Below are positions 1 through 64,000 of a DNA stretch of 64,000 nt, piece by piece. This DNA is from a bacterium 1xD42-67. GTDB taxonomy: Bacteria; Bacillota; Clostridia; Oscillospirales; Oscillospiraceae. The notes below the pieces were generated by a model. That model searched no databases. It saw nothing but the letters and a program-made list of their open reading frames with translations, and had not been told where the DNA came from. The translations under genes were made by a program, and so were the position numbers. The stretch lies in the NCBI GenBank assembly GCA_003612335.1, contig RAYO01000004.1, positions 124,001-188,000 on the forward strand, in the 5' to 3' direction. Within the stretch, counting starts at the first letter, position 1. Every line of letters begins with the position of its first letter.

Positions 1-666
1 CGCCTGGGCCACCCCCTGGGCCACCCCCTCCACCAGCAGGTTGGGGATGATGCTGGTATACAGGCTCCCCGGCCCCATCAGGATCAGGTCGGCCTCTTCG
101 ATCGCTTCCAGGGCGGCGGGGGTGGCCATGGGACGCTCCGGGATCAGGCCCACATGGTGGATCCTGCAGTCCTGCTCCTTTTTGAATGCGGCGATCTGAG
201 ACTCCCCCACTATCCGGGCGCCGTTCTCGAAGACCGCCTCCAGCTGGACGTCGGCGCTGGTCACCGGGATCACCCGGCCAGTGATGGCCAGCACGTGGCT
301 CATCTCGGTCACCGCCTCTTCAAAGGAGCCGGTGACCCCGTTGAGGGCGGCCAGGATCAGATTCCCAAAGGACTGCCCCGCCAGGGACCCTTCCGTGAAT
401 CGGTAGGTGAGCAGCTTCTCCATCACCGGCTCGGTGTTGGCCAAGGCCTCCATACAGTGGCGGATGTCCCCCGGCGGGGGCATCCCCAGGTCCTGGCGCA
501 GCACCCCGGAGCCGCCGCCGTTGTCCGCCACCGTAACGATGGCGGTGAGGTTCTGGGTGTATCGTTTCAGTCCCCGCAGCATGGTGGACAGCCCCGTCCC
601 GCCGCCGATGGCGACGATCTTTGGGCCCCGTTCCCACTGCTGGAGGGTGGGCAGATCATGAGGCAT
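1..666 (-). CDS. yvcK: YvcK/CofD-like gluconeogenesis factor, N-terminal part (runs off the window)
   Basis: YvcK-family proteins bind UDP-N-acetylglucosamine and are needed for growth on gluconeogenic carbon sources and for cell-wall homeostasis. The first 222 codons are present; the 3' end lies outside the window. The glycine-rich family signature IVAIGGGTGLSTMLRGLK sits near residues 17-34, followed by VTVADNGGGSGVLR and the PPPGDIRHCMEALANTEP block. The usual family form is VADDGGSSG, so the N and G changes here are a variant. The start ATG (664-666) has AGGAAGGG about seven bases upstream. It follows rapZ on the same strand with a 100-base gap, the classic rapZ-yvcK-whiA neighbourhood, so whiA is expected next outside the window. 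Family assignment is firm. Confidence 0.93.
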   Translation of the reverse strand, partial: MPHDLPTLQQWERGPKIVAIGGGTGLSTMLRGLKRYTQNLTAIVTVADNGGGSGVLRQDLGMPPPGDIRHCMEALANTEPVMEKLLTYRFTEGSLAGQSFGNLILAALNGVTGSFEEAVTEMSHVLAITGRVIPVTSADVQLEAVFENGARIVGESQIAAFKKEQDCRIHHVGLIPERPMATPAALEAIEEADLILMGPGSLYTSIIPNLLVEGVAQGVAQA

Positions 667-766
667 AGCGTCATCCCTTCCTATCGGGGCGGCCATCAGC
701 CCCCCCGCCTTCCATCAGACCGATCTTCTCGCCGCAGACGGACGGCGTCCGCCCCGATCCACGGCA

Positions 767-1630
767 TCACGTCCGCCCCAGGTCCCGGTGGCTCTCGGCC
801 ACCGGCCAGCCCTGCGCGCGGATCTTCTCTCCCAGAGCATGGGCGATGGCCACCGAGCGGTGGTGGCCCCCGGTACAGCCCACAGAGATGACCAGGGCGG
901 TCTTGCCCTCCTCCTCATACCGGGGCAGCAGCCAGCCCACCAGGTCCCACAGGCGCTTTAGGAACTCCTCGGCCTGGCCGTTTTGAAAGACGTAGTCCCG
1001 GACCCCGGCGTCCAGGCCGGTGAGGGGGCGCAGCTCTGTGACGTAGAAGGGGTTGGGCAGAAAACGGGCGTCGAAGACCAGGTCGGCCTCCATGGGCACC
1101 CCGTGCTTGAAGCCGAAGGAGGTCACCCGGACCTCCATCCGCCCCTCCGAGGTCCCCGCCCGGCCGAACATCTGCCGCAGAACTCCCTTCAGCTTTGCGG
1201 TGGACAGGTTGGTGGTGTCCACGATCTTGTCCGCCCGCTCCCGCAGAGGAGAGATCATCTGCCGCTCCAGGGCGATGGCCCTCTCCAGACTGTCCGCCTC
1301 CTCCGCCAGGGGGTGGGCCCGGCGGGTCTCCTTATACCGCTTGATGATCGCCTCGTCGGCGGCATCCATGAAAAGGATCCGATAGGGGCATCTCATCTGT
1401 TCCAGTGCGTCCAGGGCCTGGAACAGCCCTTTGAAATTGGTGCCCGCCCGGATATCGGTGACCAGGGCCACCCGCTGATACTCCCCTGTCCCTGCCATGC
1501 CCAGCTCGGCGAACTTGGGGATCAGAGGCGCGGGCAGATTGTCCACACAAAAGTAGTCCATATCCTCCATGAAGGAGGCCGCTTTGCTCTTTCCCGCCCC
1601 GGACAGGCCGGAGATGATCACAAATTCCAT
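767..1630 (-). CDS. rapZ: RapZ/YvcJ family nucleotide-binding protein
   Basis: P-loop protein of the RapZ (E. coli RNase adaptor) / YvcJ (B. subtilis) family. From the start MEFVIISG the Walker A motif GLSGAGKS spans residues 8-15, and the C-terminal half carries the family signatures GFKHGVP, DLVFDARFLPNP and VGCTGGHHRSVAIA. Length is 287 residues, close to the family's usual 285-295. An in-frame ATG 14 codons upstream is possible, but MEFVIISG aligns with family starts. In Firmicutes the protein binds nucleotides and has been linked to competence; the small-RNA adaptor role is established only for the enterobacterial protein. It lies between an unknown gene and yvcK, separated from the upstream gene by a palindromic repeat. 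Confidence 0.95.
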   Translation of the reverse strand: MEFVIISGLSGAGKSKAASFMEDMDYFCVDNLPAPLIPKFAELGMAGTGEYQRVALVTDIRAGTNFKGLFQALDALEQMRCPYRILFMDAADEAIIKRYKETRRAHPLAEEADSLERAIALERQMISPLRERADKIVDTTNLSTAKLKGVLRQMFGRAGTSEGRMEVRVTSFGFKHGVPMEADLVFDARFLPNPFYVTELRPLTGLDAGVRDYVFQNGQAEEFLKRLWDLVGWLLPRYEEEGKTALVISVGCTGGHHRSVAIAHALGEKIRAQGWPVAESHRDLGRT

Positions 1631-1658
1631 TGATATCACTCTCTTTTGCAACACATTC

Positions 1659-1752
1659 GCCTCTCCCTTCATGGGGGAAGCGGCCGAAGGGGGGGATGGC
1701 TGCGCCCCCTCAGTCAGCCTCCGGCTGACAGCTCCCCCACGAGGGGGGAGCC
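1659..1752. repeat. Palindromic intergenic repeat (family A), about 94 bp
   Basis: A compact element made of nested hairpins. A 20-bp mini-palindrome with GTCAGC and GCTGAC arms lies next to GCTCCCCC-acga-GGGGGGAGC, and the two ends (GCCTCTCCC and GGGGAGCC) are imperfect inverted copies. I recognise its general form, SPLVGELS when translated, from recurrent REP/MITE-like elements of GC-rich gut clostridia; that is memory, not a search. It sits between the rapZ start and the 3' end of the upstream gene and supplies the latter's last codons. Confidence 0.75.
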
Positions 1753-2196
1753 TTTACGCTCCTTCTCCACCAGAGGGATCAGCACGGCCAGGATGGCCTC
1801 CCCCAGCTCCTTCGGGCCGACGCCCTCCTGGAGCACCGTGCAGGGCTCCGGCTCCGGGACAAAGCCCCGCTCAGAGCGGCCGTCCCACCGGGTGATGGAC
1901 AGCTCCGTCCCCCGCAGCACAACGTCGACCGTAGAGGAAGCCGCCTGAAAGGCCTTCCAGCTGCGGATGCCAGGCTGGAACCAGTAGCCCTTGGCCTCCG
2001 GGTCGTATTGGATGCGATCTTGTTTCAGCTCGTCCAGCAGCTCCAGCACCGCCGCGCCCAGCTCCTCCGCCTGGGGTGGCCAGGGCAGCTTTCGGGCCTC
2101 GTGGGAGGCGCATTTGATGCCCACAGTGGGCACCAGCAGGGTGGTCTTCTCCCGGACGGCGTAAATGGACACCGGATATCGTTCACTCAGTTTCAT
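1714..2196 (-). CDS. Unknown 160-residue protein between murB and rapZ
   Basis: I do not recognise a family. The start overlaps the murB stop as ATGA, so the two are translationally coupled. The protein begins MKLSERYPVSIYAVREK and appears to be a soluble alpha/beta protein with a Trp-containing middle (GYWFQPGIRSWKAFQ) and no signal or membrane segment. Its last 11 or so residues (SPLVGELSAGG) are encoded by the family A palindromic repeat that abuts rapZ, so the native C-terminus has probably been replaced or extended by the element. Position in the murB-rapZ-yvcK block suggests a cell-envelope or growth link, but that is only inference from context. Confidence 0.75.
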   Translation of the reverse strand: MKLSERYPVSIYAVREKTTLLVPTVGIKCASHEARKLPWPPQAEELGAAVLELLDELKQDRIQYDPEAKGYWFQPGIRSWKAFQAASSTVDVVLRGTELSITRWDGRSERGFVPEPEPCTVLQEGVGPKELGEAILAVLIPLVEKERKGSPLVGELSAGG

Positions 2197-3122
2197 CTCA
2201 GCACCTTGACCTCCATCTCCAGCTCCACGCCGGTCTGGGCCAGGACCCGCTCCTTCACCTGGTCCACCAGCGCCAGGACGTCAGCGCAAGTTGCCCCGCC
2301 CCGGTTGACCACGAAGCCGGCGTGCTTGGCTGACACCTGGGCGCCCCCCACGGTCAGGCCCTTCAGGCCGCACTGGTCGATGAGGGCGGCGGCAAAGTGC
2401 CCCGGGGGCCGCTTGAACATGGACCCGGCGCTGGGGTACTCCAGCGGCTGCTTCTCTCTGCGCTTGGCCACCAGCTCCTCCATGCGGGCCCTGATGGCCT
2501 CCGGGTCCCCCGGCTCCAGCCGGAAGAGGGCCTCGACGATCAGATAGCTGCCATCGGAAAAAATGCTCTTCCGGTAGCCAAATCCGCACTCCGAAACAGG
2601 GAAGTTCCGCTCCTCTCCATTACGGTCCACCGCACAGACCCAGAGCAGATCTTGGGAGATCTCCCCGCCGTAGGCCCCGGCGTTCATGGTAATGGCTCCG
2701 CCCACGCTGCCCGGGATTCCGCCGGCGAACTCCAGGCCGGTGAGCCCCCAGTGCAGCGCCGTTTGAGACAGCTTGGACAGCAGCACGGCCCCTCCCGCCG
2801 TCAGTAGGGGCATCCCTCCCTTTGGAGCGGGATGGAAGCAGATCTCCTCGAACTCCCCCATCAGCTTGACCACAAAGCCGGGGTAACCCCCGTCGGCCAC
2901 CAGCAGATCGGAGCCGTTGCCCAGGAAAAAGGGCTCCGCCCCCAGCTCCGCCGCCGTTTTCAGGACGGTCTGGACCTCTTCCATGGTCCTGGGCAGGGCC
3001 ATCAGCGCCGCCGGCCCGCCGATGCGGAAGGTGGTGTGCTTCGACATGGGCTCGTCCTCCCGCAGCTCCAGGGCAGGACAGCGCTCCGCCAGGCGTTTTT
3101 TCAGTTCCTCCAGTCGTTCCAT
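2193..3122 (-). CDS. murB: UDP-N-acetylenolpyruvoylglucosamine reductase MurB
   Basis: Cytoplasmic FAD enzyme that reduces UDP-GlcNAc-enolpyruvate to UDP-MurNAc with NADPH, the second committed step of peptidoglycan synthesis. The 309 residues show the FAD-binding signature SKHTTFRIGGPA (27-38), LGNGSDLLV, GLEFAGGIPGSVGGAITMNAGAYGGEI, the GYRKSIF motif and the terminal SAGSMFKRPPG segment with the catalytic serine. It is of the type without the large Tyr-loop insertion (type IIb), as usual in Firmicutes. The stop overlaps the next gene by four bases. Arginase lies 98 bases upstream on the same strand. Confidence 0.97.
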   Translation of the reverse strand: MERLEELKKRLAERCPALELREDEPMSKHTTFRIGGPAALMALPRTMEEVQTVLKTAAELGAEPFFLGNGSDLLVADGGYPGFVVKLMGEFEEICFHPAPKGGMPLLTAGGAVLLSKLSQTALHWGLTGLEFAGGIPGSVGGAITMNAGAYGGEISQDLLWVCAVDRNGEERNFPVSECGFGYRKSIFSDGSYLIVEALFRLEPGDPEAIRARMEELVAKRREKQPLEYPSAGSMFKRPPGHFAAALIDQCGLKGLTVGGAQVSAKHAGFVVNRGGATCADVLALVDQVKERVLAQTGVELEMEVKVLR

Positions 3123-3220
3123 AGGCCCTCCCAGATCAGATGGATATGCTCCAACTGATTATAGCAAATGTTTGGGGAAAATAGAATAGGGCAAGAAAAT
3201 AAAGTGGACGGACCGCCCGG

Positions 3221-4111
3221 TCAGAACACCGTCTTGCCCAAGGCGGCCTGGATCAGCTCCGAAGCCAGGATGGCGGTCTTGTTCCGCTCGTCTAGGATCG
3301 GGTTGACCTCGACCATATCCATAGCGACCAGCTTTTGAGATTCGGCCAGGGTCTCCACCGCCAGGAACGCCTCCCGGACGGTGAGCCCGCTGTGGACCAC
3401 AGTGCCGGTGCCCGGGGCCGACTGGGGGTCGATGGCGTCGATGTCGAAGCTGAGGTGGATCCCCTCGGTCCCATCCCCCGCGATCTGGATGGCCCGGCGG
3501 ATCACCTCCCCCATCCCGACCTTGTCGATCACGTTGATGGGGAACACCGTGACCCCGGCCTGCCGCATCCGCGTCCGCTCCTCCTCGTCGATGGCCCGGC
3601 CCCCGATCTGGACGCAGTGCTCCACGTCTACGAACACCGGCTCCGGCCCGAACTGGACCATACAGTCGGGCCCATGTCCGCACACGGCGGAGAAGGGCAT
3701 CCCGTGCATGTTCCCCGACGGACTGGTCTCCTCGCTGTTCCAGTCGCCATGGGCATCGATCCAGATCACCCCGATCTTTTTGTAGTGGGCGGAGACGGCG
3801 GCGATGCTCCCGGCGGCGATGCTGTGGTCGCCCCCCAGGACGATGGGGAAGCGCCCCTGGTCCAGGCTCTCTGTGACGATGTGATACAGGCGGCGGTCCA
3901 CATCGATCACCTGCTCATAGTTGCGCATATCCTCCCGAGTGGCCCCTGTGACCGGCGGCATGATGTCCCCCAGGTCCCGGAGGTCGAAGCCCATGCGCTC
4001 CAGACCCTCGCACAGTCCCCCATAGCGGATGGCCATCGGGCCCATGCTGACCCCCCGTTTCGAGGCCCCTAGGTCCATCTGTACGCCGACGATATCCAGT
4101 TTCGAGATCAT
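3221..4111 (-). CDS. rocF: Arginase
   Basis: Hydrolyses L-arginine to ornithine and urea with a binuclear manganese centre. The metal-ligand motifs are all present: GGDHS (93-97), DAHGDWN (119-125) and SFDIDAIDP (221-229), together with the arginase-type SPSGNMHGMP stretch (131-139) containing the catalytic histidine, and EVNP near residue 268. This last set favours arginase over agmatinase. The 296-residue length is normal. The start is preceded by GAGGAGGATCC. The gene may be co-transcribed with murB downstream, an unusual partner. Agmatinase cannot be completely excluded without a tree. Confidence 0.9.
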   Translation of the reverse strand: MISKLDIVGVQMDLGASKRGVSMGPMAIRYGGLCEGLERMGFDLRDLGDIMPPVTGATREDMRNYEQVIDVDRRLYHIVTESLDQGRFPIVLGGDHSIAAGSIAAVSAHYKKIGVIWIDAHGDWNSEETSPSGNMHGMPFSAVCGHGPDCMVQFGPEPVFVDVEHCVQIGGRAIDEEERTRMRQAGVTVFPINVIDKVGMGEVIRRAIQIAGDGTEGIHLSFDIDAIDPQSAPGTGTVVHSGLTVREAFLAVETLAESQKLVAMDMVEVNPILDERNKTAILASELIQAALGKTVF

Positions 4112-4515
4112 TTGGATCCTCCTCCTCAGTTTCCAGGACCGGCACGAAAAAGAAAATTTTTCTCACCTCATCCATGGGCCGGGGCCCGTCTCTCCAGGCG
4201 ATGTGCCGTCCATCCTGTCGAAGTGAAATACATTCCGACTCATCATAACACATTTTCCTGTAAAAAGAAAGGAAAAAGATGGTCCCTCCCCTGGAACGGC
4301 CCGGCCCGGAGGCCCTCTCCGCCTCGATCTCACGAACGGGAGCTCTGGACAAGAGGGCCTTTTTCTGATATAATCGTTCACCAGCAGAACTGTGGTATCC
4401 AGGGCCGTCCGGACTGCCGCGCAGGCTGTCCCGCTGTGCAGGGCGGCAAGGAACAGGATCTTGGGATCCGAAGCATGTCTTCAAAATCATAAGATTCAGA
4501 AAGGGAGTATCCACC
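4112..4515. other. Divergent intergenic region between arginase and ptsH (404 bp)
   Basis: Holds the ptsHI promoter (see separate entry), a roughly 135-base ptsH leader with several GC-rich inverted segments, and an A/T-rich stretch near 4240-4285 that probably carries the arginase promoter: a TATGAT-like box on the minus strand lies at 4242-4247, without a clear -35. No conserved riboswitch or small protein was recognised. Part of the ORFs that cross this stretch are shadows. Confidence 0.5.
4346..4374 (+). promoter_or_regulatory. Sigma-A type promoter of ptsHI
   Basis: TGGACA at 4346-4351 and a consensus TATAAT at 4369-4374 are separated by 17 bases. Predicted transcription start is near 4381, leaving a leader of about 135 bases before ptsH. 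Confidence 0.75.
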
Positions 4516-4779
4516 ATGAAACAGTTCACTTACACCATCACCGATCCCGTGGGCGTCCACGCCCGTCCCGCCGGCCTGCTGGCCAAGGCCGCCAAGGGCC
4601 TGGACAGCACGGTCACCATCACCAAGGCAGACGGGAGCAAGTCTGCCGCAGCGACCAAGCTGATGGCCCTCATGGGCATGGGGATCAAGACAGGCGAGAC
4701 CGTGACCGTCACCGTCGAGGGCGGCGATGAGGAGGCCAACGCCGCCGCTATGGAGCAGTTCTTCAAAGAGAACCTGTAA
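4516..4779 (+). CDS. ptsH: HPr phosphocarrier protein
   Basis: General PTS phosphocarrier: accepts phosphate from Enzyme I on His15 and passes it to sugar-specific EIIA domains. The GVHARPAG motif (13-20) carries His15. The region that in Bacillus-type HPr contains regulatory Ser46 (KSIMGVMSLG) reads TKLMALMGMG here (47-56), so a lysine aligns with Ser46 after a two-residue insertion. This suggests that HPr-kinase/CcpA signalling does not operate through this protein in the standard way. Length 87 is normal. The gene is followed after 15 bases by ptsI. Confidence 0.95.
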   Translation: MKQFTYTITDPVGVHARPAGLLAKAAKGLDSTVTITKADGSKSAAATKLMALMGMGIKTGETVTVTVEGGDEEANAAAMEQFFKENL

Positions 4780-4794
4780 CAGGAGGAGAGGACT

Positions 4795-6429
4795 ATGCAG
4801 GTATCCACCGGAAAGTCCATTTTGAACGGCATCGCCATCGGCCCTCTGCGCATCTATAAAAAGGCTGAGACCCAGACCAAACAGACCTCCAGCCTCTCCC
4901 CCGAGGAGGAGTGGGCCCGCTTCGAGGAGGCCAAGGAGAAGGCCCAGGAGCAGCTGGCCGGTCTTTATGACAAGGCTCTGGACGAGGTGGGCGAGGACAA
5001 TGCCGCTATCTTCGAGATCCACCAGATGATGCTGGATGACGACGACTACCTGGAGGCGATCAAGGGCATCATCGACACCCAGGGAGCCACCGCCGAATAT
5101 GCCACCGAGACCACCGGCGAGAACTTCTCCGCCGCCTTCGCCGCCATGGAAGACGAATATATGCGGGCCCGGGCCACCGATGTGAAGGACATCTCCCGCC
5201 GGGTGGTGAACATCCTCACCGGCCAGGGCGACGCCGCCATGCAGGACGACAAGCCCGCCATCCTGGTGGCCGACGACCTTACTCCCAGCGAGACCGTCCA
5301 GCTGGACAAGAGCAAGCTGCTGGGCTTCATCACCCGCTACGGCTCCTCCAACAGCCACACCGCCATCCTGGCCCGGACCATGAACATCCCCGCCCTGATC
5401 GGCGTGGACTTCGATGACAGCTGGGACGGCCAGCTGGCCGTCCTGGACGGCTACAACCACTGCGTCTATATCGACCCCGCCCAGGAGCTGCTCACCGCCA
5501 TGGAGGAGAAGCGCAAGGCGGATCTGAAGCAGGAGTCCCTCCTCCAGGGGCTGAAAAAGAAGCCCAATGTCACTCTGGACGGCCGGGAGATCAAGGTCTA
5601 CGCCAACATCGGCAACACCAGCGACGTGGGCCTGGTCCTCCAGAACGACGCCCAGGGCATCGGCCTGTTCCGCAGCGAGTTCATCTACCTGGAGTCTGAG
5701 GACTTCCCCACCGAGGAGCAGCAGTTCCTCATCTACAAGCGGGTAGTGGAGACCATGGCCGGCAAGAAGGTCATCATCCGCACCCTGGACATCGGCGCGG
5801 ACAAGCAGGCCGGCTATTTCGACCTGGCCAAGGAGGAGAACCCCGCCCTGGGCTACCGGGCCATCCGCATCTGCCTGACCCGGAAAGAGATCTTCAAGAC
5901 CCAGCTCCGGGCCATCCTCCGGGCCAGCGCCTTCGGCACCGTGTCCATCATGTTCCCCATGATCATCTCCCTGCGGGAGGTGCGGGACGCCAAGGAGCTC
6001 CTGGAGGAGTGCAGGGCAGAACTGAAAAAGCAGGGCATCGCCTTCGGCGAGGTGGAGATCGGCATCATGATCGAGACCCCCGCCGCCGTCATGATCGCCG
6101 AGGAGCTGGCCGAAGAGGTGCAGTTCTTCTCTCTGGGCACCAACGATCTGACCCAATATACCTTGGCTATCGACCGCCAGAACCCCAAGCTGGACAACTT
6201 CTACGATCCCCACCACCCTGCCGTCCTGCGGATGATCCGCCACACTGTGGAGGCTGGACACCGCCACGGCTGCTGGGTGGGCATCTGCGGGGAGCTGGGG
6301 GCCGACCAGAAGCTCACCGAGACCTTCCTGCGCATGGGCCTGGACGAACTGTCCGTCTCCCCCGCCGCGATCCTCCCCCTGCGCAAGCTGATCCGCAGCA
6401 TCGACCTGAGCAAGGCTCCAGAGACCTGA
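4795..6429 (+). CDS. ptsI: PTS Enzyme I (phosphoenolpyruvate-protein phosphotransferase)
   Basis: Transfers phosphate from phosphoenolpyruvate to HPr. The active-site histidine is His188 in GSSNSHTAILAR; the PEP-binding barrel shows GIGLFRSEFIYL, DIGADK and the C-terminal GTNDLTQYTLAIDR and GICGELG signatures. At 544 residues it is slightly shorter than the usual 570, with a compact N-terminal HPr-binding domain. AGGAGG lies just upstream of the ATG. It forms a two-gene operon with ptsH, ending at a strong hairpin shared with the opposing pfkA. Confidence 0.97.
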   Translation: MQVSTGKSILNGIAIGPLRIYKKAETQTKQTSSLSPEEEWARFEEAKEKAQEQLAGLYDKALDEVGEDNAAIFEIHQMMLDDDDYLEAIKGIIDTQGATAEYATETTGENFSAAFAAMEDEYMRARATDVKDISRRVVNILTGQGDAAMQDDKPAILVADDLTPSETVQLDKSKLLGFITRYGSSNSHTAILARTMNIPALIGVDFDDSWDGQLAVLDGYNHCVYIDPAQELLTAMEEKRKADLKQESLLQGLKKKPNVTLDGREIKVYANIGNTSDVGLVLQNDAQGIGLFRSEFIYLESEDFPTEEQQFLIYKRVVETMAGKKVIIRTLDIGADKQAGYFDLAKEENPALGYRAIRICLTRKEIFKTQLRAILRASAFGTVSIMFPMIISLREVRDAKELLEECRAELKKQGIAFGEVEIGIMIETPAAVMIAEELAEEVQFFSLGTNDLTQYTLAIDRQNPKLDNFYDPHHPAVLRMIRHTVEAGHRHGCWVGICGELGADQKLTETFLRMGLDELSVSPAAILPLRKLIRSIDLSKAPET

Positions 6430-6453
6430 TCCCCCACCTCACAGACGGAATGC

Positions 6454-6477
6454 GGCCCCTCCCGATCGGGAGGGGCC
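6454..6477. terminator. Bidirectional hairpin between ptsI and pfkA
   Basis: A perfect 24-base palindrome (GGCCCCTCCC arm, GATC centre) lies between the convergent ptsI and pfkA stops. The flanking T-tract is weak (GTCCTTCG), so it may act by RNA stability as well as termination. Confidence 0.75.
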
Positions 6478-6495
6478 GTCCTTCGTGCATCCGGT

Positions 6496-7581
6496 TCAGT
6501 CGTCGCCGAAGCTGATGCCCAGCAGGCGGGCCTCGGTGATGATGTCGGACTTGGGATCGATGGTCTTCAGCTTCCCCGCGATCTCCTTCAAGGGGACGGA
6601 GGTGATCACATGGTTCTGGATGGCCACCATGCTGCCGTACTCCTCCTTGGAGATCATCAGGGCGGCGGTGGTGCCCAGGCGGGAGGAGAGGACCCGGTCG
6701 TAGGCACAGGGGGTCCCGCCCCGCTGCATGTGGCCGGGCACTGTCACTCGGACCTCCTTGCCCGTCTTCTTCAGGATCTTGTCAGCGATGGCGTAGGAGA
6801 CGGAGGGGTACTTCTCCAGCACCTCGGCCATGTGCTGCTTGTACTCCTTCTTGCTCATGGCCGCCTCCTTCTGGGAGATGGCCCCCTCGGCCACGGCCAG
6901 GATGGTGAAGCCGTTGCCCGAGGCGGCCCGCTGGCGGATCTTGGCGATCACCGAGTCGATATCATAGGGGATCTCGGGGATCAGGATGATGTCCGCGCCG
7001 CCAGCGATCCCGGCGTTGAGGGTGAGCCAGCCCGCCTTGTGGCCCATGATCTCCACCATGAACACCCGGTTGTGGGAGGCGGCGGTGGTATGGATGCAGT
7101 CGATCACCTCGGTGGCCAGGCCGATGGCGGACTGGAAGCCGAAGGTGGTGTCGGTGCCCCACAGGTCGTTGTCGATGGTCTTGGGCAGGCCGATGACATT
7201 GAGGCCCTCCTCGCTGAGGAGGTTGGCGGTCTTCTGGCTGCCGTTGCCCCCCAGCACCACCAGGCAGTCCAGCCGCAGGCGGCGGTAGGTGTATTTCATG
7301 GCCTCCACCTTGTCCAGGCCGTTCTCGTCGGGCACCCGCATCAGCTTGAAGGGCTGGCGGCTGGAGCCCAGGATGGTGCCGCCCCGGGTGAGCAGGCCGG
7401 TGAAGTCGATGGGGGACAGCTTTTTGTAGTCCTCATAGATGAGGCCCTTGTAGCCGTCGATGAAGCCGATGATCTCCACCTCGTTGCCGTAGATGTTGTA
7501 GAGGCCCTTGGCCACGCCCCGCATAGTGGCGTTGAGGGCTTGGCAGTCGCCGCCGCTGGTGAGCATCCCGATCCGTTTCAT
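6496..7581 (-). CDS. pfkA: 6-phosphofructokinase (mixed-signature family)
   Basis: Phosphorylates fructose-6-phosphate at the committed step of glycolysis. The 361-residue protein has GMLTSGGDCQALNA (5-18), GGNGS (111-115), PKTIDND (133-139) and the fructose-phosphate site EIMGHKAGW. Signatures are mixed: the Gly in GGNGS corresponds to ATP-type E. coli Gly104, while the Lys in PKTIDND is the PPi-type residue (ATP enzymes usually have PGTIDND). The Asn where E. coli has the Mg-binding Asp103 is also unusual. Phosphoryl donor (ATP or PPi) therefore cannot be read off with confidence. GGGAG precedes the ATG. It follows ppk1 on the same strand with a 96-base gap. Confidence 0.93.
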   Translation of the reverse strand: MKRIGMLTSGGDCQALNATMRGVAKGLYNIYGNEVEIIGFIDGYKGLIYEDYKKLSPIDFTGLLTRGGTILGSSRQPFKLMRVPDENGLDKVEAMKYTYRRLRLDCLVVLGGNGSQKTANLLSEEGLNVIGLPKTIDNDLWGTDTTFGFQSAIGLATEVIDCIHTTAASHNRVFMVEIMGHKAGWLTLNAGIAGGADIILIPEIPYDIDSVIAKIRQRAASGNGFTILAVAEGAISQKEAAMSKKEYKQHMAEVLEKYPSVSYAIADKILKKTGKEVRVTVPGHMQRGGTPCAYDRVLSSRLGTTAALMISKEEYGSMVAIQNHVITSVPLKEIAGKLKTIDPKSDIITEARLLGISFGDD

Positions 7582-7677
7582 ACATATTACTCCCTTTCAG
7601 AAAGATATGAGAAAGCCGTTCCGGCTTGGCAGACGATGGCAGGGCGGATCTCATCCGTCCGCTGGATGGCGCCCATT

Positions 7678-9909
7678 CTAGGGGCGGTCCCGCTTGACGA
7701 TCCGTCCCAGCAGTCCCCGCCGGGTCTTTTTGACGGTGACTGCCGGTCTTTTGGCGGCCGTCTTGGCGGCCGGGCGCTCCTTCGGGGCGGGAGCCGGAGA
7801 GACGACCGATCTGGGCTTGGGCTTGGGCCGCTCCAGCGCCCACTCGCCGGAATACGCCTGGTCGCAGAAGTATTCCTGCGCGTTGAAGGGCTCCCCCTGG
7901 ATCCTGAGATAGGTCCCGTCGGGCTGCTGGGCCCGGCCCTTCGCGGTGTCCCGGAGCTGGACCTGGAACATGTCCTCCAAATGGGCACGCAGGGCGGGGT
8001 CCCGGACGGGGATGGCCACCTCCACCCGGCGGGTGGTGTTGCGGGTCATGAAGTCGGCGGAGGAGATATAGACCTGTCTCCGCTCCCCCTCTCCGAAGAG
8101 ATAGATCCGGGCGTGCTCCAGATATCGGCCCACGATGCTCACCACCCGGATATTCTCGGTGAGGCCAGGCACGCCCCCCACGAGACAGCAGATCCCCCGG
8201 ATCACCAGGTCGATCTTGACCCCCGCCTGGGAGGCCTGGATCAGCTTGTCGATGATCAGCTTATCGGTGAGGCCATTGAGCTTGAAGCCCAGATAGGCCC
8301 CCTCCCCCGCCCGGGCATGCTCGATCTCCCGGTCGATGAAGGCGGTCACCTTGTCCCGCAGACATGCGGGGGCCACCATGAGATGGCGGCTGTCCTCCAC
8401 TACCTCCCCCATGGACAGACAGTTGAAGACTTGGGCGGCCTCCCCTCCGATCGACCGGTCGGCGGTCATGAGGGCGTAGTCGGTATAGAGGCGGACGGTG
8501 TCCTCGTTGTAGTTTCCGGTGCCCACCTGGGTAATATACTCCACTTGGTCGTTGTGCATCCGGGTGATGAGGAGGAGCTTGGAGTGGACCTTCAGCCCGT
8601 CCAGACCGTAGATGACCCGGCAGCCGGCCTGTTCCAGCACCCGGGACCAGCCGATGTTGTTCTCCTCGTCGAACCGGGCCCGGAGCTCCACCAGGGCCAC
8701 GACCTCCTTGCCGTTCTCGGCGGCGTCCACCAGGGCCTCCACGATCTTGCTGTTGTGGGCCACCCGGTACAAGGTCATCTTGATGGACACCACCTCCGGG
8801 TCCTGTCCCGCCTCCTGGAGCAGGCGCAGCAGGGGCCGGACGCTCTCATAGGGATAGGAGAGCATCAGGTCCCGCTCCCGGATCTGCTCCGCCACAGGGC
8901 GGAGGGGATCTACGTTGGGGGAGTTCTGGGGGACTCGCCGGGGGTAGAACAGCTCGCTCTTATCCCGGAGGATGTCCCGCAGGGCCCCCATGAAGGACAG
9001 GTCCAGGGGGACGTCGCTGGCGAACAGATGCTTTTTCGACAGTCCAAGACAGGAACACAGGGCGTCCCGCACCGTGTCGGACAGCTTGCCCTGGTGATCC
9101 AGCTTCACCGGCTGGAGGCGCTTGCGGCGGCGGATCAGCTTTTCCATGCTCCTGCGGTACTCCTCGGCCAGCAGGTCGCTCATCTCAGAGGAGGCCTCGT
9201 CCATGTGGATGTCGGCGCTGCGCACCAGACGGATGAGCACCGCCCCCTCCACCTTGTAGTGGGCGAATATCTTGGGCAGGAAGCTGGCAATCAGGTCCTC
9301 CACCAGCACGGACCGCTGGCCGTCGCCGGGCAGGGGGACCAGCCGGCGGAGGACCCCGTCGCCGCAGGGGACGATGCCCATCCGCTCACCGCCGCTCTTG
9401 GTCTTCAGGATGGCCACGGCATAGATGGCCTTGTTGCGCAGGAAGGGGAAGGGCTGCTTGCGCCCCACGATCTGGGGGGAGAGCAGCGGGAGGACGTTAG
9501 AGGTGAAATATTTCTCTAAAAAAGACTGCTGTTTGTCAGACAGGCTGTCGAACCGGCAGATCTCCACCCCGTGGCCAGCCAGCTCGGCCAAAAGGGCCCT
9601 GCAGATCCGGTCCCGGCCTGCCAGCAGCTCCCGGGTCCTGTCCAGGACGGCGGCGGTCTGCTGGGCGCTGGTCATGCCCGTTTTATCATCCACGGCGGTG
9701 AGGTGGAGGGTGTCCATGAGCATACCCACCCGGACCATATAGAACTCATCCAGGTTGCTCTGGAAGATCGAGGCGAAGTTCAGCCGCTCGCACAGGGGGG
9801 CGGCCGGGTCCTCCGCCTCCTCTAGCACCCGCTCGTTGAAACGGAGCCAGGACAGCTCCCGATTGACATAACATCCCCCGGCGGCGGAGGGAGCGCTCTG
9901 ATCTTTCAT
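7678..9909 (-). CDS. ppk1: Polyphosphate kinase 1
   Basis: Synthesises polyphosphate from ATP at the membrane or nucleoid. Family landmarks are the N-terminal YVNRELSWLRFNERVLEEA (14-32), LDEFYMVRVG, the phosphohistidine in GLKVHSKLLLI (His442), GTGNYNEDT and EHARIYLF with the second active-site histidine. After the catalytic core the last 50 or so residues form a Pro/Ala/Lys-rich basic tail ending RRGLLGRIVKRDRP that is not part of the standard fold. Total length 743 against a usual 690-720. It may be expressed with pfkA downstream. A weak minus-strand promoter (TTGCGT-17-TACATT, 9951-9979) precedes it. Confidence 0.96.
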   Translation of the reverse strand: MKDQSAPSAAGGCYVNRELSWLRFNERVLEEAEDPAAPLCERLNFASIFQSNLDEFYMVRVGMLMDTLHLTAVDDKTGMTSAQQTAAVLDRTRELLAGRDRICRALLAELAGHGVEICRFDSLSDKQQSFLEKYFTSNVLPLLSPQIVGRKQPFPFLRNKAIYAVAILKTKSGGERMGIVPCGDGVLRRLVPLPGDGQRSVLVEDLIASFLPKIFAHYKVEGAVLIRLVRSADIHMDEASSEMSDLLAEEYRRSMEKLIRRRKRLQPVKLDHQGKLSDTVRDALCSCLGLSKKHLFASDVPLDLSFMGALRDILRDKSELFYPRRVPQNSPNVDPLRPVAEQIRERDLMLSYPYESVRPLLRLLQEAGQDPEVVSIKMTLYRVAHNSKIVEALVDAAENGKEVVALVELRARFDEENNIGWSRVLEQAGCRVIYGLDGLKVHSKLLLITRMHNDQVEYITQVGTGNYNEDTVRLYTDYALMTADRSIGGEAAQVFNCLSMGEVVEDSRHLMVAPACLRDKVTAFIDREIEHARAGEGAYLGFKLNGLTDKLIIDKLIQASQAGVKIDLVIRGICCLVGGVPGLTENIRVVSIVGRYLEHARIYLFGEGERRQVYISSADFMTRNTTRRVEVAIPVRDPALRAHLEDMFQVQLRDTAKGRAQQPDGTYLRIQGEPFNAQEYFCDQAYSGEWALERPKPKPRSVVSPAPAPKERPAAKTAAKRPAVTVKKTRRGLLGRIVKRDRP

Positions 9910-9950
9910 CGTTGGTCGTGTCTCCTTTCGCAGTCTGCAGCGTCACTATA

Positions 9951-9979
9951 AATGTACCACCCTTTTCCTACAGACGCAA
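9951..9979 (-). promoter_or_regulatory. Possible ppk1 promoter
   Basis: On the minus strand TTGCGT (9974-9979) and TACATT (9951-9956) are spaced by 17 bases, 42 bases ahead of the ppk1 start. Both boxes deviate from consensus. Confidence 0.4.
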
Positions 9980-10123
9980 GCCCTTTCCAAGACTTTTTCT
10001 ATTTTGCCCCGGTATCTGGAGGCCCTCTCCAGAGGCGGTCCCCACGCCCTCCTCCAGTCAGGAGGCCCTATCTGTCCCGCCCCTTACAGGGACAGATTTC
10101 AAAGAATCTTAAAAAAATATCCC

Positions 10124-10152
10124 TTGACTGCAAAGGTACAAATGAGTAAAGT
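10124..10152 (+). promoter_or_regulatory. Promoter of the LTA synthase gene
   Basis: TTGACT (10124-10129), 17-base spacer, TAAAGT (10147-10152); 40 bases ahead of the start codon. The sequence between ppk1 and this promoter contains a CTGTCCC/GGGACAG hairpin but no recognised regulator site. Confidence 0.65.
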
Positions 10153-10192
10153 AGGATAGGATAAAAATGGATCTTTCAGGAGGTCGATCCCA

Positions 10193-12301
10193 ATGGGCTA
10201 TAACGGAAGAAGGATGGGCAGCGGACGGGCGCGGCGCGGCAGGGACACGCTGTCCCAGACCATGGTCCGGGTGCTGCTCTTCCCGGCACTGCTGATCTAT
10301 CTGGAGCTGGTGCTCCACATCTGCAAAAAGAACGCGCTGGTCTACGCCCCGGTATATCTGATCTTCAGCATCGCGGCCGGTCTTTTCTTCGCGTGCTTCA
10401 CCCTGCCCTGGCGGCGGAGGACCAACGGCATGACCGCCAAGATCCTGGCGGTCGTCATCTCCCTGATCTATGTCATCGAGTTCGTCGCCAAGACCATCCT
10501 TCAGACCTACTACGGTCTCAGCGCCCTCAAGATGGCGGCGGGCAACCGCCTCACCGACTACTCGGCGGTCATCGTGTCCACCGTCCTGCGCAGCATCCCC
10601 ATCATCCTGATCCTGATGCTGCCCTCTGTCCTGCTGTGCCTCTTTGGGGGCGCTCTTTTGGGCTTCCCCCGGCTGGACGTCCGCTTTGCCGGGCTGGTGA
10701 TGGGCGGCTGTGTGGTGTTCCATATCCTGGGCCTAGGGATGGTCCACCTGCCCTGGAAGGGGGACCTGACCCCCGCCATGCTGTACAAGATGGACACCAA
10801 TATGGACGACCAGGTGGAGCAGCTGGGCATGTTCACCGCCCTGCGGCTGGATGCGAAGCATATGATCTTCCCGCCCAAGAACAGCATGGACGCCGATTTC
10901 AGCGGGATCGGCGGGCTCCCCAACGCAGGCTCCTCCGCTGGCTCCAGCGGCGATCCGGCGGGCAGCGTCTCAGAGCCCGATCCCGGCCCTGTGATCGACA
11001 CTTCCCCCAATGTGATGGATGTGGACCTGGCCGCCCTGGCCGGGAGCACCTCCAACAAGGACGTCAAGTGGCTGGCGGAGTATTTCAGCAATGTGACGCC
11101 CACCAATAAGAACCAGTACACCGGCATGTTCGAGGGGTACAATGTGATCCAGATCGTGATCGAGGGCTTCTCTGGCTACGCCATCGACCCGGAGCTCACC
11201 CCCACCCTCTACAAGCTGGCCAACGAGGGCTTCGTCTTCCACAACTATTACACCGCGCTCCATTTCACCAGCACCTCCAACGGAGAGTGTCAGACCCTGC
11301 TGGGGCTCTACCCGAAGAACGGCAGCCCCGCCACCATGACCCGCACCGGCGAACTGGGCACCAACTGTTACTTCTCCCTGGCCCAGCAGCTGGGCCGGAA
11401 GGGGTATACCGTGATGGGCTTCCACGGCAACTACGAGATGTACGGCAGGCAGAAGTCCCACACCAACCTGGGCTACGACTGGCGGCAGTTCAACAGCGGC
11501 CTGGAGGTGGACACTCGGGACGACGGCAAGATCGCCTGGCCCGCCCGGGACACCCAGGTGATCGAAAACAGCGTCGATCAGTATATCAACAGCGACAAGC
11601 CCTTCCACGTCTACTACCTGACCATCAGCGGCCACACCCCCTACTCCAACAACCGGGTGGTGGCCCCCTACCGCGACACCGTCCGGGCCCTGCCCTACAG
11701 CGAGACCACCCAGAACTATGTGGCCACGGCCATGGAGGCGGACCGCTCCCTAAAACTGCTGCTGGATAAGCTGGAGGCGGCAGGCAAGCTGGACAAGACC
11801 CTGATCGTGGCCACCGGAGACCACATCCCCTACGCCGATGTGCAGGTGCTGGAGGAGCTGGCCGGGAAACAGTTCGGCAGCTCCGACGCCCTGAAGAGCC
11901 TGAACGAGAAGGCCATCGACTTCGACGTCTACAAGAGCGCCCTGATCATGTGGTCGGCCAGCATGGAGGAGCCGGTCCATGTGGATAAGCCCTGCTGTCA
12001 GGTGGACATCCTGCCCACCGTCTCCAACCTGCTGGGGCTGGAATACGACTCCCGGATGCTGGACGGCAGCGACATCCTCTCTGACAGCGAGGGACTGGTG
12101 GTCTTCACCTCCCGGTGCTGGAAGACGGACAAGGGCTTCTACGACCGGTTCACCGGTGAGTTCACCCCTGCGGAAGGCGTCTCCATGACCCCCGAGGTCC
12201 AGGAGAGCTATGTGGCCGGCATCAAAAAGCTGGTGGGCTACAAGCTGGACAGCACCGCCCTGATCATAGAGAACGATTTCTACCGTCAGGTGTTCGGATA
12301 A
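10193..12301 (+). CDS. LTA synthase family membrane sulfatase-fold protein
   Basis: Polytopic membrane enzyme related to lipoteichoic acid synthase LtaS, which transfers glycerol-phosphate from phosphatidylglycerol onto a growing chain outside the cell. The N-terminal 200 residues contain about five hydrophobic segments; a Ser/Gly/Pro-rich linker (about 240-275) leads to the extracellular alkaline-phosphatase-superfamily domain with VIQIVIEGFSGYAID, the catalytic-threonine region HFTSTSNGECQTLLGLYP, MGFHGNYEMYGR and the metal-binding ATGDHIPY. Length 702 is slightly above the usual 640-670. It stands alone with its own promoter and a strong terminator. Whether the substrate is glycerol-phosphate or another head group cannot be told. 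Confidence 0.88.
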   Translation: MGYNGRRMGSGRARRGRDTLSQTMVRVLLFPALLIYLELVLHICKKNALVYAPVYLIFSIAAGLFFACFTLPWRRRTNGMTAKILAVVISLIYVIEFVAKTILQTYYGLSALKMAAGNRLTDYSAVIVSTVLRSIPIILILMLPSVLLCLFGGALLGFPRLDVRFAGLVMGGCVVFHILGLGMVHLPWKGDLTPAMLYKMDTNMDDQVEQLGMFTALRLDAKHMIFPPKNSMDADFSGIGGLPNAGSSAGSSGDPAGSVSEPDPGPVIDTSPNVMDVDLAALAGSTSNKDVKWLAEYFSNVTPTNKNQYTGMFEGYNVIQIVIEGFSGYAIDPELTPTLYKLANEGFVFHNYYTALHFTSTSNGECQTLLGLYPKNGSPATMTRTGELGTNCYFSLAQQLGRKGYTVMGFHGNYEMYGRQKSHTNLGYDWRQFNSGLEVDTRDDGKIAWPARDTQVIENSVDQYINSDKPFHVYYLTISGHTPYSNNRVVAPYRDTVRALPYSETTQNYVATAMEADRSLKLLLDKLEAAGKLDKTLIVATGDHIPYADVQVLEELAGKQFGSSDALKSLNEKAIDFDVYKSALIMWSASMEEPVHVDKPCCQVDILPTVSNLLGLEYDSRMLDGSDILSDSEGLVVFTSRCWKTDKGFYDRFTGEFTPAEGVSMTPEVQESYVAGIKKLVGYKLDSTALIIENDFYRQVFG

Positions 12302-12340
12302 CGCCGCCCATCCCTCCTCTGAAATCGATGGATCCCATCC

Positions 12341-12380
12341 CTCCGTCAGGGGCCCCGCTGGGCCCCTGACGGAGCTTTTT
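12341..12380 (+). terminator. Intrinsic terminator after the LTA synthase gene
   Basis: A 15-bp perfect stem (CTCCGTCAGGGGCCC arm) with loop CGCT is followed by C and five T, 40 bases after the stop. Confidence 0.92.
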
Positions 12381-12431
12381 CGCCGCTGACAGGACACCCC
12401 GATCCTCGACCAAAATTTACATTTTCTTCAT

Positions 12432-12460
12432 TTGACAAAAATCACTAAATGAGGTATACT
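12432..12460 (+). promoter_or_regulatory. Near-consensus promoter of the opuC-type operon
   Basis: TTGACA (12432-12437), 17 bases, TATACT (12455-12460). The start codon of the first gene is about 140 bases downstream of the expected start point, leaving a long leader. Confidence 0.85.
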
Positions 12461-12517
12461 TGTTTTAGTCATTATGTCAGGTCCTTCCAGTTAGAACCCA
12501 AATGTATCTGTTTTTGT

Positions 12518-12546
12518 GGGCTGGCCAAAGGCGCAGCCCTCTTTTT
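12518..12546 (+). terminator. Terminator-like hairpin inside the opuC leader
   Basis: GGGCTGGCC-AAA-GGC(G)CAGCCC forms a nine-bp stem with one bulged base, followed by CTCTTTTTATCC. It lies between the promoter and the ribosome site and is followed by a second hairpin (GGCGC-TGGA-GCGCC) just before the AAAAGGAGG. This is the architecture of an attenuator; the sensed signal is unknown. Confidence 0.6.
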
Positions 12547-12605
12547 ATCCTGTCTGGAACGGGCCTGGAAACAGGCGCTGGAGCGCCCCGGAAAAGGAGG
12601 TAACA

Positions 12606-13718
12606 TTGCTCAGATTCGACCGCGTCAGTCTCACTTATGGAAATCAGAAGATCCTCAACGACATCTCCTTCGAGATCCAGGAGGGCCAGTTCGCCGTTTT
12701 CATCGGCCCCTCCGGCTGCGGCAAGACCACCACTTTGAAGATGATCAACCGCCTGATCCAGCCGGACAGCGGCCACATCTACTTAAACGGTCAGGACATC
12801 GCCTCGATAGACCGGTATGAGCTCCGGCGGCACACCGGCTATGTCATCCAGCAGATCGGTCTGTTCCCCAACATGACGGTGGCCCAGAACATCTGCGTGG
12901 TGCCCAAGCTGCTGAAATGGCCCAAGGACCAGTGCGACCAGACGGTCCGCGCCCTGCTGGACATGGTGGAGATGCCCTACGACCAGTACGCCCACAAATA
13001 CCCCTCCGAGATGTCGGGGGGCCAGCAGCAGCGCATCGGGATCCTTCGGGCCCTGGCCGCCTCTCCCCCGGTGGTCCTGATGGATGAGCCTTTCAGCGCC
13101 CTGGACCCCATGACCCGCCGCTCCCTCCAGCTGGAGGTGAAGAACCTCCAGCAAAAGCTGAACAAGACCATCGTCTTTGTCACCCACGACATGGAGGAGG
13201 CCCTGGACCTGGCCGACATCATCGTCTTCATGGACCGGGGCCAGATCGTCCAGACCGCGCCACCGGAGGAGATGCTGGAGAGCCCTGCCACCGACCAGAT
13301 CCGGGAATTTTTGGGCAAGCACCAGTCCGCCCCCGACCCCGCCGGACTGACGGTGGACCAGTTCATGCGCACCGGGATCATCACGGTCAAGCAGGACCGG
13401 GGCATCAACGAGTGTGTCAGCCGGATGCAGCACCACAACGTGGACACCCTGCTGGTGGTGGACGGAGCGCGCCGGTATCAGGGCACCGTGTCCATCGCCG
13501 ATATCCGTCTCACCGGCCATGTGGTCAAGACCATCGGCCCGCTGGTGCGGTGCGTCACCCCCACCGTCCACACGGGAGACAACGCCAAGGAGTGCTTCGA
13601 GCAGCTGATCTCCAGCGGCTTCCCCTATCTGGTGGTCCTCAACGGGGACGAGACGGTGGCCGGGATCGTCACCAAGACCAGTATGGCCTCCGCTATGGCG
13701 GAGCAGCTCTGGGGGTGA
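12606..13718 (+). CDS. opuCA: Betaine/carnitine/choline-type ABC transporter, ATP-binding subunit with CBS domains
   Basis: Energises import of quaternary-amine osmoprotectants. Start chosen at TTG 12606 because AAAAGGAGG stands six bases upstream and the product then begins MLRFDRVSLTYGNQ as in the family; the longer ATG reading at 12516 would run through the leader hairpin. The 370 residues contain Walker A GPSGCGKTT (about 32-40), signature MSGGQQQR, Walker B VVLMDEP, the H-loop FVTHD and two C-terminal CBS domains (from about residue 250), which in OpuA-type ATPases sense ionic strength or nucleotides. The next gene begins four bases after the stop. Confidence 0.92.
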   Translation: MLRFDRVSLTYGNQKILNDISFEIQEGQFAVFIGPSGCGKTTTLKMINRLIQPDSGHIYLNGQDIASIDRYELRRHTGYVIQQIGLFPNMTVAQNICVVPKLLKWPKDQCDQTVRALLDMVEMPYDQYAHKYPSEMSGGQQQRIGILRALAASPPVVLMDEPFSALDPMTRRSLQLEVKNLQQKLNKTIVFVTHDMEEALDLADIIVFMDRGQIVQTAPPEEMLESPATDQIREFLGKHQSAPDPAGLTVDQFMRTGIITVKQDRGINECVSRMQHHNVDTLLVVDGARRYQGTVSIADIRLTGHVVKTIGPLVRCVTPTVHTGDNAKECFEQLISSGFPYLVVLNGDETVAGIVTKTSMASAMAEQLWG

Positions 13719-13722
13719 TGGG

Positions 13723-14355
13723 ATGAATGAGCTCCTCGTGTCCATCCTCCAAGCTGCTGCCGTCCACACCGGCTACACGCTGGTGAGCGTGGCCATCGGC
13801 GCTGTGCTGGGGCTCACGCTGGGCATCGGGCTGTCCCGCCTGCCCGCCCTGGCCAGATACCTGATCCCTCTGCTGTCCATTTTGAACACCGTGCCCGGCA
13901 TCGTCTTCATCGGGATGCTGTATATCCTCACCGGCATGACCCCGGCCACCGTGATCATCGCCCTGTCCATCTATGCCATGTTCCCCGTGCTGAAGAACAC
14001 TGTGGTGGGGCTGGACAGCGTGGACGCCCAGTATAAGGAGGCCGCCCGGGGCTGCGGGATGGATCACTACCAGCGGCTGGTCCAGGTGGAGCTTCCCCTG
14101 GCCATGCCCACCATCATCGGCGGGCTGCGGCTGTCCACTGTATACACCGTCAGCTGGGCGGTGCTGGCCGCCATGATCAGCCAGGGCGGACTGGGCAACT
14201 TCATCTATCAGGGAGTCAGCTCCAACAATAACGCTCTGATCCTCCAGGGAGCTGTCCCCGCCGCCATCCTGGCCCTGATCCTGGGCGGGCTGGTGGATCT
14301 GCTCCAGAAGCGGGCAGTCCCCCGGGGCCTGCGGAAAGGCAGGGACGGGAAATGA
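13723..14355 (+). CDS. opuCB: Betaine/choline-type ABC transporter permease
   Basis: BPD_transp_1-type permease with about five membrane spans in 210 residues. The EAA loop, which contacts the ATPase, reads EAARGCGMDHYQRLVQVELPLAMP (split here over about 106-129). It matches OpuBB/OpuCB in length and order. The stop overlaps the start of the next gene as ATGA, so expression of the two membrane subunits is coupled. Substrate (betaine, carnitine, choline) cannot be deduced. Confidence 0.9.
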   Translation: MNELLVSILQAAAVHTGYTLVSVAIGAVLGLTLGIGLSRLPALARYLIPLLSILNTVPGIVFIGMLYILTGMTPATVIIALSIYAMFPVLKNTVVGLDSVDAQYKEAARGCGMDHYQRLVQVELPLAMPTIIGGLRLSTVYTVSWAVLAAMISQGGLGNFIYQGVSSNNNALILQGAVPAAILALILGGLVDLLQKRAVPRGLRKGRDGK

Positions 14356-15884
14356 GCTTTGCTATGATCTGGGATCACCTGTCCCTGGTGCTCTCCGCCC
14401 TGATCCTGGCCGCTGCCGCCGGGGTCCCCCTGGGCCTGCTGGCCTATCTGTGTCCCGTGGTGGGGAAGGCCCTCCTCTGGGTGGTGGATCTGATCCAGAC
14501 CATCCCCGCCCTGGCTCTGCTGGGGGTGATCATGGTGTTCGCGGGGCCCGGCTCCCCCACCGCGATGATCGGTCTGGCCCTCTACTCTCTGCTGCCTATC
14601 GCCCGGAACTGCGTCCTGGGCCTGTCCCAGGTACCCGGCCACCTGAAGGAGGCCGCCGCCGGCATGGGCATGGGCCCGGTCTACCGGCTGTTCCATGTGG
14701 ACATCCCTCTGGCCGCCCCCATGCTGATCACCGGGATCCGCATCGCCGCCGTGAATGCCATCGGCACCGCAGTCTTTGCCTCCTTCGTGGGAGGAGGCGG
14801 ACTGGGCGGACTGTTCTACACCGCTATCCGCCAGCAGGACATGGGCAAGATCCTGGCCGGCACCGCCGTGCTCATGGGGATGGCCTTGGCCCTGGATGCC
14901 GGGCTTGGCTATGTGGAGCGGCGGCTGTCCCGAGACCAGCGGAAAAAGCTGCCTGTCCCTGTGAGGGCAGTGGGGAGCGCCGCCCTGGCCCTGGCCTGTA
15001 TCGCCCTGGTGGTCTCCACCCTCCTCCCCGCAGACACCTCGGGACAGCTCACCCTCTATGACGGGGACTACTCTGAGGTGAAGCTGATGCACAGCATGGT
15101 GGAACAGCTGGTGGAGGACAAGACCGATCTGGAAGTGGTCATCCTGGACCAGATGACCCAGGTGAACAACCACAACGAGCTGAAGGGCAGCGATCCCAGC
15201 TGCGACCTGATGTTCAGCTACGACGGCACCGTGCTCACCACCTTCTTGGGTCTGGACACCAGCGACATCCCGGCGGGCGAGACCCTCTACGACTTCGTCA
15301 ATGAGACCGTCCGGGAGCGGGAGGGCCTGCGGCTGCTGGGCAAGGTGGGCCTGAACAACACCTACTCTATCGGCGTCACCCAGGAGGTCATCGACCGGTA
15401 CGCCGTGTCCAGGATCTCCGACCTGGTCCCCCTCGCCGGGGAACTGGACTTTGGCGCGGAGCACGAGTTCTACACCGAAGAGGGCAGCATGAAATACCGC
15501 CCCTTCGCAGATCGCTACGGCCTTCAGTTCAAGTCCGCCAAGCCAGTGGATGTAGTGCTCAAATACAGCGCCGTGGAGAGCGGCGCCTTCGACGTGATGG
15601 TGGTCTACGCCACCGACGGACTGAACAAGCGGGCCGGCCTCACCATCCTGGAGGACGACCTTGGCTTCTTCCCCGAATACTACGGCGCTTTCTTGGTCCG
15701 GGAGGACCTGTTCGACGACTTCTATGAGGCCGCTCCCGACCTGGAACAGGTGCTGGACCTCCTCACCGGTCAGGTGAGCAGCGAGGATATGGTAGAACTG
15801 ACTTATGCCGTGGACGTGGACGGCCGGCCAGTGGCCGAGGTGGCCCACCAGTTCCTAGTGTCCAGGGGCCTGTTGTCCGCATAG
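14352..15884 (+). CDS. Fused permease and substrate-binding subunit of the betaine/choline-type ABC transporter
   Basis: One 510-residue chain combining the second permease (residues about 1-200, EAA loop EAAAGMGMGPVYRLFHVDIP) with an OpuAC/ProX-type solute receptor (about 235-510) after a last membrane segment near 215-230. Fusion tethers the receptor to the outer face of the membrane, as known for BusAB and OpuA of lactic bacteria. In the receptor the segment LTLYDGDYSEVKLMHSMVEQL starts the domain; aromatic cage residues cannot be assigned with confidence. No separate lipoprotein receptor gene follows, so the three genes make a complete importer. Confidence 0.9.
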   Translation: MSFAMIWDHLSLVLSALILAAAAGVPLGLLAYLCPVVGKALLWVVDLIQTIPALALLGVIMVFAGPGSPTAMIGLALYSLLPIARNCVLGLSQVPGHLKEAAAGMGMGPVYRLFHVDIPLAAPMLITGIRIAAVNAIGTAVFASFVGGGGLGGLFYTAIRQQDMGKILAGTAVLMGMALALDAGLGYVERRLSRDQRKKLPVPVRAVGSAALALACIALVVSTLLPADTSGQLTLYDGDYSEVKLMHSMVEQLVEDKTDLEVVILDQMTQVNNHNELKGSDPSCDLMFSYDGTVLTTFLGLDTSDIPAGETLYDFVNETVREREGLRLLGKVGLNNTYSIGVTQEVIDRYAVSRISDLVPLAGELDFGAEHEFYTEEGSMKYRPFADRYGLQFKSAKPVDVVLKYSAVESGAFDVMVVYATDGLNKRAGLTILEDDLGFFPEYYGAFLVREDLFDDFYEAAPDLEQVLDLLTGQVSSEDMVELTYAVDVDGRPVAEVAHQFLVSRGLLSA

Positions 15885-15939
15885 GACATCCTCCCCGGCG
15901 CATACCCTCAAAGCAGAGGAACGGTTTGGGGGGAGCTGT

Positions 15940-16236
15940 ATGGAGGCCAGGATCGCGGAGCTGCGGTATAAAGAAGTCATCAGTGTGGAAGACGGGAGCC
16001 GGTACGGCTATGTGGGGGACATCGAGATCGATCTGGAGACCGGCCACGTCCGGGCCCTGGTGGTGCCTGGACGGCGGAGGTTCTTCGGCCTGCTGGGCCG
16101 GGAGGAGGACCGGCGCATCCCCTGGAACTGTGTCCGGCGTTTTGGAGAGGACATCATCCTGGTCCAGGACCGCCCTCCCCTCCAGGTCTCTGTCACCGGA
16201 ACGGACCTGCCCGAGCAGCAAGATCTTCCACGGTGA
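15940..16236 (+). CDS. YlmC/YmxH-family PRC-barrel sporulation protein
   Basis: 98-residue protein consisting of one PRC-barrel domain (MEARIAELRYKEVI, GYVGDIEIDLETGHVRALVVPG, RRFFGLLGREEDRRIPWNCVRRFGEDIILV). YlmC/YmxH proteins are widespread in endospore formers and often sigma-controlled, but their molecular role is not settled. GGGGGAGC precedes the ATG. Stands alone between the transporter operon and the marR operon, followed by a GNRA-loop hairpin. Confidence 0.88.
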   Translation: MEARIAELRYKEVISVEDGSRYGYVGDIEIDLETGHVRALVVPGRRRFFGLLGREEDRRIPWNCVRRFGEDIILVQDRPPLQVSVTGTDLPEQQDLPR

Positions 16237-16241
16237 GCCCT

Positions 16242-16267
16242 GCGGGGACAGCGAGAGCTGTCCCCGC
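16242..16267 (+). terminator. Hairpin after the PRC-barrel gene
   Basis: Eleven-bp perfect stem GCGGGGACAGC / GCTGTCCCCGC closed by a GAGA tetraloop, six bases after the stop. The following tract (TCCTATTCTCC) is only moderately T-rich. Confidence 0.6.
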
Positions 16268-16317
16268 TCCTATTCTCCGTTCATTTGTAAAGGATCTTTG
16301 AATATTTGGAAAACACC

Positions 16318-16345
16318 TTGACATTTTCTCCCGGCTGAGTAAAAT
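16318..16345 (+). promoter_or_regulatory. Promoter of the marR-ABC exporter operon
   Basis: TTGACA (16318-16323), 16 bases, TAAAAT (16340-16345). It is overlapped by the operator described next. Confidence 0.85.
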
Positions 16346-16364
16346 GATAAACGTGTTTATCATT
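16343..16364. promoter_or_regulatory. 22-bp palindromic operator overlapping the -10 box
   Basis: Perfect inverted repeat with arms AATGATAAAC and GTTTATCATT around a GT centre. It begins inside the -10 hexamer and covers the predicted start point, so a bound dimer would block transcription. The adjacent MarR-type gene is the obvious candidate ligand, giving autoregulation. Confidence 0.85.
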
Positions 16365-16401
16365 AACACATTAACTATTTTTGTCGGAAGGGGCTGTCCC
16401 T

Positions 16402-16875
16402 GTGAGAGACAGACTGCATGAGATGGAACTGATCTCCCGCCAATTCAGACAGGCCCATCGGGCGGCTGTACAGGCAGAACTGAATGCCGCCGGTCTGGGG
16501 GAGGTGGGCCACCCTATGCTGGTGTCCATCCTCCAGTCCGCTGAAGAGGATCCAAAGGGCCAGTGTCAGGCCCAGCGGGAGCTGGCCGACCTGCTCCACG
16601 TCTCCCCCGCCGCTGTAGCAAACTCCCTCAAGTGCCTGGAGCGGGACGGCTACATCCGCCGGGAGCCCTGGCAGAAGGACGCCCGACGCAACCGGGTCCT
16701 GCTCACAGAGAAGGGGCTCCAGGCGGTAGAGGGCTGCAGGGATGTGTTCCGGCGGGTGTCCGCCCGGATGCTGGCCGGCTTCTCTCTGGAGGAATTCGCC
16801 CAGCTCATGGACTTCCAGCGCCGGATGCTGGACAACCTTCTCTCCTCCGTCCCCAAGACACAAGAAAAGGAGTGA
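16402..16875 (+). CDS. MarR-family transcriptional regulator
   Basis: 157-residue winged-helix regulator. Start chosen at GTG 16402, with GGAAGGGG eight bases upstream; a TTG at 16381 and an ATG at 16423 are alternatives. The DNA-binding part shows QRELADLLHVSPAAVANSLKCLERDGYIRRE (residues about 57-88, recognition helix around AAVANSLKCLE) and the wing DARRNRVLLTEKG. It is the first gene of an operon with two ABC exporter half-transporters and almost certainly represses it through the palindrome over the promoter. The inducing ligand is probably a substrate of the exporter. Confidence 0.92.
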   Translation: MRDRLHEMELISRQFRQAHRAAVQAELNAAGLGEVGHPMLVSILQSAEEDPKGQCQAQRELADLLHVSPAAVANSLKCLERDGYIRREPWQKDARRNRVLLTEKGLQAVEGCRDVFRRVSARMLAGFSLEEFAQLMDFQRRMLDNLLSSVPKTQEKE

Positions 16876-16882
16876 TCATACC

Positions 16883-18616
16883 TTGCTTTCCCTGTTCCTG
16901 ACCCATTTGGAGGGCTATAAAAAGGACGCTGTCAAGGCGCCGATCTTGATCATATTAGAGGTCATCTGTGAGCTGCTCCTCCCCCTGGTGATGGCAGAGA
17001 TCGTAGATACGGCTATCCCTTCCCAGGACACCGGCTATATCTTCGCCCTGGGGGGCCTCATGCTGCTCCTGGCCACAGTCTCTATGGCTTGCGGCGTACT
17101 GGCCGCCAAATATGCCGCTTTCGCCAGCCAGGGCTTTGGCGCCGACCTGCGCCAGTGCCTGTTCGACAAGGTGCAGGACTTCTCCTTCGCCGATATCGAC
17201 CGCTTCTCCTCCGCCTCCCTCATCACCCGTATGACCAACGATGTGAACGCCATGACCATGATGCTGGCCATGGGACTGCGGATGCTGGTCCGGGCCCCGG
17301 TGATGCTCATCGCCGCGCTGGGGGTCAGCCTGTACCTCAACGCACGGCTGGCCGTGATCCTGCTGGTCATCATCCCGCTGATGGTGTTGGCCATCGCCGT
17401 ACTGATGAAGATCTGCACCAAGCTCTTCGAGGTGATGCAGAAGAAGATCGATGGGCTGAACAACGTCCTCCAGGAAAATCTGGTGGCTATCCGGGTGGTG
17501 AAGGCCTTCGTCCGGGAAGATCACGAACGGGAGAAGTTCGACCGCTCCAGCGACGAACTGATGACCGCTGGCCTCACCGTCGGGATGCGGATCATCGCCA
17601 TCATGCCCATCATGATGCTGTGTATGAACGGGGCCACCCTGGCCGTCCTCTACTTCGGCGGAAAAATGGTCATGGGGGCAACCTTCGAGCTGGGCGATCT
17701 GAACGCCTTTCTCAGCTATATCATGCAGGTGCTGATGAGCGTGATGATGGTAGCCATGTCTCTGCTCCAGCTCTCCCGGGCCCAGGCCTGCGCCCGGCGG
17801 ATCAACGAGGTGCTCACCGCCGTCCCCTCCGTTCAGAACAAGGAGGACACCCCCTCCCTCCCCGCCCCCAGGGGCCGGGTGGAGTTTAAGGATGTGTCCT
17901 TCAAATACGCCGCCGAGGGTGCCGGGGACGACGTGCTGTCCCACATCAGCTTTACCGTGGAGCCCGGAAAATTTGTCGCCATCGTGGGGGGCACCGGCAC
18001 CGGCAAGTCCTCCCTGGTCAACCTGATCCCCCGGTTTTACGACGTCACCGCCGGCTCCGTCCTGGTGGACGGGATAGATGTGCGGGACTACCCCCTGGAG
18101 GAGCTGCGGGAGCGGATCGGCATGGTGCTCCAGACCAACATCCTCTTTACTGGAACCATCCGGGAAAATTTGCTGTGGGGCAGGCCGGACGCCACCGAGG
18201 AGGAGATCGTCCAGGCAGCCAAGGACGCCCAGGCCTATGACTTCATCATGGGCCTCCCCGACGGCTTCGATACTCAGCTGACCCAGGGGGGCACCAACCT
18301 CTCCGGCGGGCAGAAGCAGCGGCTGTGCATCGCCCGGGCCATGCTCCGCGATCCTGCCATCCTCATCCTGGACGACTCCACCTCCGCCGTGGACTCGGCC
18401 ACTGAGGCGGCCATCCGGGAGTCCTTCCACAAGAATCTCAAGGACACTACCGTCATCATCATCGCCCAGCGGATCTCCTCGGTGCAGTACGCCGACGAGA
18501 TCCTCATCCTGGACGACGACCACATCGCCGGCCGGGGCACTCACGAGGAGCTGCTGGCCAGCAGCAAGATCTATCAGGAGATCTGCCGGTCTCAGCAAGA
18601 GGGGGTGGGCGGCTGA
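16883..18616 (+). CDS. Heterodimeric ABC exporter, degenerate-site subunit
   Basis: Type IV (LmrA/BmrC-like) half-transporter: six membrane spans (about 1-320) fused to an ATPase domain (about 335-577). Start chosen at TTG 16883, because AAAAGGAGTGA lies seven bases upstream and the longer ORF reads back into marR in another frame. The nucleotide domain has Walker A GGTGTGKS, signature LSGGQKQR and Walker B LILDDSTSAVD, where Asp replaces the catalytic Glu. That marks the non-hydrolysing site of asymmetric exporters such as BmrCD or TM287/288. The stop overlaps the next start by one base (TGATG). Substrate unknown; drug or peptide export is likely given MarR control. Confidence 0.93.
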   Translation: MLSLFLTHLEGYKKDAVKAPILIILEVICELLLPLVMAEIVDTAIPSQDTGYIFALGGLMLLLATVSMACGVLAAKYAAFASQGFGADLRQCLFDKVQDFSFADIDRFSSASLITRMTNDVNAMTMMLAMGLRMLVRAPVMLIAALGVSLYLNARLAVILLVIIPLMVLAIAVLMKICTKLFEVMQKKIDGLNNVLQENLVAIRVVKAFVREDHEREKFDRSSDELMTAGLTVGMRIIAIMPIMMLCMNGATLAVLYFGGKMVMGATFELGDLNAFLSYIMQVLMSVMMVAMSLLQLSRAQACARRINEVLTAVPSVQNKEDTPSLPAPRGRVEFKDVSFKYAAEGAGDDVLSHISFTVEPGKFVAIVGGTGTGKSSLVNLIPRFYDVTAGSVLVDGIDVRDYPLEELRERIGMVLQTNILFTGTIRENLLWGRPDATEEEIVQAAKDAQAYDFIMGLPDGFDTQLTQGGTNLSGGQKQRLCIARAMLRDPAILILDDSTSAVDSATEAAIRESFHKNLKDTTVIIIAQRISSVQYADEILILDDDHIAGRGTHEELLASSKIYQEICRSQQEGVGG

Positions 18617-20682
18617 TGCCAGGACCAAATCGCTCTCCAAGAGGGGGCTATGTCAAGCCCAAGAATATGCGGAAGACTATGAGCCGGCTGGTGGGCTACC
18701 TCACCAAGAGCAAGCTGCCTCTGCTCTTCGTCCTGCTGTGTCTGCTGGTGTCCGTGGGCACCAATCTGGGCGGGTCGTATCTGATGCGGCCCATCATCAA
18801 CGACTTCATCTGGTCGGGCTGCACCGACTTCGCCGGACTGGGGCTGGCCATCCTCCAGCTGGCTGGGATCTATCTGCTGGGCTGTCTGGCCACCTACGGC
18901 CAGTCGGCCATGATGGTCCGGCTGGCGGAGAAGGGGGTCAACCGGCTGCGCAAGGACCTGTTCGATAAGCTCCAGCAGCTCCCTCTGTCCTATTTCGACC
19001 AGCATCCCCATGGGGAGCTGATGAGCCGCTTTACTAACGACGCAGACAATGTACAAACAGCTCTCCAGCAGAGCGTGGTCTCTTTGTTCTCCAGCTGTCT
19101 GATGTTCGTAGGGCTGGTGGCCCTTATGCTTGCGATCAACTGGAAGCTGTTTCTGGTCACCGTCCTGGTGCTGGCCCTCACCATGTTCCTCTTTCAGCAG
19201 CTGGGAGGGCGCAGCCGGAAATATTACCAGAAGCAGCAGGCCGCCCTAGGGGCAGTCAACGGCGAGATCCAGGAGACCATCGAGGGACTGAAGGTGGTGA
19301 AGGCCTTCACCCACGAGGAGGCGGCCAAGGACAAGTTCCGGGAACTGAACACCGCCTATCGGGACGCCGCCCAGCGGGCCAACTTCTACTCCACCATGAT
19401 CATGCCGGTGGCGGGCAACCTGATGAACATCAGCTATGCCCTCACCGCCGCCTTCGGCGGACTGCTCTCCGTCCTCCAGGGCTTCGACCTGGGGGGGCTG
19501 GCCATCTACCTCAACTACTCCCGGCAGGTGGGCCAGCCTCTGAACCAGATCTCCCAGCAGATGACCACCCTCCTGTCTGCCATAGCGGGTGCGGAACGTA
19601 TCTTTGAAGTGATGGACACTCTTCCCGAGGTGGATGAGGGCTCTGTCACCCTAGTAGCGGCGGAGAAGGACGCCAACGGCACCCTCTCCCTCTTCACCGG
19701 TCCCGGCCGGCCCCAGACCTGGGCCTGGAAGACCCCTCGGGACAACGGCATGGAGCTGGTCCCTGTCTTCGTGGGCGAAGACGAGGTCCTCACCGAGATC
19801 GCCGACCCGGAGTCCGTCCCCGACCCAGCCCTGCTGGCCGACCACGGGTGGGCCTGGAAGTACCCCGGCCCCGACGGGTCCATGGGCCTCCACCTGATCC
19901 GGGGCACCGTGCGCAATGTCCCCGGGGAGGACTACTGCCTCACCGAGCTGCGGGGGGCTGTGCGGTTCCGCGATGTGGATTTCTCCTATGTCCCAGGAAA
20001 ACGGATCTTGAAGGGCGTGTCAGTCTATGCCGATCCCGGCCAGAAGATCGCCTTCGTGGGCTCCACCGGCGCGGGCAAGACCACCATCACCAACCTGATC
20101 AACCGCTTCTATGAGATCGAGGGCGGGCTCATCACCTACGACGGCATCGACGTGAAGGCCATCCGCAAGGACGACCTGCGCCGCTCTCTGGGGGCGGTGC
20201 TCCAGGACACCCACCTCTTCACTGGCACCATCATGGACAACATCCGCTACGGCCGGCTGGACGCCACCGACGAGGAGTGTGTCGCCGCCGCCAAGAGCGC
20301 CAACGCCCACTCCTTCATCCGCCGTCTGCCCGAGGGCTACCAGACCCAGGTCACCGGCGACGGAGCCAACCTGTCCCAGGGCCAGCGGCAGCTGCTGGCC
20401 ATCGCCCGGGCCGCCGTAGCCGACCCGCCGGTGATGATCCTGGACGAGGCCACCTCCTCCATCGACACCCGGACCGAGGCCCTGATCCAGCAGGGCATGG
20501 ACGCCCTCATGGAGGGGCGGACGGTATTCGTCATCGCCCATCGGCTGTCCACTGTGCGCAACTCCAACTGCATCGTGGTCATCGAGCACGGAGAGATCGA
20601 AGAGAAGGGCAGCCATGAACACCTTTTGAAGGAACAGGGCCGGTACTACCGGCTGTACACCGGGCAGTTCCAGCTGTCTTGA
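18616..20682 (+). CDS. Heterodimeric ABC exporter, catalytic-site subunit with linker insertion
   Basis: Partner half-transporter of 688 residues. Membrane domain about 25-330, ATPase domain from about 447, with Walker A GSTGAGKT (482-489), signature LSQGQRQ and a complete Walker B MILDEATSSID. Between the two domains lies an insertion of roughly 100 residues (about 343-446) containing two WAWK-type segments (TWAWK 368-372 and GWAWK 411-415), where canonical exporters have a short linker. I recall a single WAWKHPH-type insertion in related clostridial exporters; two such segments are less familiar. The start is one base overlapping the upstream stop. Forms an obligate pair with the preceding gene. 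Confidence 0.93.
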   Translation: MPGPNRSPRGGYVKPKNMRKTMSRLVGYLTKSKLPLLFVLLCLLVSVGTNLGGSYLMRPIINDFIWSGCTDFAGLGLAILQLAGIYLLGCLATYGQSAMMVRLAEKGVNRLRKDLFDKLQQLPLSYFDQHPHGELMSRFTNDADNVQTALQQSVVSLFSSCLMFVGLVALMLAINWKLFLVTVLVLALTMFLFQQLGGRSRKYYQKQQAALGAVNGEIQETIEGLKVVKAFTHEEAAKDKFRELNTAYRDAAQRANFYSTMIMPVAGNLMNISYALTAAFGGLLSVLQGFDLGGLAIYLNYSRQVGQPLNQISQQMTTLLSAIAGAERIFEVMDTLPEVDEGSVTLVAAEKDANGTLSLFTGPGRPQTWAWKTPRDNGMELVPVFVGEDEVLTEIADPESVPDPALLADHGWAWKYPGPDGSMGLHLIRGTVRNVPGEDYCLTELRGAVRFRDVDFSYVPGKRILKGVSVYADPGQKIAFVGSTGAGKTTITNLINRFYEIEGGLITYDGIDVKAIRKDDLRRSLGAVLQDTHLFTGTIMDNIRYGRLDATDEECVAAAKSANAHSFIRRLPEGYQTQVTGDGANLSQGQRQLLAIARAAVADPPVMILDEATSSIDTRTEALIQQGMDALMEGRTVFVIAHRLSTVRNSNCIVVIEHGEIEEKGSHEHLLKEQGRYYRLYTGQFQLS

Positions 20683-20695
20683 CCCCCAATGACGC

Positions 20696-20730
20696 CCCGC
20701 CCGCCTCCAAAGGAGGCGGGCGGGCTTTTT
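20696..20730 (+). terminator. Terminator of the ABC exporter operon
   Basis: Thirteen-bp GC stem (GCCCGCCTCC-AAA-GGAGGCGGGC core) followed by C and five T, 14 bases after the stop. Confidence 0.93.
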
Positions 20731-20814
20731 CCGCGCACCATCCGGCCCGACGAACATAAGATAGTGCAGCACCATTTGAAAGGAGGCTGCTGGAACCTTC
20801 GTTCCTTGCTATAT

Positions 20815-21750
20815 ATGGACACTTCTCAATACTTCCTCTCCCCTCCGGGCCGGATCGACCGCACAGAAGCGGTGATCCCCCTGCCCTTCCCCGGAGAGGG
20901 CGGCCCGGTCTATCCGGGAGACGACATCGCCTCAGAGCCCACGATCCCTCTGCCCTTCCCTGGTGAGGGCGGACCGGTCTATCCCGGGGACGATATCATC
21001 GTAGAACCTGTGATCCCTCTGCCCTTCCCCGGGGAGGGCGGCCCGGTCTATCCGGGGAACAACAACGGGACGGTCATCCTGCCAGGGGTCATCCGTCCGC
21101 CTCAATCCGGCACAGCCAGAACACGCTTCCTCAATGCGGCCTATGGCTATCCGTCCTTCCGGATCTCTATCGGGGGCCGCCAGTTCACGAACTGGCTGGA
21201 CTATGCCTCCGTCACCGGCTACGGACGGGTCCGCACCGGCTATCACACGGTGACTGTCATGGGTCGGAACGGGCGGATCTATCTCCAAAAGACCATGCCC
21301 TTCCATACCAACGGCCTGACTACCATGGCCATCATCCGGACTGCCGGCGGACTGGACCTCCTCCAGATCCCCGACAGCTGCTGTCCCCCCTCCAACGGCT
21401 GGTCCAGCTTCCGGGTGGTCCATCTGGCCTACAACAGCGGTCCGCTGGATGTCCTGATGAGCGACGGCCGAGTGGTCTACGGCGACCTGCGGTACAAGGA
21501 AGCCGCCGCCTTCCGGCGCATCATGCCCGGGATCTACCGCTTCTTCTATGCCGATACCGACCTCACCCCCATGCCCGGCGGTCTGGACATCGAGGGACTG
21601 GATCCCGCCTGGCTGGACATCTACCCGCCCCACGAGACCTTTGGCTCCCTCTACCTGAATGTGTCCAGCGGAGAGATCTATACCATCTATCTGCTCCAAT
21701 CCGGCAGCGGCCGCGATCAGATCCAGAATCTGATCCTGGTGGACCGATGA
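20815..21750 (+). CDS. DUF4397-domain protein with three proline/glycine repeats
   Basis: The start is uncertain: ATG 20815 is adopted, but AAAGGAGG at 20779-20786 is 28 bases away and a TTG at 20806 is in frame, so initiation may be at either. The N-terminal part holds three tandem 23-residue units, each beginning IPLPFPGEGGPVYPG after one variable residue (encoded by 69-bp repeats from 20872). The rest is a DUF4397 beta-sandwich (RTRFLNAAYGYPSFRISIGG, HTVTVMG, WSSFRVVHLAYNSGPLDVLM). No signal peptide or anchor is visible. DUF4397 proteins are often secreted or surface-associated, so export by another route or a spore-coat location are possibilities, but function is unknown. Confidence 0.8.
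   Translation: MDTSQYFLSPPGRIDRTEAVIPLPFPGEGGPVYPGDDIASEPTIPLPFPGEGGPVYPGDDIIVEPVIPLPFPGEGGPVYPGNNNGTVILPGVIRPPQSGTARTRFLNAAYGYPSFRISIGGRQFTNWLDYASVTGYGRVRTGYHTVTVMGRNGRIYLQKTMPFHTNGLTTMAIIRTAGGLDLLQIPDSCCPPSNGWSSFRVVHLAYNSGPLDVLMSDGRVVYGDLRYKEAAAFRRIMPGIYRFFYADTDLTPMPGGLDIEGLDPAWLDIYPPHETFGSLYLNVSSGEIYTIYLLQSGSGRDQIQNLILVDR
20872..21078 (+). repeat. Three tandem 69-bp coding repeats
   Basis: Units 20872-20940, 20941-21009 and 21010-21078, in phase with the reading frame. The first 48 bases or so of each are nearly identical and the last 20 diverge. Confidence 0.92.
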
Positions 21751-21800
21751 CCCCTCAGCCAAACCGCCCCCAAAAGCCGCGCTGACCATACCAACACAAA

Positions 21801-21830
21801 AAAGGAACACCGCTCCAGCGGTGTTCCTTT
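21801..21830. terminator. Bidirectional terminator between the DUF4397 gene and glnS
   Basis: Perfect 13-bp stem (AAAGGAACACCGC arm) with loop TCCA. Seven T follow on the minus strand for glnS, and three T on the plus strand. Confidence 0.92.
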
Positions 21831-21845
21831 CGATTCGCACGACGA

Positions 21846-23546
21846 TCACTTCCCGGCCTTGAAGCCGTCCTTCAGGCTGACCGCCCGGTTGAAGACCAGG
21901 GCGCCGGGCTTGGAATCCTTGGAGTCAGCGCAGAAATAGCCCAGACGCAGGAACTGGAATCGGTCCGCCGGCTGGGCAGAGGCCAGAGAAGCCTCCAGCT
22001 TGCAGCCCTCCAGCACCTCCAGGGAACCGGGATCCAGGCAGTCCAAAAAGTCCTTGTCACCGCCGTCGGGGTCCGGGTCGGCGAACAGGTTGTTATACAG
22101 CCGCACCTGGGCATCCACGGCAGTGGCGGCATCCGCCCAATGGATGGTGGCCCCCTTCACCTTCCGGCCGTCAGCGGGGTCTCCCCCCCGGCTGTCCGGG
22201 TCATACTCGGCGGTGATCTGGGTGATGTTCCCCGCCTCGTCGGTCTCATAGCCCACGCACTTGATCAGGTAGGCCCCCTTCAGCCGGCACTCCGGGCCGC
22301 CGGGATACAGCCGCTTATACTTGGGCACGGGCTCAGGGAGGAAGTCCTCCGCCTCCACCCACAGCTCCCGGGAGAAATCCACCTCCCGCGTCCCTGCGGA
22401 GGGGTCCAGAGGGTTGTTTTCCACCGTAAGCTTCTCGTGCTGGCCGGCGGGGTAGTTGGCAATCACCAGCTTGACGGGCCGCAGGACAGCCATCACCCGC
22501 TTCGCGTGGTCGTTCAGGTCCTCCCGCAGGCAGTGCTCCAAAAAGCCGTACTCCACGGTAGAGGTGTTCTTGGCCACCCCGATCCGGTCGCAGAAGCTGC
22601 GGATAGCGGCAGGCGTATAGCCCCGGCGGCGCAGGCCGCACAGGGTCGGCATACGGGGGTCGTCCCAGCCGGAGACATATCCCTCTTCCACCAGCTTGCG
22701 CAGCTTCCGTTTGGACATGACCGTATAGTTGATCCCCAGCCGGGCAAACTCGATCTGCCGCGGCTTGGAGGGCACGTCGGTATTGTCGATCACCCAGTCA
22801 TACAGGGGCCGGTGGTCCTCATACTCCAGCGAGCACAGGGAGTGGGTGATGCCCTCCAGAGCGTCCTGGATGGGGTGGGCGAAGTCATACATGGGGAAGA
22901 TACACCACTTGGTGCCCTGGCGGTGGTGCTCGATATAGCGGATCCGGTAGAGCACCGGGTCCCGCATGTTGAAGTTGCCGCTGGCCAGGTCGATCTTGGC
23001 CCGGAGGGTATACTTCCCCTCGGGGAACTCCCCTGCCTTCATCCGCTGGAAGAGATCCAGATTCTCCTCCACGGGCCGGTCCCGCCAGGGGGAACGGGCA
23101 GGGGTGTTCACGTCTCCCCGGTACTCCCGGAACTGCTCCGGGGTGAGCTCACAGACATAGGCCAGGCCCTTCCTGATCAGGCCGATGGCCAGCTCGTAGG
23201 TCTTTTCAAAATAGTCGCTGCCGTAGAAGAACCGGTCCCCCCAGTCGAAGCCCAGCCAGTGGATATCCTCCTGGATGGCGTCCACGAACTCGGTGTCCTC
23301 CTTGGCGGGATTGGTGTCGTCCATGCGCAGGTTGCAGATCCCGCCGAACTTCTCGGCAGAACCGAAGTCGATGATGAGGGCCTTGCAGTGGCCGATATGC
23401 AGGTATCCGTTGGGCTCGGGCGGGAAGCGGGTGTGGACCTGCATCCCGGCGCAGCGGCCCCCCTCGGAAATATCCTCCTGGATGAACTGGTGGATAAAGT
23501 TTTGGCTCTCTCCCTCTTCCAGGGCGGTCTTGATCTCATCAGACAT
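21846..23546 (-). CDS. glnS: Glutaminyl-tRNA synthetase
   Basis: Charges tRNA-Gln directly with glutamine. The 566 residues carry the class I signatures PPEPNGYLHIGHCKA (42-56) and the KMSKS equivalent VMSKRKL, the family RMDDTNP segment and a C-terminal anticodon-binding beta-barrel ending LVFNRAVSLKDGF. Length is typical of bacterial GlnRS. GGAGGAGAG precedes the start. A near-consensus promoter lies 30 bases upstream. Presence of GlnRS means that Gln-tRNA need not be formed through GatCAB amidation, although both routes can coexist. Confidence 0.97.
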   Translation of the reverse strand: MSDEIKTALEEGESQNFIHQFIQEDISEGGRCAGMQVHTRFPPEPNGYLHIGHCKALIIDFGSAEKFGGICNLRMDDTNPAKEDTEFVDAIQEDIHWLGFDWGDRFFYGSDYFEKTYELAIGLIRKGLAYVCELTPEQFREYRGDVNTPARSPWRDRPVEENLDLFQRMKAGEFPEGKYTLRAKIDLASGNFNMRDPVLYRIRYIEHHRQGTKWCIFPMYDFAHPIQDALEGITHSLCSLEYEDHRPLYDWVIDNTDVPSKPRQIEFARLGINYTVMSKRKLRKLVEEGYVSGWDDPRMPTLCGLRRRGYTPAAIRSFCDRIGVAKNTSTVEYGFLEHCLREDLNDHAKRVMAVLRPVKLVIANYPAGQHEKLTVENNPLDPSAGTREVDFSRELWVEAEDFLPEPVPKYKRLYPGGPECRLKGAYLIKCVGYETDEAGNITQITAEYDPDSRGGDPADGRKVKGATIHWADAATAVDAQVRLYNNLFADPDPDGGDKDFLDCLDPGSLEVLEGCKLEASLASAQPADRFQFLRLGYFCADSKDSKPGALVFNRAVSLKDGFKAGK

Positions 23547-23576
23547 GGGCTTCTCTCCTCCTTTGTCGATGGGGCT

Positions 23577-23605
23577 ATTTTACACCAGGACGCCCGTCCT
23601 TGCAA
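23577..23605 (-). promoter_or_regulatory. glnS promoter
   Basis: On the minus strand TTGCAA (23600-23605), 17 bases, TAAAAT (23577-23582). No T-box or other leader element is present; the transcript starts about 25 bases before the ATG. Confidence 0.82.
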
Positions 23606-23649
23606 GTATTTTCGCTCCCCTTTTCCGATCGCGTAGACACGCCCCCCAT

Positions 23650-24210
23650 CTACATGGGCTTCAGGCCCCGATCCAGCCTGTCCGCGATCCACGCGATCCG
23701 CTTTTCCCGTCCGGCCTCTGTTTTGGCATCCAGATAGGCCCGCGTATAGGTCTTCTTCACCGAAGGGGACATGGTCTGAAAATGGGTCCAGGCCGGCTCA
23801 TGTCCCTCCAGCATGGCAGACAGCTGGGCGATCTGCTCTTCGGTCACCGCTGCGGGGCCAGGAGCGTACCACTGGCCGTTCTTCTTGGCCTCCTCGATCT
23901 TCTCCCGTCCGGATCCAGTCATGAGGCCCCGCTCCTCTAAGCTCTGGACCAGCGCCTTGTTCTTCTCTGACCACTTGCTCCCCCCTCGGCGCTGGGAAAA
24001 ATATTTCTTATAGGTCGTATCGTCGATACGCTGCATCTGTCCGTCGATCCATCCAAAGCAGAGGGCCTCCTCCAGGGCCTCTCCCGCCGTTACCGTCTTT
24101 GGCCCGCCGGCTTTGCCGAACAGGAGCCAGATGCCGGAGCTGGACCGGCAATGCTCCATGAGCCAGCTCCGAAAGGCCCCTCTGTCGTCAAATCTCATGA
24201 TATCATCCAT
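23650..24210 (-). CDS. YdeI/OmpD-associated family protein
   Basis: 186-residue member of the YdeI family (often labelled bacteriocin-protection protein). Start chosen at ATG 24210, with AAAGGAG six bases upstream; the longer reading runs into the divergent promoter region. Family signatures are RSWLMEHCRSSSGIWLLFGK, LEEALCFGWIDGQ (catalogued as the core motif), RRGGSKWSEKNKALV and the C-terminal R/K-rich TEAGREKRIAWIADRL. Its biochemical role is not established in Gram-positive bacteria. Monocistronic and divergent from the thioredoxin reductase-like gene. Confidence 0.88.
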   Translation of the reverse strand: MDDIMRFDDRGAFRSWLMEHCRSSSGIWLLFGKAGGPKTVTAGEALEEALCFGWIDGQMQRIDDTTYKKYFSQRRGGSKWSEKNKALVQSLEERGLMTGSGREKIEEAKKNGQWYAPGPAAVTEEQIAQLSAMLEGHEPAWTHFQTMSPSVKKTYTRAYLDAKTEAGREKRIAWIADRLDRGLKPM

Positions 24211-24293
24211 GATGCGCTCCTTTCCTGTCTGATCCGTGGCCGATCCCTCCGATCTCAGCACGAGATCGGATCGAATCTGTTGTCGTAAAACTC

Positions 24294-24322
24294 TTGTTCC
24301 CGCCGGGAAAAAGGGGTATAAT
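24294..24322 (+). promoter_or_regulatory. Promoter of the thioredoxin reductase-like/thioredoxin pair
   Basis: TTGTTC (24294-24299), 17 bases, consensus TATAAT (24317-24322). A leader of about 115 bases follows. Confidence 0.7.
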
Positions 24323-24445
24323 AGGGCTGTTGAGACCAGACCGCAGGGGGCGGCTCCAGGGCTCCGTTCCCAGATCCCCCTCCTGCCGGCCTGCATCATC
24401 GAACATATCGGGGCGTCGATCCGCGCCCCCTCCTGGGAGGTCACC

Positions 24446-25300
24446 ATGGTCTATGACATCATCGTATTAGGCTCCGGTCCGGCGGGGCTGGCGGCGGCGG
24501 TCGCCGCCCGTGGCCGGGGCAAGAGCGTCCTGGTCATCGGGACCCGCTGGCAGGACAGTCCGCTGGCCAAAGCGGAGCGGGTGGACAACTATCTGGGCCT
24601 CCCCGGCCGGACCGGCCTGGAGCTGCTGGAGGCGTTCCACCGCCACGCAGCGGACTTGGGCGCAGAGTCCATCGTGGGCAAGGTCCTGTCCGTGATGGCC
24701 TGGAAGGGCTTCTCCCTCTCCGTGGGCAGTCAGATCTTCCAGAGCAGGGCCCTGGTCCTGGCCCCTGGGGTGGTCCGGGATGTCAAGTACCCCGGCGAGG
24801 CGGGATACCTGGGCCGGGGGGTGAGCTACTGCACCACCTGCGACGGGATGCTCTATCGGAACAAACCGGTCACTGTGGTGGGCCTGGCCCCCGACGCCCC
24901 CCAGGAGGCCGGTCATCTGAAGGACCTGGGCTGTCAGGTGGTCTATGTCTCCCCCCACCAGCGGCCCGCAGAGCTGGCGGAGGACATCCCCTATGTGCAG
25001 GCCGGGAGGCTGGCCGTCAAGGGGGAGCAGACCGTCACCGGTCTGGAGGCGGACGGGGCCCTCCTCCCCTGCGACGGGATCTTCATCCTCCGCCGGGCGG
25101 TGGCCCCCGCCGACCTGCTGCCCGGCCTGGAGCTGGAGGAGGGCTCCATCAAGGTGGACCGGCAGATGGCCACCAACCTCCCCGGCGTCTTCGCCGCCGG
25201 GGACTGCACCGGCGCCCCCCTCCAGGCGGCCAAGGCGGTGGGGGAGGGCCACGTGGCTGGTCTGTCGGCCTGCGGATATCTGGACAGCGGCCCTGTATAG
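24446..25300 (+). CDS. Thioredoxin reductase-like flavoprotein lacking NADPH-binding motifs
   Basis: 284-residue flavoprotein with FAD motif VLGSGPAGLAAA (7-18), the redox-active pair in SYCTTCDGM (about 128-136) and the C-terminal FAD motif GVFAAGDCTGAPLQAAKAVGEG. In NADPH-dependent TrxB the central domain has GGGDSAxEEA and HRRxxxR; here the corresponding stretches read VGLAPDAPQEAG and VSPHQRPAE, so neither motif is present. This pattern resembles the ferredoxin-dependent flavin thioredoxin reductases (FFTR) described in Clostridium. It is followed 49 bases later by a thioredoxin gene, its likely substrate. GGGAGGT precedes the ATG. Assignment to FFTR is inference. Confidence 0.85.
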   Translation: MVYDIIVLGSGPAGLAAAVAARGRGKSVLVIGTRWQDSPLAKAERVDNYLGLPGRTGLELLEAFHRHAADLGAESIVGKVLSVMAWKGFSLSVGSQIFQSRALVLAPGVVRDVKYPGEAGYLGRGVSYCTTCDGMLYRNKPVTVVGLAPDAPQEAGHLKDLGCQVVYVSPHQRPAELAEDIPYVQAGRLAVKGEQTVTGLEADGALLPCDGIFILRRAVAPADLLPGLELEEGSIKVDRQMATNLPGVFAAGDCTGAPLQAAKAVGEGHVAGLSACGYLDSGPV

Positions 25301-25349
25301 GGCCGGCATCATCCAAAAAATATTTTACCAACAGAAAGGAACGACGATC

Positions 25350-25661
25350 ATGATCCGATTCGACAAAGAGACCTTCGACAAGGCCCTGGACGAGGGCAAG
25401 CTGATGATGGTGGACTTTTGGGCTGAATGGTGCGGCTACTGCGTGATGCTCAGCCCGGTGCTGGAGGACCTGGCACAGCAGTATGAGGGCCGGGTGGTGG
25501 CCGGAAAGGTCAACACCGACGAGGTGCCCGAGCTGGCCATGCGGTACAGCGTGATGAACCTGCCCACTGTCGTCTTCTTCAAGGACGGCAAAGAGATCGA
25601 CCGCCTGGTGGGCGCTATGCCTCCCGACGCCTTCATCCAGGTCCTGGAAAAGAATCTGTGA
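25350..25661 (+). CDS. trxA: Thioredoxin with CGYC active site
   Basis: 103-residue thioredoxin fold with active site WAEWCGYCVMLSP (residues about 28-40) and the cis-proline in NLPTVVFF. The usual CGPC is replaced by CGYC, expected to raise the redox potential or change partner choice. AGAAAGGAA precedes ATG 25350. Downstream of the reductase-like gene in the same operon, it is the natural electron acceptor. A 15-bp GC hairpin (25668-25699) lacking a T-tract follows. Confidence 0.93.
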   Translation: MIRFDKETFDKALDEGKLMMVDFWAEWCGYCVMLSPVLEDLAQQYEGRVVAGKVNTDEVPELAMRYSVMNLPTVVFFKDGKEIDRLVGAMPPDAFIQVLEKNL

Positions 25662-25667
25662 GCCAGC

Positions 25668-25699
25668 GGCCCTCCCTGCCTGGACAGGCGGGGAGGGCC
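25668..25699 (+). terminator. GC-rich hairpin after trxA
   Basis: GGCCCTCCC pairs with GGGAGGGCC, continued inside by GCCTG-GA-CAGGC. No T-run follows, so its termination strength is uncertain. Confidence 0.5.
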
Positions 25700-25726
25700 G
25701 TCCCAACAGCATGAGAGGAGGGGATC

Positions 25727-26479
25727 ATGATGCTGCCCAAAGGCTGGAAAGGACGGGCCACCCGCTGTCCCGTCTGCGGCGGGAAGGCGTGCGCCTTCTA
25801 TACACGGCTGAAGAGATCGGCTCTCCACTGCCGCTGCTGCGGTCACGCCTGCCGTACGTTCGTCTGGATCCCTTCCGCCGTCCTTGTCATCGCCGTACTA
25901 TGTGGAATCGCAGGGCATCGCTCCACCTTCGGGAACTTGGAGGGCACTCTATTCTTTTTCGAACTGGGATACCTGCTGGCTGCCGCGGTCCTGCTGCATC
26001 TATTCCCTCTGCGCTCCTGCCCTGAAAAAGACCGGGCCTTCCAGGGGACCGCCCGCATCACCCGCGTCCTGGACTATTCGGCGGAGGACGTCTATGCTGC
26101 CCTGTCCAATGCTCTGCGCCGTTCTGATACATATGAGCTCCTCCGGCGCGACCCTGAGGAGCTCACCATCTCGGTCTACAGGGCCGGCTACCGGAAGCGC
26201 TGGCCTTCCTCTGCGTTCTGTCCGCCGATCTGCGATACTCTCCTGGCGGAGCCCCGCCCAGACGGCCGGTGCGGCTTGGTCCTCCAGGTATCCTTCCACG
26301 ATCAGAGAGGTGTCCCGGCAATGGAAAAAGCCCAGGAGCTGGAACAGATCTGCCGGCTGGCGGAGGAGGAATTGGAGCTCTTCCATTACCGGCGGATCAG
26401 TTCCGGCATGTTCGATCCGGTCGCTCCATCTCCAGCAGGGCCTCGCCGGCCAGATAGATATCCCCCGCCCCCACCGTGA
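25727..26479 (+). CDS. Unknown zinc-ribbon membrane protein
   Basis: 250 residues. An N-terminal four-cysteine ribbon (CPVCGG at 14-19, CRCCG at 35-39) precedes two hydrophobic segments (about 45-63 and 73-92), then a soluble domain of about 130 residues with no family I recognise (ARITRVLDYSAEDVYAALSNAL onward, faintly reminiscent of a START/SRPBCC fold, low confidence). GAGGGGATC precedes the tandem ATGs. The 3' end runs 83 bases into the opposing murC gene, and the last 20 or so residues (proline-rich) are antisense to MurC's C-terminus, suggesting loss of the original stop. Confidence 0.7.
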   Translation: MMLPKGWKGRATRCPVCGGKACAFYTRLKRSALHCRCCGHACRTFVWIPSAVLVIAVLCGIAGHRSTFGNLEGTLFFFELGYLLAAAVLLHLFPLRSCPEKDRAFQGTARITRVLDYSAEDVYAALSNALRRSDTYELLRRDPEELTISVYRAGYRKRWPSSAFCPPICDTLLAEPRPDGRCGLVLQVSFHDQRGVPAMEKAQELEQICRLAEEELELFHYRRISSGMFDPVAPSPAGPRRPDRYPPPPP

Positions 26480-27788
26480 GGATCAGGTCACCGGGCCGGG
26501 CGAGCTCCGCCAGACGGGCGGTCACCCCCTCCAGATCGGGGCAGTACGTCCCGCCGGGGATCTTCCGCACCAGGTCCATGGAGGAGATCCCCAGGTCGTT
26601 GGTCTCCCGGGCGGCGTAGATCTCTGCCAGCACGACCACATCGGCCAGCTCCAGCGCCTCCACGAACTGGTCGAAGAGGGCGGCGGTACGGGTATAGGTA
26701 TGGGGCTGGAACGCACAGATCACCCGCTCATAGCCCAGGGTCCGAGCCATGGCAAGGAGGGCCCGCAGCTCGTCCGGGTGGTGTGCATAGTCGTCGTAGA
26801 CGTCCGCCCCATGGTAGGCCCCCTTCTTCTCGAAGCGGCGCCCCGCCCCGGTGAAGGAGGCCAGGCCCTCCTCCACCGCCCTGCCCGGCACCCCCAGCAC
26901 ATAGGCGGCGGCGGCGGCGGCCAGGGCGTTGGAGACGTTGTGCTTCCCCCCCACCTGAAGGGAGACGCTGGCATACCGCTCTCCATGGACCAGGATGTCG
27001 AAGGAGGGCAGCCCCCGCTCCCAGGCGAGGTCTCCGGCGGTACACTCCGCCCCCTCATCCAAGCCGAAGGTGAAGACCTCCAGGCCCTGGACCGCCCTCC
27101 GGGCCCCGGCGTTGTCCGCGTTGACGATCACCCTGCCGCCGGAGGGCACCAGCTCCGCGAACTGGCGGAAGGACCGCTCGATATCCTCCAGGTCCCGGAA
27201 GAAATCCAGGTGGTCCTCCTCCACATTGAGGATCACCGCCACTGTGGGGGCAAAGGAGAGGAAGGAGTTGCAGTATTCACAGGACTCGGCGATGATGGTG
27301 TCCCCATGGCCCACCCGATGGCCGCAGCCTAGGATAGGCAGGGTCCCCCCGATCATCACCGAGGGGTCCCGGCCCGCCGCCAGGAAGATATGGGCGCACA
27401 TGGAGGTGGTGGTGGTCTTGCCGTGGGTCCCCGCCACGCACAGGGCGTTCTCATAGTGCCGCATCAGCGCCCCCCATGCCTGGGCCCGCTCGAAGACCGG
27501 GATCCCGGCGGCCAGAGCGGCAGCGATCTCCGGGTCGTCGTCGTGGACGGCGGCGGTGCGGATGATACATCCCGCTCCCTCCACCTGCTCCGGCCGGTGT
27601 CCGATGGTCACCGGGATGCCCAGCGACTGCAGGTGGACCGTCGCCTCGCTCTCCCGGGTGTCAGAACCGGTGATCGCCACCCCCTTCCCCTTCAATACCT
27701 CGGCCAGGGGGGCCATAGACACCCCGCCGATCCCCACCAGATGGGCCCAGGCCCCGGGCCGGATATAGTCCTCGATGTTCCGATTCAT
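26397..27788 (-). CDS. murC: UDP-N-acetylmuramate-L-alanine ligase MurC
   Basis: Adds L-alanine to UDP-MurNAc using ATP. Start at ATG 27788 gives MNRNIEDYIRPGAWAHLVGIGGVSMAPLAEVL, the normal MurC beginning with the Rossmann glycines; the longer ORF upstream has no homology to MurC. The ATP-binding loop GTHGKTTTTS sits near residue 113-122, and ESCEYCNSFL and NVEEDHLDFF are the substrate and catalytic segments. Length 463 is typical. A weak GAGGTG lies nine bases upstream. Separate from murB here, it is followed by no other mur gene and converges with the zinc-ribbon gene. Confidence 0.97.
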   Translation of the reverse strand: MNRNIEDYIRPGAWAHLVGIGGVSMAPLAEVLKGKGVAITGSDTRESEATVHLQSLGIPVTIGHRPEQVEGAGCIIRTAAVHDDDPEIAAALAAGIPVFERAQAWGALMRHYENALCVAGTHGKTTTTSMCAHIFLAAGRDPSVMIGGTLPILGCGHRVGHGDTIIAESCEYCNSFLSFAPTVAVILNVEEDHLDFFRDLEDIERSFRQFAELVPSGGRVIVNADNAGARRAVQGLEVFTFGLDEGAECTAGDLAWERGLPSFDILVHGERYASVSLQVGGKHNVSNALAAAAAAYVLGVPGRAVEEGLASFTGAGRRFEKKGAYHGADVYDDYAHHPDELRALLAMARTLGYERVICAFQPHTYTRTAALFDQFVEALELADVVVLAEIYAARETNDLGISSMDLVRKIPGGTYCPDLEGVTARLAELARPGDLILTVGAGDIYLAGEALLEMERPDRTCRN

Positions 27789-27907
27789 TGGACAGCACCT
27801 CGTTTCCATGGTCTCTCTATCTATTCTATCCACTTTTTGGAGGATGGGTGCAGAAAATGCCAGCGCTCCTCTCGAAGGCTCCTCCAGGGGGAGCTCCGGA
27901 CCTGCGT

Positions 27908-28738
27908 TCATCTCCCCACTGCCAGATCGTAGAGCTGATTTCGGGACAGCCCCAGTTCTTTCGCCGCCTGGCGCACTGCGTCCCGGAGGGAGAGCCCCTC
28001 CCCTCGGAGCTTGTCCACTTGGGCCAATCCGTCCTCCAGAGAAGCTTCCTGCTCCGCCTGGGGCTCCGCCCCCCGGACCACCAGCACGAACTCCCCCTTG
28101 GGACTGTTCTCCTGATAGTACCCGACAGCCTCCCCCAGAGTGGTCCGGCGGATCTCCTCGTGGAGCTTGGTCAGTTCCCGGCACAGGGACAAGGGCCGGT
28201 CCGGCCCGAAGACCTCCGCCAGATCCTGGAGGGTGGCGGCCAGCTTGTGGGGCGCCTCATAGAAGATCATGGTCCGCTCCTCCCCCCGGAGGGCGTCCAG
28301 ATGGGCCCGGCGGTTCTTCTTGTTCATGGCCAGGAAGCCCTCGAAGGTGAACCGGCCGGTGGGCTGGCCGGAGACGGCCAGGGCGGTCACCAGGGCGCAG
28401 GGGCCGGGGACAGCACACACCGGGATCCCCCGGGCGGCGCACTGGGCCACCAGCTCCTCCCCCGGGTCGGAGATCGCCGGGGTCCCCGCGTCAGTGACCA
28501 GGGCACAGCTCTCTCCATCCTGGAGCCGGCACAGGATGGCCCGGCCGCTGGCCTCGGTGCTGTGCCGGTGATAGATGGCCATGGGCTTTTTGATCCCCAG
28601 GTGGTTGAGCAGCTTCACCGTCACCCGGGTGTCCTCAGCAGCGATGAAGTCCACCCGGCCCAGGATGTCCGCCATCCGCCGGGAGATGTCATCCAGGTTG
28701 CCGATGGGGGTGGGGACGAGATAGAGGGTCCCGCTCAC
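27908..28738 (-). CDS. rsmI: 16S rRNA (cytidine-1402-2'-O)-methyltransferase RsmI
   Basis: SAM-dependent tetrapyrrole-methylase-fold enzyme that methylates C1402 of 16S rRNA in the decoding centre. Signatures are LYLVPTPIGNLDDIS (5-19), AAEDTR (33-38), HRHS, LVTDAGTPAISDPG and VPGPCALVTALAVSGQP. Length 276 is normal. It is divergent from a YfiC-type methyltransferase gene across a 100-base spacer; in Bacillus the two are neighbours (yabB, rsmI), so this is a conserved pair. Confidence 0.96.
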   Translation of the reverse strand: MSGTLYLVPTPIGNLDDISRRMADILGRVDFIAAEDTRVTVKLLNHLGIKKPMAIYHRHSTEASGRAILCRLQDGESCALVTDAGTPAISDPGEELVAQCAARGIPVCAVPGPCALVTALAVSGQPTGRFTFEGFLAMNKKNRRAHLDALRGEERTMIFYEAPHKLAATLQDLAEVFGPDRPLSLCRELTKLHEEIRRTTLGEAVGYYQENSPKGEFVLVVRGAEPQAEQEASLEDGLAQVDKLRGEGLSLRDAVRQAAKELGLSRNQLYDLAVGR

Positions 28739-28838
28739 CGCGCATCACCTCCACGAAAAAAGTCTATTTTGACATTATAGCACAGACCGGAGAGATATGG
28801 TATCTTTTTCTCCAGTCTTCTGAGAAGGAGGCCCCCCG

Positions 28839-29477
28839 ATGATCAAGACCGAACAGCTGGGCCCCTGCTCCCTGTCCTGGCCGGACGGCGTCTTCCCTCT
28901 GGGGGGAGACGCCCTGGCTCTGGGGGAGTTCGCGACAGTCAGACCCAGGTGGCGGATCTGCGACCTGGGGACGGGCAGCGGCGCCCTCCTCCTCCTCCTG
29001 GCCCGGCGGGAGGAAGGATTGTCCCTCACCGGGATCGATATCGACCCCCTGTCCGCCCGGACCGCCCGGGAGAATCTGGCTGTCAACGGCCTGGAGGGGC
29101 GGATCCTCACCGGCGACCTGCGCACCGCTCCCCTCCCTGCGGGAGGCTTCGACCTGGCAGTCTCCAACCCGCCCTATTTCCCCACAAGCAGCGGCAGGAG
29201 CGGCGGGCCCGCCCGGAGCGAGGAGCTGTGCTCTCTGGACGATCTGTGCGCCGCCGCCGGACGGATCGTCAAAAACAGGGGGCGCTTCGCCCTGTGCCAC
29301 CGGCCGGAACGTCTGGCCGATGTGGTCTGTGCCCTCCGGGCCCACGGCCTGGAGCCGAAACGGCTCGGGCTGGTCTCCCACGGTCCGGACCATCCCCCCT
29401 CCCTCCTGCTGGCGGAGGCAGTGAAGCAGGGCCGGCCGGGGCTGACCATCCAGACATGGACCGTCCCCCGCGCCTGA
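28839..29477 (+). CDS. tRNA1(Val) (adenine-N6)-methyltransferase-like protein (TrmN6/YfiC family)
   Basis: 212-residue SAM methyltransferase. Motif I is CDLGTGSGALLLLLA (about 41-55), the acidic SAM-ribose residue lies in GIDIDPLSA, and the N6-adenine catalytic motif SNPPYF is present near residue 109. The E. coli homologue methylates A37 of tRNA1(Val); the Firmicute target is less certain. The stop codon TGA forms the loop of a 14-bp hairpin. GAAGGAGG precedes the ATG at 28839. Confidence 0.88.
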   Translation: MIKTEQLGPCSLSWPDGVFPLGGDALALGEFATVRPRWRICDLGTGSGALLLLLARREEGLSLTGIDIDPLSARTARENLAVNGLEGRILTGDLRTAPLPAGGFDLAVSNPPYFPTSSGRSGGPARSEELCSLDDLCAAAGRIVKNRGRFALCHRPERLADVVCALRAHGLEPKRLGLVSHGPDHPPSLLLAEAVKQGRPGLTIQTWTVPRA

Positions 29478-29491
29478 GGCGCGGGGGACGG
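29461..29491 (+). terminator. Hairpin with the stop codon as its loop
   Basis: CCGTCCCCCGCGCC pairs perfectly with GGCGCGGGGGACGG around the TGA stop of the methyltransferase gene. No T-tract follows; it can act on both strands, between convergent genes. Confidence 0.6.
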
Positions 29492-29506
29492 GCATGAGCG
29501 CTCTGA

Positions 29507-30355
29507 TCACCGGCTGGTCTCCCGCCGGAACTTCTCCAGGTAGGCGTTCTGGAGCAGCTCGATCCGCTGGGGATCCTTCCCGCCCACGGGGATCTTGTCG
29601 ATGGACTCCACCCGCATGCACAGGGCGCTGGAGCTGGTGACGATGACCTCGTCGGCGTTCATCAGCTCCACCATGGAGAAGGGCTCCTCCTGGACGGGGA
29701 TCGCGTGCTCCCTGGCCAGGGCCAGCAGGTGCTTCCGGGTGATCCCGGGGAGGATCAGTTCGTCTGTTGGGGCGGTGCGCAGGGCCCCATCCTTCAGGAT
29801 GGAGATGTTGCTGTGGGCGCACTCGGTGACCCGGCTGCCCCGGTGGAGCACCGCCTCGTCACAGCCCGCCTCCAGGGCCCGCTGATTGGCCAGCACGCTG
29901 GGGATCAGGTTCAGGGTCTTGATGTTGCACAGCTTGAAGCGGGTATCCTCCAGCGAGATCAGCTTATAGGGGATGTCCATGGACTTCATGGCGTGGGGCT
30001 TGACGAAGATCATCAGAGAGGGCTCCACCCCCTGGGGGAACACATGGTTCCGGGGGGCGTTGCCCCGGGTGACCTGCCAATACAGGAAGTGGACGGGGGA
30101 CTCCTCCGCCGCGTCCAGCACCTTCTGCAGCTCCGCCTTCACCTGCTCCCGCCCCATCTTGAAGGGGATCTCCAACAGGCGCAGGCTGTTGTACATCCGG
30201 TCCAGGTGGTCCTCGATGGCGAAGGGGATCCGATTCGCGGCGCAGGTGGCCTCGTAGATCCCGTCGCCGAAATAGAGGGCCCGGTCCCCCATCGACACCT
30301 TCATCTCCTCCAGAGGACCGATCTCGCCGTTATAGTAGCCGACATTCTTCCACAT
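29507..30355 (-). CDS. Class IV aminotransferase (D-amino-acid or branched-chain type)
   Basis: PLP-dependent fold-type IV transaminase of 282 residues. Start chosen at ATG 30355 since GGAGGAAAG lies six bases upstream; an in-frame ATG five codons earlier would overlap that ribosome site. Motifs: SMGDRALYFGDGIYEAT, the PLP-lysine in NIKTLNLIPSVLA, SRVTECAHSNI and the phosphate-binding TSSSAL. The overall pattern resembles D-alanine aminotransferase (DAT), which makes D-glutamate or D-alanine for the wall, but branched-chain or aminodeoxychorismate lyase activity cannot be excluded by eye. Confidence 0.85.
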   Translation of the reverse strand: MWKNVGYYNGEIGPLEEMKVSMGDRALYFGDGIYEATCAANRIPFAIEDHLDRMYNSLRLLEIPFKMGREQVKAELQKVLDAAEESPVHFLYWQVTRGNAPRNHVFPQGVEPSLMIFVKPHAMKSMDIPYKLISLEDTRFKLCNIKTLNLIPSVLANQRALEAGCDEAVLHRGSRVTECAHSNISILKDGALRTAPTDELILPGITRKHLLALAREHAIPVQEEPFSMVELMNADEVIVTSSSALCMRVESIDKIPVGGKDPQRIELLQNAYLEKFRRETSR

Positions 30356-30390
30356 ATTTCTTTCCTCCATCTATGTTGTCATCGGTTTGC

Positions 30391-30460
30391 GGCCGCGTGA
30401 TACGCGCCCCTGCATCTGTGAAAGGATCCCAGCTGCAGGGGCGGATATCATCCTCCCGCC
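30391..30460. repeat. Palindromic repeat family B, copy 1 (inside-out arrangement)
   Basis: Two arms 30391-30414 and 30434-30460. Each is itself a short palindrome, and together they form CGCCCCTGCA ... TGCAGGGGCG with a 19-base loop. Similar to copies 2 and 3 but with the TGYAGGGGCG ends facing inward. It lies between the aminotransferase and the PAP2 gene and just touches the 3' end of the latter. Confidence 0.7.
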
Positions 30461-30463
30461 AGT

Positions 30464-31012
30464 TCAGTAAACACGGTCTCGTTTCTCCTCCCAAGCCTGA
30501 CAGGCCCGCCAGACGATCCAGGCGCACAGGGCCCCGATCAGCGCTCCCACCAGAACGTCCGTGGGGTAGTGGACCCCCACATACAGCCGGGACAGGCCCA
30601 TGCAGACGGCCAGCACCGGGGCAGCGGTCCGTCCCCACCGCCAGGGCAGGGCCCGGAGCCAGACCATCCCGGCCGCGAAGGCGGCGCAGGTGTGTCCCGA
30701 GGGGAAGGAATTCGGGTCTTTCTCGGTCACCAAGGGGAGGATCGGCCAGTCCAGCCACGGCCGGGCCCGTTCTACCAGGGGCTTGATGGTCACGTTGGTC
30801 ACCAGCAGCCCCAGCACCATGGCCCCCAGGGCCAGGGCCCCCGCCTTTCGGGTGGGCCGGTACAGCAGCATGGCCAGGGACAGGGCGATGAACAGGATCC
30901 CCGCGTCCCCCAGCTTCGTGTAACAGGCTATGACCGGATCCAGCCAAGGCTGGTGCAGCCCCTGGATCGCCACCAGCAGCTGGCCGTCCATCTGGAGCAA
31001 AGGCCCCACCAT
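30464..31012 (-). CDS. PAP2-family membrane phosphatase
   Basis: Integral membrane phosphatase of the type-2 phosphatidic acid phosphatase superfamily, 182 residues with about five spans. The three catalytic motifs are present: KPLVERARP, PSGHT and SRLYVGVHYPTDV. Such enzymes dephosphorylate lipid phosphates, often undecaprenyl pyrophosphate. Start at ATG 31012 is chosen because GGAAGGAAGG is six bases upstream; an ATG at 31045 would add 11 residues with a poor ribosome site. Substrate is inferred from family only. Confidence 0.9.
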   Translation of the reverse strand: MVGPLLQMDGQLLVAIQGLHQPWLDPVIACYTKLGDAGILFIALSLAMLLYRPTRKAGALALGAMVLGLLVTNVTIKPLVERARPWLDWPILPLVTEKDPNSFPSGHTCAAFAAGMVWLRALPWRWGRTAAPVLAVCMGLSRLYVGVHYPTDVLVGALIGALCAWIVWRACQAWEEKRDRVY

Positions 31013-31057
31013 GCGCCACCTTCCTTCCTCATCTGAGACGGACATCTGCCAAGGCCC

Positions 31058-31086
31058 TTGACCCCCGCCTCATCCTATACTATAAT
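31058..31086 (+). promoter_or_regulatory. Promoter of the glycosyltransferase gene
   Basis: TTGACC (31058-31063), 17 bases, consensus TATAAT (31081-31086), giving a leader of about 45 bases. Confidence 0.82.
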
Positions 31087-31138
31087 AATAGAGCTTTTTT
31101 CCCACAAGTCAACACTAACTTTTCCGGAGGTCATCCCC

Positions 31139-32230
31139 TTGAAGCAGATCCTCTGTCTTTCCAGCGAGCCCTGGTCCAGCCGGCTCCCCGGCCGCACCCA
31201 ACAGCTGGTCTCCCGTTTGCGGGACGTCCAGATCCTATATTTCTCCCCGGCGCAGTCCCCCAGGGACAAGTCCTTCCGCAAGAAGGGACGGAAGGTCCGG
31301 CCCAATGTGACCGTCCACACCCTCCCCCCTGTCCTCTTCCCCATCCCTGAGCGGCGCCGGCTGCTGTTCCGCCTGGCCTGGAACAAGGTGGGCCGGTATA
31401 TCCAGGACACCGCTTCCCGCCGGCGGTTCACGCAGCCTCTGCTCTGGACCACCCATCCCCGGCAGATCCACCTGCTGGACCGCCTGGAATACGGTTCTCT
31501 GGTCTACGACTGCGACCGGGACTGGTCCAACCTGCCTCCCCATTGGGAGGACTGCCTGGCCCAGGCGGCCGACGTGGTCTTCGCCGCCTCCCCCTTCCTG
31601 GCGGACCGGCTGTCCCCCTGCAGCGCCAACGTCGCCCTGGTGCCCAATGGGATCAACCTGCCCCTCTTCTCCCCTGACGTCCCCCGCACCGACCCCATGC
31701 CCGGGACCGCAGGCCCCATCCTGGGCTGGGCCGGCACCATCCGCCCCGATCTGGACCTTTCCCCGGTGCTCTATGCCGCCCAGGTCCGGCCGGACTGGAC
31801 CTTCCTGCTGCTGGGACAGCGGGAGGGGGACAACCCCTTCCTGTCCCGCCTGGCCCGGCTGCCCAATGTATACCTCCCTGGCCCCCGGCCTATGGCCGAG
31901 GTCCCCGACTGGCTGTACCGCTGCCATGTGCTGATCGACCTGCTGTATGCTGACAGGCCCTGTGACGACGTGGTCTCCCCCCGGCTGTATGAGTATCTGG
32001 CCACGGGAAAGCCCATCGTGTCCATGCTCTGGCCCGACCAGGTGGAGCAGTTCCCCGATGTGGTCTATGCCGCCTACAGCCCCGAGGAGTTCCTCACCCT
32101 CTGCGGCCATGCGATGGAGGAGGCCCCCCGTTTCGTCTCCCAGCGGCGGCGGGACTGGGCCGCCAGGGCCGCCTGGCCCCTCCGGGCCGGAGAGGTGGGC
32201 CGGATCCTCACCACCGCCGGCCTGCTGTGA
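31139..32230 (+). CDS. Glycosyltransferase, GT4/TuaH-like
   Basis: 363-residue GT-B type glycosyltransferase. Start chosen at TTG 31139 because CCGGAGG is eight bases upstream and the product then begins MKQILCLSSEPW; the longer reading starts within the promoter. Notable segments are WTTHPRQ, LVYDCDRDW, ALVPNGINLPLF, ILGWAGTIRPDLDL and the nucleotide-sugar site SPRLYEYLATGKPIVS. The DCxDxW and VxNGVD-type pattern recalls TuaH and other exopolysaccharide or teichuronic-acid transferases. Monocistronic with its own promoter, directly upstream of the purine operon. Confidence 0.85.
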   Translation: MKQILCLSSEPWSSRLPGRTQQLVSRLRDVQILYFSPAQSPRDKSFRKKGRKVRPNVTVHTLPPVLFPIPERRRLLFRLAWNKVGRYIQDTASRRRFTQPLLWTTHPRQIHLLDRLEYGSLVYDCDRDWSNLPPHWEDCLAQAADVVFAASPFLADRLSPCSANVALVPNGINLPLFSPDVPRTDPMPGTAGPILGWAGTIRPDLDLSPVLYAAQVRPDWTFLLLGQREGDNPFLSRLARLPNVYLPGPRPMAEVPDWLYRCHVLIDLLYADRPCDDVVSPRLYEYLATGKPIVSMLWPDQVEQFPDVVYAAYSPEEFLTLCGHAMEEAPRFVSQRRRDWAARAAWPLRAGEVGRILTTAGLL

Positions 32231-32306
32231 CCGCTCCCTACCTGCCCCACTTTTTTGTCCCTTTTCCCCCTTTTCTTGTACAAATATACGAAAATATTTC
32301 TCCCCC

Positions 32307-32335
32307 TTGCAAAGTCCCTCCTCTTCCTATAAAAT
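32307..32335 (+). promoter_or_regulatory. Promoter of the purine operon
   Basis: TTGCAA (32307-32312), 17 bases, TAAAAT (32330-32335). Predicted start near 32342, leaving a 150-base leader before purE. Confidence 0.8.
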
Positions 32336-32341
32336 GGGAAC

Positions 32342-32478
32342 GAAATGAGCAGAAAGGGGCCCTTGTCATGCTTTGCCTTCCCAGCTTTGGATCCCAGCAC
32401 CTCTGCGGCCCCAATATGTCCATGATCACCTATCATCCGTCAGGCTGTCTGCACCCTCAGATAGCCTGAAACTTTTTT
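32342..32478 (+). promoter_or_regulatory. Structured purE leader ending in an intrinsic terminator
   Basis: The leader contains a long-range GGGGCC/GGCCCC helix (32356-32361 with 32407-32412) around a pyrimidine-rich loop, then a terminator: TCAGGCTGTCTG (32440-32451), loop CACCCT, CAGATAGCCTGA (32458-32469), AAC and six T (32473-32478). The ribosome site AAAGGAG begins right after. I find no match to the guanine/adenine, ZTP, PRPP or preQ1 riboswitch consensus I know, so the sensor is unidentified. The layout implies attenuation of the whole operon. Confidence 0.7.
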
Positions 32479-32493
32479 CAAAGGAGTGTTACT

Positions 32494-32988
32494 ATGAAGA
32501 AAGCCGCCGTCATCATGGGCTCCGACAGCGACTGGCCTGTGGTCCAGGGGGCCTGCAGGCAGCTGGAGGAGTTCGGGATCCCATATGAGGCCCACATCCT
32601 CTCGGCCCACCGCACTCCCGCCGCCGCCGCTCAGTTCGCCAGAGAAGCACGGGCCAACGGCTTCGGCGTCCTGATCTGCGCCGCCGGCATGGCGGCCCAC
32701 CTGGCCGGGGCCTTCGCCGGCAATTCCACCCTGCCCGTCATCGGGATCCCTATGAGAGGCGGCGCGATGGACGGCCTGGACGCTCTGCTGGCCACCGTCC
32801 AGATGCCCAGCGGGATCCCAGTGGCCACCGTGGCCATCAACGGGGCTAAAAACGCCGCCGTCCTGGCCGCCCAGATCCTGGCCGTCTCCGACGATGCCCT
32901 GGCCGCCAAGCTGGACGCCGCCCGGGAGGAGATGGCCGCCCAGATCGCGGGGAAGGAGGCCAAGCTCCAGGCGGAGCTGGCCCGCTGA
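32494..32988 (+). CDS. purE: N5-carboxyaminoimidazole ribonucleotide mutase PurE
   Basis: Class I PurE: converts N5-CAIR to CAIR in de novo purine synthesis. The 164 residues show MGSDSDWPVVQGA (9-21), the active-site AHRTP (45-49) and AAHLAGAFA...LPVIGIPM, with the mutase-type VQMPSGIPVATV segment. The mutase form normally needs PurK, which is not in this window. First gene of the long purine operon, behind a leader terminator; purC begins 53 bases after it. Confidence 0.97.
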   Translation: MKKAAVIMGSDSDWPVVQGACRQLEEFGIPYEAHILSAHRTPAAAAQFAREARANGFGVLICAAGMAAHLAGAFAGNSTLPVIGIPMRGGAMDGLDALLATVQMPSGIPVATVAINGAKNAAVLAAQILAVSDDALAAKLDAAREEMAAQIAGKEAKLQAELAR

Positions 32989-33041
32989 TCCGTCTTTGAA
33001 TCTGCCATACCGTAATTTCTGATCAAATGGAGGAAGCTATC

Positions 33042-33728
33042 ATGGAAAAGAATCTCGTCTACACTGGCAAGACCAAAAACGTCTACGCTCTGGACAACGG
33101 AAACTATCTGCTCAAGTTCAAGGACGACTGCACCGGCAAGGACGGCGTGTTCGATCCCGGCGAGAACTCCATCGGCTTGACCATCGAGGGGGTGGGGGAC
33201 GTCAACCTGCGTATGTCCATCTACTTCTTCGAGAAGATCAACGCCGCCGGCATCAAGACCCACTTCGTCTCCGCCGATTTGGGGGACACCACCATGGAGG
33301 TGCTGCCCGCCAAGGTCTTCGGCCACGGTCTGGAGGTCATCTGCCGCCACAAGGCGGTGGGCTCTTTCCTGCGCCGGTACGGCGAGTATATCGAGGAGGG
33401 CGCCGACCTGCCCGCCTATGTGGAGACCACCTTCAAGAACGACGAGAAGGGCGATCCCCTGGTGACCAAGGACGCCCTGGTGGCCCTGGGCGTGATGACC
33501 GAGTCCCAGTACGACGACATCAAGGACATGACCCAGAAGATCACCCAGATCGTGGCCGACGACCTGAAGGAGAAGGGCCTGGTCCTCTACGACATCAAGT
33601 TTGAATACGGCTACGACGCCGAGGGCAAGGTGATGCTCATCGATGAGATCGCCTCGGGCAATATGCGGGTCTACAAGGACGGACAGTATATCGATCCCAT
33701 GACCTTGTCCAAGCTGTTCTTCGCCTGA
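33042..33728 (+). CDS. purC: SAICAR synthetase PurC
   Basis: ATP-dependent ligation of aspartate to CAIR. Start chosen at ATG 33042, with GGAGG nine bases upstream. The 228-residue protein has the family's [11 protein letters not shown] opening (usually YEGKAKxxY), a shortened NGVGDVN segment, the catalytic [13 protein letters not shown] block and the metal-binding [12 protein letters not shown]...LIDEI. This is a somewhat divergent version compared with Bacillus PurC (KTKNVY rather than KAKKIY) but all blocks are present. Second gene of the purine operon. Confidence 0.93.
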
Positions 33729-33809
33729 TCTGTCAGCCCGCCGAAGCATCCGTCATATCCCCGCCCCGCAGGCCGGGGATATGACCTATTTTAAGGAGGA
33801 TAAACATAC

Positions 33810-35234
33810 ATGGGTGGCTTTTTTGGGGCCGTCTCCACACAAGACGTCTCCCTTGACATTTTCTTTGGGGTGGACTACCACTCCCACCTGGGCACCCGCC
33901 GGGGCGGCATGATCATCCACGACGCCAAGGACGGCTTCCAGCGCCAGATCCACTCCATCGAGAACACCCCGTTCCGCACCAAATTCGAAAAGGACCTGTC
34001 CAAGTTCCACGGCTGCTCCGGGATCGGCTGCATCAGCGACACCGACCCCCAGCCCCTGCTGGTCCGCTCCCACCTGGGTCTGTACGCCATCACCACTGTG
34101 GGCATCATCAACAACTCCGAGGAGCTGGTGGAGCGGTATTTCTCAGACCACGGCCACCAATTCATGGCCATGAGCTCGGGCAAGGTCAACTCCACTGAGC
34201 TGGCCGCCGCCCTCATCAACCAGAAGGACGACCTGGTCTCCGGGATCCTCCATGCCCAGGAGGCCATCCAGGGCTCCCTCACCCTGCTGATCCTCACCCA
34301 GGAGGGGGAGATCGTCGCCGCCCGGGACCGGGTGGGCCGTCTGCCCGTCCTGGTGGGCCGGGGGGAGAAAGGGCTCTGTGTCTCCTTTGAGTCCTTCGCC
34401 TACCACAAACTGGGCTACGAGGACGCCTATGAGCTGGGCCCCCGGGAGATCGTCCGGATCCGGTCCGACGGCTACGAGGTCCTTTCCTCGCCGGGCGAGG
34501 AGATGAAGATCTGCGCCTTCCTCTGGAGCTACTACGGCTACCCCAACTCCAACTACGAGGGGGTCAACGTCGAGCTCATGCGCTACCGCAACGGAGCCAT
34601 CATGGCCCGAGACGAGGCCCGCCGGGGAGGGGCGCCCCAGGTGGACTACGTGGCCGGGGTCCCCGACTCCGGGATCCCCCACGCCATCGGATTCGCCAAT
34701 GAGAGCGGCGCCCACTTCGCCCGCCCCTTCGTCAAATACACCCCCACCTGGCCCCGGTCCTTCATGCCCGCCAACCAGGACGTGCGCAACCAGGTGGCCA
34801 AGATGAAGCAGATCCCGGTGCCCGAGCTGATCGAGGGCAAGAGGCTGCTCTTCGTGGACGATTCCATCGTCCGGGGCACCCAGCTGAGGGAGACCGTGGA
34901 GTTCCTCTATGAGTCAGGGGCCAAGGAGGTCCATATGCGCTCCGCCTGTCCCCCGATCATGTACAGCTGCAAATATCTGAACTTCTCCCGGGGCAACTCC
35001 GACATGGACCTCCTGGCCCGCCGCACCATCCAGGAGCTGGAGGGGGACGAGGGCCAGAAACACGTGGCAGAGTATGCCGACGCCTTCACCCAGCGGGGCC
35101 AGTGTATGCTCAAGACCATCTGCGACCGCTTCGGCTTCGACTCCCTGGGCTACCAGTCTCTGGACGGCCTTCTGGAGGCCATCGGCCTGGACCGGAGCAA
35201 GGTGTGTACCTACTGTTGGTCTGGAAAAGAATAG
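33810..35234 (+). CDS. purF: Amidophosphoribosyltransferase-like protein without the N-terminal cysteine
   Basis: PurF family: glutamine PRPP amidotransferase, first step of purine synthesis. The phosphoribosyl-transferase motif FVDDSIVRGTQ is intact near residue 349, and the Ntn-hydrolase half has YHSHLGTRRGG and SHLGLYAITTVG. However, the chain begins MGGFFGAV, where canonical enzymes expose Cys after processing (C-G-V/I-F-G). A glycine aligns with the nucleophile, so glutaminase activity is predicted to be absent, while the PRTase half may still use free ammonia. No alternative upstream start restores a cysteine. The C-terminus ends CTYCWSGKE. Third gene of the purine operon. Confidence 0.85.
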   Translation: MGGFFGAVSTQDVSLDIFFGVDYHSHLGTRRGGMIIHDAKDGFQRQIHSIENTPFRTKFEKDLSKFHGCSGIGCISDTDPQPLLVRSHLGLYAITTVGIINNSEELVERYFSDHGHQFMAMSSGKVNSTELAAALINQKDDLVSGILHAQEAIQGSLTLLILTQEGEIVAARDRVGRLPVLVGRGEKGLCVSFESFAYHKLGYEDAYELGPREIVRIRSDGYEVLSSPGEEMKICAFLWSYYGYPNSNYEGVNVELMRYRNGAIMARDEARRGGAPQVDYVAGVPDSGIPHAIGFANESGAHFARPFVKYTPTWPRSFMPANQDVRNQVAKMKQIPVPELIEGKRLLFVDDSIVRGTQLRETVEFLYESGAKEVHMRSACPPIMYSCKYLNFSRGNSDMDLLARRTIQELEGDEGQKHVAEYADAFTQRGQCMLKTICDRFGFDSLGYQSLDGLLEAIGLDRSKVCTYCWSGKE

Positions 35235-35251
35235 AAAAGGAGATCAGCGCC

Positions 35252-35518
35252 ATGATCGAGTCAAGATGTGGCATCCTGTGCGGGGAGTGCGGCTTTCGAG
35301 AGCAGATGGGCTGCGTCGGCTGCACCCAGATTCAAAAGCCCTTTTGGGGCGACAGCTGTCCTGTAAGATCCTGCTGCGAGGAGAAAGGCTATGCCTACTG
35401 CGGCCAGTGCGGCAGCTTCCCCTGCCCGCTGCTGGATCAGTTCGCCTACGACGAAAAGCAGGGCGACAACGGGAAGCGGATCGACCAATGCAGAAAGTGG
35501 AAGGAGACCGAGACATGA
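35252..35518 (+). CDS. Small cysteine-rich DUF3795-type protein
   Basis: 88 residues with about 13 cysteines, including the CGILCGECGF beginning, GCVGC, CCEEKGYAYCGQCGSFPC. The pattern matches DUF3795, an uncharacterised metal- or cluster-binding family. AAAAGGAG precedes the ATG and the stop overlaps purM as ATGA, so it is tightly coupled with purM. Why a cysteine-rich protein sits within the purine operon is unknown; a role in supplying or protecting a cofactor is speculation. Confidence 0.82.
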   Translation: MIESRCGILCGECGFREQMGCVGCTQIQKPFWGDSCPVRSCCEEKGYAYCGQCGSFPCPLLDQFAYDEKQGDNGKRIDQCRKWKETET

Positions 35519-36582
35519 ACAACTCCCATTCCGCGTCCTACGCCGCCGCCGGCGTGGACATCGAGGCCGGCTACAAGGGCGTACAGCTGATGAAAAAGCA
35601 TGTGGCCCGGACGATGATCCCCGGAGTGGTCAGCGGCATCGGCGGCTTCGGCGGCCTCTTCGCCCCCGACCTGTCCGGGATGAAGGAGCCTGTGCTGGTC
35701 AGCGGCACCGACGGCGTGGGCACCAAGATCCGCCTGGCCCAGCTGATGGACAAGCATGACACCATCGGCATCGACTGCGTGGCCATGTGCGTCAACGACA
35801 TCATCTGCTGCGGCGCACGCCCCCTCTTCTTCCTGGACTACATCGCCATCGGCAAAAATGAGCCGGAGAAGGTGGCCTCCATCGTCTCCGGCGTGGCCGA
35901 GGGCTGCGTCCAGTCGGGCTGCGCCCTCATCGGCGGGGAGACCGCCGAGCACCCCGGCCTCATGGCCCCCGAGGATTACGACCTGGCCGGCTTCACTGTG
36001 GGCGTGGTGGACAAGGAGAAGATCATCGACAGCGCCAAGATCCAAAAGGGGGACAGCCTCATCGGCCTGGCCTCCACCGGGGTCCATTCCAACGGCTTCT
36101 CCCTGGTGCGCAAGGTCTTCGACATCGAGCACGCCGACCTCACCACCCCCATGGACGAGCTGGAGGGCAAGTCCCTGGGCGAGGCCCTGCTGGCTCCCAC
36201 CAGGATCTATGTCAAGTCCGTCCTGGCCCTGCTGGAGGGCGGCGTGGACCTCCACGGCGCCAGCCACATCACCGGCGGCGGCTTCTATGAGAACATCCCC
36301 CGGATGCTCCCCGAGGGACTGTCCGCCGCCCTCTGGGAGAACGAGCTGCCCCGCCTGCCCATCTTTGAGCTGATCCAAACGCGGGGCGATATCCCGGTCC
36401 GGGATATGTACAACACCTTCAACATGGGCGTCGGCATGGTGCTGGCCGTCCCGGCGGAGCAGGAACAGAAGACGCTGGATATCCTCCGTACCGCCGGAGA
36501 GGACGCCAGCGTGATCGGCATCGTGGCCAAGGGCAGTTATGGCGTTGCCATCAACCCACCGCCTGCGGAGATCATCGAATGA
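35515..36582 (+). CDS. purM: Phosphoribosylformylglycinamidine cyclo-ligase PurM
   Basis: AIR synthetase, ATP-dependent cyclisation of FGAM. Start chosen at ATG 35515 (ATGA overlap with the previous gene); the longer ORF covers the upstream genes in a different frame. The 355 residues include YAAAGVDIEAGYKGVQLMK, the VSGTDGVGTKIRLA loop and ALIGGETAEHPG...GFTVG, plus HITGGGFYENIPRMLPEG. Normal length. Its stop overlaps purN as ATGA. Confidence 0.97.
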   Translation: MNNSHSASYAAAGVDIEAGYKGVQLMKKHVARTMIPGVVSGIGGFGGLFAPDLSGMKEPVLVSGTDGVGTKIRLAQLMDKHDTIGIDCVAMCVNDIICCGARPLFFLDYIAIGKNEPEKVASIVSGVAEGCVQSGCALIGGETAEHPGLMAPEDYDLAGFTVGVVDKEKIIDSAKIQKGDSLIGLASTGVHSNGFSLVRKVFDIEHADLTTPMDELEGKSLGEALLAPTRIYVKSVLALLEGGVDLHGASHITGGGFYENIPRMLPEGLSAALWENELPRLPIFELIQTRGDIPVRDMYNTFNMGVGMVLAVPAEQEQKTLDILRTAGEDASVIGIVAKGSYGVAINPPPAEIIE

Positions 36583-37220
36583 AAAACATCGCTGTATTCG
36601 TCTCCGGGGGCGGGACCAATCTACAGGCCCTCATCGACGCCCAAGCTCGTGGGGAGCTTTCCGGCGGAAAGCTCGCATTGGTGCTGTCCAGCAGCCCCGA
36701 TGCCTACGCCCTGGAGCGGGCCAGACAGGCCGGCATCCCCACCGCGGTCTGCTCCAAAAAGGAGCTGGGCTCTCAGGATGCCTTTGAGTCGGCTATCCAC
36801 AAGGCCCTGGCGGAGCATTCCATCCATGTGATCGTGCTGGCGGGCTTCCTCAGCATTTTGAGCGAGGATCTTACCAGCTGGTGGCCGGAGCGTATTTTGA
36901 ACATCCACCCCTCCCTGATCCCCTCCTTCTGCGGAAAGGGGATGTACGGCCTGAAGGTCCACGAGGCGGTCCTGGCTCGAGGGGTCAAGGTCACCGGCGC
37001 CACCGTCCACTTTGTCACCGCTGAGCCGGACGGGGGGCCCATCGTGCTGCAAAAGGCCATCGACATCCTGCCGGACGACACCCCGGAGAGCCTCCAGCGC
37101 CGGGTGATGGAGGAGTGTGAGTGGAAGCTCCTCCCCAAGGCGGTGGACCTGCTGTGCCGGGATGCTCTGAAGGTAGAAGGACGCACCGTAAAAATAATAG
37201 GAGGACGTGTGATCGTATGA
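36579..37220 (+). CDS. purN: Phosphoribosylglycinamide formyltransferase PurN
   Basis: Folate-dependent GAR transformylase, 213 residues. Motifs: FVSGGGTNLQALIDA (7-21), LAGFLSIL, the catalytic NIHPSLIPSFCGKGMYG (Asn, His) and GATVHFVTAEPDGGPIVLQ with the Asp. Start and stop both overlap neighbours as ATGA, so the block DUF3795-purM-purN-next gene is translationally chained. Confidence 0.97.
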   Translation: MKNIAVFVSGGGTNLQALIDAQARGELSGGKLALVLSSSPDAYALERARQAGIPTAVCSKKELGSQDAFESAIHKALAEHSIHVIVLAGFLSILSEDLTSWWPERILNIHPSLIPSFCGKGMYGLKVHEAVLARGVKVTGATVHFVTAEPDGGPIVLQKAIDILPDDTPESLQRRVMEECEWKLLPKAVDLLCRDALKVEGRTVKIIGGRVIV

Positions 37221-37948
37221 TCGATTTGAATGACCCAGTCTGGAAGGCGATCCACGGGGCGGGCGGACGCGTCGATGACTGTCTGCGCCGGCTGATGGCG
37301 GGAGAGGGCGATTTCCGGGAAACCGTGGACTGCCTCGCTGAAAATCTGAGCCACCAGCTCAGCTGGTATAACGCCACCGCCTACGCCCTGCCCCACGTGG
37401 CCCGGCTGTGCAAAAAGCTGAGCGTGGAGGAAAAGCTCTACCTCATCGCCCAGATGGGCCCCGCCGTGGCCACCGAGTCCCAGGTGTCCCTCTCCCCGGA
37501 CAGCGAGGCGTACCGGGAGTTCCACGAGGGGCTGGCCCCCCTGTCTCAGGAGGCCAGAGAGCTGGTGGAGAACCACATGGAGCAGATCAAGGCACTGCCC
37601 AAGGACCTGCCTCTGTTCTTTGCCAACTCCGCTCTGGCTCTGCTGTGGGACAGGAAGCGCGCCTGGTACCTCTACCTCTGTGCCCCCTGGGACGAGCTGC
37701 CCGCCATGTGCCCCGAGTGCGGCTGGTACGAGGAGTGTATGGACTTTTCTTTGGAGGAGGAGCCGGAATTCGTGACGCCAGGCGATCTGGACGAGGAGGG
37801 CGTCTGGCTCCAGAAGCTGCTCACCGCCATCGGCGACCGGGAGCTCCTGCCCCGGCTGCCCTACCTGTACGGAAGGTGTACCTGCCCGGAGTGTGGGGCC
37901 AGCGGCCCCCTCTGGACTTGGATGGACCGCGCATATGAGGAGGGTTAA
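37217..37948 (+). CDS. Unknown helical protein with two CPxCG motifs, in the purine operon
   Basis: 243 residues. I do not recognise a named family. The first 140 residues are predicted mostly helical with repeated acidic/leucine patterns (HEAT-like appearance), then CPECGWYEECM (near 172) and CTCPECGASGPLW (near 224) suggest a zinc site near the C-terminus. It begins inside the purN stop (ATGA) and ends three bases before the next gene. Similar proteins accompany SMI1/KNR4 genes in immunity clusters as I recall, which would fit the neighbours, but no function can be assigned. Confidence 0.72.
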   Translation: MIDLNDPVWKAIHGAGGRVDDCLRRLMAGEGDFRETVDCLAENLSHQLSWYNATAYALPHVARLCKKLSVEEKLYLIAQMGPAVATESQVSLSPDSEAYREFHEGLAPLSQEARELVENHMEQIKALPKDLPLFFANSALALLWDRKRAWYLYLCAPWDELPAMCPECGWYEECMDFSLEEEPEFVTPGDLDEEGVWLQKLLTAIGDRELLPRLPYLYGRCTCPECGASGPLWTWMDRAYEEG

Positions 37949-37951
37949 TGT

Positions 37952-38665
37952 ATGAAGCTGACCAATTTGATGACCTATCTCGCCGAAAACCCCTACCCCG
38001 GCCGGGGTATCTTGATGGGCCGCACCGCCGACAACCAAGAGGCAGTTATCGCCTACTTCATCATGGGCCGCAGCGAAAACAGCCGTAACCGCATCTTTGA
38101 GCGGACCGAGGACGGCATCCGCACCCGCGCCTTTGACGAGAGCAAGATGACCGACCCCTCCCTGATCATCTACCACCCCGTCCGGCTGCTGCCCAACGGT
38201 CTGCTGGTGGTGACCAACGGCGACCAGACCGACACCATCCGGGACCACATCGCCCAGGGCCACTGCTACCGCCACGCCCTGAACACCCGGAAATTTGAGC
38301 CGGACGGCCCCAACTGGACCCCCCGCATCTCCGGCGTGATGAAGCCCGACGGCTCCTACAACCTGTCCATCCTCAAGAGCATGGACGGCGACCCGGACTG
38401 CTGCTGCCGGTACTTCTTCGAGTACGACAACCCTGTCCCCGGCACGGGCCACTTCATCCACACCTATCAGAGCGACGGCGACCCCCTCCCCTCCTTCCAG
38501 GGGGAGCCGCGGTTGGTGGAACTCGGCACGCAGTTTAATATCGACTCGCTGACCGACACGATCTGGAACAGCCTGAACGCGGACAACAAGGTGTCCCTCT
38601 ATGTTCAGTTCACGGATTTGGAGAGCGGCAACTGGGAATACACCATTACCAACAAGAACAACTGA
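37952..38665 (+). CDS. IMP cyclohydrolase, PurO-like
   Basis: 237 residues. The N-terminal NPYPGRGILMGRT, AVIAYFIMGRSENSRNRIF block and GHCYRHALNTRKFEPDGPNWTPR match the archaeal-type IMP cyclohydrolase (PurO, PF07826), which closes FAICAR to IMP and is unrelated in sequence to the cyclohydrolase half of PurH. With the stand-alone AICAR formyltransferase encoded at 40688 it replaces bifunctional PurH. GGAGGGTTA precedes the ATG. Ordering in the purine operon strongly supports the role. Confidence 0.92.
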   Translation: MKLTNLMTYLAENPYPGRGILMGRTADNQEAVIAYFIMGRSENSRNRIFERTEDGIRTRAFDESKMTDPSLIIYHPVRLLPNGLLVVTNGDQTDTIRDHIAQGHCYRHALNTRKFEPDGPNWTPRISGVMKPDGSYNLSILKSMDGDPDCCCRYFFEYDNPVPGTGHFIHTYQSDGDPLPSFQGEPRLVELGTQFNIDSLTDTIWNSLNADNKVSLYVQFTDLESGNWEYTITNKNN

Positions 38666-38680
38666 AAGAAGGGTACTGCA

Positions 38681-39877
38681 ATGGGCCTTTTTGACCGCTT
38701 CAAGAAACAGGACAAGCCCTCTGAGCCCAAGGTGGAGGCTCCCGCCGCCCCGGAGACGGGGCTGATCGACTTCCACCCCTACGACACCGGGCTGGCTGAG
38801 TCCGTCCGGGCACTGGAGGGGGACCTCCGGAGCCTGAACACCAACGGACACCGGCCCTGCGGCCGGGACGAGTTTATCGCCCTGCTGGCGGGCATCTCCG
38901 CCCTGCGCAAGACCCCCGGCATCCCCGGTCCCAACGAGTCCGGCCCCAACTACTTCATCACCCTGCCCAAGTGCGCCGCACCCGAAGACGCAGCCGCCTG
39001 CCGGGCCCATCTGAAAGAGGTTTTCGGCATCACGGACAAGGAGTCCATGGTGGAGTTCTGTAACAAGGAGCTGCGCTGTCACAGCCAGTACCTGGACTTC
39101 GAGGGCTTCTGGGAGGGCCGTCCGCCCTTCGATTTGAAGCAGCTCAACGGGCACGGCCTGGAATTTTTCCAGGTGGCCCGGGACTTCTCCGCCCAGTTCT
39201 ACCCCATCGTGGGCCACAAGGGCTATCTGGCCTGGGATATCTCCGAGTACGTGGGCCACCTGCGGGCGGGTCTCGCCTGCGGCCTGCTCACCCGGGAGGA
39301 ATTTGACGAGATGGCGGAGCACTGGATCGTCCAGGCCCAGATCTTTGAGGACTGGACTGACTTCGCTGTCAGCCTGGTGTGCGGCGAGCTCTATTGGGAC
39401 TTCCGTCATGGCTCCAAGCTGCCCGAGCTGAACAAGGGACTGGACCTGTGGTCCCGGCTGACCCACACCCTTCTCAACGACGGCGCCGCCTGGGCCAGCG
39501 GCCTGTGGTACGTGCCGCCCCGGAAAAAGGACTTTAAGCTATGGGCTCCGGAGTTCAAGCTGTACCTCACCGACTGGGAGGGGCCCAGCGGCTGTCTCGC
39601 CACCGACCACATCACCGTTCTGGGCAAGAGGGTGGGCTGGTGCTACCGGGAACAGCCCACCGAGGGCCGCCCCGACAGCGGCTGGCGGTTCTTCTCCGGT
39701 GAGGAGGACGAGGCGTACACCAGCGACCCGGAGCATACTGAGGTCTACGACCTGAATACCATCTGCAATTACGACCCGGACATTCTCCCCCTGCTGACCG
39801 CCCCTATCGGCACCGCCTACGCCCGGGGCGCGGACGGGAAATTCTACGCGGAGCAATTCACGCCATCGGAGGAATGA
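38681..39877 (+). CDS. DUF1266-DUF2185 fusion protein (immunity-like)
   Basis: 398 residues. A 30-residue Lys/Pro-rich N-terminal tail starting MGLFDRFKKQD is followed by a DUF1266-like domain (about 100-245: ISEYVGHLRAGLACGLLTREEF, WIVQAQIFEDWTDFAVS, GELYWDFRHG) and a DUF2185/Imm33-like domain (about 303-385: SGCLATDHITVLGKRVGWCYRE, DSGWRFFSGEEDEAY). Both families are catalogued among polymorphic-toxin immunity proteins, though neither activity is proven. It lies between purO-like and SMI1/KNR4 genes in the purine operon, with 15 and four base gaps. Domain boundaries are approximate. Confidence 0.8.
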   Translation: MGLFDRFKKQDKPSEPKVEAPAAPETGLIDFHPYDTGLAESVRALEGDLRSLNTNGHRPCGRDEFIALLAGISALRKTPGIPGPNESGPNYFITLPKCAAPEDAAACRAHLKEVFGITDKESMVEFCNKELRCHSQYLDFEGFWEGRPPFDLKQLNGHGLEFFQVARDFSAQFYPIVGHKGYLAWDISEYVGHLRAGLACGLLTREEFDEMAEHWIVQAQIFEDWTDFAVSLVCGELYWDFRHGSKLPELNKGLDLWSRLTHTLLNDGAAWASGLWYVPPRKKDFKLWAPEFKLYLTDWEGPSGCLATDHITVLGKRVGWCYREQPTEGRPDSGWRFFSGEEDEAYTSDPEHTEVYDLNTICNYDPDILPLLTAPIGTAYARGADGKFYAEQFTPSEE

Positions 39878-39881
39878 TATT

Positions 39882-40499
39882 ATGTTAACCGGAAAGGAAT
39901 TGGCCCGCGCCTACTTCGACGGCCTGAAGGCGGCCTACTGCCGGGAGGGCGGCCAGGAGGTCTGGGACCGCTTTGCCTCCGCGGTCCACGGGGCGGACCA
40001 GCGGGACCTGGACCGGCTCACCGCACTCTACCCCGATGCGCCGGAGAGCCTCATTGAGCTGCTCAGGCTGGTGGACGGCACCTATTACCGGGAGTATCCG
40101 GCGGACAATGTGCTCTTCTACTTCCTGGGCTCCGACTATGAGGGCTACCCCTACTACCTGCTGTCCGCCCGGCAGATGGTTCAGACCCGCCACGAGGCGA
40201 AGGAGTTTTTTGACTATATCGTCACCCGGGAATTTGACGATCTTCCGGTAGACGAAGGCATCTGCGACGACCTGGACAAGCTGCACTGGCTCCACTTCTC
40301 CGACTGCTGCAACAACGGCGGCAGCTCTCAGCTGTTCGTCGACTTCTCCCCCTCCGCCAAGGGCAAAAAGGGCCAGGTCCTGCGGTTCCTCCACGACCCG
40401 GACGAGATGGTCGTCGCCGCGGACAGCTTTGACGAGTATCTGCAGATGCTCATGGATCAGGAGTACGCCTTTATCAACGAGGATACGGTGGAGGAATGA
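39882..40499 (+). CDS. SMI1/KNR4 (SUKH) family protein
   Basis: 205 residues with the SUKH pattern: YPDAPESLIELLRLVDGTYY at the N-terminal third, VLFYFLGSDYEGYPYYLLS, then DKLHWLHFSDCCNNGGSSQLFVDFSP and GKKGQVLRFLHDPDEM. SUKH proteins act as immunity proteins against polymorphic toxins or as adaptors. No toxin gene lies nearby, so this is an orphan. GGAGGAATGATATT precedes the ATG. It is the last gene before the family B repeat that separates it from the AICAR formyltransferase. Confidence 0.88.
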   Translation: MLTGKELARAYFDGLKAAYCREGGQEVWDRFASAVHGADQRDLDRLTALYPDAPESLIELLRLVDGTYYREYPADNVLFYFLGSDYEGYPYYLLSARQMVQTRHEAKEFFDYIVTREFDDLPVDEGICDDLDKLHWLHFSDCCNNGGSSQLFVDFSPSAKGKKGQVLRFLHDPDEMVVAADSFDEYLQMLMDQEYAFINEDTVEE

Positions 40500-40501
40500 T
40501 C

Positions 40502-40671
40502 TGTAGGGCGTGACCACCGGGCACGCCGTTTTCCCCGCAATCGTCTTTCTCCTTGAAACGGCGCGCCGGGGTCGTCGCGCCCTACCCCGCGGTGCGGCGT
40601 GTAGGGGCGGACATTGTCCGCCCGTGATCTTCCAGACCCTCAACAACGGGCGGATCATATCCGCCCCTACA
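40502..40671. repeat. Palindromic repeat family B, copy 2 (two nested inverted pairs)
   Basis: Pair one: TGTAGGGCGTGACC... at 40502-40528 and its inverted mate at 40559-40586 ending CGCCCTACC. Pair two: TGTAGGGGCGGACATTGTCC... at 40600-40624 and its inverted mate at 40647-40671, ending TCCGCCCCTACA. Each arm also forms a small hairpin. The element fills the whole gap between the SMI1/KNR4 gene and the AICAR formyltransferase and directly abuts the latter's AAAAAGGAG. It is transcribed within the operon and could affect RNA stability. Confidence 0.88.
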
Positions 40672-40687
40672 AAAAGGAGTGCAAGCA

Positions 40688-41860
40688 ATGACCGAACTGG
40701 AACTGAAATACGGCTGCAACCCCAACCAGAAGCCCGCCCGCATCTTTATGGAGCAGGGGGAGCTGCCCCTGGAGGTGCTCAACGGCCGGCCGGGGTATAT
40801 CAATTTTATGGACGCCCTCAACTCCTGGCAGTTGGTGAAGGCCCTGAAGGGGGCCACCGGCCTGCCCGCGGCGGCCTCCTTCAAGCATGTCTCCCCGGCG
40901 GGGGCGGCCCTGGGCCTGCCGCTCAGCGACGTGGAGCGGCAGATGTATTTTGCCCCGGAGGGGGACCTCTCGCCCATCGCCTGCGCCTACATCCGGGCCC
41001 GGGGGGCCGACCGGCTGTGCTCCTTCGGGGACTGGGCGGCCCTGTCCGACCCCTGCGACGCCGACACCGCCCGCTTCCTGGCCCTGGAGGTCTCCGACGG
41101 CGTGATTGCCCCCGGCTACACCGCCGAGGCGCTGGAGATCCTCAGGACCAAGCGCAAAGGCGGATACAACGTGGTCAAGATCGACCCGGAGTATACCCCC
41201 GCCCCCATCGAGCGGCGGAACATCTTCGGCATCACCTTCGAGCAGGGATATAACGACCTGGTCATCGATGAGGAGATGCTGAAAAACATCGTCACGAAGG
41301 AGCGCGATCTGCCCCAGACCGCCAAGAACGACATGCTGCTGGCCCTGATCACGTTGAAGTACACCCAGTCCAACTCGGTATGCTACGTCAAGGACGGCAT
41401 GACCATCGGGGTGGGCGCCGGCCAGCAGAGCCGCATCCACTGCACCCGCCTGGCCGGGAGCAAGGCGGACATCTGGTGGCTGCGCCAGCACCCCTGGGTC
41501 TTGGAGCTGGACTTTTTGGATGGGATCCGCCGTCCGGAGCGGGACAACGCCATCGACCAGTACATCGCGGACTTTACCGTCCTCACCCGGGGCGGCGCCT
41601 GGAAGCACTTCTTCAAGACCTGTCCCAAGGACCTGACTCCCGCTGTCAAGGAGGAGTGGATCGCCCAGTGCCTCACCGGCGTGACCCTTGGCAGCGACGC
41701 CTTCTTCCCCTTCGGCGACAATGTGGAACGGGCCCACCAGTCGGGCGTGAAGTATATCGCCCAGCCTGGCGGATCCATCCGGGACGACCAGGTCATCGAG
41801 ACCGCCGACAGATTCGGCATGGTCATGGCCTTTACTGGGATGCGGCTGTTCCACCATTGA
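40688..41860 (+). CDS. Stand-alone AICAR formyltransferase (half of PurH)
   Basis: 390 residues: phosphoribosylaminoimidazolecarboxamide formyltransferase, the C-terminal half of PurH in most bacteria. Landmarks are LKYGCNPNQKPARI (5-18), the catalytic SFKHVSPAGAALG with Lys-His, and GVGAGQQSRIHCTRLAGSKA, SDAFFPFGDNVERA. The N-terminal IMP cyclohydrolase/MGS domain is missing, replaced by the PurO-like gene at 37952. Start chosen at ATG 40688 with AAAAAGGAG eight bases upstream; a GTG three codons earlier is less likely. It follows a palindromic repeat within the purine operon. Confidence 0.93.
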   Translation: MTELELKYGCNPNQKPARIFMEQGELPLEVLNGRPGYINFMDALNSWQLVKALKGATGLPAAASFKHVSPAGAALGLPLSDVERQMYFAPEGDLSPIACAYIRARGADRLCSFGDWAALSDPCDADTARFLALEVSDGVIAPGYTAEALEILRTKRKGGYNVVKIDPEYTPAPIERRNIFGITFEQGYNDLVIDEEMLKNIVTKERDLPQTAKNDMLLALITLKYTQSNSVCYVKDGMTIGVGAGQQSRIHCTRLAGSKADIWWLRQHPWVLELDFLDGIRRPERDNAIDQYIADFTVLTRGGAWKHFFKTCPKDLTPAVKEEWIAQCLTGVTLGSDAFFPFGDNVERAHQSGVKYIAQPGGSIRDDQVIETADRFGMVMAFTGMRLFHH

Positions 41861-41876
41861 CGTAAAGGAGAAAACC

Positions 41877-42455
41877 ATGGAAACTTTTGACCATTTTAAG
41901 AAACAGGACCCGTCTCCGGAGGACTCATCCGCCCCGGAGACGGAGTATAGGCCCTCCGGACCTAACGTGTTGGAAATTGCGAAGCTGATCTCATCCGGGG
42001 ACGAGGCAGTCTTAAAGGATGTCTCCGTCTGTACAGAAGATCCCGTCGGCTGGTTTACAGCACATCAGGATCGGTACAGGGAGCGGTGCATCCTCTCCTC
42101 TGACGACCCGGAGCTGATCCAGTGGCTGGGGCTGGTGGACATTCTGGAGGAGCACGGCTGGGTCTGCGAGCGGGACTGGGAGGATGAGCTGGAGGATTTT
42201 TCCTATTTTCTCCAGAACCTCCACGGCTTCCAGAAGCTGGGCCTGGAGCTGGACCCGGACTGGCTTGACGAGGACGAGGATGTATCCGCATGGTGCGGCG
42301 TCCTGACAGGAAAATGGGAGGGGGTCTGCGTCGCCGCGATCGACATCGACAGTGACAGCTATGTCCTTTTCCTCACTTCCGCCGCCCAGCTTGCTGATCT
42401 GCAGCGGTTGGCCGGTGAGATCGGTCACCGCATCGACGCTGCGGAACGTATGTAA
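41877..42455 (+). CDS. DUF6630-like protein (immunity-like)
   Basis: 192 residues. The core LIQWLGLVDILEEHGWVCERDWEDELEDFSYFLQ and VCVAAIDIDSDSYVLFL match what I recall of DUF6630, an uncharacterised family often seen in immunity-type clusters. The N-terminus METFDHFKKQDPSPEDSSAPET resembles the tail of the DUF1266-DUF2185 protein (MGLFDRFKKQDKPSEP). AAAGGAG precedes the ATG. It stands between AICAR formyltransferase and purD. Confidence 0.72.
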   Translation: METFDHFKKQDPSPEDSSAPETEYRPSGPNVLEIAKLISSGDEAVLKDVSVCTEDPVGWFTAHQDRYRERCILSSDDPELIQWLGLVDILEEHGWVCERDWEDELEDFSYFLQNLHGFQKLGLELDPDWLDEDEDVSAWCGVLTGKWEGVCVAAIDIDSDSYVLFLTSAAQLADLQRLAGEIGHRIDAAERM

Positions 42456-42471
42456 AAAGGAGGACTCCCTT

Positions 42472-43731
42472 ATGAAAGTCTTAGTAGTCGGCGGAGGCGG
42501 TCGGGAGCACGCCATCTGCTGGAAGCTGGCCCAGAGCCCCAAGGTGACAGAGCTCTACTGCGCCCCGGGCAACGGGGGCATCGCCCAGGTGGCAACCTGT
42601 GTGCCCATTAAAGCCACCGACGTGGACGGGATGGTGCAGTGGGCCAAAGAGAACGCCATGGACTTCGTCATGGTCGCCCCCGACGACCCCCTGGCCCTGG
42701 GGATGGTGGACGCCCTGGAGGCGGCGGGTATCCCCGCTTTCGGTCCCCGGGCCAACGCCGCCATCATCGAGGCCAGCAAGGCCTTCTCCAAGGAACTGAT
42801 GAAAAAATACCACATCCCCACCGCCAAGTATGAGACCTTCACCGACCTGGACCGAGCCCTGGCCTACATCCGGGAGCAGGGCGCGCCCATCGTCGTCAAG
42901 GCGGACGGCCTGGCCCTGGGCAAGGGCGTGGTGGTCGCCTCCACCGTGGAGGAGGCAGAGCAGGCCGTCCGGGAGATGATGGTAGACAAAAAGTTCGGTG
43001 GATCCGGCTCCACCGTGGTCATCGAAGAGTGCATGACCGGCCCCGAGGTGACGGTGCTGGCCTTCTGCGACGGGGAGCACCTGGCGCCTATGCTGTCCAG
43101 CCAGGACCATAAACGGGCCTACGACGGCGATCAGGGCCCCAACACCGGCGGCATGGGGGCCTTTTGTCCCTCTCCCAAGTATACCCCGGAGCTTGCTGAG
43201 CGGTGCATGAAGGAGATCTTCCAGCCCACGGTTGAGGCGTTGAAGGCGGAGGGCCGGCCCTTCAAGGGGGTCATCTACTTCGGTCTCATGCTGACCCAGG
43301 ACGGGCCCAAGGTGGTGGAGTACAACGCCCGGTTCGGCGACCCGGAGACCCAGCCCATCCTGTCCATGCTGGACACCGACCTGATGGACATCTTCACCGC
43401 CTGCGTGGACGGCACCCTGGATCAGATCGACATCAAGTGGAAGTCCGGCGCGGCCTGCTGCCTGGTCCTGGCCTCGGGGGGCTACCCGGTGGAGTATCAG
43501 AGCGGCTATCCCATCTCCGGACTGGAGGAGGCCGAACAGCTGGGGGCCACCGTCTTCCACGCCGGGACCAAACGGTCTGACAGCGGAGAGATCCTCACCG
43601 CCGGAGGACGGGTGCTGGGAGCCACCACCGCCGCTCCCTCCCTGGAGGAGGCCATCGCCGCCGCCTACGCCGCCATAAAGCCCATCTCCTTCCAGGACAT
43701 GCACTTCCGCACCGACATCGGGAAGGTCTGA
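42472..43731 (+). CDS. purD: Phosphoribosylamine-glycine ligase PurD
   Basis: GAR synthetase of the ATP-grasp superfamily, 419 residues. MKVLVVGGGGREHAICWKLAQ opens the chain, followed by IVVKADGLALGKGVVV, the GPEVTVLAFCDG strand, QDHKRAYDGDQGPNTGGMGAF and the metal site VVEYNARFGDPETQ. Start chosen at ATG 42472, with AAAAAGGAGG eight bases upstream. Last gene of the purine operon, followed by a weak terminator. Confidence 0.97.
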   Translation: MKVLVVGGGGREHAICWKLAQSPKVTELYCAPGNGGIAQVATCVPIKATDVDGMVQWAKENAMDFVMVAPDDPLALGMVDALEAAGIPAFGPRANAAIIEASKAFSKELMKKYHIPTAKYETFTDLDRALAYIREQGAPIVVKADGLALGKGVVVASTVEEAEQAVREMMVDKKFGGSGSTVVIEECMTGPEVTVLAFCDGEHLAPMLSSQDHKRAYDGDQGPNTGGMGAFCPSPKYTPELAERCMKEIFQPTVEALKAEGRPFKGVIYFGLMLTQDGPKVVEYNARFGDPETQPILSMLDTDLMDIFTACVDGTLDQIDIKWKSGAACCLVLASGGYPVEYQSGYPISGLEEAEQLGATVFHAGTKRSDSGEILTAGGRVLGATTAAPSLEEAIAAAYAAIKPISFQDMHFRTDIGKV

Positions 43732-43737
43732 CTGTGG

Positions 43738-43774
43738 CCGCCGCTGCCCTCATGAGCAGCGGTGGGAGCTTTTT
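43738..43774 (+). terminator. Terminator-like hairpin after purD
   Basis: CCGCTGC pairs with GCAGCGG (extended by two G-C pairs and a G-U) and is followed after four bases by TTTTT. Moderate strength. Confidence 0.6.
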
Positions 43775-43873
43775 CAAAAACGCTCGATATCTTTGGAGAG
43801 GAGACCGGCTCTGTCAGCAGGCCGGGATCCTCCCGAAGCAGATCTGCGAATATGCCCGGCGGAGGTGGCAGAG

Positions 43874-45007
43874 ATGTCTTTTGAAGTCCGCGTGAAAAAA
43901 AGAAGATGGATCAGGGCCATGCAGATTGTGTGCATCCTGATCTCCATCGTCATGATCGCAGCATTCGCATCCCTGATCCGAGAGGCTGGTTCGCTGACCC
44001 AGCTCGCGGTCAACAGCGTATCCAATGATGTGGTCACATTCGTCATCGGTATCTTCACAGTGTCATTGGTACTGCCCGCCACGATCATGCTTCCTATCTC
44101 CACTTTCTATCACGAGAGGCGGCCGCGCATAAAAGTCAACGGTCCAGACATCACCTTTTATCCATCATGGCGGCCAGCAAAAAAAGTCACCCTGTCGGAG
44201 ATCACCTCCAGGGATGTAAAAGGTGATGCGACCGAGGAGCACATCGATGCGGCAGTTGCCAGTGTGTTAAGCCCTGTGCTCGCCTATGGCGCAAAGCAAA
44301 GATATGCGCAAGCCCAGCAAGCTCCAAAGGGGATGACATACACCTATTACAGCGGAAACAAAAAATTGATCTCAATCTCAACCAAGCGCGATATGGAAAA
44401 CTTGGAGCGTTTCGATAAAATGGTGACAGACAGACTGGAGGGCAGACCTCTGGAGCCGGAGATGCCCGCAGCAGGAGCGCGGCCCGCTCCCAGATCGAGG
44501 CTCCCTCTCCTCTTGGCTGGGCTGACCGGCGTCATATGCGCTGCGGCAGTGGCTGCAGTCATGTCTGCCCCGCGCACTGCATCCCCCTCCCCTGATCTGC
44601 TGGCTGGTACTTCCTGGCTCTCTGAAGACGATGGCTCACAATGGGTATTCGGTACGGACCAGACGTTCCATTGGTATCAGAGGGCGGGAGAAACGGACGG
44701 CGATCATTTCGCGGGCACTTATGAGTTCCATATTGGGCAGGATGCGATCGACTATTTGACGGCTGAGCTTTCCGATCACGGCATCACGGAAGGGGCGATC
44801 AAGCGCGTGATCGCCAGTGACCCAGGATACACGCGGGACAACTTCATCTGCTTTTCCTGCGTCAATCAGTCCTTTATCCTGCGTGGCGAGGAGCAGCTTT
44901 CCGAGGATGTGCGTTCCTCCTATCTGGGTTTCCTGCTGCGGGATGGCACATACCTCGATATCGCCAATATGACGACTGGCACTTATTACGGCTTCACAAA
45001 GGAGTAG
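43874..45007 (+). CDS. Unknown membrane protein with lower GC content
   Basis: 377 residues. Two hydrophobic segments near the N-terminus (about 17-36 and 50-75) and one near 213-234 surround a PH-like soluble part (RPRIKVNGPDITFYPSWRPAKKVTLSEI), and a C-terminal extracellular domain of about 130 residues (SPDLLAGTSWLSEDDGSQWVFG...) resembling a lipocalin-type fold. I do not recognise a named family. GGAGGTGG precedes the ATG at 43874. The base composition is clearly less GC-rich than the flanking genes, a sign of recent gain. No partner gene is evident. Confidence 0.7.
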   Translation: MSFEVRVKKRRWIRAMQIVCILISIVMIAAFASLIREAGSLTQLAVNSVSNDVVTFVIGIFTVSLVLPATIMLPISTFYHERRPRIKVNGPDITFYPSWRPAKKVTLSEITSRDVKGDATEEHIDAAVASVLSPVLAYGAKQRYAQAQQAPKGMTYTYYSGNKKLISISTKRDMENLERFDKMVTDRLEGRPLEPEMPAAGARPAPRSRLPLLLAGLTGVICAAAVAAVMSAPRTASPSPDLLAGTSWLSEDDGSQWVFGTDQTFHWYQRAGETDGDHFAGTYEFHIGQDAIDYLTAELSDHGITEGAIKRVIASDPGYTRDNFICFSCVNQSFILRGEEQLSEDVRSSYLGFLLRDGTYLDIANMTTGTYYGFTKE

Positions 45008-45300
45008 GCCCGCCCTTGGGGACAAACTGGGACAAGATCGGTCTATCGACGGATCCGGACTCCTAAAAACGTCCTCCTCAAAGTATCGAAACACGGACGC
45101 TTCCACATCGATCCACCATGGCCGGAGCACGGAGATCGACTGGACCGCTCAGGACCGGACTTTGTCAGCTGGCCCATGTCACGGACCACACCACCCGCAG
45201 GGGCGCCTTTTAAAATTTCCCCCAACCCCTTGACATAGGATGGAATAATGTGATATCTATATATCATCTACATCTTGCACCCGCAGGGAGGCGTGTGGAA
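45008..45300. other. Intergenic region (293 bp) ahead of the response regulator
   Basis: AT-richer sequence without a recognisable gene remnant. It holds a promoter at its 3' end: TTGACA (45230-45235) with a TATCTA box at 45254-45259 (18-base spacer) and an imperfect palindrome TGATAT...ATATCA over the start region. The rest is unexplained. Confidence 0.45.
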
Positions 45301-46221
45301 ATGGAAAAGATATTGATCATCGACGACAGCGCCGTCCAGGCGTCTTACCTCAGGTCCATCTTGGATTCTGACTACGATGTCACCATGGTACAGACGGCGG
45401 AGGACGGCCTCCTGCGTCTGCACTCCGAAGACTACTCCCTGATCCTGCTGGATGTGGTCATGCCGGGCATGGACGGTTTCATGCTGTTGAAGAAGCTCCA
45501 GGACGAGATGGTCACCCGTCACATCCCAGTGATCCTCATCACCAGCCTCTCCGATATCGAGAACGAGCAGCGCGGCCTCACCCTGGGCGCGGTGGACTAC
45601 ATCAGCAAGCCCTTCCATCCTATGATCGTCAAGGCCCGGGTCAACACCCACATCAAGCTGTATCAATACCGCAAGCAGATCGAATATCAGTCCATGACCG
45701 ACCAGCTCACCGGAGTGGCCAACCGGCGGCGCCACGACCGCCACAGCCTGATCAAGTGGCAGGAGGCCGCCCGGCTCCAGATCCCCTTCTCGGTGTGTAT
45801 CTTCGATATCGACAATTTCAAAAAGTATAACGACATGTTCGGCCACCCCGCAGGGGATACGGTGATCTCCGCCGTGGCCAAAACGGTATCCGCCCATCTC
45901 CGGCGCAGCACCGACTTCCTCGCCCGGTACGGCGGGGAGGAGTTCGTTGCTTTCCTCATGGGCAACCACTCCAACAAGGCTTTCGAGTATCTGAAGCAGG
46001 TCCGCCAGGCAGTGGAGGACCTCCACATCCCCCACGACCCCGCCGCCGGCCAGTGGGTCACGATCAGTATCGGGGGCGTCACCACCATCCCCAAGATGGA
46101 AGACGCCTACTGCAACTACCTCAAGGTGGCGGACACCATGCTCTATGAGGCGAAACGGTCCGGCCGCAACCGGGTGGTCTGGACCAGCGAGGACTTGGAG
46201 CGCTGGGACGAAAAAGCATAA
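45301..46221 (+). CDS. Response regulator with diguanylate cyclase (GGDEF) output
   Basis: 306 residues, PleD/WspR-like. Receiver domain 1-120 (acid pocket IDDS at 7-10, phosphoacceptor in LLDVVMPGMDG, conserved Lys in YISKP), GGDEF domain 140-306 with intact RYGGEEF active site and an inhibitory RSTD (RxxD) site five residues upstream of it, so c-di-GMP synthesis with product inhibition is predicted. No kinase gene adjoins, so this is an orphan regulator. GGGAGGCGTG precedes the ATG at 45301. Followed by a strong terminator. Confidence 0.95.
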   Translation: MEKILIIDDSAVQASYLRSILDSDYDVTMVQTAEDGLLRLHSEDYSLILLDVVMPGMDGFMLLKKLQDEMVTRHIPVILITSLSDIENEQRGLTLGAVDYISKPFHPMIVKARVNTHIKLYQYRKQIEYQSMTDQLTGVANRRRHDRHSLIKWQEAARLQIPFSVCIFDIDNFKKYNDMFGHPAGDTVISAVAKTVSAHLRRSTDFLARYGGEEFVAFLMGNHSNKAFEYLKQVRQAVEDLHIPHDPAAGQWVTISIGGVTTIPKMEDAYCNYLKVADTMLYEAKRSGRNRVVWTSEDLERWDEKA

Positions 46222-46224
46222 GGC

Positions 46225-46259
46225 GATCCTCCCCGCCGCGGCGGGGAGGATCCTTTTTT
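46225..46259. terminator. Terminator between the response regulator and the ABC-F gene
   Basis: A perfect 28-base palindrome (GATCCTCCCCGC arm) followed by C and six T on the plus strand; it also lies right after the ABC-F stop on the other strand. Confidence 0.93.
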
Positions 46260-47736
46260 ACAGCCCGACCCTATGGGTGGCGATCTTCTCTCGGAAGATC
46301 TGGTCGTGCTCCACGAAGAGCAGCGTGGGCCGGTACTGGAGGAGGAGCTCCTCCAGCTGGATCCGCGAGAAGAGATCGATATAGTTCAGGGGCTCGTCCC
46401 AGACATACAGGTGGGCGCTCTGGCACAGGCTCTCAGCGATCAGCACCTTTTTCCGCTGGCCTGCACTGTAGGACCCCATATCCCGCTCGAAGAGGTCCCG
46501 AGAAACGTCCAGCTTGCGCAGGACCGTGAGGAATCGGGTCAGATCCACCTCCCGCTCCTCCGCCCACTCCAACAGGGGCCCCCGCAGGTGGTCCGCCTTC
46601 TGGGGCACATAGGAGATCTTCAGCCCGGAGGCCCGGAAGAGCTCCCCGGTGTGGGGCACCTCCTCCCCCAGCGCCAGACGCAGCAGGCTGGTCTTGCCCG
46701 AGCCGTTCCCCCCCTCCAGACACAGCCGGTCCCCCTGACATAGTGTAAAGGATATCTCCTTGTCATCTATCCCCGGATAGGATATCGTCAGGCCCCGCCC
46801 CTCCAGCAGCCGACCGCTGTGATAGACCAGAGGGGCCAGCTTCAGGCTGTCCGCCCGCTCGATATCCTTCAGCAGGCCGGCTTTCTCCTGGACCACCTTC
46901 TGCTGGCGGCTCTCCAGGTTCTTGGCCCGCTGCATCATCTTGGCCGACTTATGGCCGATGAAGCCCCGGTCGGGACGCAGGCCAGAATTCTTCGAGGCAT
47001 ATTTGGTCTTCTCCACCTTGTCCGACCAGTCCGAGGTCCGCTTCGCCGCCTGCTCCAGGCGCCGGATCTCCCCCTTCAGCTTCTCATTCCGGGCCAGCTC
47101 TCCCCTGTCCCGGTCCTCCTTGTCCCGCAGCCAGCTGGAGAAGGTCCCCCGTACCAGCTCCGGACCTGTATGGTTCAGGGCCAGGATGTGGTCCACACAG
47201 CCGTCCAGCACCGCCCGGTCGTGGGACACCAGGAGGAAGCCCCGGTCCAGTTCCCGGAGATACCGGGCCACCAGGGCCCGCCCCTCCCCGTCCAGGTGGT
47301 CGGTGGGCTCGTCGATCATGGGCCAGGCCCCTTCGTCCAAAAAGAGGGCGGCCAGCAGGGCCCGGGTCTGCTCCCCGCCGCTGAGGGTATCGAAGGGCCG
47401 GGCCAGCACCTCTTCTCCCAGGCCCAGCTTGGACAGCTCCCAGGTCAGCCGCCACTCCTCCGACTGCGGGACCCCCTCCAGCAGGATGTCCATCGTCCGC
47501 TGGGAGGGGTCCTCCACCGGCTTGGGCCAGCGCAGGCAGGACTGGCCCACAGAGACGGTCCCCCGTCCCTCCAGCTCCCCCGCCAGCAGGCGGAGGAGGG
47601 TAGTCTTCCCCCGGCCGTTCCGGCCCACCAGGCCCAGCTTCCAGCTGGTGTCCAGCTGGAGGTCCAGGCCCTCGAAGACGGGGGCGTGGTCCCCGTCATA
47701 GGTGAAATAAAGGTCTTGTATCGTGATCTTAGACAT
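46258..47736 (-). CDS. Lsa-type ABC-F ribosomal protection protein
   Basis: 492-residue tandem ATPase without membrane spans. ABC-F proteins of the Lsa/Vga group bind the ribosomal E site and displace lincosamide, streptogramin A and pleuromutilin antibiotics. ATP sites: Walker A GRNGRGKTT (about 33-41) and GNGSGKTS; signatures LSGGEQTR and YSAGQRKK; Walker B segments PMIDEPTDHLDG and YVWDEPLNYIDL. The linker RGFIGHKSAKMMQRAKNLESR is typical of Lsa. Start at ATG 47736, with GGAGGGAAAGAT in front; the extended ORF upstream is the leader. Drug specificity cannot be read from the sequence. Expression is likely drug-inducible through the leader. Confidence 0.9.
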   Translation of the reverse strand: MSKITIQDLYFTYDGDHAPVFEGLDLQLDTSWKLGLVGRNGRGKTTLLRLLAGELEGRGTVSVGQSCLRWPKPVEDPSQRTMDILLEGVPQSEEWRLTWELSKLGLGEEVLARPFDTLSGGEQTRALLAALFLDEGAWPMIDEPTDHLDGEGRALVARYLRELDRGFLLVSHDRAVLDGCVDHILALNHTGPELVRGTFSSWLRDKEDRDRGELARNEKLKGEIRRLEQAAKRTSDWSDKVEKTKYASKNSGLRPDRGFIGHKSAKMMQRAKNLESRQQKVVQEKAGLLKDIERADSLKLAPLVYHSGRLLEGRGLTISYPGIDDKEISFTLCQGDRLCLEGGNGSGKTSLLRLALGEEVPHTGELFRASGLKISYVPQKADHLRGPLLEWAEEREVDLTRFLTVLRKLDVSRDLFERDMGSYSAGQRKKVLIAESLCQSAHLYVWDEPLNYIDLFSRIQLEELLLQYRPTLLFVEHDQIFREKIATHRVGL

Positions 47737-47839
47737 ATCTTTCCCTCCTGTCATGCGCGAAAAAGCCGCAAGAGGGACCTCCCTCTCGCGGCGGCAGGGG
47801 CGATATGCCCATATGAGCCGAAAGGGGAAGCATGCGCAT
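47729..47839 (-). CDS. Leader ORF 2 of the ABC-F gene (36 codons or 34 from the second ATG)
   Basis: An AGGAGG site (minus strand, plus coordinates 47841-47848) precedes ATGCGCATG; initiation is at 47839 or more likely 47833. The frame runs straight through the intrinsic terminator and the ABC-F ribosome site, and stops with TAA overlapping the ABC-F start as ATGTCTAA. It encodes MRMLPLSAHMGISPLPPREG and then 16 more residues rich in Arg. Translation would open the terminator and feed ribosomes to the ABC-F start. No known protein similarity. Confidence 0.6.
   Translation of the reverse strand: MRMLPLSAHMGISPLPPREGGPSCGFFAHDRRERYV
47760..47792 (-). terminator. Leader terminator of the ABC-F gene
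   Basis: On the minus strand GCCGCGAGAGGGA pairs with TCCCTCTTGCGGC around GG, followed by five T. It lies between the promoter and the ABC-F gene, as in known drug-inducible ABC-F leaders. Confidence 0.85.
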
Positions 47840-47856
47840 CTCCTCCTGCGGACCCA

Positions 47857-47902
47857 TGACAAGACCAGGCCGCCTCCGCGGCCCTCAGCGTTCCTCTTGT
47901 CA
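47857..47902 (-). promoter_or_regulatory. Upstream hairpin of the ABC-F leader
   Basis: TGACAAGA pairs with TCTTGTCA, enclosing GGCCGC-GGAG-GCGGCC (minus strand). It lies between leader ORF 1 and leader ORF 2 and is a candidate anti-antiterminator or pausing element. Confidence 0.6.
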
Positions 47903-47907
47903 CAGGA

Positions 47908-47928
47908 TCAGCAAGTGGTCTTGCGCAT
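47908..47928 (-). CDS. Leader ORF 1, six-residue peptide MRKTTC
   Basis: A six-codon ORF ending TGA with a good ribosome site (GGGAGGCGGG, 47932-47941) lies about 26 bases after the predicted transcription start of the ABC-F gene. Too short to appear in ordinary gene calls. Its place ahead of hairpins and a terminator is that of stall-sensing peptides of antibiotic resistance leaders. Confidence 0.6.
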   Translation of the reverse strand: MRKTTC

Positions 47929-47960
47929 CTTCCCGCCTCCCATCTCTTTTCATTGGGGAC

Positions 47961-47989
47961 AATATACCACACAGCGGCAGTTCTGTCAA
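47961..47989 (-). promoter_or_regulatory. Promoter of the ABC-F transcript
   Basis: On the minus strand TTGACA (47984-47989), 17 bases, TATATT (47961-47966). Start near 47954, giving a leader of about 218 bases. Confidence 0.88.
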
Positions 47990-48177
47990 GCCTCCCGCTG
48001 CCGCAGCACCGGGGATCTTCATGAATGCAAGGTCTCGATCCTGTGATCCCCCGCCAGAGACGGGGGGACACAGGAAGATCTTCTTGGCGGACACTGCCGC
48101 AGCGCCCGTCCCACTTGCTTTTTTGTCCAAAACATGGTAGGCTGGAGAGAGAAGTTCCGGAGGGAGGCGAAGGACGC
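47990..48177. other. Remainder of the intergenic region ahead of comEC
   Basis: Contains a GC hairpin with CCTGTG/CACAGG and TCCCCC/GGGGGA segments (about 48043-48082) and a weak plus-strand promoter (TTGCTT, 17 bases, TAGGCT near 48117-48145) that may drive comEC. No gene or repeat recognised. Confidence 0.4.
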
Positions 48178-50496
48178 ATGCGCATACTGGCTGTCTTTGC
48201 CTTCTCCTTTTCTGCCGCTGTCTTCGCGGCCATCTACGGCGGTCTGGACGCCCTCCTCCTCCCGCTGGGCGGGGCGCTGGTCGTGGCAGCGGCCGCCGCC
48301 GGACTGATCCTGCGTCAAAAGAGCCGCAGGCGTGCCCAGATCCTCCTGGTCCTGTCCGGTCTGGCCTGCGGTCTTTTGTGGACCTCCCTCTATATGGCCC
48401 TCTTTTTCCGGCCCGCCCAGGCCCTGGACGGGCGCACGGTCCGGCTGTCCGCCACGGTGGCCGACTGGCCCCAGGAGAGCGATCACGGCGGGCATACTAT
48501 AGTGGTCCGGGCCAAGACCGAGTCCTGGGCAGAGGTCACCGCCATCCTCTACACCGACGGACAGGGGGCCGGGCTGCGCCCCGGGGACCGGATCGACACC
48601 GTGGCGCACTGCACCCTGGGGGATCGGACCTTCGCCGGAGAGAGAATCACCTACTACACTGCCAAAGGGGTCTTCCTCCGGGCCCAGGCATACGGCCGGC
48701 TGGAGGTGGAACGCCCCTCCTCCGTCTCTCCCCAGTATTACGCCGCCTGGGCCTCCAGGGCCCTGCGGACAGGCATCGACACCGCCTTCCCCGAAGACGT
48801 CTCCGGCTTCATCCGGGCCCTGGTGACGGGGAACCGGGACAGCCTCACCGACGAGTTCACCACCTCACTGGAGCGGACCGGCCTGTCCCACACCGTGGCA
48901 GTGTCTGGGATGCACCTGGCCTTCCTGTCCGGCCTGCTCACCTATCTGCTGGGCCGGGGCAGGCGGTCCACCGCCCTGCTCACTATCGCCTGGGTGGTCC
49001 TGTTCTGCGGGATCGCCGGGAACACTCCCTCGGTGCTCCGGGCGGCGGTGATGGTCCTCATGCTCCAGTTCGCCCCCCTGCTGGGCCGGGAGCGGGACGG
49101 CCCCACCTCCCTGGCCACGGCGCTGATGCTCCTGCTCTGGCTCAACCCCTTCTCCGCCGCCCACATCGGCTTACAGCTCTCCTTCACATCGGTGGCCGGC
49201 ATCCTGCTGATATCCGACCGGGTCCAGGACTGGCTGCTGGAGCGCCTCGGTATGGGCGAGTGGGAACGGCCCAAGCACAGAGCGGTGCGATACCTGCGGG
49301 CGGCCCCTTACTTCCTCGTCTCCACCCTGTCCGCCACCCTAGGGGCCTCGGTGCTCACGATCCCCCTGGTGGCCCTTCACTTCAACATCGTCTCGCTGAT
49401 CGCGCCGGCGGCCAATCTGCTCACCCTGTGGGCCATCGGCCTGCTCTTTTTGGGCGGACTGGGGACGGGAGCCCTGGCCGCAGTCCTGCCCGGTCTGGCT
49501 CCAGTGCTGGTCCCCCTCTTCACCTGGCTGGCCCGATACCTTCAGTGGGTGGTGGACCTGCTGTCCAGGCCCGCTCTGGCGGCTCTGCCCTTGGAGTCGG
49601 TGTATCACCGGGCCTGGCTGGTACTGGTCTACTCCCTCCTGCTGGTATCCATGCGGATGAAGGGCAGGCGCCCCCTCTGGATGCCCGTCGCCGCCGGAGG
49701 GTTGGGGCTGGTCCTGGCCGTGGCCCTGACCCGGGCGACCTTCTATCTGGGAGATATGGGCGTGACGGTGCTGGACGTGGGCCAGGGCCAGAGCGTTTTG
49801 GTTCGCTCGAGGGGATATCTCACCTTGGTAGACTGCGGCGGGGACAGCCGGGACGACCCCGGCGATGTGGCCGCCGATCACCTCCAGTCCATCGGCCGCA
49901 GCGATATCGATCTGCTGGTGGTGTCCCACTACCACGCCGACCACGCCAACGGGATCCCCCAGCTGCTGCGGCGGATCGACGTGGGAGAGATCGCCCTGCC
50001 CGATGTGGAGGGGGACAGCCCCCTCCGGGCGGAGATCCTGGCCGCCGCAGAGGCAAAGGGCATCCCGGTGCGCTTCGTCCGGAAAGAGGTCCGCTTCTGC
50101 CCCTCCCGCAAGGACCGCATCACCATATCCCCTCCCATGATGGCCGAGGGGACCGTCAACGAACTGGGGCTGACGGTGCTGGCCACCCACGGAGAGCTAG
50201 ATGTCCTGATCACTGGGGACATGGAGCGGGAGGGGGAACTGCGTCTGCTGTCCCAGGCCCCTCTGCCCCGCATCGAGGTGTTGGTAGCGGGCCACCACGG
50301 CTCCCGCACCTCCACCTCTCCGGAACTCCTGGAGGCGGTCCGCCCAGAGCTGGCCCTGTTCTCTGTGGGGCCCGACAACCGATACGGCCACCCGGCTTGG
50401 GAGACGCTGGACCGGCTGGACCGGGCGGGGGCAAAGATCTACCGCACCGACCTGTATGGGACGATCGAAGTACATCTGAAAGAGAATCTGTCATAA
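48178..50496 (+). CDS. comEC: DNA-uptake channel protein ComEC/Rec2
   Basis: 772-residue polytopic membrane protein that passes single-stranded DNA during transformation. N-terminal DUF4131 part (about 1-190) with the OB-like segment, the ComEC competence domain (FIRALVTGNRDSLTDEF, LSHTVAVSGMHLAFLSGLLTYLLGR, GNTPSVLRAAVMV, NPFSAAHIGLQLSFTSVAGIL) and a C-terminal metallo-beta-lactamase domain with LDVGQGQSVLV and SHYHADHANG. The start was taken at ATG 48178, with GGAGGGAGGCGAAGG upstream. All parts look intact. It is followed after 12 bases by holA, a common pairing in Firmicutes. Confidence 0.95.
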   Translation: MRILAVFAFSFSAAVFAAIYGGLDALLLPLGGALVVAAAAAGLILRQKSRRRAQILLVLSGLACGLLWTSLYMALFFRPAQALDGRTVRLSATVADWPQESDHGGHTIVVRAKTESWAEVTAILYTDGQGAGLRPGDRIDTVAHCTLGDRTFAGERITYYTAKGVFLRAQAYGRLEVERPSSVSPQYYAAWASRALRTGIDTAFPEDVSGFIRALVTGNRDSLTDEFTTSLERTGLSHTVAVSGMHLAFLSGLLTYLLGRGRRSTALLTIAWVVLFCGIAGNTPSVLRAAVMVLMLQFAPLLGRERDGPTSLATALMLLLWLNPFSAAHIGLQLSFTSVAGILLISDRVQDWLLERLGMGEWERPKHRAVRYLRAAPYFLVSTLSATLGASVLTIPLVALHFNIVSLIAPAANLLTLWAIGLLFLGGLGTGALAAVLPGLAPVLVPLFTWLARYLQWVVDLLSRPALAALPLESVYHRAWLVLVYSLLLVSMRMKGRRPLWMPVAAGGLGLVLAVALTRATFYLGDMGVTVLDVGQGQSVLVRSRGYLTLVDCGGDSRDDPGDVAADHLQSIGRSDIDLLVVSHYHADHANGIPQLLRRIDVGEIALPDVEGDSPLRAEILAAAEAKGIPVRFVRKEVRFCPSRKDRITISPPMMAEGTVNELGLTVLATHGELDVLITGDMEREGELRLLSQAPLPRIEVLVAGHHGSRTSTSPELLEAVRPELALFSVGPDNRYGHPAWETLDRLDRAGAKIYRTDLYGTIEVHLKENLS

Positions 50497-50508
50497 GGAG
50501 GGACCCCC

Positions 50509-51543
50509 ATGCCGCCGAGATCCAGACCGGACACATCCGGATTCGATCAGCTGAAAAAGGACCTGTCCTCCGGGACGCCGGGCCAGCTCTATATCCTCCA
50601 CGGGGAAGAGACCTTCCTCCGAGACCACTACCTGCGCCGCCTCCAGGAGGCGGTGCTCACTGGGGGGCTGGGGGAGTTCAACCGCCACGACCTGGGGGCC
50701 GGGGACATGTCCCCCCACGCTCTGGAGGAGGCGGTGGACTGTCTGCCCATGATGGCGGAGCGGACCCTGGTCCAGGTCACCGACTTCGACCTGTTCAAGG
50801 CGGGAGAAAAGGATCGGGATGCCTACCTGCAGATCTTGTCCGGCCTGCCCAGCTACTGCTGTCTGGTCTTCCTCTACGACCTGATCGCCTACAAGCCGGA
50901 CGCCCGTACCAAGCTGGCCCAGGCCGTGAAGCAGCATGGCACGGTGGTGGAGTTCGCCCGGCAGGGCCAGCGGGAGCTCACCGACTGGGTCCGCCGCCAC
51001 TTCAAGGCCCTGGGCAAGGAGATCGATCCCCGCCTGTGTGAGGAGCTCATCTTCCTGTGCGGCGACCTGATGCACAACCTCCAGCAGGAGATCGGCAAGA
51101 TCGGGGCCTATGCCAAGGGGGAGCGCATCACCCGGGCGGATATCGAGGCAGTGGCCACTCCTCAGCTCAGCGCCGTGGTCTTCCGGATCGCCGACGCCAT
51201 CGGAGAAAAGGACTACGACCGGGCGGCCCGGGTCCTGGGAGAGCTGTATCAGATGCAAAAGAGCCCCTATGAGATCCTGGCAGCCCTGGGCAAGCAGATG
51301 CGTCAGCTCTACTCCGCCCGGCTGGCCCTGGACCAGAAGAAGAACGCCGCCTATGTCGCCAAGCTGTGGGGGATGCGATACCCCGCCGACCGCCTGATGG
51401 TCAGTGCCCGGCGATTCTCCCTGCCCTGGTGCCGCCGGGCCGTCGTCCGTTGCGCCCAGACCGACCTGGCGATGAAGACCACTGGTCAGGAGCCCAAGGA
51501 GCTGCTGACCACCCTGCTGCTGGAGCTAGCTGACGCGGGGTGA
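50509..51543 (+). CDS. holA: DNA polymerase III delta subunit HolA
   Basis: Clamp-loader subunit that opens the sliding clamp. The 344 residues show the delta signature YILHGEETFLRDHYLRRL (25-42), a Rossmann-like AAA domain, ALEEAVDCLPMMAERTLVQV and the C-terminal helical EKDYDRAARVLGELYQMQKSPYEILAALGKQMRQLY. AAGGAGGGAC precedes the ATG. Its last 18 bases overlap the 3' end of the opposing Spo0A-C-like gene. Confidence 0.95.
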   Translation: MPPRSRPDTSGFDQLKKDLSSGTPGQLYILHGEETFLRDHYLRRLQEAVLTGGLGEFNRHDLGAGDMSPHALEEAVDCLPMMAERTLVQVTDFDLFKAGEKDRDAYLQILSGLPSYCCLVFLYDLIAYKPDARTKLAQAVKQHGTVVEFARQGQRELTDWVRRHFKALGKEIDPRLCEELIFLCGDLMHNLQQEIGKIGAYAKGERITRADIEAVATPQLSAVVFRIADAIGEKDYDRAARVLGELYQMQKSPYEILAALGKQMRQLYSARLALDQKKNAAYVAKLWGMRYPADRLMVSARRFSLPWCRRAVVRCAQTDLAMKTTGQEPKELLTTLLLELADAG

Positions 51544-51882
51544 ATGGGACCGGGAGAGGTGGGCGGCGAGGATCCCCAGGAATCGGGCATTCGTCGGCCT
51601 GGAGGTCAGCGGCACACAGGAGATCTGGATCAGACGGGCAGGCGCATCCGTCCATATCCGGGCAACAGAGGTACGGATATTGCGCTCCACAGCGGCGGGG
51701 CTCGTCCTGTAATGTACGGCCACATCCGGATAGAGCCATTTTGTGACCAGACAGAGCCGCTGGGGGGATCCTAGGATCAGATATACCGCATACGCGATAT
51801 GGAAAAACCCGGTATAATTCGCAGTGAGCCCCAGCTGGTAGAGCAGGTCGTATATCTCAGCGGACAGATCCTCCCAAGTCAT
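51526..51882 (-). CDS. Stand-alone Spo0A C-terminal-like DNA-binding domain protein
   Basis: 118 residues corresponding to the effector domain of the sporulation regulator Spo0A with no receiver domain. Alignable blocks: YQLGLTANYTGFFHIAYAVYLIL (helices A-B), VTKWLYPDVAVHYRTSPAAVERNIRTSVARIW (recognition region; Spo0A has VTKxLYPxIAKKY...VERAIRHAIEVAW) and the terminal SRPTNARFLGILAAHL. Start at ATG 51882 overlaps the XRE stop as ATGA. It is probably a DNA-binding partner or rival of Spo0A. Base composition is less GC-rich than the flanking genes. Confidence 0.85.
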   Translation of the reverse strand: MTWEDLSAEIYDLLYQLGLTANYTGFFHIAYAVYLILGSPQRLCLVTKWLYPDVAVHYRTSPAAVERNIRTSVARIWTDAPARLIQISCVPLTSRPTNARFLGILAAHLSRSHSPRVS

Positions 51883-52214
51883 TTCCGCAGCACCTCCATG
51901 ATAGCACGGATGTGCTGAGTGACGTCCTCCTGGTCCTTGCTGGACAGCTCTCTGAACCATTCCAGGCAGTGCAGCAGGGCCAGGATCGAATCCAACGACT
52001 TCATCGGGATGATCTCGCCCGTGAGCGAGCTCAGCGGGACATCCAGACTGTCGGCGATCCGGAGCGCCGTATAGAGTGAGGTATTGCCATCTTCCAAAAC
52101 AGATTGCAGCGTCGATCTCGCTATACCCAGCTCTTTGGAAAATTCACTCAAGCTGTGTTTTTTGGATTTCTGGATCGCACTCAAGTTGTTCGCGAAGTTT
52201 TTACATCGCTCCAC
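51879..52214 (-). CDS. XRE-family helix-turn-helix regulator
   Basis: 111 residues; start is GTG 52214, with AAAGGAGGGG six bases upstream. HTH_XRE domain about 14-66: SLSEFSKELGIARSTLQSVLEDGNTSLYTALRIADSLDVPLSSLTG. The remaining 45 residues form a charged helix (LDSILALLHCLEWFRELSSKDQEDVTQHIRAIMEVL) likely for dimerisation or partner binding. It is coupled by ATGA overlap with the Spo0A-C-like gene, so the pair probably acts together. Targets are unknown. Confidence 0.9.
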   Translation of the reverse strand: MERCKNFANNLSAIQKSKKHSLSEFSKELGIARSTLQSVLEDGNTSLYTALRIADSLDVPLSSLTGEIIPMKSLDSILALLHCLEWFRELSSKDQEDVTQHIRAIMEVLRK

Positions 52215-52415
52215 AAAAATCCCCTCCTTTTGACATACCCTTAGGATACAGGAGATCTATGGAATCGGGCGTACGAGGTTTCGGTCCAGCGTACGGATCT
52301 TCATATAGGGATGGGACCAGCCGGGACTGACCACCTTTCACAGCCAGCTGGATAGCCGGTCATCCGATTTCCAAATCTGTTGGATCTGCTTTTGGGACAA
52401 TACAAAAATCAACTT

Positions 52416-52443
52416 ATTATAGCATGATCTTTCATAAAATCAA
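52416..52443 (-). promoter_or_regulatory. Likely promoter of the XRE/Spo0A-C pair
   Basis: On the minus strand TTGATT (52438-52443), 16 bases, consensus TATAAT (52416-52421). Confidence 0.65.
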
Positions 52444-52464
52444 ATCACTTTTTATCATTCTCTC

Positions 52465-52493
52465 TTGCCTATCTGCTGGAAATATGGTATCAT
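52465..52493 (+). promoter_or_regulatory. mrnC promoter
   Basis: TTGCCT (52465-52470), 17 bases, TATCAT (52488-52493); the ATG follows 32 bases later. Confidence 0.7.
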
Positions 52494-52524
52494 CATCCCA
52501 CTTTTCTGAAGGGAGCCCTCCGCA

Positions 52525-52926
52525 ATGACCGACTACTTTCATTTAGACATGGACCGAGGTCCTCTGCTCTCTCTGTCCACTCTGGGACTGGCCCACCTGG
52601 GGGATGGGGTCTTCGAGGTGATGGTCCGCTCTTGGCTGATCCTCCACGGCAGAGCCAAGGCCAAGGACCTCCACCGGGCCACGGTGCAGTATGTGGCCGC
52701 TCCCGCCCAGGCGGAGCGCTTCGCGCGCATCCAGCCCCTCCTCACAGAAGAGGAGGCCGACGTCTTCCGCCGGGGACGGAACACTGCCCCCCACTCCGTC
52801 CCCAAGGCCGCCAGCCGGGCCCAGTACCAGACCGCCACCGGCCTGGAGGCCCTCTTCGGCTGGCTCTACCTCCAGGGGAGGACCCAGCGGCTGAATGAAC
52901 TGTTTTCTGCGATGATGGAGGAGTGA
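52525..52926 (+). CDS. mrnC: Mini-ribonuclease III
   Basis: 133-residue RNase III-type nuclease without a dsRNA-binding domain; in Bacillus it matures 23S rRNA. LAHLGDGVFEVMVRSWLI (22-39) with the catalytic acidic residues, then RRGRNTAPHSVPKAASRAQYQTATGLEALFGWLYL, where the E(A)LFGWLYL region carries the second acidic pair. First gene of a four-gene run ending with rqcH. Confidence 0.93.
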   Translation: MTDYFHLDMDRGPLLSLSTLGLAHLGDGVFEVMVRSWLILHGRAKAKDLHRATVQYVAAPAQAERFARIQPLLTEEEADVFRRGRNTAPHSVPKAASRAQYQTATGLEALFGWLYLQGRTQRLNELFSAMMEE

Positions 52927-52929
52927 GTT

Positions 52930-53454
52930 ATGCCGATCTACAAGCCGGAAGGATATGACACTGTCCTCGCCCGTATCAAGGAGGAGATCCAGCTCCAGAA
53001 GATCCAGATGAGGCCGGTGCTCTCGGAAGAGCAGATCTCCGCCTTTGAGCAAACGCACCAGATCGTTCTGCCCGAGGGCTACCGCCGCTTCCTGCTGGAG
53101 GTGGGGGACGGCTGCGACATGTTCGGCGGCTGCAACTTCCTGCCCCTTGGAGCAGAGCGGGCGGCGGAACACTACGCTGAGCCCTTCCCCTTTACAGAAC
53201 ATGAAATCGAAGGGGACGAGCCCCTCTCCGACGAGTTCTGGGAACAGGTCCAGCAGGGGACGCTGGAGCTCATCGACATCGGCTGCGGCCAGACCTTCCA
53301 GCTGATCGTCACCGGCCCCTGCCGGGGCGAGGTCTGGAGCCTGTGCGAGATGGGGACCCAGCCCTGCTGCCAGCGCCAGGATCTCCTGGGCTGGTTCGAG
53401 CGCTGGCTGACTGACGGAGACAATGTGGACTATTACGCGGAATTTCCCTATTAA
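52930..53454 (+). CDS. SMI1/KNR4 (SUKH) family protein, second copy
   Basis: 174 residues. SUKH pattern: SEEQISAFEQTHQIVLPEGYRRFLLEVGDGCDMFGGC, TLELIDIGCGQTFQLIVTGPCRGEVWSLCEMG and the terminal WFERWL segment. The gene starts three bases after mrnC, with GGAGGAGTGAG serving both as mrnC's end and as ribosome site. No toxin is nearby. Like the copy in the purine operon it is an orphan immunity-type gene tucked into a housekeeping operon. Confidence 0.88.
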   Translation: MPIYKPEGYDTVLARIKEEIQLQKIQMRPVLSEEQISAFEQTHQIVLPEGYRRFLLEVGDGCDMFGGCNFLPLGAERAAEHYAEPFPFTEHEIEGDEPLSDEFWEQVQQGTLELIDIGCGQTFQLIVTGPCRGEVWSLCEMGTQPCCQRQDLLGWFERWLTDGDNVDYYAEFPY

Positions 53455-53466
53455 GGAGGTCCCATC

Positions 53467-53817
53467 ATGATCTTATACCGTCCCGTTGGAGAGCAGGAGC
53501 TGGCCCTCATTCGGGAGAGCGGATACACCGCCTTTCCGCCCCGCCTGCCGGAGCAGCCCATCTTCTACCCCGTGCTCAACGAGCAGTATGCTGTGGAGAT
53601 CGCCTCCAAATGGAACACCAGAGACCCGGCCTCCGGCTTCAAGGGCTATGTCACCCGCTTCGAGGTGGACGACGGCTTCCTGGCCCGCTACCAGATCCAG
53701 ACGGTGGGCCGCTCTTATCACCAGGAGTATTGGATCCCTGCCGAGGACCTGGCTGAGTTCGTCCGGCATATCGTGGGGAAGATCGAGGTGATCCGGACCA
53801 CCGGCGCACCGCTGTAG
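53467..53817 (+). CDS. ADP-ribosylation/crystallin J1-like small protein
   Basis: 116 residues: LYRPVGEQELALIRESGYTAFPPRLPEQPIFYPVLNEQYA, FVTRFEV-type middle (YVTRFEVDDGFLARYQIQTVG) and EYWIPAEDLAEFVRHIVGKIEV. Proteins of this pattern are commonly labelled ADP-ribosylation/crystallin J1, though this short form lacks the ADP-ribosylglycohydrolase domain itself. AAGGAGGTCCC precedes the ATG. The stop codon TAG (53815-53817) is part of the repeat arm TGTAGGG. Confidence 0.75.
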   Translation: MILYRPVGEQELALIRESGYTAFPPRLPEQPIFYPVLNEQYAVEIASKWNTRDPASGFKGYVTRFEVDDGFLARYQIQTVGRSYHQEYWIPAEDLAEFVRHIVGKIEVIRTTGAPL

Positions 53818-53882
53818 GGAGCGGATGTCATCCGCCCGTAAATGATGGGCAAGACCTGCGGGCGCATGATGTGCGCCCCTAC
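53813..53882. repeat. Palindromic repeat family B, copy 3
   Basis: Arm TGTAGGGAGCGGATGTCATC... at 53813-53838 and its inverted mate at 53859-53882 ending GCGCCCCTAC. Each arm is also a small palindrome (GCGGATGTCATCCGC; GGGCGCATGATGTGCGCCC). It supplies the stop of the upstream gene and ends 25 bases before the rqcH start. Confidence 0.88.
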
Positions 53883-53907
53883 CAATGATTTCAAAGAGGT
53901 GATCCCA

Positions 53908-55716
53908 ATGCCTTTAGACGCGCTGTGCCTGTCAGGCGTGATCCATGAACTGGATACAGGCCTGGCCGGGGCCCGGGTGGACAAGATCTACCAGCCCGGC
54001 CGGGACGAGGTGGTGCTGGCCCTGCGGACCCAAAGCGTGGGCAACGTGCGGCTGCTGCTGTCGGCCGCCCCGGCCCGCCCCCGGCTCCACCTCACTACCC
54101 TGTCCTGGGAGAACCCAGAGAAGCCCCCTATGTTCTGTATGCTCCTGCGCAAGCACCTGTCTGGGGCTCGGCTGCTGGAGATCCTCCAACCCCCTCTGGA
54201 GCGGGCGGCGGTCCTTCGTTTCGAGGCACTGAACGAGCTGGGGGACCGGGTAGAGCGCCGCCTGGTGCTGGAGGCCATCAGCCACAAGACCAACCTGATC
54301 CTCCTGGACGGAGAGGGCCGTATCCTGGACTGTATCCGACATGTGGGCCTGGAATCGGCGGACAAGCTGCTCCTTTCGGGCGCAGAGCAGGCTCCGGCGG
54401 TGCAGTACAGGGCCCTTCAGCCGGGGATGTTCTACCGTCTCCCCCCAGGTGTGGACAAGGAGGACCTCCTCTCGGCCGGCCGGGAGCGGCTGGAGGAACT
54501 GCTGTCCTCCGCCCCGACGGAGGCCCAGGCGGACCGCTGGCTGCTGGACACCTTCGGCGGGCTCTCCCCTCTGATCTGCCGGGAGCTGGCCCACCGGGCC
54601 GGCGGGGCTGCCGACATACGGCTGAACGTCCTGGGCCCGGAGGGCCGGACACGGCTGCTGGACCAACTGGAGGAGCTGGGGGAGGCGGTCACAGCGGGGC
54701 GGTATGTCCCCACCATGATATCCATGGAGGGCCGGCCCCGGGATTTCACCTTCCTCCCTGTGGGCCAGTATGAGGGCGCTGCCCAGGTGGACGGCTGGCC
54801 CGCCTTCTCCCCTCTGCTGGACGCTTTTTTTGAACAGCGGGAGCGGCAGGACCGAATCAGGCAGAAGGGCCAGGACCTGATCAAGTCGGTGACCAATGCC
54901 CGGGACCGGGTCAAGCGGAAGATCGCCAACCAGGAGAAAGAGCTGGCCGCAACAAAGGACCGGGACCGGCTCCGCCAGCTGGGAGATATCCTCACCAGCA
55001 ACTTTTATCAGATGGAGCGTGGCATGGCCCGGCTCCGGGCATCGGACTTCTACGATCCCCAGGGGAGGGAGATCGAGATCAGGCTGGACCCCCTCCTCAC
55101 CCCCCAGCAGAACGCCGCCAAGTATTATAAGGATTACAACCGGGCCAAGAAGGCGGAAGAGATGCTCACCATCCAGCTGGAGAAGGGCCGGCAGGAGCTG
55201 GACTATCTCAACAGCGTGCTGGAGAACATCTCCCTGGCTGAGGGGGAGCGGGACCTGGCTGAGATCCGCCAGGAGCTGGCCGACACCGGCTACCTCCGCC
55301 GCCCCTCCAAGGCCAAGGACCGGGGCAGGCGGGTGAGCTCCAAGCCTATGGAGTTCCTTTCCACCGCCGGACTGCGCATCTCGGTGGGCAAGAACAACAG
55401 TCAGAACGATCTGCTCACCTGTAAGCTGGCAGGCAAGGGGGACATCTGGTTCCACACCCAGAAGATACACGGCTCCCATGTGATCCTGTGGACCGAAGGA
55501 GGCCGGCCCGACCTCCAGAGCCTCAACGAGGCCGCGATCCTGGCCGCCTGGTTCTCTCAGGCCCGGGACAGCAGCAAGGTCCCAGTGGACTATACCCCCG
55601 TCCGCTATGTCAAGAAACCTGGGGGCGCCCGGCCCGGCATGGTGATCTACACCACCTATGAGACCGCCCAGGTCACCCCTGACGGGGAGCTGGCAAAAAG
55701 GCTGAGAGTCAAATAA
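53908..55716 (+). CDS. rqcH: RqcH/NFACT-family ribosome quality control protein
   Basis: 602-residue homologue of Rqc2/RqcH (older name fibronectin-binding protein FbpA), which binds stalled 50S subunits and recruits tRNA-Ala to add C-terminal alanine tails. NFACT-N domain (1-about 270: NPEKPPMFCMLLRKHLSGARL), HhH and coiled-coil part (about 290-440: RIRQKGQDLIKSVTNARDRVKRKI onward) and NFACT-R domain (about 475-602: STAGLRISVGKNNSQNDLLT, DIWFHTQKIHGSHVIL). Start at ATG 53908, with AAAGAGGTGA upstream; the longer reading begins in the repeat. Confidence 0.95.
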   Translation: MPLDALCLSGVIHELDTGLAGARVDKIYQPGRDEVVLALRTQSVGNVRLLLSAAPARPRLHLTTLSWENPEKPPMFCMLLRKHLSGARLLEILQPPLERAAVLRFEALNELGDRVERRLVLEAISHKTNLILLDGEGRILDCIRHVGLESADKLLLSGAEQAPAVQYRALQPGMFYRLPPGVDKEDLLSAGRERLEELLSSAPTEAQADRWLLDTFGGLSPLICRELAHRAGGAADIRLNVLGPEGRTRLLDQLEELGEAVTAGRYVPTMISMEGRPRDFTFLPVGQYEGAAQVDGWPAFSPLLDAFFEQRERQDRIRQKGQDLIKSVTNARDRVKRKIANQEKELAATKDRDRLRQLGDILTSNFYQMERGMARLRASDFYDPQGREIEIRLDPLLTPQQNAAKYYKDYNRAKKAEEMLTIQLEKGRQELDYLNSVLENISLAEGERDLAEIRQELADTGYLRRPSKAKDRGRRVSSKPMEFLSTAGLRISVGKNNSQNDLLTCKLAGKGDIWFHTQKIHGSHVILWTEGGRPDLQSLNEAAILAAWFSQARDSSKVPVDYTPVRYVKKPGGARPGMVIYTTYETAQVTPDGELAKRLRVK

Positions 55717-55814
55717 GATGATGAGCGGCTGTCCTTTGACGGGACGACCGCTTATCTTTTCCAGAGCATTGCCGATATATCCAGTATGGATCGCGATAAA
55801 GGAGGGAACGTTTC

Positions 55815-56510
55815 ATGGACATCACTTTCGATCCCCGAGCCAGACAGATCTCACCCATGCGGACAGCCCGATCCGCAGCGCCCCAACAGAGGGAGACCCA
55901 GACCACCGGGCAGTCTCAGGACACGATGGAGATCTCTCATGAGGGCCAGCAGGCCGCCGCGGGAGCGCCGGACCTCGACCAGAGCTGGGAAAAGCTGGAG
56001 GCCGCTCTGCGCAGCATGTCCAGAGATGGATCTGTGTCCACGCTCCGGGAGCAGCTGGGCGAGCAGGAGCTGGAGATCAACTGGAACGCCACGGTGGACC
56101 CGGACGGGCAGATCTGGTGCAAAAGCTATTTCGATTCCTTCGTCTCCCAGGTCACAGAGTTTCGAGACACCGCCGAGCGCGCCATCAAGGAGCATTACGC
56201 CGACGCCTATCAAGAGGCGCTGAACAGTCCTCTGGGGCGGGACTTGCCCAGCCAGCTGAATTTTATCGCCGCCAAATATCAGTGCTCCTGGACCGACTAC
56301 TTCGACGCCAGTATGCCGGCGGGAGAGCGGCAATGGACCTATACTCAGGTGCGGGCCATGCTCACCGGAAGCGGCCTGCGCCTCAACGATCCCTACGCCT
56401 TGAAGGGCATCCACATCCCCACCGACGAGGAGACCTCCAAAAACGCCAGGCAGGCCGCTGACGATACGATCAGCGCGCTGGTCCGACAGGCCAAGGCAGA
56501 CGCAGGATAG
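55815..56510 (+). CDS. Unknown 231-residue protein
   Basis: I do not recognise the family. AAAGGAGGG precedes the ATG. The first 50 residues are low complexity (RSAAPQQRETQTTGQSQDTMEISHEGQ), followed by a mostly helical soluble domain: LDQSWEKLEAALRSMSRDGS, WNATVDPDGQIWCKSYFDSF, then QWTYTQVRAMLTGSGLRLNDPYA. No signal or membrane segment. It is 98 bases after rqcH and converges with an AAA ATPase gene across a shared terminator. Confidence 0.72.
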   Translation: MDITFDPRARQISPMRTARSAAPQQRETQTTGQSQDTMEISHEGQQAAAGAPDLDQSWEKLEAALRSMSRDGSVSTLREQLGEQELEINWNATVDPDGQIWCKSYFDSFVSQVTEFRDTAERAIKEHYADAYQEALNSPLGRDLPSQLNFIAAKYQCSWTDYFDASMPAGERQWTYTQVRAMLTGSGLRLNDPYALKGIHIPTDEETSKNARQAADDTISALVRQAKADAG

Positions 56511-56513
56511 CAA

Positions 56514-56535
56514 AAACCGCCCTACGGGGCGGTTT
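56514..56535. terminator. Bidirectional terminator with a UACG tetraloop
   Basis: AAACCGCCC-TACG-GGGCGGTTT, shared by the converging 55815 gene and the ATPase gene; five T follow on the minus strand. It overlaps the ATPase stop codon (56522-56524). Confidence 0.88.
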
Positions 56536-57415
56536 CCTGATCTTTGAAGCTCCCCTGGTGCTCCTGGAAGAACTGCCAGTAGGTCTGGATATGCTCCAGA
56601 TCGGTCCAGCGGCAGGTCTGGACGGGCACACTGTCCAGATCGTAGATCTTGGCTCCCCGCATAGCCAGCAGGAAGGGGGAATGTGTGGAGATGACGAACT
56701 GGCACCGGTAGAATCGGACGGAATCCTCCAAAAAGCGCACCAGCTCCCGCTGGAGCGCGGGAGACAGGCTGTTCTCCGGCTCATCCAGCAGGTATAGTCC
56801 CCCCTCCTGGATCTCCTTGGTGAAGAAGGCGAAGGCGCTCTCTCCGTTGGACTTCTCCACCACGTCGTTCATCACCCGGTCCCGGACATACCGGGAACCG
56901 GTGTGCCGCTGAGCATCCACCACCTGGCGCAGCCGGTCCACGTCCTCCATGGAGCGCATCTGGAACCCGGCATATCGGGCGCCGGCGTACTCCTCCAGCA
57001 GTTCCCTGCGCCGGTGGTCGATGTTCTCGTTCATATACCGCAGGTCCAGGAGATAGTCGAACACATCGTCACTGGTGACGACCTTGCTGCGTCTCTTCGC
57101 CTCCTGGAAAGCGGGGGAGGTCTCTGCCCAGCACAGTTCCAGATAATCGCCAAAAAAGGAGCTGCGGTTGAACACCGTCCCCCGGGGGAGCCCCAGCTTC
57201 TCCCCGATCAGGTTCAGGATGGTGGTCTTGCCGCTGCCGTTGCCTCCGCACAGGATCGTGACAGGCTCCAGCTCCAGGGCCGGCATCTCTCTGCTGAAAA
57301 AGATGCCAAAGGGGTAGCGGCTCGTGTAGCAGGTGCGCTTATTTTCCCGGCTGCGGCCGAGAAAACCGATCTCCCTGCTCTCACTGGGGAGAGAAAAACG
57401 GCTCAGATAGATCAT
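56522..57415 (-). CDS. AAA-family ATPase (RecF/OLD-like, single gene)
   Basis: 297 residues. Start chosen at ATG 57415, with AGGAGG four bases upstream. Walker [12 protein letters not shown] (about 53-63), Walker [15 protein letters not shown] with signature-like [14 protein letters not shown], and the sensor-like [14 protein letters not shown], the pattern of AAA_21/RecF-type ATPases. The region between Walker A and B is short, without a long coiled coil. Such stand-alone genes are common and of unknown role; no nuclease or effector gene adjoins, so a defence role is not supported. Confidence 0.85.
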
Positions 57416-57449
57416 GGCTCCTCCTATCCAGGCCAGTCGGCCCAGCTCT

Positions 57450-57478
57450 ATCATACCACATCCCCCCTCCACATTCAA
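57450..57478 (-). promoter_or_regulatory. Promoter of the AAA ATPase gene
   Basis: On the minus strand TTGAAT (57473-57478), 17 bases, TATGAT (57450-57455). Confidence 0.7.
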
Positions 57479-57684
57479 CCTCTCTGCGGGCCAGAAGAGG
57501 TGCTAGAGCTCGTTTGGACCATGCCGATATGCCCCGCGGTCCTCTTCCCGCCATACTTTGCCGATCTTCCTTGAGATACGTCCAGTATCCCTGCATCAGA
57601 CCGGCTCCGTCCGGCGGCCAAGCTCCCCGCCGCCGGTCCCATCTCCATGTTTTCAGACCGCGCTCAAAAAAATCAAAAAGGGTC
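57479..57684. other. Intergenic sequence between two divergent promoters
   Basis: About 200 bases ahead of the chemoreceptor promoter. Contains a CCGGCGGC/GCCGCCGG hairpin (57611-57636) and no recognisable gene, riboswitch or repeat. Confidence 0.4.
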
Positions 57685-57713
57685 TTGCAAAAATCCTCGG
57701 TCCCTATTACAAT
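57685..57713 (+). promoter_or_regulatory. Promoter of the chemoreceptor gene
   Basis: TTGCAA (57685-57690), 17 bases, TACAAT (57708-57713): sigma-A type rather than a flagellar sigma-D site. Confidence 0.75.
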
Positions 57714-57768
57714 CAATAAGCTGGGTCTTGTACCCACTTACCAGATCATTACGGATGGAGCAATGAGT

Positions 57769-59439
57769 ATGAAAAAGATACAGCAGACCAATGGCAAGAA
57801 GTACAAGCGGATCGGCAAAAAGGTCGGAAATATGGTGGTCATCATGCAGGTGATATCGGTCATCTTCGCGGTGGCGATGTGCGTCACGATGTTCCGCAGC
57901 CTGACCACGAAAATGCTGAAAGAGCGGTGCACCAGCGGCACCAACATGTTAGCTTACATCCTCAGCCAGACCGACGAGGATGCGGATATGGACCAGATGC
58001 TGGACGGTCTGAAGAGCCGCATGGGCTGTGAATTCACCATCTTCCGGGGCGACACCCGGGCCTACACCACCGTGATCCAGGACGGCAAGCGGGTGGTGGG
58101 CACGAAGCTGTCCTCCGATCTGTCCAAGACCGTCCTCCAGCAGGGCCAGTCCTTCGTTGGCAAGGCCACCATCCTGGACGAAGACTATCTGGCCTCCTAT
58201 GTCCCCACCCGGGACGCCGAGGGCAAGATCGACGGTCTGATCTTCGCCGGGATCTCCAGCGCTGAGGCCAACCGGCAGATCTATATGACTGTGATCATGT
58301 CCTCTCTGGTGAGCATCGGCGTCATCATCGTGTGTATCATGATCATGACCCCCTATCTAAAAAAGACCGTCTCCACCCCGCTGGCCGAGATCACCCAGGT
58401 GGCCGGCCGTCTGGAGAAGGGGGACCTGGGCCTGACCAGCGGCCAGGAGATCACCATCAGCGTCCGCTCTAATGATGAGGTGGGGGACCTGGCCCAGATC
58501 TTCCGTGCGACCATCCAGCGTCTGAGCGGATACATCGGCGAGATATCCAGTGTGCTGGATTCCATCGCCAACGGCGACCTGACCATCAGCGCGCGTCAGG
58601 AGTACGTAGGGGACTTCGTGTCCATCAAGCGGTCTATCGACAGCATCGAGTCCAAGCTGAACGACACCATGGGCCAGATCCGGAGCAGCGCCGAACAGGT
58701 CGCCTCCGGCTCCGACCAGGTGTCCAACAGCGCCCAGTCCCTGGCCCAGGGGGCCACAGAGCAGGCCAGCTCTGTGGAGGAGCTTTCCGCCACGGTCAAC
58801 GACATCGCTGAGAATGCCAAGACCACCGCCCAGGCCACCCGGGAGGCGGGCCAGTTCGTGGAGCAGGCCGGAGCTCAGCTGGGCATCAGCGTGGAGTATG
58901 TCAAGCAGCTCAACACCGCCATGGGGAAGATCTCCAGCTCCTCTGAGGAGATCTCCAAGATCATCGCCGCCATCGAGAACATCGCCTTCCAGACCAATAT
59001 CCTGGCCCTGAACGCTGCCGTGGAGGCCGCTCGGGCAGGGGCCGCCGGCAAGGGCTTCGCTGTGGTGGCCGATGAGGTGCGCAACCTGGCCAACAAGTCC
59101 GACGAGGCCGCCAAAGCCACTAAGGACCTGATCGAGAGCTCTATCGCCGCCGTCACCGAGGGCAGCGAGGTGGTGGATAAGGTCACCCAGTCCCTGGCCC
59201 GCACCAGCGAGAGCGCCGGCGGCGTGACCGAAAAGATGGCCATCGTGGTGGAGGCCGTGGAGAGCCAGACCTCTGCGATCTCCCAGGTCACTGAGGGCAT
59301 CGATCAGATCTCGGCGGTGGTCCAGACCAACTCCGCCACCAGTGAGGAGTGCGCCGCCGCCAGCGAGGAGCTGTCCTCCCAGGCCAGCCTGTTCCAGCGG
59401 CTGGTCAGCTCCTTCCGTCTGAAGGACTCCCACTGGTAA
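57769..59439 (+). CDS. Methyl-accepting chemotaxis protein
   Basis: 556-residue transmembrane receptor. Start chosen at ATG 57769, eight bases after GGAG; an ATG two codons earlier is possible. First span about 20-40, an extracytoplasmic sCACHE-like sensor (about 42-165: [40 protein letters not shown]), second span about 168-190, HAMP (about 192-250) and a long helical signalling domain with the tip [37 protein letters not shown]. Ligand unknown. No flagellar or che genes are nearby. Confidence 0.95.
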
Positions 59440-59459
59440 GGCTCCTCTGTACGACACGA

Positions 59460-59487
59460 AAGGGCCGGGGCAGATGCCCCGGCCCTT
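59460..59487. terminator. Bidirectional terminator between the chemoreceptor and nfnB
   Basis: Perfect 12-bp stem AAGGGCCGGGGC around AGAT, between two convergent genes. Confidence 0.88.
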
Positions 59488-59532
59488 ATCCTCTTAGATG
59501 CCCGCTCCCGAAGGAGAGGGGTTTTGATGCTG

Positions 59533-60918
59533 TCATCCCTTGCTCTTGATATATGCGTCGATGGACTTCGCGGCGCTCTTGCCGGCACCCATGGCCAGGA
59601 TGACCGTAGCCGCTCCGGTGGCAGCGTCGCCGCCGGCGAAGATGTTGGGACAGGAGGTGCAGCCGTGGTCGTCGGCCTGGACACAGCCCTTCCGGGTCTT
59701 CTCCAGACCGGGAGTGCCGTCGTAGCTCATGGGGTTGGGCTGGGTGCCCAGAGACATGACCACCGCGTCCACTTCCATCTTGAACTCACTGCCCTCGATG
59801 ACCACAGGGCGGCGGCGGCCGGAGGCATCGGGCTCGCCCAGCTCCATCTTCACGCAGGTGATGGACTGGACGTGGCCGCTCTCATCCCCTTCGATGGACA
59901 CGGGATTGGTGAGCAGGTCGAAGATGATGCCCTCCTCCTTGGCGTGGTGGACCTCTTCGGCTCGGGCGGGGAGCTCCGCCTCGGAGCGGCGGTAGACGAT
60001 ATGGACCTCGGCCCCCAGGCGCTTGGCACACCGGGCGGCGTCCATGGCCACGTTGCCGCCGCCCACCACGGCCACCTTCTTGTTGTGGAGGACGGGAGTG
60101 GGAGAGTCATCCTTGTAGGCCTTCATCAGGTTGATGCGGGTGAGGTACTCGTTGGCGGAGTAGACCCCCACCAGGCTCTCACCAGGGATCTTCATGAACA
60201 TGGGCAGACCGGCGCCGGAGCCGATGAACACCGCCTCATAGCCCTGCTCGAAGAGCTCGGTGATGGTGAGCACCTTGCCGATGACCATGTCCAGCTCGAT
60301 GTCTACCCCCATCTTCTCCAGGTTGGCCACCTCGCGCTTGACGATGGCCTTGGGGAGACGGAACTCGGGGATGCCGTAGCTCAGCACCCCGCCGGGGGTA
60401 TGGAATGCCTCGAAGACAGTGACAGCGTAGCCCATCCGGGCCAGCTCCCCGGCACAGGTCAGGCCGGCGGGACCGGAGCCGATGACGGCCACCTTATGGC
60501 CGTTCTTGGGGGCGGTGGCCACGTTGGCGATGCCGTTCTCCGCAGCCCAGTCGGCCACGAACCGCTCGATCCGGCCGATGGACACCGGCTCGCCCTTGAC
60601 GCCCCGGACGCACTTGCCCTCGCACTGGGTCTCCTGGGGGCAGACACGGCCCGAGATGGCGGGCAGGGCGTTGGCATCGGACAGCAGCTGATAGGCCCCG
60701 GCCAGATCGCCCTCAGCCACTTTGCCCACGAAGTCGGGGATGGGGATGCCCACAGGACATCCGCTGACACAGGGCTTGTTCTTGCAGTTCAGGCACCGCT
60801 GTGCCTCGTTCTGGGCCTGCTCCAGGGTGTAGCCCAGGGCCACCTCTTGAAAGTTGGCATTGCGTACATTGGCCTCCTGCTCCGGCATGGGGGTCTTTTC
60901 CATCTGCATATTAGCCAT
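59533..60918 (-). CDS. nfnB: NfnB-type NADPH:ferredoxin transhydrogenase large subunit (GltD-like)
   Basis: 461 residues related to glutamate synthase small subunit. N-terminal cysteines CLNCKNKPCVSGCP (42-55) and the CPQETQCEGKC region bind two [4Fe-4S] clusters; VAVIGSGPAGLTCAGELA binds FAD and VAVVGGGNVAMDAARCA binds NADPH. With the preceding gene it forms the electron-bifurcating NfnAB transhydrogenase, linking NADH, ferredoxin and NADPH. Its start overlaps the nfnA stop by eight bases (ATGGCTAA). No GltB is present, which favours Nfn over glutamate synthase. Confidence 0.93.
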   Translation of the reverse strand: MANMQMEKTPMPEQEANVRNANFQEVALGYTLEQAQNEAQRCLNCKNKPCVSGCPVGIPIPDFVGKVAEGDLAGAYQLLSDANALPAISGRVCPQETQCEGKCVRGVKGEPVSIGRIERFVADWAAENGIANVATAPKNGHKVAVIGSGPAGLTCAGELARMGYAVTVFEAFHTPGGVLSYGIPEFRLPKAIVKREVANLEKMGVDIELDMVIGKVLTITELFEQGYEAVFIGSGAGLPMFMKIPGESLVGVYSANEYLTRINLMKAYKDDSPTPVLHNKKVAVVGGGNVAMDAARCAKRLGAEVHIVYRRSEAELPARAEEVHHAKEEGIIFDLLTNPVSIEGDESGHVQSITCVKMELGEPDASGRRRPVVIEGSEFKMEVDAVVMSLGTQPNPMSYDGTPGLEKTRKGCVQADDHGCTSCPNIFAGGDAATGAATVILAMGAGKSAAKSIDAYIKSKG

Positions 60919-61759
60919 TCATGGCACCTCCTCCCAGGCGGCAGAGATGCTTCTCCTTCGCCTTGGCTTCATGCTCCTTATAGGTCGCGTTGCGGGCGAT
61001 CACTTCGTCGAAGTCCACCTTGTGGCCGTCGAAGTCGGGGCCGTCCACACAGGCGAACTTCACCTCGCCGTCCACTGTGAGGCGGCAGCAGCCGCACATG
61101 CCAGTGCCGTCGATCATGATGGGGTTCATGCTCACGGTGGTGGGGATGTCATACTTCTTGGTGAGCTTACAGGCGAATTTCATCATCAGCAGAGGGCCGA
61201 TGGCGAAGACATGGTCGAACTTCACGCCGCTGTCGATCAGCTCCTCCAGCTTGCCGGTGACGAACCCGTGGTAGCCGTAGGTGCCGTCGTCGGTGCAGAT
61301 GTGCAGGTCGGTGCAGGCCTGGCCCATCTCCTCCTCCAGGATGACGATATCCTTGGTCTTGAACCCACCGATCAGGTCCACCTGGTTGCCGGCCTCGTGC
61401 AGGGCACGAGCCACCGGCAGGGCGATGGCGCAGCCCAGGCCGCCGCCCAGAACGGCCACCCGGCCCAAGCCCTCCACATGGGTGGGCAGGCCCAGGGGGC
61501 CCACGAAGTCCTGGAGGCAGTCCCCCTCGTTCAGCTGGTCCAGAGCCAGAGTAGTGCCTCCGATCTTCTGGTAGATCACGGTGACCAGACCGTCCACCGC
61601 GCTGGAGATGGTGAGGGGGATCCGCTCTCCCTCCTCATCCACCCGCAGGATGATGAACTGGCCCGCCTTGGCTTTGGCGGCCACCAGGGGCGCATACACC
61701 GAGATCTGACTGATCTCGGGGGTCAGCACCTTTTTTGCTGCGATCTCATACTTCTTCAC
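60911..61759 (-). CDS. nfnA: NfnA-type ferredoxin-NADP+ reductase subunit
   Basis: 282 residues; start chosen at GTG 61759, since AGGAGGAGAAACA lies directly in front. FAD-binding RIPLTISS (usual RxYS-type site), NAD-binding GGGLGCAIALPVARAL and a C-terminal [2Fe-2S] cluster motif DGTGMCGCCRLTVDGEVKFACVDGP (cysteines in CGCC and FAC). Small subunit of electron-bifurcating NfnAB, common in anaerobic clostridia with butyrate or acetate metabolism. The longer reading at 61837 has no ribosome site. Confidence 0.94.
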   Translation of the reverse strand: MKKYEIAAKKVLTPEISQISVYAPLVAAKAKAGQFIILRVDEEGERIPLTISSAVDGLVTVIYQKIGGTTLALDQLNEGDCLQDFVGPLGLPTHVEGLGRVAVLGGGLGCAIALPVARALHEAGNQVDLIGGFKTKDIVILEEEMGQACTDLHICTDDGTYGYHGFVTGKLEELIDSGVKFDHVFAIGPLLMMKFACKLTKKYDIPTTVSMNPIMIDGTGMCGCCRLTVDGEVKFACVDGPDFDGHKVDFDEVIARNATYKEHEAKAKEKHLCRLGGGAMNG

Positions 61760-61841
61760 TGTTTCTCCTCCTGTCAGAGTTGTTCCTTTTTCCATCACAA
61801 GGGATATATTTCCAGCGACTCTCGCCGCACAGATCATATCG

Positions 61842-63743
61842 TCACCACTTTTTCCGGCGGATCCCGCCGTAGCGGCGGCGGCGCTTCGCCGCCCGGGCCC
61901 ACCGGACCAGCCACACCGCCAGGGCCGCCGCCCCAGTCAGGAGCAGCAGGGCCGCTGTCCCGATCCAGTTCAGGCCCGTCACCAGCTCGATGGGATCCCA
62001 GCTGCGGCTCACATGCTTCCGGCCATCCCCGTTGGGATGGGAGTAACGGGGAGAGAGCCCCTCCTCCCCGAAGGACTGGAGGTAGGCGGCCAGGGCATAC
62101 CACTCCTTGATCTCATTGCCGTTCTCGTCCCGGAGGATGCATGCCTCAAAGTCAGTGACGGGGCTCCCGTCGGCCATCTTTGGCTCCAGAGACAGCAGTC
62201 CCATGGACTTGCTCTTCACCGTGCCCAGCATCTGGGCGGAGTACATCCCAGTGACCACCCGGTAGAGCTGATCGTCTTCCACTTGATCGGCGCTGTTCTG
62301 GATCCGGCAATCTGTCACACGGTTGAAAAACACCCGGTGGGTATTGAAGGAGTAGTCCATCCCCGCCATATAGAGCTGGGCGGCGGGCATCAGGGGCGTC
62401 ACCGAGGCATCCACCTCGGCGGCGGCCTTCAGCTCCTTGCCGGTGAGGTACACCCCCACCAGGGGGAAGCCGGAGGTGCCGTCGCTCCCCACCCCCATGG
62501 ACAGCACGTCGAAAGCCATGGACGTTGTGATCTCCCCTTTGGCCAGGGGGGCTCTCAGCACTCCGTCGGCGGTGACCGCCACGGTTTGGACGTCGGGGCT
62601 GTCCGCCTCCAGGTGTCCTGTAGCCCAAAGGAAGGCATCGGCCGCCAGCTCCCCCAGGGCGTTCCCGCTCTGGACCCCGGAGACCGGGGCGGGCAGGTCG
62701 AAGTCCGTCCGGGTGAGCACCTGGTCATAGGTCAGGCCATACCGGCCCAGATAGGTCCCCCCTACCAGGCCCTTCCACCGCTCCACCAAACGGGCGATGT
62801 CCTGGTCTTCGGGGAGGGCCTCGTCGATGGGGATCAGCCGATAGTCAGCCAGGACCTTGCCTCCCCCCTCGGTCCAGTCGATCGTGATGGACCCCAGGGC
62901 CTGGCAATAGGGCCCGGCAGAGACGATATAGGTGCCGTTGACCAGGATCGGCTCCTCCAGGGTAGTGTGGGTGTGGCCCGAGACGATCAGGTCGATCCCC
63001 TCCACCTTCTCCGCCAGCCGCTCGTCTTCCGACAGCTTTTTCTTCTCATGGGTCCCTGCGTGGGACAGACAGATGATGAACTGGGCCCCCTGCTCCCTCA
63101 GATCGTCCACACAGCGCTGGGCATTGGAGACCATATCCCCCAGAGCGAACCCGGAGGACGGGGCGCAGGCGTGGGCGTCCTCCCCCATGAGCCCGAAGAT
63201 CCCATAGACGATCCCGCCCCGCTCCAGGAGCATATGGTCCTGGACGTCGTAGGCGGCCATGGCCCGCTGGATGTCCAGCTGATCGGGACTGTCTGCGGCG
63301 GGCTTATAGTTGGCCATCAGAAGGGCCGGGGCCTTTTCTCCGCTGCTCATCACAGCATGGAGCATCTGGGCGAAGCCCGTCCCCCCATGGTCGAACTCGT
63401 GGTTGCCCACAGCGGCGGCGTCATAGCCCAAGGCCCCCATGGTGCGCAGCTCCGCCCCCTGGGTGGTATACAGGGTCTGGATCAGAGAGCCGACAGAGAA
63501 GTCTCCCCCGTCCAGGGTCAGCGCGTCGGGATGGGCCCTCCTCTCTCGGTCCAGGGCGGTCTTCAAACGGGCGTAGCCCCCCGACCCCCCCCCTTCCCCA
63601 TCGGGCTGGGGGAGGAAATGGGAGTGCAGATCGTGGGTGAACAGTACTGTCGTGCTGTGGTCCTTCGCCGCCGCTGAGGCGGGCAGAAGGACCAGCAGCA
63701 GCACGACCAGAAGAAACAGCGGGATATGGCGCAAGCGCTTCAC
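61842..63743 (-). CDS. Secreted 5'-nucleotidase/metallophosphatase (UshA-like) with C-terminal anchor
   Basis: 633 residues. Signal peptide 1-26 (KRLRH then a leucine-rich core, cleavage after SASAAA-type end). Metallophosphatase domain with FTHDLHSHFLP (33-43), AVGNHEFDHGG, CLSHAGTH and VSGHTHTT giving the two-metal site; 5'-nucleotidase C-terminal domain from about 340 (SGVQSGNALGELAADAFLWATG). A terminal span (about 592-612) followed by a basic tail RAAKRRRRYGGIRRKKW anchors it to the membrane. Probably salvages nucleotides outside the cell. 81 bases separate it from nfnA. Confidence 0.92.
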   Translation of the reverse strand: MKRLRHIPLFLLVVLLLVLLPASAAAKDHSTTVLFTHDLHSHFLPQPDGEGGGSGGYARLKTALDRERRAHPDALTLDGGDFSVGSLIQTLYTTQGAELRTMGALGYDAAAVGNHEFDHGGTGFAQMLHAVMSSGEKAPALLMANYKPAADSPDQLDIQRAMAAYDVQDHMLLERGGIVYGIFGLMGEDAHACAPSSGFALGDMVSNAQRCVDDLREQGAQFIICLSHAGTHEKKKLSEDERLAEKVEGIDLIVSGHTHTTLEEPILVNGTYIVSAGPYCQALGSITIDWTEGGGKVLADYRLIPIDEALPEDQDIARLVERWKGLVGGTYLGRYGLTYDQVLTRTDFDLPAPVSGVQSGNALGELAADAFLWATGHLEADSPDVQTVAVTADGVLRAPLAKGEITTSMAFDVLSMGVGSDGTSGFPLVGVYLTGKELKAAAEVDASVTPLMPAAQLYMAGMDYSFNTHRVFFNRVTDCRIQNSADQVEDDQLYRVVTGMYSAQMLGTVKSKSMGLLSLEPKMADGSPVTDFEACILRDENGNEIKEWYALAAYLQSFGEEGLSPRYSHPNGDGRKHVSRSWDPIELVTGLNWIGTAALLLLTGAAALAVWLVRWARAAKRRRRYGGIRRKKW

Positions 63744-63798
63744 TGGGGACCTCCGTTTTCAGGGCTCATGTAGGGAGACGGCCTGCTGGGGCCGCAGT

Positions 63799-64000
63799 TC
63801 ACAGGATGATATCGTGCTGGACGGGGCGATAGAACAGCTCCCGGACCTGTTCCGGTGCCCGGGTCTGGCCCAATACCCACATCAGTTTGGCCACAGCGGC
63901 CTCCAGGGTCATGTTATACGCCTCCATCAGGCGGAAACGCTCCTTCACCTGCTGGCCCACCTGATACACCGACATATCGCTGCCCTCATAGGGCACTTGG
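63799..64000 (-). CDS. C-terminal part of an asparaginase (cut by the window end)
   Basis: At least 66 codons ending at 63799. The string GSDMSVYQVGQQV followed by YNMTLEAAVAKLMWVLGQT matches the last helices of type I L-asparaginases (typical ending MTxEAAxxKLM). Hydrolysis of asparagine to aspartate is expected. The start and the catalytic threonine lie outside the window. Confidence 0.72.
   Translation of the reverse strand, partial: QVPYEGSDMSVYQVGQQVKERFRLMEAYNMTLEAAVAKLMWVLGQTRAPEQVRELFYRPVQHDIIL

What the first reader, a model, noticed from the sequence alone, without database searches (positions are those of the whole stretch)
47729..47989. Two-ORF attenuator leader of the Lsa-type ABC-F gene
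A consensus promoter, a six-codon ORF (MRKTTC) with its own ribosome site, a long hairpin, a second ORF of 34-36 codons with AGGAGG, and an intrinsic terminator lie within 218 bases. ORF 2 reads through the terminator stem and the ABC-F ribosome site and stops on ATGTCTAA, sharing eight bases with the ABC-F start. Ribosomes translating ORF 2 would block terminator folding and hand over to the resistance gene, while ORF 1 stalling could control ORF 2 access; both ORFs start with a TGCGCA that can pair with the other. Leader attenuation is known for lmo0919 and vmlR, but ORF 2 coupled to the gene start differs from what I know.
Basis: partly seen in the sequence, partly recalled or inferred. Interest (0 to 1): 0.74.

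Follow-up and report, generated by a model that had tools for sequence, protein, structure and literature searches.

The report
RNA switch before a ribosome-protection gene
A six-codon mini-gene and a set of competing RNA hairpins most likely keep an antibiotic-protection gene off until a drug parks a ribosome on the mini-gene; the second, longer mini-gene that was reported turns out to be part of the RNA switch, and the same switch recurs in many relatives.

Summary
All reported sequence features are present and form an attenuator leader of a Lsa-type ABC-F gene, but ORF 2 is not supported as a gene: of 37 distinct same-genus leaders, 6 keep an ATG there and only the window has an ATG ORF whose stop overlaps the ABC-F start. 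Its "AGGAGG" is an antiterminator strand, A, that pairs either with a word U in ORF 1 or with the terminator's 3' arm, T3. Over 149 leaders the three strands match far above shuffled controls and vary together. Best model: a drug parks a ribosome on the ORF 1 start codon, covers U, and frees A and its neighbour strand to capture the terminator arms, so transcription reads through: the vmlR/cplR logic (PMC9226507, PMC10201436). The seeming leader-peptide conservation (MRKTTC, MxxxSC) looks like the shadow of U: codons are constrained beyond the amino acid, and U often persists where the ORF stops before it, including start-stop ORFs. Weak points: at equilibrium the window's terminator still beats the antiterminator by about 3 kcal/mol, and nothing has been tested in cells.

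The parts
47961..47989 (-). Promoter: TTGACA (47989-47984), 17-nt spacer, TATATT (47966-47961), TG before the -10
   Evidence: 11 of 12 matches; a TTGAC..TAnnnT match in 35 of 37 same-genus leaders
47932..47941 (-). Ribosome site of ORF 1 (GGGAGGCGGG); pairs with strand S in the off state
   Evidence: sequence, helix columns 19-21 with 132-134
47908..47928 (-). ORF 1 (uORF), MRKTTC, stop included
   Evidence: conserved in same-genus leaders
47911..47918 (-). Word U (CCACTTGC, +11 to +18 of ORF 1); pairs with A in the off state
47896..47903 (-). Strand V (GTGACAAG), pairs with W in the off state
47855..47863 (-). Strand W (CTTGTCATG), pairs with V (off) or X (on)
47842..47851 (-).
47817..47838 (-). 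Strand S (TGCGC..CTTCCCCTTTCGGC); pairs with ORF 1 start and ribosome site (off) or with the terminator 5' arm (on, predicted)
47729..47839 (-).
47760..47792 (-). Intrinsic terminator: 5' arm T5 47792-47781, 3' arm T3 47776-47765, T tract 47764-47760
   Evidence: consensus pairs 186-197 with 204-215
47748..47755 (-). Strand X (CATGACAG), pairs with W in read-through RNA; abuts the ABC-F ribosome site
   Evidence: helix 97-104 with 227-234
47743..47749 (-). ABC-F ribosome site (AGGAGGG)
   Evidence: AGGAGG invariant in the 25 leaders of A1
46258..47736 (-). Lsa-type ABC-F ribosomal protection protein (492 aa)

Best explanation
A ribosome-operated transcription attenuator with one uORF. Off state: the RNA around ORF 1 (ribosome site, AUG, word U, strand V) pairs with a downstream strand (W, A, S), leaving the terminator free to form; transcription stops at about 47760. 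On state: a drug that blocks the first peptide bonds (lincosamide, pleuromutilin or streptogramin A, inferred from the gene family) parks a ribosome at the ORF 1 start. Its footprint covers U and the ribosome site, so A and S are released. S captures the terminator 5' arm as it emerges, A captures the 3' arm, and polymerase reads on into the ABC-F gene; W:X may lock this form. ORF 2 is not translated; it is the A-S strand. The ORF 1 peptide matters little; its apparent conservation mostly reflects U, which must mirror the terminator 3' arm and lie under a ribosome at the start codon. Shown by sequence and comparison: the parts, their conservation, the three-strand match. Predicted by folding: release of A and capture of T5. 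Inferred: start site of the RNA, drug, stall site, read-through.
For: ORF 1, A and terminator recur in relatives. Three-strand score >=5 in 92 of 149 leaders against 10 of 149 with U shuffled and 10 of 149 with the middle shuffled; >=6 in 58 against 1 and 4. U and T3, read independently in 115 leaders, have identical last four bases in 75 (permutation mean 45.6, 0 of 10,000 as high). Triples U-A-T3 at word position -4 (109 leaders): TAT 38, CGC 30, TGC 15, TGT 13, TAC 3, CGT 2, T3 unread 8 (A was picked by its match to U, so only the comparisons with T3 are free of that). On the ABC-F tree the 8 reconstructed T-to-C changes in U all fall where T3 has C (49 of 128 background branches). A:T3 plus W:X in 25 same-genus leaders: 96.6% of cells paired, 7 cells changed on both sides against 1.2 shuffled, 0 of 500 shuffles. 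Folding of 119 leaders (chosen by score >=4.4) with a ribosome on the AUG: U:A 0.90 to 0.06; T5 capture 0.15 to 0.49, up in 98, down in 7, window 0.02 to 0.77, above shuffled T5 (0.33) and shuffled S (0.26); stable to mask size in 30 same-genus leaders. RNA rather than peptide: Ser5 codons TCT/TCC in 72 of 72 (AGY 1475 of 4115 Ser codons in the ABC-F genes), Cys6 TGC 102 to TGT 2 (452:228 in the genes); U ends at +18 in 105 of 124; 6 start-stop ORFs keep U, scores 5.2-6.7 against shuffled means 3.6-4.4.
Against: In the window the terminator still wins at equilibrium with a ribosome at codon 1, 4 or 6; the antiterminator is 3.1 kcal/mol worse, so it needs co-transcriptional order. Over 119 leaders A:T3 exceeds 0.5 in 30 when the RNA ends at the terminator and in 4 when it runs to the gene. 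Same-branch changes of U and T3 are not above chance (1 against 0.7 expected at -4, P 0.52; 1 at -3, P 0.10). The off-state helix in the genus shows little covariation beyond shuffles. 57 of 149 leaders score under 5, and 21 of 172 gave no uORF by my rule; lsa(B) showed none in 380 nt. Codon identity can matter: in vmlR an MRK uORF was less efficient than MIN (PMC9226507, section read).
Confidence: 0.78

Rival explanations
1. One reading: ORF 2 is translated, its ribosomes keep the terminator open and hand over to the ABC-F gene by stop-start overlap; ORF 1 controls access to ORF 2.
For: The ORF, AGGAGG and ATGTCTAA overlap exist in the window; the predicted off-state hairpin hides that AGGAGG and ATG; the second ATG (34 codons) is well spaced from AGGAGG.
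Against: ATG after A in 6 of 37 same-genus leaders, any start codon in 16, an ORF of 20 or more codons ending near the ABC-F start in 6, an ATG ORF overlapping that start in 1, the window. Relatives have stops in the frame at -16, -55 and elsewhere. A drug-inhibited ribosome would also fail on ORF 2 (inference).
Confidence: 0.05
2. Nascent-peptide sensor: the peptide MRKTTC (MxxxSC) itself arrests the drug-bound ribosome at a defined codon, as in erm or msrD leaders. It could coexist in part with the RNA model as a tuning effect.
For: Among 109 long uORFs, residue 5 is S, T or A in 101 and residue 6 is Cys in 104 (the picker favoured such peptides); uORF identity affects vmlR induction; PMC10201436 raises sequence-specific stalling (passages).
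Against: 22 of 172 leaders have three-codon MR[KNI] uORFs; 10 of these 22 keep a three-strand score >=5 with U after the stop codon, 12 do not. Six Paenibacillaceae-like leaders have start-stop ORFs with U kept. Two leaders shift U by 1 nt and encode YLA. Synonymous codons are avoided.
Confidence: 0.13
3. Amino-acid attenuation: the Cys codon senses charged cysteine tRNA.
For: A Cys codon at position 6 in 104 of 172 leaders.
Against: Only one Cys codon; Arg replaces it in MRNSHR (three leaders), MRNISR, MRNNSRR, MYNTSRK and MRNSLR, the last four with matching A and T3 (the three MRNSHR leaders were not scored there and scored only 4.0-4.2). It is absent from MR* and start-stop uORFs; the gene is a ribosome-protection gene.
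Confidence: 0.02
4. Mainly translational attenuation: the parked ribosome frees the ABC-F ribosome site, and termination is secondary; may coexist. In C. difficile cplR this layer sufficed to keep expression low (PMC10201436 passages).
For: W:X pairing abuts the ABC-F ribosome site and shows two-sided changes; the unconstrained fold puts the site beside a weak stem.
Against: W:X would form in the on state and hide rather than free the site; a strong terminator with a T tract precedes the gene.
Confidence: 0.1

Closest known systems
vmlR leader of Bacillus subtilis (PMC9226507: abstract and sections 18 and 23 read)
   Same: Short uORF (MIN) inside an anti-antiterminator hairpin, antiterminator with a hairpin at its apex, intrinsic terminator, ARE-ABCF gene, uORF needed for induction.
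   Different: Three-codon uORF; NusG-dependent pausing reported there. The parts read do not describe the uORF as a copy of the terminator 3' arm. The vmlR sequence was not fetched here.
cplR leader of Clostridioides difficile and the uORF4u survey (PMC10201436: passages seen)
   Same: uORF, 5' hairpin, terminator, antiterminator; drug-induced.
   Different: uORF consensus MR[I/M]; the terminator stem hides the gene's ribosome site. The LsaA uORF is given there as MAGN, unlike the MxxxSC uORFs here.
rli53-lmo0919 and rli80-hflXr of Listeria (PMC11550727: one passage; PMC6310831: passages)
   Same: Small ORF, terminator and antiterminator upstream of a resistance gene; lincomycin-induced; an anti-antiterminator described for rli80.
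   Different: The hflXr uORF has 14 codons with an RLR motif; protein families differ.
are5sc and tiaA leaders of Streptomyces coelicolor (PMC12421871: passages seen)
   Same: uORF attenuators of ABCF genes; [quoted passage not shown]
   Different: Different uORFs (MLV; MVGDDDISG) and phylum.
lsa(E) leader, plasmid pE15 (L212)
   Same: uORF MYNFSC with U ending at +18, A GCAAGAAAG and T3 CTTTCTTGC.
   Different: The uORF lies 363 nt upstream, with extra sequence between terminator and gene.

Membership tests
uORF-controlled transcription attenuators of ARE-ABCF genes (vmlR/cplR kind) | Short uORF with ribosome site near the 5' end of a long leader | tested here: met
uORF-controlled transcription attenuators of ARE-ABCF genes (vmlR/cplR kind) | Intrinsic terminator between uORF and gene | tested here: met
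uORF-controlled transcription attenuators of ARE-ABCF genes (vmlR/cplR kind) | Anti-antiterminator hairpin containing the uORF | tested here: met
   predicted fold; 97.6% of cells paired in 25 leaders, with little covariation beyond shuffles
uORF-controlled transcription attenuators of ARE-ABCF genes (vmlR/cplR kind) | Alternative antiterminator that forms when a ribosome sits on the uORF | tested here: inconclusive
   T5 captured in the window (0.02 to 0.77), but the terminator wins at equilibrium by 3.1 kcal/mol
uORF-controlled transcription attenuators of ARE-ABCF genes (vmlR/cplR kind) | Drug-dependent read-through that needs uORF translation | not testable with these tools
   needs RNA and reporter data
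Lsa family ABC-F ribosomal protection protein | NCBIfam ABCF_Lsa_all (NF000167) at its curated cut-off of 750 bits | tested here: not met
   621 bits, the best-scoring family, full length; hence 'Lsa-type', not Lsa proper
Ribosomal protection-like ABC-F protein | NCBIfam ribo_prot_ABC_F (NF000355), cut-off 380 bits | tested here: met
   410.6 bits; Lsa(A) 7nhk is the best solved relative, E 4e-120
   1 of 37 leaders, the window itself
Known Rfam leader families | Match at gathering score | tested here: not met
   none in the window; in seven relatives only one match at E<=1, a microRNA family far below its cut-off

The most novel reading that the evidence does not exclude
In Lsa-type attenuators the sensor is not a leader peptide but a ribosome parked on a start codon. 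The word U beneath it is a copy of the terminator's 3' arm, so uORF and terminator compete as twins for one antiterminator strand. The 'conserved peptide' MxxxSC is a by-product, and in some lineages the uORF has shrunk to a start codon followed at once by a stop, a drug sensor that makes no peptide bond.
Probability: 0.55. Interest if true: 0.68.

Novelty: new member of a known kind. Interest (0 to 1): 0.48.

Why it matters
PMC10201436 asks whether conserved uORF sequences of ARE-ABCF genes reveal drug- and sequence-specific stalling (passage). For the Lsa-type leaders examined here the conservation is explained largely by RNA pairing, so a uORF consensus alone should not be read as a peptide arrest code. 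Natural start-stop uORFs make this directly testable. The same leader design is seen upstream of genes in Oscillospiraceae and other Bacillota and of the mobile gene lsa(E).

Tried and rejected
ORF 2 as a gene: rejected. Peptide arrest and cysteine attenuation: see rivals. Simple equilibrium switching in the window: not seen; a forced antiterminator costs 3.1 kcal/mol. L075 switches with the ribosome at codon 1 or 4 but not at codon 6; L139 at all three. Same-branch concerted change of U and T3: not above chance. Off-state covariation in the genus: not above shuffles for most measures. Terminator-uORF mimicry by local alignment: mean score 15.4 own, 11.4 shuffled, 13.9 with another locus's terminator, own above shuffled in 94 of 119; so locus-specific mimicry is weak, and the window itself aligns only over GGGAGG. 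Rfam: nothing useful. Among four plasmid relatives, lsa(E) has the leader; lsa(B) showed no such uORF by my scan; the Paenibacillus one has a start-stop or MDRM uORF; the Limosilactobacillus one a TTG three-codon candidate. CplR-family leaders: 27 of 398 genomes, none over the cut-off; my script took 25 loci, failed to place the gene start in 13, and of the other 12 showed three-codon uORFs in 4 (MRN twice, MKN, MKL), with no U word obvious by eye; not pursued. One search was a useless fetch of 51 bases.

Caveats: the uORF picker gave bonus points for M[RKFIL] starts and [ST]C ends, so peptide class counts lean that way; leaders are related, so counts and permutation results are not independent. 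Dropped before counts: 15 of 194 leaders as duplicates; of 179, those without uORF, with it closer than 150 nt or with under 200 nt upstream, leaving 152, and 3 without a terminator, leaving 149; of 149, 27 without a U word and 13 with a weak A, leaving 109; 30 of 149 by score or position, leaving 119 for folding; 12 of the 37 same-genus leaders, the more distant ones, left out of alignment A1; 3 of 30 phylum loci that could not be oriented. Lower-ranked family hits were not all fetched.
Full report
What is there. On the minus strand, between a promoter at 47989-47961 and an ABC-F gene starting at 47736, lies a leader of about 218 nt (start of the RNA inferred from the promoter). The protein is best matched by the Lsa family of ribosome-protection ABC-F proteins over its full length (621 bits, below the curated cut-off of 750) and passes the general ribosomal-protection ABC-F model (410.6 against 380); the closest solved structure is Lsa(A). 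Close named relatives are labelled Lawsonibacter, Colidextribacter, Oscillospiraceae or just Firmicutes/Bacillota.

Relatives. The gene occurs in 40 of 64 same-genus genomes, the window's own included, at E <= 1e-80, in 108 of 400 genomes drawn from the family at E <= 1e-100, and in 85 of 98 candidate stretches of named contigs, the best 80 kept. I collected 194 upstream regions, 179 of them distinct; not every hit was fetched.

ORF 2 fails. Of 37 distinct same-genus leaders, an ATG lies within 16 nt after the AGGAGG-like segment in 6, any start codon in 16, an ORF of at least 20 codons ending near the ABC-F start in 6, and an ATG ORF whose stop overlaps the ABC-F start in 1, the window. Several close relatives have stops in the frame. 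What is conserved at that place is RNA: the strand that pairs with ORF 1.

Three strands. Word U sits in ORF 1 (CCACTTGC, +11 to +18), A downstream (CCGCAGGAGG) and T3 in the terminator (CCTCTTGCGG). U and T3 are alike, and A can pair with either. Across 149 leaders this three-way match scores at least 5 in 92, against 10 when U is shuffled and 10 when the middle is shuffled; at least 6 in 58, against 1 and 4. In 115 leaders where U and T3 could be read independently, the last four bases are identical in 75, permutation mean 45.6, none of 10,000 as high. At position -4 of the word (109 leaders) the triples are TAT 38, CGC 30, TGC 15, TGT 13, TAC 3, CGT 2, with T3 unread in 8; at position -3 they are TAT 73, TGT 10, CGC 6, TGC 5, TCT 4, TAC 3, with T3 unread in 8. 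All 6 leaders in that table with C at -3 of U (Cys to Arg in four, a shifted frame in two) have GCG in A and CGC in T3. Because leaders share ancestry I placed the states on an ABC-F tree of 80 genes. Same-branch changes are no more common than chance, but the 8 reconstructed T-to-C changes of U all fall where T3 is C, against 49 of 128 background branches. That fits stepwise change through G-U pairs.

Second contact. W (CTTGTCATG) pairs with V just after ORF 1 or with X just before the ABC-F ribosome site. In 25 of the 37 same-genus leaders A:T3 plus W:X is paired in 96.6% of cells, with 7 two-sided changes against 1.2 in shuffles. The off-state helix is paired in 97.6% but shows little covariation beyond shuffles, since most variation is one-sided, largely to G-U.

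Folding. In 119 leaders chosen by three-strand score and position, without a ribosome U:A pairs with mean probability 0.90 and the terminator forms (0.85). With positions -14 to +15 of the uORF blocked, U:A falls to 0.06 and A:T3 rises from 0.00 to 0.26, above 0.5 in 30. Two leaders from other groups, L075 and L139, switch almost fully with a ribosome at codon 1 (L075 not at codon 6); there the strand that hides the uORF ribosome site pairs with the terminator 5' arm, so the antiterminator can begin before the 3' arm is made. Ending the RNA at the 5' arm shows this more generally: capture rises from 0.15 to 0.49 (up in 98 of 119, down in 7), and in the window from 0.02 to 0.77, more than with a shuffled 5' arm (0.33) or a shuffled strand S (0.26). 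In 30 same-genus leaders it does not depend on the exact footprint. Against the model, once the window's 3' arm is complete the terminator wins at equilibrium; the forced antiterminator is 3.1 kcal/mol worse.

RNA rather than peptide. Of 172 leaders with at least 300 nt upstream, 104 have a six- or seven-codon uORF with Cys at codon 6 and 22 have MR plus one residue; 21 have none by my rule (the picker favoured some peptides, see caveats). Ser at codon 5 is TCT or TCC in 72 of 72 although AGC and AGT make up 1475 of 4115 Ser codons in these genes; Cys is TGC in 102 and TGT in 2, against 452 and 228 in the genes. The word ends at +18 in 105 of 124, where a ribosome on the AUG would cover most of it (toeprint 16 nt after the A of the AUG in vmlR, PMC9226507). 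Among the 22 three-codon uORFs, 10 keep a three-strand score of at least 5 with U beyond the stop, 12 do not. Two leaders have U shifted by one base and so encode YLA. Six Paenibacillaceae-like leaders (L099, L109, L135, L214, L216, L219) have a start codon followed directly by a stop (ATGTAG, ATGTGA or GTGTAG) and still carry U, A and T3, with scores 5.2-6.7 against shuffled means 3.6-4.4. For L219 the score of 5.2 lies under its highest shuffle (5.7); in L214 a four-codon ORF, MDRM, with the same stop is an alternative. The family name is inferred from the named members. So a peptide is probably not needed in these, though codon identity may tune the response (vmlR MRK variant).

Known context. 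uORF-controlled attenuation of ARE-ABCF genes is reported for vmlR, cplR, vgaL/lmo0919, msrD, vgaA, lmrC, are5sc and tiaA (PMC9226507 abstract and sections, PMC10201436 and PMC12421871 passages). Stalling at the uORF start codon by lincosamides and pleuromutilins was shown for are5sc and tiaA. The LsaA uORF is given as MAGN. I found no paper with the strings MRKTTC, MRNFSC, MKSASC, MRNTSC, MYNFSC or MFNLSC (full texts of the held library only), and a search for start-stop with uORF and ABCF listed none on the point (listing only). Most subscription papers and all supplements were out of reach.

Verdict. What is worth keeping is that the conserved uORF is shaped by a three-strand RNA match and by distance from the start codon.

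Noticed in passing
L099, L109, L135, L214, L216 (ATG) and L219 (GTG): Start-stop uORFs (start codon directly followed by TAG or TGA) with U, A and T3 kept, upstream of Lsa-type ABC-F genes of the Paenibacillus group; in L214 a MDRM ORF is an alternative.
   Followed up: partly
L223, L224, L226 upstream of the ABC-F start: Leaders in which I saw no U/A/T3 and which share another conserved stretch (ending ACTTTTATATTTCACATAAAAAGGATGAT); perhaps a different leader type.
   Followed up: no
L212 (lsa(E), plasmid pE15) and L229: A MYNFSC uORF leader on the mobile lsa(E) gene and a relative, with the uORF about 360 nt upstream; in L212 extra sequence lies between terminator and gene.
   Followed up: partly
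46225-46252: Hairpin between the convergent ABC-F and response regulator-GGDEF genes with a T tract on the plus strand; it may end both transcripts.
   Followed up: no
48025-51543, plus strand: Divergent neighbours: a competence protein with a metallo-beta-lactamase domain (ComEC-like, name recalled) and the DNA polymerase III delta subunit.
   Followed up: no
L192, L194: uORFs MNFYLA and MTSYLA in which the RNA word is kept but shifted by one base.
   Followed up: partly
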